Shown here: piece after piece, positions 1 to 36,308 of the stretch
Position numbering within the stretch: position 1 is the first letter of the stretch
Layout of the letters: each line of letters begins with the position of its first letter
NCBI GenBank assembly: GCA_019347695.1
Contig: JAHWKT010000012.1
Location: 1 to 36,308 of the forward strand
Direction: 5' to 3'
Length of the DNA: 36,308 nucleotides
Origin: Actinomycetota bacterium
Lineage (GTDB): Bacteria > Actinomycetota > Nitriliruptoria > Euzebyales > JAHELV01
Made by a program: the position numbers and the translations under genes
The notes under the pieces: generated by a model
Told to the model about the DNA's origin: nothing
Seen by the model: only the letters and a program-made list of their open reading frames with translations
The model's database searches: none

Positions 1-2
1 AC

Positions 3-572
3 GGCTACACGTCGACCGTCGACGAGGAGACCCTGGAGCTCTCTTTCGAGATCGACGAGACGCAGCGGATCGAAGTCGGGCTGTTCGTCAAGGGCGAGCA
101 GTACGAGCTGTTCGGGCTGATCCCGTGGGACCGGCACCTGATCGGCCCGGAAAATCCGGACGAGCCGATGTACCTGATGGGCGGCACCCGGACCGGGCAC
201 CTGGCCACGGTCCGCGAGGATGGCCGCCCGCACGTCGCGCCGGTGTGGTTCGTGCTCGACGGCGATGACATCGTGTTCATGACCGGCGCCGACACGGTCA
301 AGGGCCGCAACCTGCGGCGCACGGGTCGGGCAGCGATGTCGGTCGACGATCCCACCCCGCCGTATGCGTTCGTGCACGTCGCCGGCATCGTCGAGCTGAC
401 CGACTGCGGCGACGACTTCGACACGGCGTGGCCCTACGGGCTCGCGATCTCCGCACGCTACATGGGCGACGACCGCGCCGAGCAGTACGCCTGGCGCAAC
501 ACGGTCCCCGGGGAGCTGCTGGTGCGGCTGACGCCCCAGCACGTGTCCGCCCAGGCCGACCTCGCCGACTGA
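3..572 (+). CDS. PPOX-class (F420/FMN-binding split barrel) protein, 5' end outside window
   Basis: The C-terminal ~134 residues are a pyridoxamine-5'-phosphate-oxidase-like split barrel of the actinobacterial F420-dependent type. The segment GTRTGHLATVREDGRPHVAP followed by VWFVLDGDDIVF and TGADTVKGRNLRR is characteristic. Such proteins bind F420, FMN or heme and usually carry out redox chemistry; the substrate cannot be told. The first ATG (168) leaves only five residues before the domain, and no other usual start lies upstream in frame. Instead the frame stays open to the window edge with strongly G/C third positions, so I read those ~55 residues as coding. That N-terminal part (around FEIDETQRIEVGLFVKGEQY) matches no family I recognise, so this may be a fusion. 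If the extension is not translated, the gene is 168-572. Confidence 0.7.
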   Translation, partial: GYTSTVDEETLELSFEIDETQRIEVGLFVKGEQYELFGLIPWDRHLIGPENPDEPMYLMGGTRTGHLATVREDGRPHVAPVWFVLDGDDIVFMTGADTVKGRNLRRTGRAAMSVDDPTPPYAFVHVAGIVELTDCGDDFDTAWPYGLAISARYMGDDRAEQYAWRNTVPGELLVRLTPQHVSAQADLAD

Positions 573-689
573 CCACTGCGGCGCCCGCGAGGCGTGTCGA
601 TCCGGGGTCCGCGGTATCACGCTGCCACGCACCGACACGGTTCACGCAGCCGACGCCGCATGTGTGTCGCCTCGTGAACGATCTTTTCC

Positions 690-717
690 TTGACTGACGT
701 CCGCGTGCGCATAGCGT
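690..717 (+). promoter_or_regulatory. Probable sigma-70-type promoter of the cell-wall peptidase gene
   Basis: TTGACT at 690-695 and TAGCGT at 712-717 are separated by 16 bases in an otherwise gene-free 148-base gap. Transcription would start near 723-725, downstream of the first possible GTG (721). This favours translation from the GTG at 748. Inferred from sequence only. Confidence 0.45.
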
Positions 718-747
718 ACGGTGGCGACCATCGGTACAGGGGCGGGT

Positions 748-2295
748 GTGCGAGCAGAGACGACCTACGGCAGGCGCGCGCTGCTGGTCGCGCTGGTCGC
801 GCTGTCGCTGATCGTCACAGCCCTGCCCGCGCAGGCGTTGCAGGTCGCGCAGGCCGAGCAGGTGCCGCCGGTCGATCCGTACGCGCCCGCCGAGCCGCAG
901 GCCGTGTGCGATCCCACACCAAAGCCGGGCGTCGTGGGGTTCGCCAAGCTGCTGCTCGAGGCGTACCCCGTGAGTGGCTGGTCGGGCATCAGCCGCGACT
1001 GCGGCGTGCGCGGAGGCAGCGAGCACAAGGAGGGCCGCGCGTTCGACTGGGCGGTCAGCGTCAGCAACCCCCAGCAGAAGGCCGCCGCCGACGATGCGCT
1101 GGCCACGCTGCTGGCGCCCGACGAGGACGGCACCCCGCACGCACTGTTCCGGCGCTTCGGGCTGATGTACATCATCTGGAACCGGCAGATCTTCAGCGCC
1201 GCGCAGCCCGAGGCCGGGTGGCGCCCCTACGGGTGCGACCCGGCGGCGTCGTACGACTCCTGTCACGTCAACCACGTCCACTTCTCGTTCTCGAGCGCCG
1301 GCGCACAGATGCAGACCTCCTGGTGGTCACTGGCGCCCGAGCCCGCGCCACCGGCGACGTTGGTCGAGCGCATCGCCGGCCTGACGCCGGTCGACACCGC
1401 CATCGACATCAGCCAGCGTGCGTTCCCCACTCCGGGAGCGGCGGCGCGGATCTACCTCGCTCACGCCGAGACCGCGCATGAGGCGATGACGGCGGCGGTC
1501 ATGGCCGGCGCGTCGCACGGCGCCGTACTGCTGACCGCTGGCGGCGATGAGCTCGAGGCGACCGTCGACGCGGAGATCCGGCGCCTGCTCGGCGACCAGC
1601 CCGAGGCGACCATCACCGTCGTCGGCGGCCAGGACGCGCTGCCGGACACCCTGGTCGAGCCCTACCGCGACCGGTACGTCGTGGACCGGATCACCGGCGA
1701 CGACCGCTACGCGAGCGCCCGGGCCGCCGCGCGCGCGATGGAGCGTGCCGGCCAGCAGCGAACGGCTGTGCTGGTCGGCGCGGACGCGCTGGACGAGGCG
1801 CTGCCGATGATCGCGGTCGCGGCCGCCAACGACTGGCCGGTGCTGTTCACCGACCGCGACGACCTGCACGACGACACCCGCGGCTTCCTGGTTGAGGCGG
1901 GCGTCACCTCGGTGCACCTGGCGGGCTCGACCGACGCGATCGGTCGTGCCGTGCGCGAGCAGATCGCCGAGCTCGACGACGTCACCGTCCGCCGTCACGG
2001 CGGCGAGGATGCGGCGAAGATCTCGGTCACCGTCGCCGAGCGGTTCTTCGCGATCCCCTCCGCATACGCCGTCGCCCAGCACGACGACACCCCCACCGCC
2101 GCGGTCGCGGCCGCCTACGCCGGCGAACGCCGCCACGCGCCGCTGCTGGTGACCGACGGCGCCACCCTGACCGACCCGGTGACCGCCTACGTCGCCGACA
2201 CGTCCTCGCCCGACGCGTCCGGCCTCGTGTTCGGGGACCGCGACACCGTGCACCGCGAGGTCGAACGCCAGCTGCGCCGGGTGCTGCGCCGCTAG
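748..2295 (+). CDS. Secreted M15-like peptidase with cell-wall-binding-2 repeats
   Basis: An exported cell-wall protein of about 515 residues. A signal peptide (RR followed by a hydrophobic stretch ending ALPAQA) leads to a domain of the ARB-07466/VanY-like type at about residues 45-195. The domain has the zinc-site pattern SEHKEGRAFDW and a terminal HVNHVHF, as in D-Ala-D-Ala carboxypeptidase-like M15 folds, so it probably trims peptidoglycan. The C-terminal ~300 residues hold three cell-wall-binding-2 units (RIAGLTPVDTAIDIS, RITGDDRYASA and a third degenerate copy) that would anchor it to the wall. I prefer the GTG at 748 because AGGGG lies 5 bases upstream and the likely promoter ends at 717; the frame is also open from GTG 721. 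Family role is established; the exact bond cut is inferred. Confidence 0.85.
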   Translation: MRAETTYGRRALLVALVALSLIVTALPAQALQVAQAEQVPPVDPYAPAEPQAVCDPTPKPGVVGFAKLLLEAYPVSGWSGISRDCGVRGGSEHKEGRAFDWAVSVSNPQQKAAADDALATLLAPDEDGTPHALFRRFGLMYIIWNRQIFSAAQPEAGWRPYGCDPAASYDSCHVNHVHFSFSSAGAQMQTSWWSLAPEPAPPATLVERIAGLTPVDTAIDISQRAFPTPGAAARIYLAHAETAHEAMTAAVMAGASHGAVLLTAGGDELEATVDAEIRRLLGDQPEATITVVGGQDALPDTLVEPYRDRYVVDRITGDDRYASARAAARAMERAGQQRTAVLVGADALDEALPMIAVAAANDWPVLFTDRDDLHDDTRGFLVEAGVTSVHLAGSTDAIGRAVREQIAELDDVTVRRHGGEDAAKISVTVAERFFAIPSAYAVAQHDDTPTAAVAAAYAGERRHAPLLVTDGATLTDPVTAYVADTSSPDASGLVFGDRDTVHREVERQLRRVLRR

Positions 2296-2317
2296 CAACG
2301 TCGGGCCCCCGCGCCGT

Positions 2318-2359
2318 TTGGGGAGCCACGCCGTGGTATCCGGACAGCTCGCTCCCCAA
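2318..2359. repeat. Palindrome A (9-bp arms) beside the TetR remnant
   Basis: TTGGGGAGC at 2318-2326 pairs perfectly with GCTCCCCAA at 2351-2359. The loop contains TATCCGGA. A related palindrome lies at 2924-2976 on the other side of the TetR remnant. It could act as a terminator for the two converging genes, but there is no T-run. Confidence 0.6.
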
Positions 2360-2391
2360 CGCGTGCCGACGCTGCCCGACACCGCCGATGA

Positions 2392-2862
2392 TCACCCGGT
2401 GGGGGTGATGAGCAAGGTGAGCAGTTGCCTGAGCTCGTCGTCGGTCAGCGGATCGCCGCCGTGGCCCCGCCACGCCATCTCGCCGACCGGCACCCGGTAG
2501 CACAGCGTCGCCCGGGCCGGCGCGACGGACGGGTCGACCCCCGCGCCCTCCAGCAGCTGCGTGACGTAGGCGACGCGGCGCGCGTCGACCCGCCCGACGA
2601 CCGGCGCCGCGTCGGGGTCGGTCATCGCCCACGCGCGGATGCCGGCCTCGATGCCGCCGTACGCATCGTCGCGACGGAACGTCAGTGCCGTCAGCCTGCG
2701 GAGGCGGTCGATGGGGTCGTCGACCGCGTCGACCTCGGTGATGATCTGCTCGGTGCCGGTGCGCGCCCACGCCGCGAGCAGCGCGGTCAGCAGGTGCCGC
2801 CGGTCGTCGAAGTGCCAGTAGAAGCTGCCCTTGGTCACGCCGCTCGTCGCGCTGCTGGCGTT
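2392..2862 (-). pseudogene. TetR-family regulator, broken at the N-terminus
   Basis: The frame ending at 2392 encodes the second half of a TetR HTH (SGVTKGSFYWHFDDRRHLL) and a full ligand-binding domain ending LTDDELRQLLTLLITPTG. The first ~30 residues of the DNA-binding domain, including helix 1 and most of helix 2, are missing. The frame continues upstream, but its translation there (Pro/Ser/Thr/Cys-rich) is not TetR-like and runs into a palindromic region. No good start codon exists except a GTG at 2838 inside the recognition region. The family usually needs all of this domain to bind operators, so I call it a pseudogene. It converges on the peptidase gene and lies downstream of hutI in the same orientation. 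Confidence 0.7.
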
Positions 2863-2923
2863 CGGTGCCGTCGCCGCGCTGCTGGTGTAGCACGGCAGCG
2901 GCGTCCGTGGGGAGCACGACGCG

Positions 2924-2976
2924 CACGTCGGGGAGCCCGTGCCGCTATCCGGATGGCTGACGCCCCGACGTGCGGG
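2924..2976. repeat. Palindrome B (12-bp arms) at the broken end of the TetR gene
   Basis: CGCACGTCGGGG at 2924-2935 is the exact reverse complement of CCCCGACGTGCG at 2965-2976, with an inner AGCC/GGCT pair. The loop carries CTATCCGGA, shared with palindrome A. It lies 3' of hutI and may end that operon, or be a trace of the event that truncated the TetR gene. Confidence 0.65.
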
Positions 2977-2998
2977 GTGGCTTCCCGACGGGTGACGG

Positions 2999-4192
2999 TC
3001 ACACGATGCGGTCGCCGCTACGCCACACGGCGCGGGGTGGCAGCCCCCACGCCCAGGCGAAGGCGCCCTCGTGCTCGGCGTCCCACCACACGAGGTCGGC
3101 CCGGGCCCCCTCGGTGATGCCGCCGCGATCGTCGAGCCGCAGCGCGCGCGCCCCGCCGTGCGTCGCCGCGGCCAGCGCCTCGGTGACGCTGAGCCCGAAC
3201 GCGGCGACACCCAGGCACACCACCAGGCTCATGTCGGTGGTGCCCACCATGCCCGGGTTGTGGTCGCTGCCCAGCGCGATGGTCACACCGTGGCGCTGCA
3301 GGGCCGCCACGTCGGGCAGCTCGCCGACGGCCAGTGCGGTGCCGGGACACAGCGTGGCGACGACCCCGGCGTCCGCCATCGCGCGGGCGTCGTCGTCGGT
3401 CACGTGCAGCAGGTGGTCGGCGGACGCGGCGCCGACCTCGGCCGCCAGCTGCGCGCCGCCGGTGTGCGCCAGCTCGTCGGCGTGGATGTGCGTCGTCAGC
3501 CCGGCACGCTGCCCCGCGCTCAGCACCCTGCGGGCCTGCGCGACCGTGAAGTAGCCCTCGTCACAGAAGACGTCGCACGCGTCGGCGCCCTGCTGCGCGG
3601 CCGCGCCCAGCCACGAGATTGACGCGTCGATGTGCTCGTCGGGGGTGCCGGTGTGATCCGGCGGCACGGCGTGCGCCGCGAGGAAGGTGACGTGCAGATC
3701 CGGCAGCCCGTCGCCGCCGCGTAGCTCGTCGAGCAGGGCGACCGCGCCGAGCTCGCCGTCGCGCGTCAGGTGGTAGCCGGTCTTGGTCTCGACCGTCGTG
3801 GCGCCACCCGCGGTCCACCCCCTCAGCCGCCGTCGCACGGCCGTGCGCAGCTGCGCCGCGTCGGTCGCGCGGGTCGCGGTGACCGTCGCGCCGATGCCGG
3901 TCTCGGCGTCCGATGCGCCGTACGGGCGCCCCGCGGTCCGCGCGGCGATCTCGGCCAGCCGCGATCCGCCGTACACGGGGTGCGTGTGGGCGTCGATCAG
4001 TCCGGGGGTCACCAGCCCGCCGCCGCAGTCGACACGGTCGTCGCAGGCGACGCTGTCGGCGGCCGGGTCGGCGCCCGCGTCACCGATCCACGCGATGGCG
4101 CCGTCGACGATCGCGACGGCGGCATCGGTCACCACGCCACGCTCGACGCCGGTCCACAGCCGGCCGATGCGGTCGAGCAGGATTCCGGTCAC
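2999..4192 (-). CDS. hutI: Imidazolonepropionase
   Basis: Hydrolyses 4-imidazolone-5-propionate to N-formimino-L-glutamate, the third step of histidine breakdown, in the cytoplasm. The 397-residue length is typical. The amidohydrolase metal site is visible: DAHTHPVYGG (His69, His71), then ETKTGYH, HADEL and GSDHNPG. The start is a GTG 36 bases after the end of hutF. It is the last gene of a minus-strand operon (transporter, hutU, M20 hydrolase, hutF, hutI). The product is the substrate of the HutF encoded just upstream. Confidence 0.96.
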   Translation of the reverse strand: MTGILLDRIGRLWTGVERGVVTDAAVAIVDGAIAWIGDAGADPAADSVACDDRVDCGGGLVTPGLIDAHTHPVYGGSRLAEIAARTAGRPYGASDAETGIGATVTATRATDAAQLRTAVRRRLRGWTAGGATTVETKTGYHLTRDGELGAVALLDELRGGDGLPDLHVTFLAAHAVPPDHTGTPDEHIDASISWLGAAAQQGADACDVFCDEGYFTVAQARRVLSAGQRAGLTTHIHADELAHTGGAQLAAEVGAASADHLLHVTDDDARAMADAGVVATLCPGTALAVGELPDVAALQRHGVTIALGSDHNPGMVGTTDMSLVVCLGVAAFGLSVTEALAAATHGGARALRLDDRGGITEGARADLVWWDAEHEGAFAWAWGLPPRAVWRSGDRIV

Positions 4193-4244
4193 GTGGTCAC
4201 CGCCTTCACCGGTCGCGCATCCCGCCGGTCACGTGGTCACCGCC
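4185..4244. repeat. Two 20-bp direct repeats at the hutF/hutI junction
   Basis: CCGGTCACGTGGTCACCGCC occurs at 4185-4204 and again at 4225-4244, a 40-base period. One copy spans the hutF stop codon, the other the hutI start. It looks like a short duplication that created the intergenic space. Confidence 0.8.
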
Positions 4245-5569
4245 GTCACGGCGGCGCGCAGCGCGGCGCTGACGTCGCCGATGCCCGTGTGGCAGCGGTC
4301 GGCGACCACCCGCCGGCCGCCGACGACGACGTCGGTGACGTCCGCCGCGGTCGCGGCGAACACGATCGCCGCCGCGTCGGGTGGATCCATGCCGGCCAGC
4401 CGTGGGCTGGAGATGTCCACGGCGACGAGGTCGGCCAGCCGACCGGCCTCGAGGCGTCCGGCGTCCCACCCGAGCGCGTCCATGCCCGCGGCGGTCGCCG
4501 CGGTGAGGAGATCGGCCGGCCGGTGGTGGCCGCGGTGGCGTGTCTGCAGTCGTTCGTTGAGCTCGATGGCGCGTGCCTCCTCGAACAGGTCGATCATCGC
4601 GTGGCTGTCGCTGCCGACGGTCAGCGGGCAGCCCGCCGCCCGCAGCGCCGCCGCCGGTCCGACGCCGTCGGCGAGGCTGCGTTCGGTCGTCGGGCACAGG
4701 CAGATGGTGGTGGCGCTGTCGCCCAGCGCGGCGATGTCGCGGCCACCGAGATGGGTGGCGTGGACCGCGGTCGTCGTCGCTCCCAAGGCGCCCTGCTCTG
4801 CCAGCAGCGCGGTGGGCGTCCGCCCGGTCGCCGCCAGGCACGCCGCGTTCTCGGCGGGCTGCTCCGACAGGTGGACGTGCAGCGGCGCCGCGTGCTCCTC
4901 GGCCCACGCCGCGACGGCGCCGATCGCCTCGCCCGGCACGGCGCGCACACTGTGGACACCGACGGCCAGTCGCACGCCGCCACCTGTGGGCAGCTGCTCC
5001 GTGCGCGCCTGCCAGCCGTCGACGTCGCCGTCGGTGAACCGCCGCTGCACCGCGTCGAGGTCACGGTCGAACCCGCCCCGCAGGTAGACCGTGTCGATCA
5101 GCGTCAGGCGGACACCCGCATCCGCCGCCGCCGCGACCAGGGCGTGGCCCATCTCGTTGGGATCGTCGTACGGGCGCCCGGACGGATCGTGGTGCACGTA
5201 GTGGAACTCACCGACCGCGGTGACGCCCGCGAGCGCCATCTCAGCGAAGGTCGCGCGGGCGAGCGCGTGCAGCGAGTCGGGCTGCAGCCGTGCGGCCACC
5301 GTGTACATCTGCTGGCGCCACGACCAGAAGTCACCGGCGCCCTGCTCGGTCCGGCCGCGCAGCGCGCGGTGGAACGCGTGGCTGTGGACGTTGGCCAGTC
5401 CGGGCAGCACCACGCCGGACAACCGCTTCGCGTCCGCAGGGGCGGGGGAGTCAGCGGCCACTTCGGTGATGCGGTCGCCGTCGGTGTCGATGGTCACATC
5501 GCGGGCGACGTGGCCGGCGCGGCCGTCACCCGACGGCAGCCACGCATACGGGGCGAACCACCTCGTCAC
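4229..5569 (-). CDS. hutF: Formimidoylglutamate deiminase
   Basis: Converts N-formimino-L-glutamate and water to N-formyl-L-glutamate and ammonia, committing the cell to the five-step histidine pathway that ends in formate and glutamate. The 446-residue amidohydrolase shows VHSHAFHRALRGR (His62, His64), HVHLSEQ, HATHL and GSDSHAMID. The GTG start at 5569 gives the family N-terminus and overlaps the upstream M20 hydrolase stop by four bases (GTGA), so the two are probably translationally coupled. Longer in-frame starts are rejected because they would read through that gene. Confidence 0.95.
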   Translation of the reverse strand: MTRWFAPYAWLPSGDGRAGHVARDVTIDTDGDRITEVAADSPAPADAKRLSGVVLPGLANVHSHAFHRALRGRTEQGAGDFWSWRQQMYTVAARLQPDSLHALARATFAEMALAGVTAVGEFHYVHHDPSGRPYDDPNEMGHALVAAAADAGVRLTLIDTVYLRGGFDRDLDAVQRRFTDGDVDGWQARTEQLPTGGGVRLAVGVHSVRAVPGEAIGAVAAWAEEHAAPLHVHLSEQPAENAACLAATGRTPTALLAEQGALGATTTAVHATHLGGRDIAALGDSATTICLCPTTERSLADGVGPAAALRAAGCPLTVGSDSHAMIDLFEEARAIELNERLQTRHRGHHRPADLLTAATAAGMDALGWDAGRLEAGRLADLVAVDISSPRLAGMDPPDAAAIVFAATAADVTDVVVGGRRVVADRCHTGIGDVSAALRAAVTAVTT

Positions 5570-6801
5570 GCGCCGATCAGCTCCTCGAGCGCGTCGGTGA
5601 GCGCCACCACGCCCGCCAGGCAGTCGTCGATCTCGGCCTGCTCGGCGGGGCTGTGGCTGACTCCCGTGAGGTTGCGGACGAACAGCATGGCGGCCGGGAC
5701 GTGATCGGCGAGCACGGCGGCGTCGTGGCCGGCCGCCGTCGCGATCGCGGGCAGGCCCGGGTGCCGGGGTGCCAGGCGCCGGTGCAGCCGGGCCCGCAGC
5801 TCTGCGTCGAACGCCGTGGCGGCACCGCGCGAGTCCACCTCGAGCCGTGCCCGGCAGCCCTGCGCGTCGGCACCTGCCCGGACGTCGGCCCACCACTGCT
5901 CGGCGAACGCGTCGAGGGTGGCGTCGTCGCCGGCGCGCGCGTCGAGGAAGGCGGTGACCTGCGATGCCACGCTGCTCGCGCCGTTGGGCGAGACGTCGAC
6001 GCGGCCGATCGTCGCCCGGCAGCCACCCTGCTGCGCCCGTCGACGTGCGGCATAGATGGCGGTCGCCAGCACGAGCATCGGGTCGGCGCGCTCGTCCAGG
6101 CGGGTGGTGCCGGCGTGGTTGGCCTCGCCGTCGATCTGCACCCGCCACCGTCCGCGCGGCCACACGCCGCTGCACAGCGCCACCGGATGGCCGGTGTCGA
6201 CCAGGTGACGGCCCTGCTCGACGTGCAGCTCGACGACGGCGCGGATGCGCGCCAGGCGCTGCGGATCAGGCCCGACGCCGCCCGGGTCGACGCCCGCGTC
6301 GGCCATCGCGTCGCCCACGCTGACGCCGTCGCCGTCGCGGCGCGACAGGACCGTGGCCGGGTCCCGCCGGCCGGTCATCAGTCCGGAGCCGAACGTGGGG
6401 GTGTTGAACCGGGCGCCCTCCTCGTCGGCGAATGCCACGACCGCCAGCGACCGCGCCCCGAGCGGTGTACCGCGGTCGCGCAGCCCGTCGACGGCGGTAA
6501 GCGCCGACACCACCCCCAGCGCGCCGTCGTAGGCGCCTCCCGCCAGCACGGTGTCGAGGTGGCTGCCGGTGACCACCACGTCGGCGTCGCGTGCGCCCCA
6601 CCACGCCCACAGGTTGCCGTTGCGGTCGACCTCGACGTCGAGGCCCCGCTGGTCGGCCGCGTCGGTGAGCCAGGCCCGCGCGGCGAGATCCTCGCGCGTC
6701 CACGCCAGACGGGTGGAGCCGACGCCGTTGTCGTGGCGGCCGATCTGCGCCAGCGCCGTGAACAGCCCGACGAAGTTGGCCTCGAGGTCGATGGCGCTCA
6801 C
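5566..6801 (-). CDS. M20-family amidohydrolase (allantoate amidohydrolase/N-carbamoylase type) inside the hut operon
   Basis: A 411-residue binuclear-metal amidase of the hydantoinase/carbamoylase branch of M20. The expected ligands are all present: GSHLDTV (His81), GGAYDGALG (Asp92), ADEEGARF (Glu127, Glu128), ELHVEQG (His193) and a late GVSHSP. Sequence similarity alone suggests N-carbamoyl or allantoate substrates. However, the gene sits between hutU and hutF, overlaps hutF by four bases, and no hutG deformylase is in the operon. I infer that it hydrolyses N-formyl-L-glutamate to glutamate and formate. From memory, a similar gene sits in Streptomyces hut clusters; I have not checked this. 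The start is the GTG at 6801, the only one in frame after hutU ends. Confidence 0.85.
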   Translation of the reverse strand: MSAIDLEANFVGLFTALAQIGRHDNGVGSTRLAWTREDLAARAWLTDAADQRGLDVEVDRNGNLWAWWGARDADVVVTGSHLDTVLAGGAYDGALGVVSALTAVDGLRDRGTPLGARSLAVVAFADEEGARFNTPTFGSGLMTGRRDPATVLSRRDGDGVSVGDAMADAGVDPGGVGPDPQRLARIRAVVELHVEQGRHLVDTGHPVALCSGVWPRGRWRVQIDGEANHAGTTRLDERADPMLVLATAIYAARRRAQQGGCRATIGRVDVSPNGASSVASQVTAFLDARAGDDATLDAFAEQWWADVRAGADAQGCRARLEVDSRGAATAFDAELRARLHRRLAPRHPGLPAIATAAGHDAAVLADHVPAAMLFVRNLTGVSHSPAEQAEIDDCLAGVVALTDALEELIGA

Positions 6802-6850
6802 CTCTGCGTGTCGGTGGCGCCGCGCTCGGCGTCGGTGCGGTCGATGGCGG

Positions 6851-8539
6851 TCATCCCTGTTGGTCGGTGTCGTCGCCGTCGGACGACGTGAGCAGCGGCA
6901 CGTGGATGCCGCGCTGCGACGCCGTGCGTCGCGCGAGATCGTAGCCCGCGTCGGCGTGGCGCACGACGCCCAGCCCGGGGTCGGTGGTGAGCACGCGCTC
7001 GAGACGCTCCGCGCTGCGCTCCGTGCCCTCGGCGACCACCACCATGCCCGCGTGCAGCGACTTGCCGATGCCCACCCCGCCACCGTGATGCACGCTGACC
7101 CAGGACGCACCCGCCGAGGTGTTCAGCAGCGCGTTCAGGATCGGCCAGTCCGCGATGGCGTCGCTGCCGTCGGCCATGTCCTCGGTCTCGCGGTGTGGTG
7201 AGGCGACCGACCCGGCATCCAGGTGGTCGCGGCCGATCACGATCGGGGCGGTGATCTCGCCCGACGCCACCAGGTCGTTGAAGCGCTGGCCGAGCCGCTC
7301 CCGTTCGCCGTAGCCCAGCCAGCAGATGCGCGACGGCAGCCCTTGGAACGCCACGCGTTCCTGGGCCAACCGGATCCACCGGGCCAGGGTTTCGTCGTCG
7401 CCGAACTCGTCGAGCACGGCACGGTCGGTCGCGGCGATGTCGGCGGGGTCGCCCGACAGCGCGGCCCACCGGAACGGGCCCTTGCCCTCGCAGAACAGCG
7501 GTCGGATGTAGGCCGGGACGAACCCGGGGTAGGAGAACGCGTCGTCGAACCCGCCCTCGCGTGCGCCGCCGCGCAGGCTGTTGCCGTAGTCGAACACCTC
7601 GGCGCCGGCGCGCTGGTAGCCAACCATCGCCCGGCAGTGCCGCGCCATCGATGCATGCGCGCGCTCGACGTACTCGCTGGGCTTGCGTTCGCGCAGGTCG
7701 TCGGCCTCCTCGAGCGTCAACCCGGCCGGCACGTACCCGCCCAGCGGGTCGTGTGCCGACGTCTGGTCGGTCACCATGTCGAAGGCGACGTCGCGGTCGA
7801 GCAGCTCCTCGAACACCTCGGCGGCGTTGCCGATCAGCCCCACCGACAGCGCGCGACCGGCGTCGGCGGCCTCGCGCACCCTGGCCAGGGCGTCGTCGAG
7901 GTCGTCGGCGACGACGTCGAGGTAGCGGGTGTCGACGCGACGTTGTGCCCGCGCGGGATCGACCTCGACGCACAGCGCGACGCCCTCGTTCATCGTGGCC
8001 GCCAGCGGCTGCGCCCCGCCCATGCCACCGAGCCCGGCCGTGAGTACGGTGCGCCCCTTCAGGGTGCCGTCGAACCGCTGCCGCGCGATGGCGGCGAACG
8101 TCTCGTAGGTGCCCTGTAGGATCCCCTGGGTGCCGATGTAGATCCAGCTGCCTGCCGTCATCTGCCCGTACATGGTCAACCCGTCGCGCTCGAGCGCGCG
8201 GAACGTGTCCCAGTCGGCCCACTCGGGCACCAGCAGCGAGTTGGCGATCAGCACGCGCGGCGCCCACTCGTGGGTGCGGAACACCGCGACCGGCTTGCCG
8301 GACTGGATCAGCAGCGTCTCGTCGTCGTCGAGGTCGCGGAGGCTGGCGACGATCGCGTGGAACGCCGGCCAGCTGCGCGCCGCCCGTCCCGAACCGCCGT
8401 AGACGACCAGGTCCTCGGGGCGCTCGGCGACGTCCGGGTCGAGGTTGTTGCACAGCATCCGCAGTGCCGCTTCCTGGGTCCAGCCCTTGCAGCTGCGCTC
8501 GGTGCCGTGCGGGGCGCGGATGGTCGGGCTGTATGCCAT
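6851..8539 (-). CDS. hutU: Urocanate hydratase
   Basis: Adds water to urocanate to give 4-imidazolone-5-propionate, using tightly bound NAD+ as an electrophile. Length 562 residues, as in the family. Hallmarks include [59 protein letters not shown] and the C-terminal [19 protein letters not shown] start at 8539 with a TGGAGCAGCC leader. It follows the transporter gene by 43 bases and precedes the M20 hydrolase by 49. The hutH lyase that makes urocanate is not in this window. Confidence 0.97.
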
Positions 8540-8582
8540 GGCTGCTCCAGTGGATCGGGGCGGGCGTGTGGCGCCGCCGGTG

Positions 8583-9743
8583 TCAGATGATCAGATGCGT
8601 GATGCCGGCCACAAGGGGGATCGCGATCGCGGTGCGCATCGCGAACAGCGCCAGCAGGTCCTTGAGCGTCACGGGGACGTCGATCTCGAGGATCAGCGGG
8701 ATGGTCGCCGAGAAGAACAGCAGCTGCGAGATCGACAGCACCGCGATGAAGAACCGCCCGGCGAGCGCCGCATCGGTTGACAGCAGCGCAGGCAGGAACA
8801 TCTCGGTGATCCCGATCAACGACGCGGGCGCGATGATCGCCGCGTCGGGCAGGCCGAGCAGGCGCAGGACCGGCTCGAGCGGGCGACCCAGCCAGGTGAA
8901 GATCGGGGTCTCACTGGCGAGGATGATCGCGATCAGCCCGACCGCGAGGATGGTCGGCAGGATCACCAACGTCAGCTTGAGCCCGTCGACGAACCCCTCG
9001 CGCAGCTCGGTGAGCACCCCTCGGGCCTGCGCGGCCCGCTGCACGGCCTCGTCGACGGCGTGGCGCAGCAGGTGACCCTCGTAGGCCTGCTCACGCTTGG
9101 GTTCGCCGACGAACTCGTCGGGCTTGCGGCTGAGCGGCGGGACGCGACACAGGATCGCGGCGAGCACGATCATGACGAGGGTGACCGACAGGAAGATCAG
9201 CCCGAAGTAGGGGAGCAGGTCCAGCGTCGACGCCACGACCGCGAAGAAGCCCATGCTGACCGTCGAGAAGCACGTCGCGATGACCGCGGCCTCGCGGGCC
9301 GAGTAGCGGCCCTGGTTGTACATCAGGTTCGTGACGTACAGCCCGACCGAGTAGCTGCCCACGTAGGAGGCAGTCGCGTCGAGCGCGCCACGCCCGGGCA
9401 CCCGGAACAGCGGCTGCATGACCGGCCGCGCCAGCGTGCCGATGAACTCCAGTCCGCCGAACGCCACGAACAGCGTGATGAACACCGCGCCGATCGGCAC
9501 GATCACGCCCACGGCAGCGACCAGGGTGTTGAACATCAGCCCACCAGTGTCGTCGCGCAGCAACAGCTGCGGGCCGACACCCGCGTAGATCAGTACCGCC
9601 GCCACCGCGCCCAGCAGCCGCAGGACCAGAAAGACAGGCCCCGTGTGGAAGTACGCGGCGTCGTACCGGTCGGTGGACACCCGGTCGCCACGGGTGACAT
9701 CGACGTCGTCGGTGCGACCGCTGGTGAGTGCGTCGTCCTGCAT
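8583..9743 (-). CDS. YjiH-like membrane protein with nucleoside-recognition (Gate) domain; candidate histidine/urocanate transporter
   Basis: A polytopic membrane protein of about 386 residues with roughly eight hydrophobic segments. Phrases such as [32 protein letters not shown] and [16 protein letters not shown] are those of the YjiH/Gate-domain family. Proteins of this family often lie in amino-acid degradation operons. As the first gene of the hut operon it probably imports histidine or urocanate, but that role is inferred from position only. I use the ATG at 9743; a TTG at 9755 is also in frame. A GCGGGG stretch lies just upstream. Confidence 0.8.
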
Positions 9744-9755
9744 CGCGCCCCGCAA

Positions 9756-9815
9756 CCCTTGATGAAATCATGTGATCCAGTGATGTGACTGCGATGTTCA
9801 GTATCATGCAGAAGC
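9756..9815 (-). promoter_or_regulatory. AT-richer control region upstream of the hut operon
   Basis: This is the most AT-rich patch in the area. It holds a palindrome TGATGAAATCA (9760-9770) only 17 bases before the transporter start, and repeated TGTGA/TCACA motifs at about 9771-9790. These look like regulator sites for the hut operon. No regulator gene is next to it, and I could not fix the -35 and -10 boxes. Confidence 0.35.
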
Positions 9816-9827
9816 GACCGAACCGCC

Positions 9828-9971
9828 GCGAAGATCCACTTGCGCATCGGTCTGGTCACCGCCCGGCACAGCGCGCGCACCGGCGCCATGGCCGACCTGA
9901 TCGTCGTCGCCCCGGTCGGCGCGAAGCACGCCGGTTCGTTGACTTCCACGCCGCAACAAGCAGCGCGATGA
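9828..9971 (+). pseudogene. Possible SIS-domain (hexulose-phosphate isomerase-like) remnant
   Basis: A 48-codon stretch reading IHLRIGLVTARHSARTG, then MADLIVVAPVGAKHAGS and a stop has coding-like third positions. It resembles the sugar-isomerase segment where a phosphosugar isomerase reads 'VTSxPxSxLAxxADxVVxxPAxTK'. It has no start and no further domain. The resemblance is short and was judged by eye. The rest of 9816-10025 shows nothing recognisable. Confidence 0.25.
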
Positions 9972-10025
9972 GGTCCGACACCTGCGTGGTGCGTGCACCC
10001 GCGCCTGGGCTCCGCGGACCGCGAG

Positions 10026-10226
10026 TCAATGGTCGAGCAGCGTCCTGACGATGCGCGCAACCTGGCAACTGACACCGGGACCGACCGTACCGAGCCGATG
10101 GACCAGCCGGGTCCGGTTGACGAAGCGGATCAGCTCACACTGGATGTAGCTCGTGTGATCAAGTCCTGTCTCGAGTGACGCTTCGGCCTCCACGTGCAGC
10201 GACAGGTTTCGATACGTAGTGGTCAC
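10026..10226 (-). pseudogene. MazF/PemK-type toxin, C-terminal remnant
   Basis: The 66 codons from GTG 10226 encode the last half of a MazF-type mRNA interferase. Visible are TTTYRNLSLHVEAEA, GLDHTSYIQCELIRFV and NRTRLVHRLGTV, which match the family's loop, the segment after it and the final helix. About 45-50 N-terminal residues with the conserved GEIWW/RRP(A/V)-type start are missing. No antitoxin gene adjoins it. It begins 17 bases after the ilvD stop codon, and that gene's 3' end occupies the place of the missing half. It is therefore almost certainly inactive. Confidence 0.7.
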
Positions 10227-10243
10227 AGGCTGGCGTCGGCGTC

Positions 10244-11923
10244 CTATCCGGTCACCGCGCCGATCTCGGCGCCCGACACCGACTTGGCGTACTTCGCCAG
10301 CACGCCGGTGGTGTAGCGGGGTTCGGGGTGCTTGAGCATGCCGCGGCGCCGCTCGAGCTCGGCGTCGGGTACCTCGAGATCCAGCCGTCGTCGGGGCACG
10401 TCGAGCACGATGTTGTCGCCGTGTTCGATCAGACCGATCGGCCCACCGTCGACCGCCTCGGGCGCCACGTGCCCCACGCACAGTCCGTGGGTGGCACCGG
10501 AGAACCGCCCATCCGTGATGAGTGCCACATCGCTGCCGTGACCCGCGCCCTTCACCGCGGCCGTCACGGCGAGCATCTCGCGCATGCCGGGGCCGCCCTT
10601 GGGTCCCTCGTAGCGGATCACGAGCACGTCGCCGGACTCCAGCTTGCCGTCGAGCACGTGGTCCATCGCGGCCTGCTCGCCGTCGAACACCCGAGCGGTG
10701 CCGGTGAACGTCTCGTCGTCGAGCCCGGCGACCTTCACGATCGCGCCGTCCGGCGCGAGCGAACCGTGCAGCACCGCCAGGCCGCCGTCGGTGTGGATCG
10801 GGTCGTCCAGCTCGCGGATCACGTTGCCGTCGGGACCGGGGATCTTGGCGATCGCCTCGAGGTTCTCGGCCAGCGTCCGACCGGTCACCGTGAGGCAGTC
10901 GCCGTCGATCAGGTCCGCGTCGAGCAGAACCCGCAGCACCGCCGGCACGCCGCCGGCGCGGTCGATGTCGCTCATGACGAACCGGCCGTGCGGCCGTGAG
11001 TCGACGATGTGGGGCACCCGCCGGCCGACCCGATCGAAGTCCTCCAGGGTCAGCTCGACGCGCGCCTCGTGGGCGATCGCCAGCAGGTGCAGCACCGCGT
11101 TGGTCGACCCGCCGATCGCCATGACCACCGCGATCGCGTTCTCCAACGCCGCCTTGGTGATGATCTGGCGGGGACGGATCTCTCGTTCGAGCAGGTCCAT
11201 GACCGCGCGACCGGAGCGGACCGCCAGGTGCTCGCGGCGCGCGTCGACCGCCGGGGGTGACGCCGAGGTGGGCAGGCTCAGCCCGAGCGCTTCGACGGCC
11301 GCCGCCATCGTGTTCGCGGTGTACATGCCGGCGCACGATCCCTCGGTCGGGCACGCGGCCGACTCGATCTCGTGCAGCTCATCGTCGTCGATCGTGCCGG
11401 CGGCGTGTGCGCCCACCGCTTCGAAGACGTCTTTGATGTCGAGCGTGCGCCCCTTGTAGGAGCCCGGCAGGATCGTGCCGCCATACAGGAACACCGACGG
11501 CACGTCGAGGCGGGCCGCGGCCATCACCATGCCGGGCAGCGACTTGTCGCAGCCCGCGAACGTGACCATCCCGTCGAACCGCTCGGCGTGCATGACCGTC
11601 TCGACCGAGTCGGCGATCACCTCCCGCGAGACCAGCGAGGCGCGCATGCCCTCGTGGCCCATCGAGATGCCGTCGGACACCGCGATCGTGTTGAACTCCA
11701 GCGGGAACCCACCGGCCTCGCGCACACCATGTTTGGCGTGCGACGCGAGCCGCCGCAGCGGCAGGTTGCACGGCGTGACCTCGTTCCAGGAGGTGGCGAT
11801 GCCGACCTGGAACTTGTCGAAGTCGTCCTCGGTCATGCCGACCGCACGCAGCATGGCCCGCGCGGGCGCGCGCCGGGCCCCCTGAGTGACGTCCGCAGAT
11901 CGCCGCGTGCCCGTGTGCTCCAT
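10244..11923 (-). CDS. ilvD: Dihydroxy-acid dehydratase
   Basis: Dehydrates 2,3-dihydroxy-isovalerate and 2,3-dihydroxy-3-methylvalerate to the keto acids that become valine and isoleucine; cytosolic, with an Fe-S cluster and Mg2+. Length 559 residues, typical of the bacterial enzyme. The cluster cysteines are seen in [22 protein letters not shown] and [15 protein letters not shown]. Other landmarks are [28 protein letters not shown] and [17 protein letters not shown]. The ATG at 11923 has a clear GAGGAGC seven bases upstream. The gene stands alone, with no other ilv gene nearby, and is divergent from the small acidic protein gene at 12027. Confidence 0.97.
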
Positions 11924-12026
11924 GGCTGCTCCTCGATTGACCCCGAGCGTTCGCTGCCGTCCCGGTACGGTCGTTTACGGTGGTTCCAGACTGGGGACAC
12001 CCTGATACCCGACACGAGAGGGACAG

Positions 12027-12530
12027 ATGCCTGAGAGGTCGACCAGCTGGTATCTCGTTGCGACCGACGACGGCAGCGATCCAGCGTATACGGTCACCCG
12101 CGAGGCCGGTTTCGATCTCGCCGTCAAGGAGGACGCGGGCGTCATCCTGTACGACCGGACCAGCGAGAGCAAGCTGACCAACCCGTACCCGTCGGGCCCG
12201 TGGTCCGACGAGGACGACGCGCTCAGCCCCGACAACGAGATGGAGCCCGAGACGCTGCGGGAGATGGGCCGCGGCTATCTGGCCGATCAGGTGGTCGAGG
12301 GGCGCGACCGTGGCCTGCAGGTGCGGGCCCATCTGGCGGTCGACACCGGCGCGGAGGCGCTGTCGGATGCCGTCGAGCGCTACCAACCGGAGACGGTCGT
12401 GTTCCCGGAGTCGATCGAGGACGACGGCGGGCTGCTCGACAAGGTGACGCACGACACCGTCGCCGACCTGCTCGCCGACACCAGGGCGCGGGTCGTCCTG
12501 ATCGACGACGACGGCAACCGGGTCGACTGA
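12027..12530 (+). CDS. Small acidic protein, universal-stress-protein-like by eye
   Basis: A 167-residue soluble, acidic protein. The pattern of an early beta strand (YLVATDD), a middle ARG-like helix region (GLQVRAHLAVDTGAEALSDAVER), a strand PETVVFPES and a final strand RVVLIDDDG resembles a universal-stress-protein Rossmann-like fold. The ATP-binding glycine motif of UspA is not evident, so it would be a non-nucleotide-binding type if related. ATG start with GAGAGGGA just upstream. It is divergent from ilvD across a 103-base gap that must hold both promoters. I do not know its function. Confidence 0.8.
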   Translation: MPERSTSWYLVATDDGSDPAYTVTREAGFDLAVKEDAGVILYDRTSESKLTNPYPSGPWSDEDDALSPDNEMEPETLREMGRGYLADQVVEGRDRGLQVRAHLAVDTGAEALSDAVERYQPETVVFPESIEDDGGLLDKVTHDTVADLLADTRARVVLIDDDGNRVD

Positions 12531-12684
12531 CCGGCGCGTCAGGGGTAGGTGTGCCCGCGCATCCGGACCCGTGGTCAGGGAAGCAGCTGCAGCCGGTCGC
12601 AGTGCGCGGGGCGCACGACGCCGAGGAACGCTGTAGCGGCAGGAGGTGTGGCGAATCGGAGTCGCTCCACGACTGCGTGTGGCG

Positions 12685-13710
12685 TCAGTCGATAGCGTCG
12701 CGCAGGGCCTGCAGCACCTCGGGCTGGTCGGTGCCGAGGATCATCGTGTCGACGTGCGACGCCTTCCACGCCTCGACCCGGTCGACGATGCGCTCGATGG
12801 GGCCGACGAGTGCGACCTCGTCGATCAGCTCGTCGGGGACCGCGGCGATGGCCTCGTCGCGCCGACCATCGAGGTAGGCGTCCTGGATCGTCTGCGCCGT
12901 CTGCTCGTAGCCGTAGCGTACCGCCAGGTCGTTGTAGAAGTTCTTGTCGCGCGACCCCATGCCGCCGATGTACAGCGCGAGCTGTGGGCGCAGCCGGTTG
13001 CGGCAGGCGTCGATGTCGTCGCCCGCGGCGACCATCACCGTGACCGCGATCTCGCACGACCCCGGCTGCCGTCCGCCGGCCTCGTACCCCGCCTGCAGGT
13101 GCTCGTCGAACACGCCCTCGTGCTCGGGCGCGTAGAAGATCGGCAGCCACCCGTCGGCGATCTCGGCGGTCAGCGCGACGTTGCTGGGGCCGATCGCCGC
13201 CAGGTAGATCGGGATGTGGTTGCGCACCGGATGCATGATCGACTTCAGCGGCTTGCCCAGACCGGTGGCGTCGTCGCCGGCATAGGGGATCTGGTAGTGC
13301 TCGCCGTAGAAGGTCAGTGGTTCCTCGCGGGCGATCGCACGGCGGACGATCTCCACGTACTCACGGGTGCGGGCAAGCGGCTTGCCGTACGCCACCCCGT
13401 GCCAGCCCTCGACGACCTGCGGGCCGGAGACGCCCAGGCCGAGCAGCAGGCGACCGCCCGACAGCGCGTCGAGCGTCATCGCGGTCATCGCGGTGTTCGC
13501 GGGGGTGCGCGCGGGCATCTGCAGGATCGCCGAGCCCAACGCGATCCGTTCCGTCCGCCCCGCCACGTAGGACAGCACCGTCACCGCGTCCGACCCGTAC
13601 GCCTCGGCCGTCCACACCGAGTCGATGCCGATGCGGTCGGCAAGGGTGACCAGTGGCAGGACGTCCGCCATCTGGGCACCCGAGTACCCGATGTTCAAGC
13701 CCAGCTTCAT
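12685..13710 (-). CDS. LLM-class flavin/F420-dependent oxidoreductase
   Basis: A 341-residue luciferase-like monooxygenase-fold protein of the actinobacterial F420-dependent type. It begins MKLGLNIGYSGAQM and contains LADRIGIDSVWTAEAYGSDA, RIALGSAILQMPARTPANTAM, LGLGVSGPQVVEGWHG and the late IPIYLAAIGPSNVAL. Relatives reduce or oxidise small molecules with F420 or FMN; the substrate is unknown. ATG at 13710 with GGAG upstream; the open frame extending further 5' is rejected because it has no LLM homology. It lies alone, facing the small acidic protein gene. The 154 bases between them hold no clear gene. Confidence 0.9.
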   Translation of the reverse strand: MKLGLNIGYSGAQMADVLPLVTLADRIGIDSVWTAEAYGSDAVTVLSYVAGRTERIALGSAILQMPARTPANTAMTAMTLDALSGGRLLLGLGVSGPQVVEGWHGVAYGKPLARTREYVEIVRRAIAREEPLTFYGEHYQIPYAGDDATGLGKPLKSIMHPVRNHIPIYLAAIGPSNVALTAEIADGWLPIFYAPEHEGVFDEHLQAGYEAGGRQPGSCEIAVTVMVAAGDDIDACRNRLRPQLALYIGGMGSRDKNFYNDLAVRYGYEQTAQTIQDAYLDGRRDEAIAAVPDELIDEVALVGPIERIVDRVEAWKASHVDTMILGTDQPEVLQALRDAID

Positions 13711-13817
13711 GTGTGCTCCACGGTGTGCGGACGGTTGCGGACGCCATCGTAGGCAGCCCTGTGACTGGGCTGGTCCACCACCGGACGGCGCCCCGGGACG
13801 TCGCCGCAACGTGCCGG

Positions 13818-14402
13818 TCAGCCGGTGGCGTCGTCGCGGTCGGCACCGTCGTCGGCGTCCGCCTCCACCCCGCTGTCGGCACCGACGGGCTGCAAGCGTC
13901 CGGTGTGCACGTCGTAGATGTGGCCGGTGACGGTCACCCGTCCACCGACGAGTGGGTGGGACCGCAGGGTCTCGACATCGTCGAGGACGCTGCGTTCGAG
14001 GTCGCCGAACGCGCCGGTCCACAGGTTGCCGACGTCGATGCCGCGCTCGCGCAGCTGATCGCGCAGCTCGTCGTCCGATGTCGATCCCAACCCGCAGTCC
14101 GTGTGATGGATGACCAGCACGTGGCGGGTGCCGAGCAGCGTCGACGACAGCACCAGCGACCGCACCGCATCGTCGGAGACACGGCCGCCGGCGTTGCGCA
14201 TCACATGGGCCTCGCCGAGGCCGAGGCCGAGCAACCGTAGCGGATCGATCCTGGCATCCATGCAGGTCAGGACGAACACGTGCGCGTTCGGTCGCTTGGC
14301 GGCGTCGACACCGTCGAAGTGCTCGACGTAGGCACGGTTGGCGTCGGCCAGTCGGTCGCGCGGGTCAGGCGCGGCGCTGTCGAGCGGACTCGATCCTGTC
14401 AT
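13818..14402 (-). CDS. Beta-class carbonic anhydrase
   Basis: Interconverts CO2 and bicarbonate. The 194-residue protein has the zinc site of the beta class: TCMDARIDP (Cys47, Asp49, Arg51) and HHTDCG (His100, Cys103). The N-terminus RLADANRAYVEHFDG and MRNAGGRVSDDAVRSLV are also typical of the short actinobacterial branch. I chose the ATG at 14402 because AGGA lies eight bases upstream; another ATG at 14411 adds three residues. The Asp/Ala-rich C-terminal tail is probably unstructured. It is divergent from the phosphatidyltransferase gene at 14538. Confidence 0.93.
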   Translation of the reverse strand: MTGSSPLDSAAPDPRDRLADANRAYVEHFDGVDAAKRPNAHVFVLTCMDARIDPLRLLGLGLGEAHVMRNAGGRVSDDAVRSLVLSSTLLGTRHVLVIHHTDCGLGSTSDDELRDQLRERGIDVGNLWTGAFGDLERSVLDDVETLRSHPLVGGRVTVTGHIYDVHTGRLQPVGADSGVEADADDGADRDDATG

Positions 14403-14537
14403 CCGGCGCATCCTAGACGACGCCGCTGCCCGGTGCGGTCGCCGTCGGGCGCGGCCGCGGCCACGGGTGGGCGACCGTCGAGGGGGCCGTGGTCGCCGCT
14501 GGTGGGAGCGGGCGGGGTCGGGCCCTACGATCCGATC

Positions 14538-15272
14538 ATGGTCGTGGCCGCGCTCCTCGTCTCGTTGGGCCTCATGGTGGCTGTCACGGTCGTCACGCGC
14601 CAGACGCCCACACACCCGATCCCCGACTTCGCCGGCTACCTGGAGCGCTGGAGTGCGGTGCACGAGGGCTACGACGCTCGGCCGACGCGGGTGCTGCGCG
14701 GCTGGCTGCGCCTGATCCACCACGTGGCGCGGCCGGTCGCGCGGGCCGGGCTGCTGCCCGACGTGCTGACGGCCTGGGCGGTCTGGCTCGCGCTCGCGGT
14801 CGTCGCCCTGGCCGCGGCCGGTGGGCTGTGGGCGCTGCTCGGCGCGCTGCTGCTGGTCGCCAGCGGGGTCGGCGACGGGCTCGACGGTGCCGTCGCCGTG
14901 CTGACCGGGCGCGCGAGCTCATGGGGCTACGTGCTCGACTCGCTGGCGGACCGGGTGACCGACGCGTTGTTCCTCGTGGCGGCGTGGGCCGCCGGTGCAC
15001 CCGCCTGGCTGGCGGTGGCCACCGGTGTCGCGGTCGGTCTGCTGGAGTACCTGCGGGCGCGCGCCGGCAATGCCGGCGCCACCCATGTCGACGTGATCAC
15101 GGTCGGCGAGCGACCGCAGCGGGTGATCTGCTGCGCCATCGCGGTCGGGCTGGCAGGAATCCTGCCGGCTCGTGCGACGACGCTGGCCGGATGGTCGGTG
15201 GCGGTCCTGCTTGCGCTGACGGTGCTCGGCCTGGCGCAGCTGACGGTCGCGGTCCGGCGCATGCTCCGGTGA
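14538..15272 (+). CDS. CDP-alcohol phosphatidyltransferase family membrane protein
   Basis: An integral membrane enzyme of 244 residues with about six hydrophobic segments. Family members transfer a phosphatidyl group from CDP-diacylglycerol (or an analogue) to an alcohol, building phospholipid head groups. The signature DGxxDGxxARx8Gx3Dx3D is present at residues 113-138: Asp113, Asp116, Gly117, Ala120, Gly130, Asp134, Asp138. The Arg normally after Ala120 is Val121, which is unusual. The four aspartates that hold the metals are intact, so the enzyme may still work. Substrate alcohol unknown. It stands alone; the next gene converges on it. Confidence 0.85.
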   Translation: MVVAALLVSLGLMVAVTVVTRQTPTHPIPDFAGYLERWSAVHEGYDARPTRVLRGWLRLIHHVARPVARAGLLPDVLTAWAVWLALAVVALAAAGGLWALLGALLLVASGVGDGLDGAVAVLTGRASSWGYVLDSLADRVTDALFLVAAWAAGAPAWLAVATGVAVGLLEYLRARAGNAGATHVDVITVGERPQRVICCAIAVGLAGILPARATTLAGWSVAVLLALTVLGLAQLTVAVRRMLR

Positions 15273-15402
15273 CCGCCGCGCGCGCCGGCGGCAGCAGGCT
15301 GGTGTCGGTGCCTTCAGCCGGCCGACGCGCACCTGCGACGACGCCAACGAGGCGAGGCGCCGGCTGGTCCCACGCGAGCCGAGCAGCCCTATCGGGCGAC
15401 TC

Positions 15403-16875
15403 TCAGGCGTCGATGAGGCCGGTGGTGATCTCCGCGGACTTGAGCACGAGCGGCAGTCCACCACCGGGGTGCGCGGAGCCGCCGACCAGGTAGAGCCCGT
15501 CGATCGGTCCGCGGTTCGCCGGCCGCATCGCGGCGGCCCGCCAGCCGTTCGACGACGTGCCGTAGATCGCACCGCCGAGCGCACCGGTGCGGCGGGCGAG
15601 ATCGGCGGGGCTGATCCACGTCGACGTGCGGATGCGGTGCCGCACGTCGAGCCCGCGCTTGGCCATCAGGTCGATGACGTGCTCGGCATACCGGGCGGCG
15701 GTGTCGTCGGCATCCCAGTCGACGGGGCCCTGGCGCGCCGCGTTGACCAGCACGAACCACGCCTCGCTGCCGTCGGGCGCTGTCGTCGGATCGTCCGGTA
15801 CCGAGACGTAGATCGTCGGGTCGGGTACGGGCTGTGGCTCCCGGCCGAAGATCGCGTCGAACTCGGCGTCGAAGTCCGCGTTGAACAGCACCGTGTGGTG
15901 CGACAGGTCGGGGGTGCGGCCATCGAGGCCGAGGAGCACGACGAAGCCCGACAGCGACGGTTCGGCCCGCTCGACCTCCTTGCGCCACCTCGGCGCGTTC
16001 GGATGCTCGAGCACTCGTCCGTACAGCGATCGCGCCTCGTTGTTGGCGATCACGACGTCCGCGGCGATGCGGGTGCCGTCGGCCAGGGTGACGCCGGTCA
16101 CCGCGTCGCCGGTCGTCGCGATGGTGTCGACCCGGGCGGAGGTGTGGACCTGCCCGCCGTGTGCGGTGATGCGGTCGGCGAGCACCTCGGCGATCCGGTG
16201 CAGCCCGCCGGCGACGTACCACGCGCCGGTGGTCTGCTCCAGCCACGGGATGGTCGCCAGCACGGCCGGCGCCCGCCGCGGATCGGAACCGGTGTAGGTG
16301 GCGTAGCGCTCGAGGAACTGCTGCTGGTGCGGGTGGTGCAGGTACTGCTGGCCGATGCTGCGCAGCGTGCGGTGGGGTGCGATCTTGCCCAGGTCGGTCA
16401 GTCGGCGGGCCTGGTTGGCAAGCCCGGCCACGCCTGGCTGCGGCTGCGACAGGATCGGTTGTTCGATGGCGTCCCACATGCGCTCGGCGCGCTCCATGAG
16501 CCGTGCCCACGCCGCACCGGTGCCCAGGCCGAGTGAGGTGTCGAACGCGCGACGCATGCGCTCACGGTTGGCGTGGGCGGTCAACGTCGTGCCATCGGGG
16601 TAGCGGTAGTGCGCGATCGGGTCGACCTGCTGCAGCTCGAGGCTGGCGTCATCACCGTCGGTCGCCGTGTGATCCAGCACGTCGTGCACGAGCTGCGGCC
16701 ATGTCAGCAGCGACGGTCCCGTGTCGAAGCGGAAGCCGTCCTGTTCGTGGATGCCGAGCTTGCCCCCCACGACGTCGGCCTGCTCGAACACCTGCACGTC
16801 GTGGCCACGGGCCGCGAGCCTGGCGCCACACGCCAGCCCGCCGACCCCGGCTCCCACCACGGCCACCCGGGTCAT
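15403..16875 (-). CDS. crtI: CrtI-family phytoene desaturase-like FAD oxidoreductase
   Basis: A 490-residue carotenoid desaturase-type flavoprotein. The FAD site is VAVVGAGVGGLACGARLAARG, followed by VVGGKLG and FDTGPSLLTWP. The C-terminal GLYLVGGSAHPGGGLPLVL is the usual CrtI end. It probably inserts double bonds into phytoene or a later acyclic intermediate. It is the last gene of the minus-strand carotenoid cluster and its ATG overlaps the glycosyltransferase stop by four bases, so they are coupled. Which step it carries out (phytoene, or terminal 3,4-desaturation) cannot be told from sequence. No phytoene synthase is in the window. Confidence 0.88.
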   Translation of the reverse strand: MTRVAVVGAGVGGLACGARLAARGHDVQVFEQADVVGGKLGIHEQDGFRFDTGPSLLTWPQLVHDVLDHTATDGDDASLELQQVDPIAHYRYPDGTTLTAHANRERMRRAFDTSLGLGTGAAWARLMERAERMWDAIEQPILSQPQPGVAGLANQARRLTDLGKIAPHRTLRSIGQQYLHHPHQQQFLERYATYTGSDPRRAPAVLATIPWLEQTTGAWYVAGGLHRIAEVLADRITAHGGQVHTSARVDTIATTGDAVTGVTLADGTRIAADVVIANNEARSLYGRVLEHPNAPRWRKEVERAEPSLSGFVVLLGLDGRTPDLSHHTVLFNADFDAEFDAIFGREPQPVPDPTIYVSVPDDPTTAPDGSEAWFVLVNAARQGPVDWDADDTAARYAEHVIDLMAKRGLDVRHRIRTSTWISPADLARRTGALGGAIYGTSSNGWRAAAMRPANRGPIDGLYLVGGSAHPGGGLPLVLKSAEITTGLIDA

Positions 16876-18065
16876 GTTGGCCTCCTTCGTCCTCGTCGTT
16901 CAGCCGGTCCGGCCATCACCGGCCGACCTCGCCACGCGAGCGTGCCCCGTCGGTGGCCGATCACGCTGCGGGCCGTCAACCACAGCAGCGCGGCGACCGA
17001 CAGGGGATGCGCTGCGGCGTCCAGCGGCCTGCCGCCTGTCTGCACGGCGGCGATCACCCGTCCAGCGACGCCCAGGCCGTAGCCCAACACCGCGGTTCGC
17101 ACGACCGCGCGGTCGCGACGTGCCAGGGCGGTGGGCAGCGCGGTCACAGGGCGAATGTACAGCCACCACAGCAGCGCGCCCACCCCCGCCGCACCCGCGG
17201 GCGTGCCGAACGCCGACCACAGGCTCTTGGTGTACCCGGCGATCAACGCATCCGAGGACCGGTACATCCGACAGCGGGCGATCGCGGTGCCGTCCGCGAC
17301 GCCGGCGCGCAGTCCGGCACGTTTGCACACCCGTGCGAAGGCGATGTCGTCGAGCACCTGGTCGCGCACCGCAGCGTGACCCCCGGCCTTGCGGTAGGTC
17401 GCCGCGGTGCACGCCATGAGCTGCCCGTTGGCCGCGGTGAGCGTTGGGCGCGGTGAGCGCTCCGCGACGCGCAGCGGCAGGAACGTCAGCCACGACCACT
17501 GCAGCAGCGGCTGGACGAGCCGGGCCAGGAGGCCCTCGGCGATCTGCCGGGGGTAGGGGCAGGCCAGGTCGAGGCCATCATCGAGCAGCCCCACGGTGGC
17601 CGCGACGGCCTGCGGTGCCAGCGTGACGTCGGCGTCGACGAACACCAGGACGTCGCCGTCGGCCGCGTCGGCCAGCTGCGCGCACGCCCAGGGCTTGCCG
17701 AGCCAGCCCTCCGGCCGCGGACCACCGTGCAGCACACGCAGCCGCGGGTCGCCCCCGGCGAGACGGGCGACGGCGGCGGCGGTCCCGTCGTCGGACTCGT
17801 CGTCGAGGACGAGCACCTCCAGATCGTCCCACTCGACCGCCAGCAGGCTGGCGATGCACCCGCCGATGCGGTCGGCCTCGTTGCGGGCGGGCACCAGCAC
17901 GCTGACACGCCGTGCTGGCGGGTGTGCCCGGTCTGATCGCGCGCGGCGCAGCAGGGACGCGTTGACGACGGTGTGGGCGAGCAGCGCACCGGCCGCCACG
18001 GTCCCCGCGCGCAGCGACCTCGGCGGTGTGTCGGTTCGGGCCCGCCGGCGGGTGCTATCGGCCAC
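16872..18065 (-). CDS. Family 2 glycosyltransferase of the carotenoid cluster (CruC/CrtQ-like)
   Basis: A membrane-associated inverting glycosyltransferase of about 397 residues. The GT2 fold is shown by VSVLVPARNEADRIGGCI, LVLDDESDDGTAA, WLGKPWACAQLA and the DxD metal site VFVDADVTL; C-terminal hydrophobic segments anchor it. With cruF and two CrtI-type genes beside it, it probably glycosylates a hydroxylated carotenoid. The start is uncertain. GTG 18065 lies inside the first of three 45-bp direct repeats, so the first ~20 residues (rich in Arg and Thr) are encoded by repeat DNA. An alternative GTG at 17999 would skip them. Confidence 0.85.
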   Translation of the reverse strand: MADSTRRRARTDTPPRSLRAGTVAAGALLAHTVVNASLLRRARSDRAHPPARRVSVLVPARNEADRIGGCIASLLAVEWDDLEVLVLDDESDDGTAAAVARLAGGDPRLRVLHGGPRPEGWLGKPWACAQLADAADGDVLVFVDADVTLAPQAVAATVGLLDDGLDLACPYPRQIAEGLLARLVQPLLQWSWLTFLPLRVAERSPRPTLTAANGQLMACTAATYRKAGGHAAVRDQVLDDIAFARVCKRAGLRAGVADGTAIARCRMYRSSDALIAGYTKSLWSAFGTPAGAAGVGALLWWLYIRPVTALPTALARRDRAVVRTAVLGYGLGVAGRVIAAVQTGGRPLDAAAHPLSVAALLWLTARSVIGHRRGTLAWRGRPVMAGPAERRGRRRPT

Positions 18066-18190
18066 GGCGGGCGCTCAGGTGGTTAGGTGTGTCGGTTGAG
18101 ACCCGCTGGTGGGTGCCATCGGCCACGGCGCGGCGGCGGCGCGGGGGTGTGTCGGTTCGGGCCCGCCAGTGGGTGCCATCGGCCACGGCG
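18025..18190. repeat. Three 45-bp direct repeats across the glycosyltransferase start
   Basis: Copies lie at 18025-18069, 18086-18130 and 18146-18190, with spacers of 16 and 15 bases. Each starts GGTGTGTCGGTT and ends ATCGGCCACGGCG; copies 2 and 3 differ at about five positions. Copy 1 encodes the N-terminus of the glycosyltransferase on the minus strand, including its GTG. Copies 2 and 3 fill the 150-base gap after cruF. On the minus strand each copy carries a GTGGCCGAT that could mimic a start, but copies 2 and 3 are out of frame with copy 1. Confidence 0.85.
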
Positions 18191-18215
18191 CGGCGGCAGC
18201 GGTGAACGGGCGGGG

Positions 18216-18995
18216 TCATCGCAACGCCCGGACGAGGGCGACGACCACCACGCCCATGCCGATCCCGCCGACGACCGCGGAGGTCGGCAGACCGAAGAAC
18301 ACGGCGTGGGCCATCACCGACGACGCGTAGGTCCACAGGTACAGCGCGACCGGGATGCGGTCGTCGGCGACCGCCGACTCCGCCGGCGCCACCGCCCGCA
18401 GCGTGGCCATCATGACCACGGCGACGACGAACCACGCGAGGTAGTTGGTGACGGGGATGTCCGCCACGGCCGGTCCCACCGTCTCCCACCGCCAGTGACC
18501 GGCCTGCACCATCTGCGGGTCGAGGAACAGGTCCCACGACGCCAGCGCCCAGCCACCGACGAGCGCGAGCCTCGCGGTGCCACCGCCGATCACCTCGCTG
18601 ACGACGTAGGCGGGGTAGGCCATCATCGTCCACGCGAGCCCGACGACCAGCGGCACATCCAGCAGCTGCGCGCCGAGCGAATCGAGGTACCGATACTCCC
18701 CGAACGGCAGCCCGGTGCTCACCCCGATCATCTCGATCGCCAGCCCACCCAGCGCGGTGGTCACGAACAGCGCGACCGCGAACGTCGCGCCACGCCACAG
18801 CAGCGCGTGCGTCAGCGAGGCGGCCGCGAAGCACACGACGATCCCGACCGTCAGCCGGTCCCGGGCCGGACCCTGCTCGATGAGCGGGTAGGCGATCTGG
18901 AGCGCGACCACCGCGGTTGCGAGCGCGACCGGCACCAACCGGACGACGGTCGCGGACGCCAACGGCTGGTCCAGCGACGGGTCGGCGTGGCTCAT
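18216..18995 (-). CDS. cruF: CruF-type carotenoid 1',2'-hydratase
   Basis: A polytopic membrane protein of 259 residues with about seven to eight hydrophobic segments. The conserved loop GLPFGEYRYLDSLGAQLLDV, the segment PLVVGLAWTMMAYPAYVV and WDLFLDPQMV, AGHWRWE are those of the CruF/COG2324 carotenoid biosynthesis family. Family members add water to the psi-end of acyclic or monocyclic carotenoids, giving a tertiary 1'-hydroxyl. ATG at 18995 overlaps the stop of the crtD-like gene by four bases. The hydroxyl it makes is a plausible site for the glycosyltransferase encoded next. Confidence 0.9.
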   Translation of the reverse strand: MSHADPSLDQPLASATVVRLVPVALATAVVALQIAYPLIEQGPARDRLTVGIVVCFAAASLTHALLWRGATFAVALFVTTALGGLAIEMIGVSTGLPFGEYRYLDSLGAQLLDVPLVVGLAWTMMAYPAYVVSEVIGGGTARLALVGGWALASWDLFLDPQMVQAGHWRWETVGPAVADIPVTNYLAWFVVAVVMMATLRAVAPAESAVADDRIPVALYLWTYASSVMAHAVFFGLPTSAVVGGIGMGVVVVALVRALR

Positions 18996-20539
18996 GCCCA
19001 CGGTCGCCACCACCGCGGCCGCCGGTCGGCCAGCAGCACCTTGGCCGCCGACCGGCCACTCGCGCCGAACACCCCACCGCCGGGGTGGGTCGACGCGCCG
19101 GTGAGGTACAGGCCCGTCACCGGTGTCCGGTTGCCGGACAGCTGGGGGGTCGGGCGCCACGCGAAAATCTGTGCCAGGTTCCTCTGCAGGTGCATCTCGG
19201 TGCCGCGACGCAGGCCGAGCTCGCGCTCGAGCTCCAGCGGGGTCTGCACGTGCAGGTGCTCCACGCTGTCCGCGAAGCCCGGAGCCGCCCGGTCGACCGC
19301 GGCCACGAGCTTGTGGCCCTCGCGGTCGGCGATCTCGTCCCAGTGCTCGCCGTTGGCCAGCTCGTAGGCGTGCCACTGCGCCCAGATCGTGATGTTGTGC
19401 TTGCCGGCCGGCGCGATCGTGTCGTCGAACGCCGAGAAGGTCATGACCAGCGGGATCGGCTCGGCCGGGGGGCGCCCCAGCAGATAGTCGGCCCAGGCCG
19501 CCCGCAGGGCGTGGCGCGACGGGGCGAGCAGCTGCATGCCACCCCACGCCTCGGGACCGGTCGCCGACGGGTACTGCGGCAGCGCGTCGGTGGCCACCCG
19601 CACGACCATGCCGATGCCGTTGCCGACGTTGACAGTCCGGGCGGTGGCACCCAGCAGGCCGTCTCCGAGCAGGTCGACCGTCTCGAGGATGTGGCAGCCG
19701 GCGATGACGGCCCGACACGCGATGCGGTCGCCGCTGGCGGTCTGCACAGCGTGCACGCCCGCTGCGCCGACCTCGACGTGGGTGGCAGCGTCGCCGAGGC
19801 GCAGCGTGCCGCCGGCGGCGGCGAAGCGGCGGGCCAGCGCCACCGACAGCATGCCCGAGCCGCCGACCGGATGGCCCGGTGGGAGGCGGTGCATCACCAT
19901 GTTCCACGCCACAAGCTCGGCGGTGGCCGGCTGGTGGGTGGGCGGGCCCGACTGCGCGCCCATCCACGCCAGCGCGGTCTTGAGCCGCTCGTCGGTGAAG
20001 TGCAGGTCGAGCAGCTCGTCGCCCGACAGCAGGAACTGTCGGCCCAGCTCGATCGAGGGCACCCCGGAGGACCGGCCGATGCCCGCGAGGTGGCGTACGA
20101 GGTGCCGTCCCGTCGGGGGGTGTTGGAAGGCCTCGAAGACCTTCAGGTTGTGGGCGGACCAGGCGCTGGCGAACCCGTGGTAGGCGTAGGCGTCGGCGTC
20201 GCCGCACACCTTGGCGATCGACTGGCAGGCGGCGTCGAGATCGACGTGCAACGCGATCGCGTCGCTGTCGAACGGTGCGTAGCCCCACGGATCGAGATCC
20301 TGGTACACCAGCCCGTGCGCGGCGAGGTCGAGCTCCTCGACGATCCCGGTGTGGCGGACCATGATGTGGGCGCTCGAGCCGACGTCCATGTGGTAGCCGG
20401 GGAAGCGCTCGACGGTGGAGACGGCGCCACCGACGACGTCGCGCCGCTCAACCACCTCGACGTCCAGGCCCGCCCGCGCCAGGTAGCAGGCAGCGACCAG
20501 GGCGTTGTGACCCGCTCCGACGACCACGACATCTCGCAC
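18992..20539 (-). CDS. CrtD/CrtI-like FAD-dependent carotenoid oxidoreductase
   Basis: A 515-residue flavoprotein of the phytoene-desaturase superfamily, of the branch beginning DVVVVGAGHNALVAACYLAR. VERRDVVGGAVST, the central region and the C-terminal GLYLTGASTHPGGGVFGASG fit that branch. Coupled by a four-base overlap to cruF, it likely performs a 3',4'-desaturation or another oxidation on the same carotenoid end. I place the start at GTG 20539 because it gives the family N-terminus and a TAGTAT box lies eight bases upstream, consistent with a leaderless mRNA. A GTG at 20575 would add 12 residues. Confidence 0.85.
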   Translation of the reverse strand: MRDVVVVGAGHNALVAACYLARAGLDVEVVERRDVVGGAVSTVERFPGYHMDVGSSAHIMVRHTGIVEELDLAAHGLVYQDLDPWGYAPFDSDAIALHVDLDAACQSIAKVCGDADAYAYHGFASAWSAHNLKVFEAFQHPPTGRHLVRHLAGIGRSSGVPSIELGRQFLLSGDELLDLHFTDERLKTALAWMGAQSGPPTHQPATAELVAWNMVMHRLPPGHPVGGSGMLSVALARRFAAAGGTLRLGDAATHVEVGAAGVHAVQTASGDRIACRAVIAGCHILETVDLLGDGLLGATARTVNVGNGIGMVVRVATDALPQYPSATGPEAWGGMQLLAPSRHALRAAWADYLLGRPPAEPIPLVMTFSAFDDTIAPAGKHNITIWAQWHAYELANGEHWDEIADREGHKLVAAVDRAAPGFADSVEHLHVQTPLELERELGLRRGTEMHLQRNLAQIFAWRPTPQLSGNRTPVTGLYLTGASTHPGGGVFGASGRSAAKVLLADRRPRWWRPWA

Positions 20540-20547
20540 GGGCGCCA

Positions 20548-20553
20548 ATACTA
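20548..20553 (-). promoter_or_regulatory. -10 box (TAGTAT) for a leaderless crtD-like mRNA
   Basis: TAGTAT on the minus strand ends eight bases before the GTG at 20539, so transcription would begin at or next to the start codon. There is no Shine-Dalgarno site. It would make crtD-cruF-GT-crtI a transcription unit separable from crtA. Confidence 0.4.
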
Positions 20554-20602
20554 CGGGGGCGTGGAGCCTGGTCACACGACGCGGTGACTGAGCTCCACGC
20601 CC

Positions 20603-21310
20603 TCAGGCCAGCGGATCGTCGCCGAAGACGGTCCCGCCATGGTCGCGGACGGCGAACCGTGCGAACAGCTCCTCGGCGTACCAGTGTTCGTCGCTGCTGC
20701 GCCGGACCACGTCGCGGTGTGGCGCGCCGCGGTAGGCGAACGCCTGCATGTCGGCGGCCGACGACCACAGGCTGAACGTGCCCTGCAGGCCGATCGGCGC
20801 CTCGCCGATGCCGATCCGCAGCAGCAGCCCGTCGGCGCGGTCGAGGTCGGCGTTGACGGCGGCGACCGACCGCCAGAACCGCCCGGCACGCCGCACGCGA
20901 AGCCGTGCCCTGGTCACGACGGCGACGGGGCCGACCGACGTAGCCTCTCCGGCGTCCGCGCGTGCCGGAAACGGGGTGGCACCCGACCACCGCCCGGTGG
21001 CGCGAAGCGGTCGCAGGGTGGCCCACCAGTGCTCGTCGGCGATGCGGCGCCACCCCGGCACGACGTCGGCCTGCTGAGCGAACGCGGCGGCGTCCGTGGC
21101 GGCGGGCCACACCGTCAGCAGGGCCCAGCGCCGCAGGTCGGCGTCGCGGGCGTCGAACGTCCGCCCGTCGCCGGTGCCCAGCAACTTCCAGAACACCGGC
21201 GCCGCGAGACGCAGCCGCCAGCGGTCGGTCGCTATGCGCCACACCGCTTGCGGCACTGCGCCCGTCGACACGGTGAACAGGTCGAACCGGCACGTCGTCT
21301 CGGGAGGCAT
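20603..21310 (-). CDS. crtA: CrtA-like (spheroidene monooxygenase family) protein
   Basis: A 235-residue protein with the CrtA family marks VFWKLLGTGDGRTF, RRWALLTVW, RATGRWSGATPF and the late WSSAADMQAFAYRGAPH, then EELFARFAVRDHGGT. Family members add a keto group at C-2 of acyclic carotenoids. Here it is the first gene of the carotenoid cluster, 63 bases ahead of the crtD-like gene, so it probably ketolates the same pigment. I use ATG 21310; a GTG at 21328 adds six residues. No Shine-Dalgarno site is visible. The exact oxidation is inferred. Confidence 0.8.
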   Translation of the reverse strand: MPPETTCRFDLFTVSTGAVPQAVWRIATDRWRLRLAAPVFWKLLGTGDGRTFDARDADLRRWALLTVWPAATDAAAFAQQADVVPGWRRIADEHWWATLRPLRATGRWSGATPFPARADAGEATSVGPVAVVTRARLRVRRAGRFWRSVAAVNADLDRADGLLLRIGIGEAPIGLQGTFSLWSSAADMQAFAYRGAPHRDVVRRSSDEHWYAEELFARFAVRDHGGTVFGDDPLA

Positions 21311-21493
21311 CGAGCCACAGGATCGCACGCCGGGCCGCGCATCGTCTCGGCGTGCTGGCGTACGAAACCGGGCTGGTCACGCCGAGCGCCGACACCAGCT
21401 GACGTGGCGGCCGGGGTGGGGGAGCGTCCCCGCGGACCACGCCGTCCACAGGTTCCGGTCGCGGGCGGCGTGCGCCGGTGGCACGATACGGCC

Positions 21494-22054
21494 ATGAGCG
21501 CCCCGCCCGAGATGACCGACGTCGTCCGCCCGCTGTACCGGGTGGAGTACGACGCCCTCGTCGAGCAGGGCTTCCTGGTGGACGAACCGGTCGAGCTGCT
21601 CGAGGGGCGCCTGCTGGCGGCGAGTCCCGAAGGTGATCGCCATGCGACCGTGATCCGGCGCCTCACCCGGTTGCTCGTCGAGGCGATCCCGGCCGACGAG
21701 GGCGACATCGGGGTCGGCAACCCGATCGCCCTGAGCGACCTGTCAGAGCCCGAGCCGGATCTCGCGGTCTTCCCACCCGCTTCCGGCTACCGCGCGGGCC
21801 ATCCGTCCACCGCCACCCTGCTGATCGAGGTGTCGCGATCGAGCCTGCGTCGTGACCGGACGCTCAAGCGGCGGATCTACGCCCAGGCCGGGGTGCCCGA
21901 CTACTGGATCGTCGACCTGCAGAACGACGTGCTGAGCGTCCACCGCGACCCGGCCGACGTTGACTTCCGGTCGGTGACGCACCTCCAGCGCGGCGACGTG
22001 CGGCCCCTGCACCATCCCCGGCTGCGGATCGCCGTCGGCGAGCTGCTCCGCTGA
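21494..22054 (+). CDS. Uma2-family (DUF820) putative endonuclease
   Basis: A 186-residue protein with a restriction-endonuclease-like core. It shows the family pattern ELLEGRL, SEPEPDLAVF (acidic metal ligands), LLIEVSRSSLRRDRTLKRRI and YAQAGVPDYWIVDLQ. These proteins occur in many copies in cyanobacteria and actinobacteria and are thought to be nucleases, but most have no proven role. ATG at 21494 without a strong Shine-Dalgarno site. It is a lone gene divergent from crtA and shows no sign of linked transposition or restriction genes. Confidence 0.88.
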   Translation: MSAPPEMTDVVRPLYRVEYDALVEQGFLVDEPVELLEGRLLAASPEGDRHATVIRRLTRLLVEAIPADEGDIGVGNPIALSDLSEPEPDLAVFPPASGYRAGHPSTATLLIEVSRSSLRRDRTLKRRIYAQAGVPDYWIVDLQNDVLSVHRDPADVDFRSVTHLQRGDVRPLHHPRLRIAVGELLR

Positions 22055-22086
22055 CGCCTGCCAGCCCAGGCCTTGGCACCTGCCGG

Positions 22087-22986
22087 TCAGGCCGGCGTCA
22101 GCAGCGCCTCCACCTGCGCGCGCGTCGGCAGGCTCGGCTCGGCGCCCACCACCGTCGAGGAGTACGCACCGGCGGCGTTGGCTAGACGCACGGCCTGCTC
22201 GAGTGAGCTGCCCTCGGCGATCGAGATCGCCAGCGCCGCGTTGAAGCTGGCGCCCGCCGCGGTGATGTCGGTCGCGTGCACCGGTGGCGGCGGTGCGCTG
22301 CCCTCGCCGTCATCGTCGCACCAGGCCGCGCCGGCGGCGCCCATCGTGACCACCGCCGCGCGACCGTCGTGGTGCAGCTGACGGGCGAGGTCCACGCCAG
22401 CGACCTCGCCGCCGGCACCGAGCAGCCGCCGCGCCTCGTGCTGGTTGAGCGACACGACGGTGGGCACCTCGAGCAGCTTGTCGGTCAGCTCCTCGACCGG
22501 GGCGGGGTTCAGCAGCACCTCCGCACCGCGGTTGCGGATGATCCGTGCCGCGTGACACGACGTGGCCGCACTCACCTCGCCCTGCAGCAGGAGGATGTCG
22601 CAGTCGGGCAGGTCAGCGCAGTGGGCGGCAGCCAGCAGCCGGTTGGCACCCGGATACTGCACGTACCCGACCGCGCCATCGTGGGTGATCAGGGGTACGG
22701 CGACCGCCGTGGGGGTGCCGCGCAGCTGCACGACGCGGCTGGCGTCGACATGCTCGCGCTCGAGCGCCGCGAGGAACGCGTCGCCGTACGGATCGCGACC
22801 GACGGCACCGATCATCGACACCTGGGCGCCCATCCGCGCGAGCGCGACGGCGTGGTTGTAGCCCTTCCCGCCACGGAACCGGGCAAAGTCGGACGCGATC
22901 ACCACATCACCGGGCCCTGGACGGACATCGACCATGAAGGCGAGGTCCATGACCAGGGAACCTACGACGACGGCCCGTACGGCCAT
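22087..22986 (-). CDS. PfkB/ribokinase-family protein lacking the catalytic Asp
   Basis: A 299-residue ribokinase-like fold. The first PfkB signature is intact (FARFRGGKGYNHAVALARMG), as are VGSLVMDLAF, LNPAP and SLNQHEARRLLG. The second signature, normally DTTxAGDxFNGAL, reads DITAAGASFNAALA. The catalytic base Asp is Ser247 (codon 22246-22248), which I checked at the base level. It should have little or no ordinary kinase activity and may be a nucleoside or sugar sensor, or use another base. It converges on the Uma2 gene and faces away from the Kelch-like gene end. No linked sugar transporter or isomerase is present. Confidence 0.85.
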   Translation of the reverse strand: MAVRAVVVGSLVMDLAFMVDVRPGPGDVVIASDFARFRGGKGYNHAVALARMGAQVSMIGAVGRDPYGDAFLAALEREHVDASRVVQLRGTPTAVAVPLITHDGAVGYVQYPGANRLLAAAHCADLPDCDILLLQGEVSAATSCHAARIIRNRGAEVLLNPAPVEELTDKLLEVPTVVSLNQHEARRLLGAGGEVAGVDLARQLHHDGRAAVVTMGAAGAAWCDDDGEGSAPPPPVHATDITAAGASFNAALAISIAEGSSLEQAVRLANAAGAYSSTVVGAEPSLPTRAQVEALLTPA

Positions 22987-23083
22987 CTCTCATCTCCTAC
23001 GCGCACCAGCCTGAACGTCGACCTGCGAAACCGCGGTCGATCGTGGTGTCATCCTACTCCCCGAGTGCGGCGTGTAAAGGTTT

Positions 23084-24289
23084 TCACGGGGCAGGGGCGC
23101 AGCACTCCGGCGTATACATCGCCCCGCCGGTGCCGAACGCCCCCCATGTGAACAGGCTTGCACCGGTCCACACGGTCGGCCGGGGCAGCGCGGCGGGTAA
23201 CGGCGGCGCCGGGAGCGGCGTCCACCGGTCGCGCGTGGGGTCGAGGATCGCTCCGTCGTTGGCCAGGCGGTCCCACACGATCAGTCCGTCGCCGATCCAG
23301 AGTGCATCCACCGCCCACGTCGTCGCGATCGGTCCGGGATCGAGACGCCGCCACCGTGCGCCGTCGAACGCGGTGGCGTAATTCGGTCGGCCGTCCCCGC
23401 TGGCGCCCCACAGGACGATCTGGTCACCCACAGCCGCGCCCACGAGTCGGCGCAGTCGCCGGCCGGACAAGGCTGGGGGGCCGGCGACGCGCTGCCAGCC
23501 GGCGTCGTCGTCGCGCAGGTCGAGTCGCAGCCCGTCACCGGACGCATCGTCGACGTCGTCGGTGTCGGTGGCGCGGCCGAACACGAGCAGCGTGGATCCG
23601 GCGGGCAGCATGACGTGTTCGGACGTCAGCCGTGCCGGGACGTCCGGCAGGCGCTGCCAGCGATCGGCTCCCGGGTCGAGCCCGAACACCGCCGACGAAC
23701 CGTCGCGCACGAAGGGCTCGGTGACCGCCACCACCGACCATCCGACGGCGAACACCCGGTCGGTCAGCGCGTGGCCGACCGGCACCGGCAGGGTGGGGGC
23801 CGCATGCCACCGGCGGCGCGTTGGGTCGTAGCGGAACGTCTCGCGGGCGGAGACGAACACGGCCTCGGCACCGGTCCACACACCCTGTGCGATGGCGTCG
23901 TGGGCGTCGTGCTCGACGAGCCGGCGCCAGGTGCCGGTCGCCGGGTCGAAGGCACCGCCGTCGGTCAGTGGCCGACCATGCGAATCGAAGCCGCCCCAGA
24001 CGATCACCTCGGTACCGGTCCACACCAGCGCCGGCCCGCCTCTGGACGTCAGCGGTGCGATCGGCAGACGCCGCCAGGTCCCCGGGCGTGGGCGCCGCCA
24101 TCGTGTGTCCTGGACCGTCAGCGGCGCCTCGGTCGACGGGTCCGACGAGATCTCGAGGCGTCCGGCCGGCTCGCCCCGTTCGGGGACGACCGTCGCAACC
24201 AGCACTGCGACGACCGCAGCGCCGACGATCGCGGCCAGGCTGGAGCCGAATCGACGGGACCTCGGCTGCTCCCAACGGCTCACACCCAC
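23084..24289 (-). CDS. Membrane-anchored Kelch-like beta-propeller protein
   Basis: About 401 residues: a short Arg-rich N-terminus, one hydrophobic anchor (SLAAIVGAAVVAVLVATVV) and a periplasm- or outside-facing domain with repeated Kelch-type units. Typical units are WTGTEVIVWGGFDSHGRPL, GAFDPATGTWRRL and GDQIVLWGASGDGR. Such propellers usually bind other proteins or carbohydrates; no catalytic site is seen. The C-terminus PECCAPAP has paired cysteines. The start is GTG 24289 (TACGTT five bases upstream suggests a leaderless mRNA) or GTG 24283. It is a lone gene downstream of the terminator of the ABC operon. Confidence 0.75.
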   Translation of the reverse strand: MGVSRWEQPRSRRFGSSLAAIVGAAVVAVLVATVVPERGEPAGRLEISSDPSTEAPLTVQDTRWRRPRPGTWRRLPIAPLTSRGGPALVWTGTEVIVWGGFDSHGRPLTDGGAFDPATGTWRRLVEHDAHDAIAQGVWTGAEAVFVSARETFRYDPTRRRWHAAPTLPVPVGHALTDRVFAVGWSVVAVTEPFVRDGSSAVFGLDPGADRWQRLPDVPARLTSEHVMLPAGSTLLVFGRATDTDDVDDASGDGLRLDLRDDDAGWQRVAGPPALSGRRLRRLVGAAVGDQIVLWGASGDGRPNYATAFDGARWRRLDPGPIATTWAVDALWIGDGLIVWDRLANDGAILDPTRDRWTPLPAPPLPAALPRPTVWTGASLFTWGAFGTGGAMYTPECCAPAP

Positions 24290-24329
24290 CAACGTAGTCG
24301 TCGGTGGACGGCGCGTCCTCGCGTCGAAC

Positions 24330-24369
24330 ACGCATGCGGCCCGCACCCATCAGTGCGGGCCGCATGCGT
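24330..24369 (-). terminator. Strong hairpin ending the carbohydrate ABC operon
   Basis: ACGCATGCGGCCCGCAC at 24330-24346 pairs perfectly over 17 bases with 24353-24369; the loop is CCATCA. It starts 23 bases after the last permease gene. There is no U-run, as is common in high-GC actinobacteria. Confidence 0.8.
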
Positions 24370-24392
24370 GACGTGGATGTGGCGGGGTGGCC

Positions 24393-25373
24393 CTAGCCCT
24401 TCACGGACCCAGCGGTCAGTCCGCGGACGAAGTAGCGCTGCAGCGAGAAGAACACGATCATCGGCACGATCATCGTGATGAACGCCGCCGCGGTGAGCAG
24501 GTGCCAGTCCTGCCCGCGGGAGCCGATCAGCTCGGCCAGGGCGACGGTGACGACCTTGACGTCGGGTGTGACACCCAGGAACACCAACGCGACGAGGAAG
24601 TCGTTCCAGACCCACAGGAACTGGAAGATCGTGAACGCCGCGAGCGCCGGCACCGACAGCGGCACGATCAGCCGCCAGAACGTCTGGAACTGCGTGGCGC
24701 CGTCGACCTTTGCCGACTCGATCACTTCGCGCGGCAGCGATCCCATGTAGTTGCGCAAGATGTAGACCGCCAGCGGCATGCCGAAGCCGGTGTGGGCGAG
24801 CCACACCGAGAGGAACGTGCCGCTGATCCCGAGCGTCTCGAAGATGCGGATGAACGGCACGAAGGCCACCTGCAGCGGCACGACGAGCAGCCCGACGAAG
24901 ATCACGAAGATGACCTCACGGCCCTGGAACTCCATCCAGCTGAACGCGTACGCGGCGAACGCCGCCGCCGAGATGGGGATGAGGGTCGCGGGAATCGTCA
25001 CGATCAGGCTGTTGACGAAGGCGCCCGCGAAGTCGTTCTCGAACAGCACGATGTCGTAGTTCGACAGCGTCCACTGGGTGAAGTCCAGCGGGCTGGCAAA
25101 GGCGGTCCACCACCCGGTCGACTGCACGTCGGTGCGCTCGCGGAAGGACGACACCAACAGGCCGATCGAGGGGATCGTCCACAGGAGGCACAGCGCGAGC
25201 ACGGAGATGCGCACGACCCAGCTCGAGCCGCTGGTCACCCCCTTGCCGCCGCCGACACCGGCGCCAGTGCCCTTGGTGACCTCGTCATCCTCCTGCGCCA
25301 GCTCGCCGGGCTCGGTGTCGGCGTCCGGCCGCTGGTCCTCGCGAACCTCGTCGCCTCGCATCTGGTCGCTCAT
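24393..25373 (-). CDS. Carbohydrate ABC transporter permease (MalG/AglG-like)
   Basis: One of two membrane subunits of a sugar importer. 326 residues; an unusual acidic, Gly-rich cytoplasmic N-tail of about 50 residues precedes six membrane segments. The EAA loop that contacts the ATPase is EVIESAKVDGATQFQTFWRL followed by IVPLSVPAL. Its end (FVRGLTAGSVKG) is typical of MalG-type subunits. The ATG overlaps the stop of the other permease by four bases. It is the last gene of the operon and is followed by a perfect 17-bp hairpin. Confidence 0.93.
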   Translation of the reverse strand: MSDQMRGDEVREDQRPDADTEPGELAQEDDEVTKGTGAGVGGGKGVTSGSSWVVRISVLALCLLWTIPSIGLLVSSFRERTDVQSTGWWTAFASPLDFTQWTLSNYDIVLFENDFAGAFVNSLIVTIPATLIPISAAAFAAYAFSWMEFQGREVIFVIFVGLLVVPLQVAFVPFIRIFETLGISGTFLSVWLAHTGFGMPLAVYILRNYMGSLPREVIESAKVDGATQFQTFWRLIVPLSVPALAAFTIFQFLWVWNDFLVALVFLGVTPDVKVVTVALAELIGSRGQDWHLLTAAAFITMIVPMIVFFSLQRYFVRGLTAGSVKG

Positions 25374-26344
25374 CGGGTGGCCTCCTGCTCACGGAAGCGA
25401 CGGATGTTCCAGATCATCACCGGGATCGTCGCCAGGATCAACGCCACCACGATGACCGCCGCATGCCCGAACTGGCGGAACGTGATGAGCTCGGTGATGA
25501 ACAGGTTGGCGATGATGTCCGTACCGAAACGGCCGCCGGTCAGCACGCGGACGATGTCGAACACCTTCAACACGAGGATCAGGATGGTCGTGGTGACGAC
25601 CGCGATCGTCGACGCGATCTGTGGCACCACGACGCGCCAGAAGATCTGTGTCTCCGTCGCGCCATCGATGCGCGCCGCCTCGATGGTGTCCTCCGGCACG
25701 GCCTTGATCGCCGCGGACAGCAGCACCATGGCGAACCCGGCCTGCAGCCACACCATGATGAACATCAGCGCGAAGTCGTTGATCGGCGTGGTCTGCAGCC
25801 AGGTGACGGGCGTGAAGCCGAAGCCGGTGACGATGGAGTTGAGCAACCCGATCTGGGGGCGTCCCTGCGGCCGCCACGCGTACATGAAACCCCAGATCGT
25901 GCTGGCGCCGACGAAGCTGATCGCCATCGGCAGGAAGATCGTCGACTTGGCGACGTTCTCCCAGCGTGGCTGCAGCCTGTCGGCGAGCACCGCGATCGCC
26001 AGGCCCACCGCGACCGCTGCCGTCGGGACGAAGACGATCCACAGCAGGTTGTTGAACATCGCCTCGCGGACGGCCGGATCCGTCACGAGGAACTGGTAGT
26101 TCTCCAGCCCGACGAACTCGTCGGCCGATGGTCCGCGGAAGCTGTCGATGAACGTCTGGATTGCCGGGTAGAGCAGGAAGGCGCCGACGACGAACACCGC
26201 GGGGCCGATGAACACGTACGGCTTGAACCGCTGCTCCCACTTCTCCGGCATGCGTTCGACCAGGGCGTTCAGTGCCCAGAACAGGACGATCGCGCCGCCC
26301 ACACCGAGCACGATGGCGATGACCGCGGTGATCAAGCTGCCCAC
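25370..26344 (-). CDS. Carbohydrate ABC transporter permease (MalF/AglF-like)
   Basis: The partner membrane subunit, 324 residues. It has a first hydrophobic segment at the extreme N-terminus, then YVFIGPAVFVVGAFLLYPAI, and later segments. The EAA loop is EDTIEAARIDGATETQIFWR followed by VVVPQIAS. The N-terminal layout fits the alpha-glucoside (AglF) type rather than the large-loop MalF of enterics. It follows the binding-protein gene across a 93-base gap that holds a hairpin, which should lower permease output relative to binding protein. Confidence 0.93.
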   Translation of the reverse strand: MGSLITAVIAIVLGVGGAIVLFWALNALVERMPEKWEQRFKPYVFIGPAVFVVGAFLLYPAIQTFIDSFRGPSADEFVGLENYQFLVTDPAVREAMFNNLLWIVFVPTAAVAVGLAIAVLADRLQPRWENVAKSTIFLPMAISFVGASTIWGFMYAWRPQGRPQIGLLNSIVTGFGFTPVTWLQTTPINDFALMFIMVWLQAGFAMVLLSAAIKAVPEDTIEAARIDGATETQIFWRVVVPQIASTIAVVTTTILILVLKVFDIVRVLTGGRFGTDIIANLFITELITFRQFGHAAVIVVALILATIPVMIWNIRRFREQEATR

Positions 26345-26370
26345 GTTGCCTCCTCGCTCTCCTGTACGCG

Positions 26371-26410
26371 GACGGGCGGTGGATCAGACCTGTCCGATCC
26401 ACCGCCCGTC
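26371..26410 (-). terminator. Intercistronic hairpin between binding protein and permease genes
   Basis: GACGGGCGGTGGATC (26371-26385) is perfectly complementary to 26396-26410 with a 10-base loop. Such hairpins after sugar-binding-protein genes partly end transcription or protect the upstream mRNA, giving more binding protein than permease. Confidence 0.8.
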
Positions 26411-26437
26411 ATCGCGCGCCTTCTCCGGCTGCTCGTG

Positions 26438-27889
26438 CTACGACGCGCTCTCCGACGCGCCGCCTTCGGACTCGCCGCCACTGCTGCTGGCCGCAGCCTC
26501 ACAGTTCGGCCCGATGCCGCCGACGCCGCACGCGCCCTCGGGCCATGTCTGATCGATGGCCTGGAGCGCCGGCTGCAGCTCCTTCTCACCAGCGACCCAC
26601 GACGTGCCCTCGGACCAGAACGCTCCGGTGCCCACCTGGGCCGGCATCAGATCCGACGCGTCGAAGCGCGCGGAGCTCGCCTCGGCCAGCAGCTCTCCCT
26701 GCTTGGTGAGCGCGTCGCTCGGGTAGATGCCCGGATCGCAGCCACTGTTGGGACACAGGTAGTTGCCCTCGGCCGCCCAGGCCTCCTGGGCCTCGACCGT
26801 GCCGGCGAACTTGATGAACTCCTGCACCACAGGGCTGTCGTCGAACGCGACCAGCAGGTCACCGGCGGTCAGCATCGGGTTGTCGCCGGTGCCGCCGTCC
26901 TCGATGGGCGGCAGGTAGAAGAAGTCGTAGTCGGTCCCGTACTCGAGGTCCTCGGGGAACAGCTGTGGCGCGAAGCTGGCCTGACGGTGCAGCATGCATG
27001 CGGGCGGGTCCTCGAACATCGGTCCAGCCGCGGCCTGGAAGCTGGTCTGCACGATGTTCGGGCGACCGCCGAGCACGTTGCCCTCGGTGAACCAGATCTC
27101 GCCGACCTGCTCGAACGCCGACGTGATCTCCGGGGAGTCGAACACGGTCTCGTGGCCAACCCACTGATCATAGATGTCGGGGCCGTGCTGACGTAGGACG
27201 ACGTCCTCGACCCAGTCGGTCAGCACCCAGCCGGTCGCCGTGCCACTCTCGATGCCTACGCACCACGGTGCGGTGCCCTGGCCACCCATATCGCTCTTGA
27301 TCTGCTCGGTCAGGTCGAGCATGTCCTGCCAGGTCTGCGGCACCTCATAGCCGGCGTCGGTGAACGCCGGCAGCGGGTACCACACGAGGCTCTTGATCGT
27401 GAGGCGCGCGGGCAGTCCCACGATCTGGTCGCCGATGGTGCCGGCCAGCATTGTGCCGGGCACGTACTCCTCCTCGATGGAGCTCGTGTCGACGAAGTCG
27501 AGTGGCAGCGCCGCGCCGCGGTCGAAGAAGTCCTTCATCAGCCCAGGCTGGGGGATGAACATCATCTCGGGCGGGCTGCCGCCCTCGACGCGCGTCAGTG
27601 CCTGTTCCTCGAACGACGGCGAGCCCTCGTGGGTGATCGAAGCCTCAGGGAACTGCTCCTGGAAGGCCGCGATCATCGCCTCGACGCCGGCGACGTCCGC
27701 CGGCTCGGTGAACGCGCTGAGGATGGTCGCGGAGCCGCTGACGTCGCCGCCGCCTTCACCGCCCCCGCCACCTTCGGTGCCGTTGCTGGAACTCTCCTCG
27801 TCGCCACCGCCGCCGCATGCTGCGGCGATCAGTGCCAGGACGGCCAGCAGAACGATCAGTCGTCGTCCCCGTGCTCGTTCCTTGATCAA
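26438..27889 (-). CDS. Carbohydrate ABC transporter substrate-binding lipoprotein (AglE-like)
   Basis: The exported sugar-capturing subunit, 483 residues. A lipoprotein signal peptide runs from KERARGRR through a hydrophobic core to LIAAAC, so Cys25 should carry the lipid. A Gly/Ser/Glu-rich linker follows, then a type-1 solute-binding fold. The length and features such as PEMMFIPQPGLMKDF and GTDYDFFYLPPI suggest the alpha-glucoside group. The start is TTG 27889: AAGGAG lies six bases upstream and the signal peptide begins there. In-frame codons further upstream would encode a non-signal tail and cross the operator. The specific sugar is unknown. Confidence 0.92.
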   Translation of the reverse strand: MIKERARGRRLIVLLAVLALIAAACGGGGDEESSSNGTEGGGGGEGGGDVSGSATILSAFTEPADVAGVEAMIAAFQEQFPEASITHEGSPSFEEQALTRVEGGSPPEMMFIPQPGLMKDFFDRGAALPLDFVDTSSIEEEYVPGTMLAGTIGDQIVGLPARLTIKSLVWYPLPAFTDAGYEVPQTWQDMLDLTEQIKSDMGGQGTAPWCVGIESGTATGWVLTDWVEDVVLRQHGPDIYDQWVGHETVFDSPEITSAFEQVGEIWFTEGNVLGGRPNIVQTSFQAAAGPMFEDPPACMLHRQASFAPQLFPEDLEYGTDYDFFYLPPIEDGGTGDNPMLTAGDLLVAFDDSPVVQEFIKFAGTVEAQEAWAAEGNYLCPNSGCDPGIYPSDALTKQGELLAEASSARFDASDLMPAQVGTGAFWSEGTSWVAGEKELQPALQAIDQTWPEGACGVGGIGPNCEAAASSSGGESEGGASESAS

Positions 27890-27937
27890 GATGCACTCCT
27901 TGTTGCGGGGACCGCCGACACAAGTCCCATCATCGCT

Positions 27938-27951
27938 GTAACCGTTTGCAC
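27938..27951 (-). promoter_or_regulatory. LacI-family operator upstream of the binding-protein gene
   Basis: TGTAACCGTTTGCA fits the LacI-type consensus TGNAANCGNTTNCA at every fixed position. It lies 49-62 bases before the TTG start. On the minus strand it would sit between a TTGGGT-like -35 and a GATGAT-like -10. The LacI gene two genes upstream is the obvious regulator. Sugar binding would release it. Confidence 0.75.
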
Positions 27952-28019
27952 CCAACCACATCTGTCGTAGGGCGTCAATAGTGGGCTCTCAACGTGCCCG
28001 CCGCCCATCCCAGCAAACG

Positions 28020-29237
28020 TCAGCGCAGCGCCTCGCCGGACTCGATGTCGAAGAAGTGCAGGTACTCGGTGCGGAACCCGACATCGATCAGCGAGTCGAA
28101 CTTGGGCGGGTCGCCCGGGTCGAACCGGGCGGTGAAGACCTGGCCGCCCTCCCTGGCCTGGCGCTCCAGCTCGGCGAACGCGTCGGGGTCATCGACGGCC
28201 TCGCGCATGTCCTCGGTCACGATCGGCGGTGCACTCGTCCCGAAGTGCACGAGCATCTCGGCGCCGAGCTGCTCGACCAGCGTGACACGACGGCCCGTCC
28301 ACATCATCCCCTGTGGCGCGTCGGTGCTCTCACCGTTGCCGCGGAAGAAGTGCTCCGGGCGCATGCCGATCGCCAGCGTCTTGCCCTCGTAGTCGGTCAC
28401 CCGGTGGTAGCGGTCGATCGCCTCGTCGTGGACGTTGAGGATCGTGGGGTTGTCGCCCTCGCCGACGCTGACCTTGTACTGGCCCTCTTCCTTGTAGAAC
28501 TCCGCCTCGGCGAAGTTCATCGCCGGCGACCCGATGAACCCACCGACGAACAGGTTGTCAGGGTTGTCATACAGCTTCTGCGGTGCGTCGACCTGCATCA
28601 GCTCGCCCCGCTTGAGCACCGCGACCCGGTCACCCATGGTCATGGCCTCGACCTGGTCGTGCGTCACATAGATCGTCGTGACGCCCAGCCGGTTCTGCAG
28701 CTCGGCGATCTGCGCGCGCATCGCCACGCGCAGCTTGGCATCGAGGTTGGACAGCGGCTCGTCCATGAGGAACGCCTGCGGCTCGCGCACGATGGCGCGA
28801 CCCATCGCGACGCGCTGGCGCTGCCCACCCGACAGCGCCTTGGGCTTGCGGTCGACATACTCGGTGAGGTCGAGCGTCTCCGCGGCGTCCTTGACCCGCT
28901 TGTCGATCTCGTCGGAGTCGACCTTCGCGAGCTTGAGCGCGAAGCCCATGTTCTCGCCGACGGTCATGTGCGGATAGAGCGCGTAGCTCTGGAACACCAT
29001 GGCGATATCGCGTTCCTTGGGGGTCAGGTTGTTGACCACCTTGTCGCCGATGAGGAGTTGGCCGTCGCTGATCTCTTCGAGCCCGGCACACATCCGCAAC
29101 GCGGTCGACTTCCCGCAGCCCGACGGGCCCACGAGGATCACGAACTCGCCATCCCCGATCTCCAGGCTGAGATCCTTGATGGCCTCTGTGCCGTCGGGAA
29201 AGCGCTTGTAGACGCTGTCATATACGACTTTGGCCAT
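28020..29237 (-). CDS. MalK/UgpC-type ABC transporter ATPase
   Basis: The energy-coupling subunit for carbohydrate import, 405 residues. Walker [15 protein letters not shown]-loop [12 protein letters not shown], signature [16 protein letters not shown], Walker [17 protein letters not shown] and switch His VTHDQ are all present. A C-terminal regulatory (TOBE/OB) domain follows, as in MalK/MsmX. GAGGTG nine bases before the ATG is a good Shine-Dalgarno site. It lies between the LacI gene and the binding protein; a palindrome sits just upstream. It could also serve other sugar importers, as such ATPases are often shared. Confidence 0.95.
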
Positions 29238-29256
29238 TCCGCTACACCTCTTCGTC

Positions 29257-29269
29257 AGACGTTTCGTCT
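29257..29269 (-). promoter_or_regulatory. Palindrome AGACGTTTCGTCT upstream of the ATPase gene
   Basis: A 13-base palindrome with five-base arms lies 20-32 bases before the ATPase start. It does not fit the TGNAANCGNTTNCA consensus, so it may be a site for another regulator. Function not shown. Confidence 0.4.
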
Positions 29270-29380
29270 CGCCGGGATCCTGTCACGGCGGTGGCGCGTT
29301 GGCAACCTGCATCATCGCCCGCGGTCGAAACTACCGCAAGGGCTTTCATCTCAGCGACATCCACGCGGACCCCGGTGTGT

Positions 29381-30403
29381 TCACCCTGCCAGCCGGTCGC
29401 TGCTCCGTTCCGGTCCCGTCGTCGCACGGACCACCATCTTCGTCGGCAGCACGATGCTGCTTACGTCGCGGTCGTCGTCGTCGCTCATCGACTCGAGCAG
29501 CAACGTCGCAGCCGCCTCCCCCTCCTGCATTGCCGGCTGCGCCACCGTGGTGAGATCGGTGTACGCCGCCATGTCGTGGTCGTCGAAGCCGACGACGGAG
29601 ATGTCACCGGGCACGTGCAGCCCCGCGTCCCTGACGGTCTTGAGCGCACCGATCGCCATCTCGTCGGACTCGGCGAAGACGGCGCTGGGTGGACGGTCGA
29701 CGGTCAGCAGCTGCGCCATCGCTTCCGCGCCACCCTGCAGCGCGAAGTTGCCCGGCACGATCAGCTCCTCGCGCACCGCGATGCCCGCCTCAGCGAGCAC
29801 GCGCTCATACCCAAGGCGTCGCTGGACCGGGGCGGTGAACTCGAGCGCCTGGGGTGGAAGGTGACAGATCAGCCCGATCCGGCGGTGTCCCAGGTTGACC
29901 AGGTGGCGTGTCGCGGTGGCCGCCGCCTCGACGTTGTCGATCGTGACGGACGGCGCACACGAGTCGACGCCCACCGTGACGACCGGCCCCGCCTGGCGCA
30001 GTCGCTCGACGTCACTCGTCTCCACGGGCAGGTCCACGACGATCAGCCCGTCGACGCGCTTGCTCAGCGGCATCTCGTCGATGAAGCGCCGCATCGTGTC
30101 GGCGTCTGGCACGCCGTACAGCAGGACGTCGTAGCCGTTGGCGGCGAGCACGCCCTCTGCACCGGCGACCACCTGCGTGAAGAACCACTGCGTCAGCATG
30201 GGCACGGCCATGCCGACCGTCATCGTTCGTCCGGCGGCCAACCGCGAGGCGTGCGGGTGGGCGACGTACTGCAGCTCCGCAGCCGCTTTCAGCACGCGGT
30301 CACGCGTGGCCGGCGAGACATTGGGCAGCCCGCGGATCGCGCGACTGACCGTGGCGACCGATACACCGGCGAGGTGAGCGACATCACCAATGCTCGCGCT
30401 CAC
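29381..30403 (-). CDS. LacI-family transcriptional regulator of the sugar ABC operon
   Basis: A 340-residue repressor. The N-terminal HTH reads IGDVAHLAGVSVATVSRAIR, with hinge SRLAAGRT, followed by a periplasmic-binding-like sugar sensor ending SSIVLPTKMVVRATTG. I chose the GTG at 30403 (VSASIGD) since GGAG lies about nine bases upstream and the length equals the family norm. The open frame further 5' is not LacI-like. It precedes the ATPase gene by 143 bases. A near-consensus operator lies 46 bases upstream of its own start, so it probably also regulates itself. The inducer would be the imported sugar or a derivative. Confidence 0.92.
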   Translation of the reverse strand: MSASIGDVAHLAGVSVATVSRAIRGLPNVSPATRDRVLKAAAELQYVAHPHASRLAAGRTMTVGMAVPMLTQWFFTQVVAGAEGVLAANGYDVLLYGVPDADTMRRFIDEMPLSKRVDGLIVVDLPVETSDVERLRQAGPVVTVGVDSCAPSVTIDNVEAAATATRHLVNLGHRRIGLICHLPPQALEFTAPVQRRLGYERVLAEAGIAVREELIVPGNFALQGGAEAMAQLLTVDRPPSAVFAESDEMAIGALKTVRDAGLHVPGDISVVGFDDHDMAAYTDLTTVAQPAMQEGEAAATLLLESMSDDDDRDVSSIVLPTKMVVRATTGPERSSDRLAG

Positions 30404-30448
30404 GGGGCTATGCTCCACTTCCTCACACGGTGGACTGAGCGTATGGGG

Positions 30449-30462
30449 AGACACCGTTTTCA
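30449..30462 (-). promoter_or_regulatory. Probable LacI autoregulatory half-operator
   Basis: On the minus strand TGAAAACGGTGTCT matches the left half and centre of TGNAANCGNTTNCA, but the right half is degenerate. It lies between the LacI start (30403) and the divergent gene at 30558. Confidence 0.45.
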
Positions 30463-30557
30463 TCAATGGCCGACCTCGGAAGCGTCGGATGTGAGACATC
30501 GGCGCGGTCATGGCTCGCTACCGACCGGCGTAACGCGCAAGCGCGTACAGTGCGACG

Positions 30558-30917
30558 ATGAGTGAGGAGGCGACGTTTCGCCTCGGGCGGGCGCCGACCA
30601 GCACGTGGGCGTACGGACTCCTGCGCGCCGGCGCCTTCGCGATGCCCTACGTCGCCGGTACCGGTGGCGTGGGCATCGGGTTGTTCGTGGTGCTGCCGCT
30701 GTTCGTGTTCCTGCTGCGGGGATCCGTGCGGGCGTGGGGAGCGCTGCTCGTGTTCGACTCGCTGTCCTTCGCCATCCTGCTGTCGGTACCCGACGTCGCC
30801 GCCGTGCCACTGCTGCTGCCGATGCTCATGGGTGGTGCGCTCATCGCCCTGCTGGTGCCATCGACGCGCAGGTACGTGACCCAGCCGCGGACCGACGTCG
30901 CGGACGGCGAGGAGTGA
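30558..30917 (+). CDS. Small membrane protein of unknown function
   Basis: 119 residues with three to four hydrophobic segments (starting at AYGLLRAGAFAMPYVAG, GIGLFVVLPLFVFLL, ALLVFDSLSFAILL, PLLLPMLMGGALIALLV) and charged ends (RYVTQPRTDVADGEE). No family is recognised. The ATG at 30558 is followed by a coding-like frame. It is divergent from the LacI gene and lies 67 bases before the methyltransferase gene, possibly in one transcript. Confidence 0.7.
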   Translation: MSEEATFRLGRAPTSTWAYGLLRAGAFAMPYVAGTGGVGIGLFVVLPLFVFLLRGSVRAWGALLVFDSLSFAILLSVPDVAAVPLLLPMLMGGALIALLVPSTRRYVTQPRTDVADGEE

Positions 30918-30984
30918 CCTGGACGTGGTCGCGGCTGCCGGCGTCGCCGGCGGAGCGTGGCACCGATCCCGACGCTCGTGCCGC

Positions 30985-31830
30985 ATGATCGGTGACGTCG
31001 TCGAGCTGCTCGCCTGCCCGCACTGCCGCGGTGAGCTGGAGCTGCGCGACGGCGTGGTCACCTGCGCCGAGGGACACGCCTACGACGTCGCGCGGCACGG
31101 CTACGTCAACCTGCTGCCCGGAGGTGGGGGATCAGGCACCGCCGACACCGCCGCGATGGTCGCGGCACGGTCCGAGGCACTGGCGACCACGGGTCCGCTC
31201 GCGCCCCTGGTGCGCCACGTCGCCGACCATGCGGCCGCGGTGACACCACCCGTTGACGGCTGCGTGCTCGATCTCGGCGCGGGCACCGGCGCCCATCTCG
31301 CCCGTGTGCTCGACGCCCTGCCCAACCGCCGCGGGCTCGCACTGGACCTGTCGAAGCACGCAGCCCGTCGGGCCGCCCGCGCCCACGTGCGCCTGGGCGC
31401 GGTGGTCTGCGACGCGTGGGCGCGACTGCCGGTGCGCGACGGCGTGGCCGCGCTGGCGCTCAGCGTGTTCGCCCCGCGCAACGCCGCCGAGCTCGCCCGC
31501 GTACTGGCGCCGCAAGGCGAACTTCTGGTGGTCACGCCGACGCACCGGCACCTGTCGCGGCTGGTCGCCGCCCTCGGGCTGGTGCGTGTCGACGCGCGCA
31601 AGGACGAGCGGCTCGCCCACGCGTTGGCCGGCCACTTCGTTCGCATCGACGACCACACCCACGGCTACGACGTCCCGATGGACGACGATGACATCGCCGC
31701 CGTCGTGACCATGGGCCCCAGCGCCCACCACCTCGGTCGCGAGGCGCTCGCCAGACGCATCGCCGCGCTCGACGGTCCGCAGACCGTGTCAGTGGACGTG
31801 CGGCTGTCGCGATACCGCTCGCGGGCCTGA
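30985..31830 (+). CDS. RlmA-type 23S rRNA (guanine-N1) methyltransferase-like protein
   Basis: 281 residues. The N-terminal zinc finger has Cys11, Cys14, Cys27 and His31 (ACPHC, then TCAEGH), followed by YDVARHGYVNLLP. The SAM site is VLDLGAGTGAHLARVL. This arrangement is that of RlmA(I/II), which methylates G745 or G748 of 23S rRNA; the G748 enzymes (TlrB-type) give resistance to some macrolides. Which base is targeted cannot be decided by eye. ATG 30985 begins the finger at the usual distance; a GTG at 30925 would add 20 residues of low-complexity sequence. Confidence 0.88.
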   Translation: MIGDVVELLACPHCRGELELRDGVVTCAEGHAYDVARHGYVNLLPGGGGSGTADTAAMVAARSEALATTGPLAPLVRHVADHAAAVTPPVDGCVLDLGAGTGAHLARVLDALPNRRGLALDLSKHAARRAARAHVRLGAVVCDAWARLPVRDGVAALALSVFAPRNAAELARVLAPQGELLVVTPTHRHLSRLVAALGLVRVDARKDERLAHALAGHFVRIDDHTHGYDVPMDDDDIAAVVTMGPSAHHLGREALARRIAALDGPQTVSVDVRLSRYRSRA

Positions 31831-31856
31831 ACCGCCTGCCGCGATGCCGCCCGCCG

Positions 31857-33248
31857 TCAGCTCGTGGGCTGCGGACCGCCGACCCACACGGTCTTGGCGT
31901 TGCAGAACTCCTTGATGCCGACGTCTGCCAGCTCACGTCCGTAGCCGGACGTGCCGACGCCGCCGAACGGCAGCTGCGGGTACGACGCCGTCATGCCGTT
32001 GATGAACACCATGCCGGCATGCAGGTCCCGCGCGAACGCGTGCTGCTCGGCCCCGTCGTCGGTCCACGCGTTGGACCCGAGCCCGAACGGCACATCGTTG
32101 GCGACGGCGATCGCCTCGTCGTAGCTGCCGACCTTGAACAGGCTGGCGACCGGACCGAAGACCTCGTCCTCGTACGCGGTGGTGCCCTCGGGGACCTCGG
32201 TGATCACCGTCGCCGGGTACCACCAGCCCTCGCGGTCGGGCACGTCGCCGCCGACCAGCACGTTCGCGCCATGATCGACCGCCTCGTCGACGGCGTCGAT
32301 CACGCCGCTGCGGCCCTGCTCGTTGGCCAGCGGTCCGATGTCGGTGTCGTCGTCCATCGGGTCGCCCAGGGTCTGTGCGGCCATGTGCTGTGCGAACAGG
32401 TCGGCGAACTCGTCGTAGCAGTCGGCGTGGACGATGAAGCGCTTGGCCGCGATGCAGCTCTGCCCGTTGTTCTGACACCGGGCGGTGGTGGCGACCTTGG
32501 CGGCCTCGTCGAGGTCCGCGCTGGGCATCACGACGAACGGGTCGGAGCCGCCGAGCTCCAGCACCACCTTCTTCAGGTACTTGCCCGCCGCCGCGGCGAC
32601 GGCGCGACCCGCGCCCTCGCTGCCGGTGAGCGTGGCGGCCCGGATGCGGTCGTCGGCCAGGACGCTCTCGACCCGGTCACTGCCGATGAACACGTGCTGG
32701 AACGCTCCCCCGGGAAAGCCGGCGCGGCCGAACAGCTGGCCGAGGTACTGAGCCGACTGCGGCACGTTCGACGCGTGCTTGAGCACGCCGGTGTTGCCGG
32801 CCATCAGCGCCGGTGCCGCGAACCGCACCGCCTGCCACAGCGGGAAGTTCCACGGCATGATCGCCAGCACCGGCCCGAGCGGCTGGTAGATGGTCAGCGC
32901 CCGCCGCGCGTTGACCGCCTCGGTGTCATACGACACGTCGGCCAGGAACTCCTCGGCGTGGTCGGCGTAGAAGCGCATCGCCGTGGCGCACTTGTGCACC
33001 TCCGCCTCCGCGGCCGCCAGTGTCTTGCCCATCTCGGTGGTCATCATGCGGGCCGTGTCGTCGGCCTCGTCGTCGACCAGATCGGCCGCGGCGCGCATCC
33101 AGCCGGCGCGGTCGTCGAACGACGTGCCGCGCAGGTCGTGGTGGGCGTCGACCGCTGCGGTCAGCCGACGATCCAGCTCGCCGTCGTCGTGATCGTCGAA
33201 GGTCTCGAGGGTCTCGCCAGTGGCGGGGTTGATCGTTGCGTAAGCCAT
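31857..33248 (-). CDS. gabD: NADP-dependent succinate-semialdehyde dehydrogenase
   Basis: Oxidises succinate semialdehyde (or a similar aldehyde) to the acid. The 463-residue protein begins MAYATINPATGETLETF and has IMPWNFPLWQAVRF, the NAD(P)-loop LTGSEGAGRAVAAAAGK, ELGGSDPFVV (base Glu) and NNGQSCIAAKRF with the catalytic Cys. These match the short GabD2-type enzymes of actinobacteria. I use ATG 33248 since it gives the family N-terminus. It stands alone between the methyltransferase gene and a TauE remnant. A role in GABA or polyamine breakdown is only inferred. Confidence 0.88.
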   Translation of the reverse strand: MAYATINPATGETLETFDDHDDGELDRRLTAAVDAHHDLRGTSFDDRAGWMRAAADLVDDEADDTARMMTTEMGKTLAAAEAEVHKCATAMRFYADHAEEFLADVSYDTEAVNARRALTIYQPLGPVLAIMPWNFPLWQAVRFAAPALMAGNTGVLKHASNVPQSAQYLGQLFGRAGFPGGAFQHVFIGSDRVESVLADDRIRAATLTGSEGAGRAVAAAAGKYLKKVVLELGGSDPFVVMPSADLDEAAKVATTARCQNNGQSCIAAKRFIVHADCYDEFADLFAQHMAAQTLGDPMDDDTDIGPLANEQGRSGVIDAVDEAVDHGANVLVGGDVPDREGWWYPATVITEVPEGTTAYEDEVFGPVASLFKVGSYDEAIAVANDVPFGLGSNAWTDDGAEQHAFARDLHAGMVFINGMTASYPQLPFGGVGTSGYGRELADVGIKEFCNAKTVWVGGPQPTS

Positions 33249-33289
33249 GCGCGCCAGTGTTCCCCGATCGATCACGGGCAAAAGGCGCT

Positions 33290-33712
33290 GTCAGCTGCTG
33301 AGCAGGTAGATCGCGCCCACGACGAGCATGGCGAGCACGATCCGCTCGAACACCCGCGGCGACACCGGTTCGACCAGCCACCGTCCGGTCACGACGCCCG
33401 GTGGGATCAGCAGTGCCAGGGGCACCACCCGCACCATCTGCCAGTCGAGGAGGCCGGCAGCGAGGTAGCCGGGTACACGGCCACCGGCGGACCACCCGCG
33501 TGGGCAACCGCGGAGGTGACGCCGCTGGTCGCACCCGCCGCGACCGCCAGACCCGCCCCGGCCGGCACCCGCGCACGCCGCAGCCTCGGCTCGGCGAGCC
33601 GGTAGACCACGAACACGAGGCTGAGCACGGTCGGGGTGCGAGCTGCCGCCCGGCCGCGGTGCGTGGGCAGCTGTGCCGCAAGCGTGGCCGCCGCGTCGCG
33701 GCGGGCGGTCAT
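33290..33712 (-). pseudogene. TauE/SafE-family exporter, truncated and frameshifted
   Basis: Pieces of a TauE/SafE permease are visible in two frames. The ATG at 33712 leads into SLVFVVYRLAEPRLRRARVP and ATSGVTSAVAHAGGPPVAVY. The frame then shifts near 33475, after which PGYLAAGLLDWQMVRVVPLA and PRVFERIVLAMLVVGAIYLL continue to a stop at 33290. At the junction about 20-25 residues of membrane sequence are missing. The N-terminal half is missing too (about 140 visible residues against ~250). It overlaps the TetR gene by four bases, so the intact gene was probably co-transcribed with it. Not functional. Confidence 0.75.
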
Positions 33713-34293
33713 CGTTCGGGCAGGTGCCGACCGACCAGCTCGACGATCAGCGACTCGGCGCACGCGAACGGCTCCTCGGAGCGGCGGATGCCGGCCACGT
33801 TGAGCGCCCCCTCGAGCACGAGCAGCACCTGCGCGGCGACCGTCGCCGCGTCGGTGACGCCCGCCTCGTCGAGGATCGTCTCGATGCCCCGTTCGATGTT
33901 GTCCAACGAGCCGCGGATGACACCCAGTGCCGGATGCTGGTCGTCGACGAGCTCAGCGGCGGCATTGATCATCGCGCAGCCGCGGAACTCCTGGTCGTCG
34001 GGTGGATCGGCGTAGCCGTCGACGTACGCCAGCACGCGCTCGATGGGATCGTCGCTGACGTCCTCCAACCGCGCCGCGAGCCTGCGCCGCCAGCGCGTCT
34101 CGCGGCGTTGGAGGTAGGCGGTGATCAGCCCGTCCTTGCTGCCGAAGTGGTTGTACAGCGTGCGCTTGGAGACCCCGGCCTCCTCGGCGAGGGTGTCGAC
34201 GCCGGTCGCGGTGATGCCGTGACGGTAGAAGCAGCGCCGTGCGGCGTCGATGATCCGGTTCCGGGTCTCGTCGACCGTGTCCTGAGTGGCCAT
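33709..34293 (-). CDS. TetR-family transcriptional regulator
   Basis: A 194-residue one-domain-pair repressor. HTH: RNRIIDAARRCFYRHGITAT, then GVDTLAEEAGVSKRTLYNHF. The ligand domain (about residues 55-190) contains FRGCAMINAAAELVDD, typical of the branch with a C-terminal TetR_C domain. ATG at 34293; the frame reads further 5' but without a TetR match. Two near-identical operators lie 32-76 bases upstream, so it probably represses itself and a divergent gene. It is coupled (ATGA overlap) to the TauE/SafE remnant. The ligand is unknown. Confidence 0.9.
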   Translation of the reverse strand: MATQDTVDETRNRIIDAARRCFYRHGITATGVDTLAEEAGVSKRTLYNHFGSKDGLITAYLQRRETRWRRRLAARLEDVSDDPIERVLAYVDGYADPPDDQEFRGCAMINAAAELVDDQHPALGVIRGSLDNIERGIETILDEAGVTDAATVAAQVLLVLEGALNVAGIRRSEEPFACAESLIVELVGRHLPER

Positions 34294-34324
34294 GAGAAAC
34301 TTTTCACGAAGTGGGCTGACAAGG

Positions 34325-34340
34325 TACACCGACCTGTGTA
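34325..34340. promoter_or_regulatory. TetR operator 1
   Basis: TACACCGACCTGTGTA, arms TACAC/GTGTA around a six-base centre. It matches operator 2 at 14 of 16 bases. Confidence 0.8.
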
Positions 34341-34353
34341 TGTTGGGTCGAGT

Positions 34354-34369
34354 TACACCGGTCAGTGTA
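34354..34369. promoter_or_regulatory. TetR operator 2
   Basis: TACACCGGTCAGTGTA, the second copy, 29 bases (about three helical turns) from operator 1 and just before the start of the decayed divergent gene. The pair lies between the TetR gene and that gene. Confidence 0.8.
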
Positions 34370-34386
34370 CCCCGAAGGGACGCACC

Positions 34387-34575
34387 ATGAAGTCGCCACA
34401 CACCGCATCCTCGACGGCCCGCCGCACGATCGCTTCAGCGCGCCGGCGTCCCGCCCCCCGCCACCGCGGTGGACGTCCGCGTCGCCCGACCCAACCGCTG
34501 CATGAGGCGCTCGCGCTCGGTCTGGGCTGCACCGCCATCGGCTACCGCATGTCCACACCGGCCGAGTGGCGTTGA
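34387..34575 (+). pseudogene. Decayed divergent gene under the TetR operators
   Basis: GAAGGGA at 34374 and ATG 34387 form a proper start. The 62-residue reading (MKSPHTASSTARRTIAS, then low-complexity Arg/Pro residues, then EALALGLGCTAIGYRM, stop) is too short and its middle is not protein-like. It looks like the fused ends of a deleted gene that was the TetR target. The original family cannot be identified. Confidence 0.45.
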
Positions 34576-34644
34576 TCACCTGATCCGTCATGGCTGCCCG
34601 ACCCGACGTGAGGGCGACGCCAGCCTGACGCCCGCTACCTACCG

Positions 34645-34671
34645 GAAGGCCCCGCCGTGTGCGGGGCCTTC
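34645..34671 (-). terminator. Hairpin terminator after the small HTH gene
   Basis: GAAGGCCCCGC (34645-34655) pairs perfectly with GCGGGGCCTTC (34661-34671), loop CGTGT. It is 13 bases beyond the 3' end of the HTH gene and could also stop transcripts from the left. Confidence 0.8.
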
Positions 34672-34683
34672 ACGTGCGACTCG

Positions 34684-34956
34684 TCATGTCCGAGCAGTCT
34701 CGCCGTAGCGTTGCCGCGCTGCCTGCTTGGAGACGCCGAGCACGAGCGCGATCTCCCCCCAGCTGCGGCCGTTGCGACGGGCGTCAGCGACCGCGTCCGC
34801 CAGCTCGCCCTCGGCCGTGGCGACGTCGCCGAGCGCCAGCCCGATGCGTCGCAGGTCGCGCGGGTCCTCGGCCGGCGTCTTGGTCGGGTCCACCGAGTCG
34901 AGCCACGCCTCGGCGTCGGCGGCAGCCTGCTCGAGTTGTTCTCGGGTCCTGGGCAT
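34684..34956 (-). CDS. Small HTH DNA-binding protein
   Basis: A 90-residue protein: an acidic helical N-terminal part (TREQLEQAAADAEAWLDSVD) and a C-terminal sigma-region-4-like HTH (GRSWGEIALVLGVSKQAARQ). ATG at 34956 is preceded by GAGG at the right distance. Its promoter carries two palindromes overlapping the -35 and -10 boxes, so I infer autoregulation. It lies about 230 bases from a tRNA fragment that marks a genomic island. Function otherwise unknown; an antitoxin-like role is possible, but no partner toxin is seen. Confidence 0.75.
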   Translation of the reverse strand: MPRTREQLEQAAADAEAWLDSVDPTKTPAEDPRDLRRIGLALGDVATAEGELADAVADARRNGRSWGEIALVLGVSKQAARQRYGETART

Positions 34957-34987
34957 CACGTACCTCACACTCTCGGCGATCTCTACC

Positions 34988-35030
34988 GGACAACCTACCT
35001 TGTCCTCGTGGGCTCGGCAAGGTAACTTGT
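34988..35030 (-). promoter_or_regulatory. Promoter with two overlapping palindromes upstream of the HTH gene
   Basis: On the minus strand -35 TTGCCG (35015-35020) and -10 TAGGTT (34992-34997) are 17 bases apart. GGACAACCTACCTTGTCC (34988-35005) is a palindrome with six-base arms covering the -10. A second, CAAGGTAACTTG (35018-35029), covers the -35. Both share CAA..TA.CTTG. Binding there would block RNA polymerase. Confidence 0.65.
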
Positions 35031-35187
35031 CTCGCGTTCCGAAGCCGGTGTGCCGATCATCTATCCGATCCGCATCCAGCGCGCGCTCGTGCTGCCATTT
35101 GTGGACAACTACCGGGTGACCGTTCAGCAAGCCCGACCGCCCCGGTGACTGCGTTCCGCGTGCTCATGACTGGTGTGTCCGGTGAGG

Positions 35188-35232
35188 TGCCCCCGGCAGG
35201 AATCGAACCTGCGACTCCCGACTTAGGAGGTC
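35188..35232 (-). tRNA. tRNA-Arg(CCT) 3' fragment; probable integration-site remnant
   Basis: On the minus strand the sequence runs from the anticodon loop (CTCCTAA, anticodon CCT at 35225-35227) through the variable loop and a perfect T arm (GCAGGTTCGATTCCTGC) to the acceptor strand CGGGGGC and A73. The encoded end continues CCT, not CCA. The distance from anticodon to 3' end is normal. The matching 5' half is absent: only GAC of the anticodon stem is kept, no D arm is found, and no GCCCCCG-like acceptor strand lies at the right distance. So this is not a working tRNA. The element that integrated would lie on the higher-coordinate side. Confidence 0.75.
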
Positions 35233-35436
35233 TCATCTCTCATGGCTCTGACCTGCGCATTTGTGCGACCGAGGCCCCGCCCCGCAGCCCGAGACGAAGA
35301 TCATGCGCGGCGACTGAGCTCTTAAGTGGATGGAGGGGCACACGACCGTGACCAACGGCGATCATGACGTTGATTCTTCAGCGAACACCGCCCACCAGCC
35401 CTCTTAGCTAACACACGTGCGCTGGCTGCGACGCCG

Positions 35437-35730
35437 ATGCTAGCGCGAGCCGCCGCCCGACGGCGCGGTCACGCCGGCGTCATCACCCGTGAACGCTACT
35501 TGGCCGAACGGCGCGCCCGCATCGAAGGCGACGCCGACCCGGCCGAGGCCGCCGACGTACGCGAGGCCGAGCTAGCCGCCCGATGGGCCGACGGCGGCAC
35601 CTATACGTGCGACGGTTGGCAGCTAGACCCACGTCCGCGCGGCATTGGTCCGGCGGACCGCGTAGCCGTTCACGGCGACGGGACGGTTGCGTCGGATGCA
35701 AGCTCGACGGTCGGCGTCTGCGGGCGGTAG
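35437..35730 (+). CDS. Small protein of unknown function in the putative island
   Basis: 97 residues, rich in Arg and Ala at the start (MLARAAARRRGHAG), with a helix-like middle (ITRERYLAERRARIEGDADP) and the segment GGTYTCDGWQLDPRPRG. No family recognised. Third positions are less G/C-biased than in the genes to the left, suggesting different ancestry. No clear Shine-Dalgarno site; start ATG 35437 is tentative. It lies between the tRNA fragment and the NTPase gene. The 35233-35436 stretch before it holds no gene I can support. Confidence 0.45.
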   Translation: MLARAAARRRGHAGVITRERYLAERRARIEGDADPAEAADVREAELAARWADGGTYTCDGWQLDPRPRGIGPADRVAVHGDGTVASDASSTVGVCGR

Positions 35731-35803
35731 GTGCGGGTTCGCGCTGCGGACGGCTTCGCGATAGAAACACCCGATGTGGCATGGATGCATCGTCGGTGTG
35801 TGG

Positions 35804-36308
35804 ATGGCTGCGGCAGACGAGTCCGGTTTCTCCCCCCAAGAGTGGATCGTCCAGCGGGGCGTGCCGCGCAGCCTCGTCGAATTCATCCTCGTGGCTGCGT
35901 TCGTCATCGCCACGGGCGCTGTCTTGTTCAAGCCGGCCCAGTGGCTCTGGGGCCGACGGCCCAGATGGCTCCGTCGCGACGAACCAACGACGACGCCGAG
36001 CACGGCTGACCTCGACGCATGGGAAACACACCTGCGCGTCAAGATGGACGAACTGTGGGTGTCCGGCGACCGCGCGCCGCTGCGGGCCGCCGAGCGTGAC
36101 AGCCCGTCGAGTCTGCAATACATCGGGTTCACGGCGGACACCGCGTTGTTGCATCCCACACGCCGGTCGGCGACCGCCCTGGCGACCGGGGGCTCGATCA
36201 CGCTGGCCGACGACCTGGGCGCCGGCGGGCTGTTCGAACTGCTCGACGAGTCGATGCTGATCGTGGGCGCACCCGGTGCCGGCAAGAGTGTGCTGCTGTG
36301 GCAGATCC
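35804..36308 (+). CDS. Membrane-anchored P-loop NTPase (NACHT/STAND-like), 3' end outside window
   Basis: 168 residues are visible. After a short N-terminus there is one hydrophobic segment at about residues 24-42 (VEFILVAAFVIATGAVLF), then an Arg-rich WGRRPRWLRR, an acidic linker, and a P-loop at 155-162 (GAPGAGKS) followed by VLLWQI. The region before the loop (LADDLGAGGLFELLDESMLI) is like the approach to a NACHT domain (compare the form LLxxGEPGSGKTTLL). NACHT proteins are STAND ATPases, several of which act in anti-phage defence; that role here is inferred from family and island position. The start is ATG 35804 without a Shine-Dalgarno site. A conjugation or other P-loop ATPase is an alternative. 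Confidence 0.65.
   Translation, partial: MAAADESGFSPQEWIVQRGVPRSLVEFILVAAFVIATGAVLFKPAQWLWGRRPRWLRRDEPTTTPSTADLDAWETHLRVKMDELWVSGDRAPLRAAERDSPSSLQYIGFTADTALLHPTRRSATALATGGSITLADDLGAGGLFELLDESMLIVGAPGAGKSVLLWQI

Follow-up and report, generated by a model that had tools for sequence, protein, structure and literature searches.

A displaced tRNA-Arg tail near the end of an actinobacterial contig was very probably left there by the insertion of a mobile element (probability about 0.92). As a relic of site-specific integration it is a textbook case, ordinary in kind. The stretch of DNA analysed here (the window, 36308 bp) is the whole of contig C90 and ends 1.1 kb into the element. The source genome is a fragmented MAG of 3.48 Mb in 215 contigs, 87.7% complete. 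The comparison set consisted of three genomes of the same genus, G001, G002 (public MAG Nitriliruptorales bacterium Ww637, contig JAHELV010000020.1) and G003; the class-wide set comprised 66 genomes. The central feature of the window is the following:

35186-35232, minus strand: displaced tRNA-Arg(CCT) 3' fragment, the core of the attachment site; exact 46-47 bp match to the intact genes of G001, G002 and G003.

The longest exact match to the intact gene is 47 bp in G001 and G003 (35186-35232) and 46 bp in G002 (35187-35232). ARAGORN types all three intact genes as tRNA-Arg with anticodon CCT, and the chance of finding 47 exact bases in the source genome is about 4e-22. Read on the minus strand from 35232 to 35186, the fragment is GACCTCCTAAGTCGGGAGTCGCAGGTTCGATTCCTGCCGGGGGCACC. 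It begins within the 5' half of the anticodon stem (GAC) and takes in the loop CTCCTAA and the sequence from GTC onwards to A73, followed by 1-2 further bases. The match sets in three bases ahead of the anticodon loop; farther 5', the window reads GAGAGATGA, as opposed to ATAGAGCTCC in the intact genes. The initial annotation had proposed a 3' half running from the anticodon loop to A73, with nothing tRNA-like 5' of it. The half is real and slightly longer, extending into the anticodon stem, and neither ARAGORN nor Rfam detects a complete tRNA in the window. Group I introns in tRNA-Arg(CCT) exist, and such an intron was ruled out here, as Rfam gives no intron match and the whole anticodon is inside the fragment.

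In the source genome the fragment stands alone. The 3.48-Mb assembly contains no other match to it longer than 25 bases, and tRNA-Arg(CCT) is absent among 30 typed tRNA loci (35 Rfam hits in all). A tRNA at the end of contig C115 was considered as the intact gene and rejected; it reads Arg(CCG) and is cut off by the contig end. Because the LiaF/PspC-type gene, the immediate 5' neighbour of tRNA-Arg(CCT) in all three congeners, is also missing from the assembly, the intact locus of the source genome is most simply regarded as unassembled. The isolation of the fragment would also fit histories free of any mobile element: a random tRNA duplication that then decayed, or a functional RNA derived from a tRNA. 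We consider this scarcely credible: the cut in the anticodon stem is sharp, integrase-end sequence abuts it directly, a bounded island occupies the corresponding site in G002, and the only Rfam family to match is the plastid ycf2 5'UTR, weakly, in antisense and below the cut-off.

In the proposed insertion, a mobile element equipped with a tyrosine integrase would have entered tRNA-Arg(CCT) in an ancestral genome, with strand exchange in the anticodon stem-loop. Since its attP brought along a second copy of the tRNA 3' part, the element would have restored the tRNA gene at the far (right) end, while the original 3' part would have been pushed to the left end, becoming the fragment at 35186-35232. 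We infer that the restored tRNA gene lies to the right in the source genome, and likewise the island's length and remaining content, all beyond the assembled sequence.

Three features on the right side of the fragment belong to this interpretation:

35233-35269, minus strand: attachment-site arm on the element side; 90% identical to G003:C30:2703-2786 across 84 bp.
35437-35730, plus strand: doubtful ORF of 97 aa on the element side; no family or sequence match, GC3 0.765.
35774-36307, plus strand: 5' part of a gene whose product has a membrane-like segment at its N-terminus and a Walker A motif (GAPGAGKS), element cargo; cut by the contig end.

The element-side arm encodes MRRSEP followed by a stop codon at 35240-35260 and includes the motif GCAGGTCAGAG at 35246-35256. 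Its counterpart in G003 is the 3' end of a tyrosine integrase gene. On contig C30 of that genome, an intact Phage_integrase gene (2757-3620, minus strand, E 2.7e-14) runs up to the tRNA fragment, with no gap between its stop codon and the fragment, which forms a 56-bp direct repeat with the intact tRNA of the same genome on C68. In the window, the 27 bp lying 5' of the core, CAAATGCGCAGGTCAGAGCCATGAGAG, share 24 of 27 bases with the end of the G003 integrase. Because the G003 fragment touches the integrase stop codon and this 27-bp junction recurs in the window, and given the layouts of G001 and G002, sequence comparison places the element on the right of the fragment. Among the 66 genomes of the class, the combination of motif and tRNA half was present in the window and in G003 only, and viral contigs contained neither the exact junction nor the exact tRNA-half pattern.

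Since the fragmented MAG yields a contig that ends just 1.1 kb beyond the fragment, two unrelated contigs might have been joined at the tRNA repeat. Such an assembly artefact is highly improbable: the junction between the integrase 3' end motif and the tRNA 3' half recurs at 90% identity in a separate genome (G003:C30), a version of it adjoins the same dehydrogenase gene in G001, and the match to the intact tRNA stops within the anticodon stem, as recombination predicts.

None of the frames in the 1.1 kb of element sequence contains an integrase body or catalytic motif, and an integrase reading frame in the window was dropped on these grounds. As the body was not found, it has either been lost or the window and G003 have the attP arm alone in common. 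The ORF at 35437 has a weak NCBIfam match (E 0.007); no homologue was found for it, and the codon model makes no call there. The protein encoded from 35774 consists of the membrane-like segment and then GAPGAGKSVLLWQI at the contig end. The gene is cut just past the Walker A motif, and matches to NTPase families are marginal (Pfam AAA_16, E 0.025; PADLOC, E 0.022 over 18 residues). It has no relative in the 65 other class genomes or in plasmid or viral collections and no confident family, and a STAND/NACHT-like NTPase of the kind found in anti-phage proteins is a guess. The weaker GC3 that had been claimed for the right side holds for this gene (0.837, against 0.914 +/- 0.027 for 30 genes to the left). 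For 35437 (0.765) it holds numerically, but the ORF itself is doubtful.

On the left side, the window contains two chromosomal anchors and one accessory gene:

31857-33275, minus strand: aldehyde dehydrogenase, chromosomal anchor; 77-83% identical orthologues in G001, G002 and G003.
33709-34293, minus strand: TetR regulator, chromosomal anchor; 83% identical to G002:C140:57057-57668, adjoining the dehydrogenase in both.
34684-34956, minus strand: small HTH gene, accessory, between the conserved chromosome and the fragment; absent from G001-G003, phage HTH profile.

Contig C32 of G001 keeps the gene order of the window for the dehydrogenase (31857), a methyltransferase (30985), LacI (29381), an ABC ATPase (28020), a kinase (22087) and carotenoid genes (16-20 kb). 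Contig C140 of G002 keeps the order of the left-side genes nearest the fragment, and its DNA similarity with the window ends at about 34390. The initial annotation had the chromosome at lower and the element at higher coordinates. This direction is borne out, but the chromosome does not begin directly at the fragment: judged by these alignments, its conserved part is reached at about 34390 and not already at 35187. The HTH gene in the intervening 0.8-kb strip has a patchy distribution, being 65-83% identical in four genomes from another family of the same order. Because it is missing in the congeners and present in that family, the strip may represent either chromosome specific to this lineage or an earlier insertion.

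The complete arrangement is seen in G002. Its contig C140 contains the intact tRNA (39679-39752), 13 kb of unshared DNA, a same-strand fragment (approximately 52736-52781) and the TetR-dehydrogenase block. ARAGORN calls a 94-nt 'tRNA-Arg(CCG)' at 52688-52781 of this contig; Rfam shows no tRNA there, and we take it as the eroded fragment. The 13-kb interval has a GC content of 0.680, compared with 0.713 and 0.696 in its flanks, and no homologues in the other three loci. It encodes a peptidase S15, a BTAD-AAA regulator, an FAD oxidoreductase and other genes, and no integrase is left in it. In G001, contig C32 contains the fragment (1378-1462) and, on its inner side, the C-terminal relic of an integrase (1209-1337, E 3e-9; RLGHSSIHVTYDVWGHLFP), whose end lies about 40 bp away from the fragment match. 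The dehydrogenase starts at 2588, about 1.1 kb from the fragment.

These layouts agree with the claim of a tyrosine-integrase island edge: G002 has the tRNA-island-fragment order, and on the inner side of the fragment lies an integrase gene in G003 or its relic in G001. The proposed search for an intact tRNA-Arg(CCT) with an integrase gave no result in the source MAG, where the region is unassembled; the relatives have the intact tRNA and, in G003, an intact integrase gene at the fragment. Overall, the fragment and gene order do not occur free of any integrase; G002 is without one, yet it has the full layout.

The 5' neighbours of the intact tRNA, a LiaF/PspC-type gene and two-component genes, are common to G001-G003. 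On the 3' side, the sequences assembled for the congeners differ from one another. G003:C68 is conserved 5' of the tRNA but not 3' of it, and contig C215 of G001 ends 86 bp past the intact tRNA. An empty site was found in none of the three. Because of the G002 island and the differing 3' sides, tRNA-Arg(CCT), between the LiaF/two-component and dehydrogenase blocks, is a repeatedly used insertion site in the genus. A ParA-like and CHAD gene pair (81-92% identical) lies 5' of tRNA-Arg(CCT) in G001 (C215:22786-25109) and about 10 kb 3' of it in G003 (C68:1376-3693), a placement that hints at rearrangement around the site.

The erosion of the fragments bears on the age of the scar. The window fragment is exact, while 6 of 46 bases are changed in G001 and 8 of 46 in G002 (38 kept). 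As both eroded copies adjoin the same dehydrogenase, and all that the window retains of the integrase/attP junction is its final ~27 bp, with the G003-type integrase body missing, the fragment could be an old, vertically inherited attachment scar, whose original element was lost or replaced and whose right-hand DNA is a later arrival or a rearranged remnant. This history is unlikely. Since the fragment in the window is perfectly preserved and those of G001 and G002 are not, a recent insertion is favoured, and the cargo and its GC depart from the chromosome. We retain the displacement of the tRNA tail by an inserting element as the preferred reading.

The motif adjoining the core has a wider distribution. 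In diverse temperate elements, GCAGGTCAGNGG lies a short way 5' of tRNA 3' parts, at preferred distances (window 35246-35256, minus strand; L042; L108-L134). Followed by tRNA T-loop sequence within 12-42 bases, it occurs in 22 viral-contig stretches, with two more if the T loop is relaxed; these 24 include some near-duplicates and at least three that resemble tRNA-like genes, not attP. A related pattern occurs in one genome from another family of the phylum. With the motif in fixed form and the same T-loop pattern, viral contigs contain seven instances of the matching GCAGGTCAGAGG and none of the reversed GGAGACTGGACG. A tyrosine integrase overlaps or lies within 375 bp, on either side, in 13 of the 24 viral stretches. 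The motif starts about 27-28 nt ahead of the anticodon loop in the window, G003, L121, L123, L130, L133 and L134, with the loop positions of L121 and L133 read by eye; in seven other stretches, the T loop is about 25-27 nt from the motif start.

Around 80 unselected viral integrases, GCAGGTCAG is located 3' of six and 5' of eight, compared with 11 of 532 background chunks of similar size. Because this enrichment is only mild, the motif is not universal. It may be an attP element common to one branch of tyrosine integrases, either structural or bound by the integrase, a lead and not a finding. Words resembling TGTGGGCAAAATGTGGGCA show strong enrichment immediately 3' of viral integrases (L135-L214), with TGTGGGCA in 25 of 80 cases against 8 of 532, and are probably arm-type sites.

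Other recombinases are present in the source genome. The short contig C55 carries three tandem tyrosine recombinase domains (717-3050), resembling a recombinase-in-trio element. Because integrase domains also adjoin four other tRNA genes at about 0.2-0.7 kb, namely tRNA-Arg(ACG) on C22, tRNA-Val(TAC) on C116, tRNA-Met(CAT) on C102 and tRNA-Glu(TTC) on C8, further tRNA islands are likely.

The mechanism is textbook, and the result would be of practical use for finding and naming the element when a closed genome becomes available; one end of the unassembled island, in a poorly sampled actinobacterial order, is now fixed exactly. Among the closest known arrangements is the G002 island, which has the same tRNA-Arg(CCT) target and chromosomal flanks as the window. 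It differs in its cargo, its eroded fragment and the loss of the integrase from its 13 kb. Among phage-collection sequences, the best match to the G003 integrase (39.6% identity) is pMLP1 of Micromonospora (xis-int-attP, AY150027). There, too, int is closely followed on its own strand by attP with a tRNA 3' part, and GCAGGTCAGGTGGCCTG is found in the sequence preceding attP. In contrast, pMLP1 uses another tRNA, and its int-attP gap is ~119 bp, whereas the two are flush in G003.

Islander islands are defined by a signature of tDNA, island and displaced fragment, and anticodon-centred sites are their commonest class (2083 of 3919 islands; PMC4383910). The window contains a 3' tDNA fragment that reaches the gene end, and the adjoining interval is absent or different in relatives. 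The intact cognate tRNA on the same strand at the other side is missing from the source MAG and seen in G002. Of the tyrosine integrase expected in the interval, the window holds an end remnant within its 1.1 kb, G003 an intact gene, G001 a relic and G002 nothing. While here only one end is assembled, the integrase is unseen and G003 has its integrase by the fragment instead of next to the intact tRNA, the islands are alike in the displaced same-strand 3' fragment and, on the proposed reading, would also be alike in the regenerated tRNA, the anticodon-centred crossover and the tyrosine integrase (PMC4383910).
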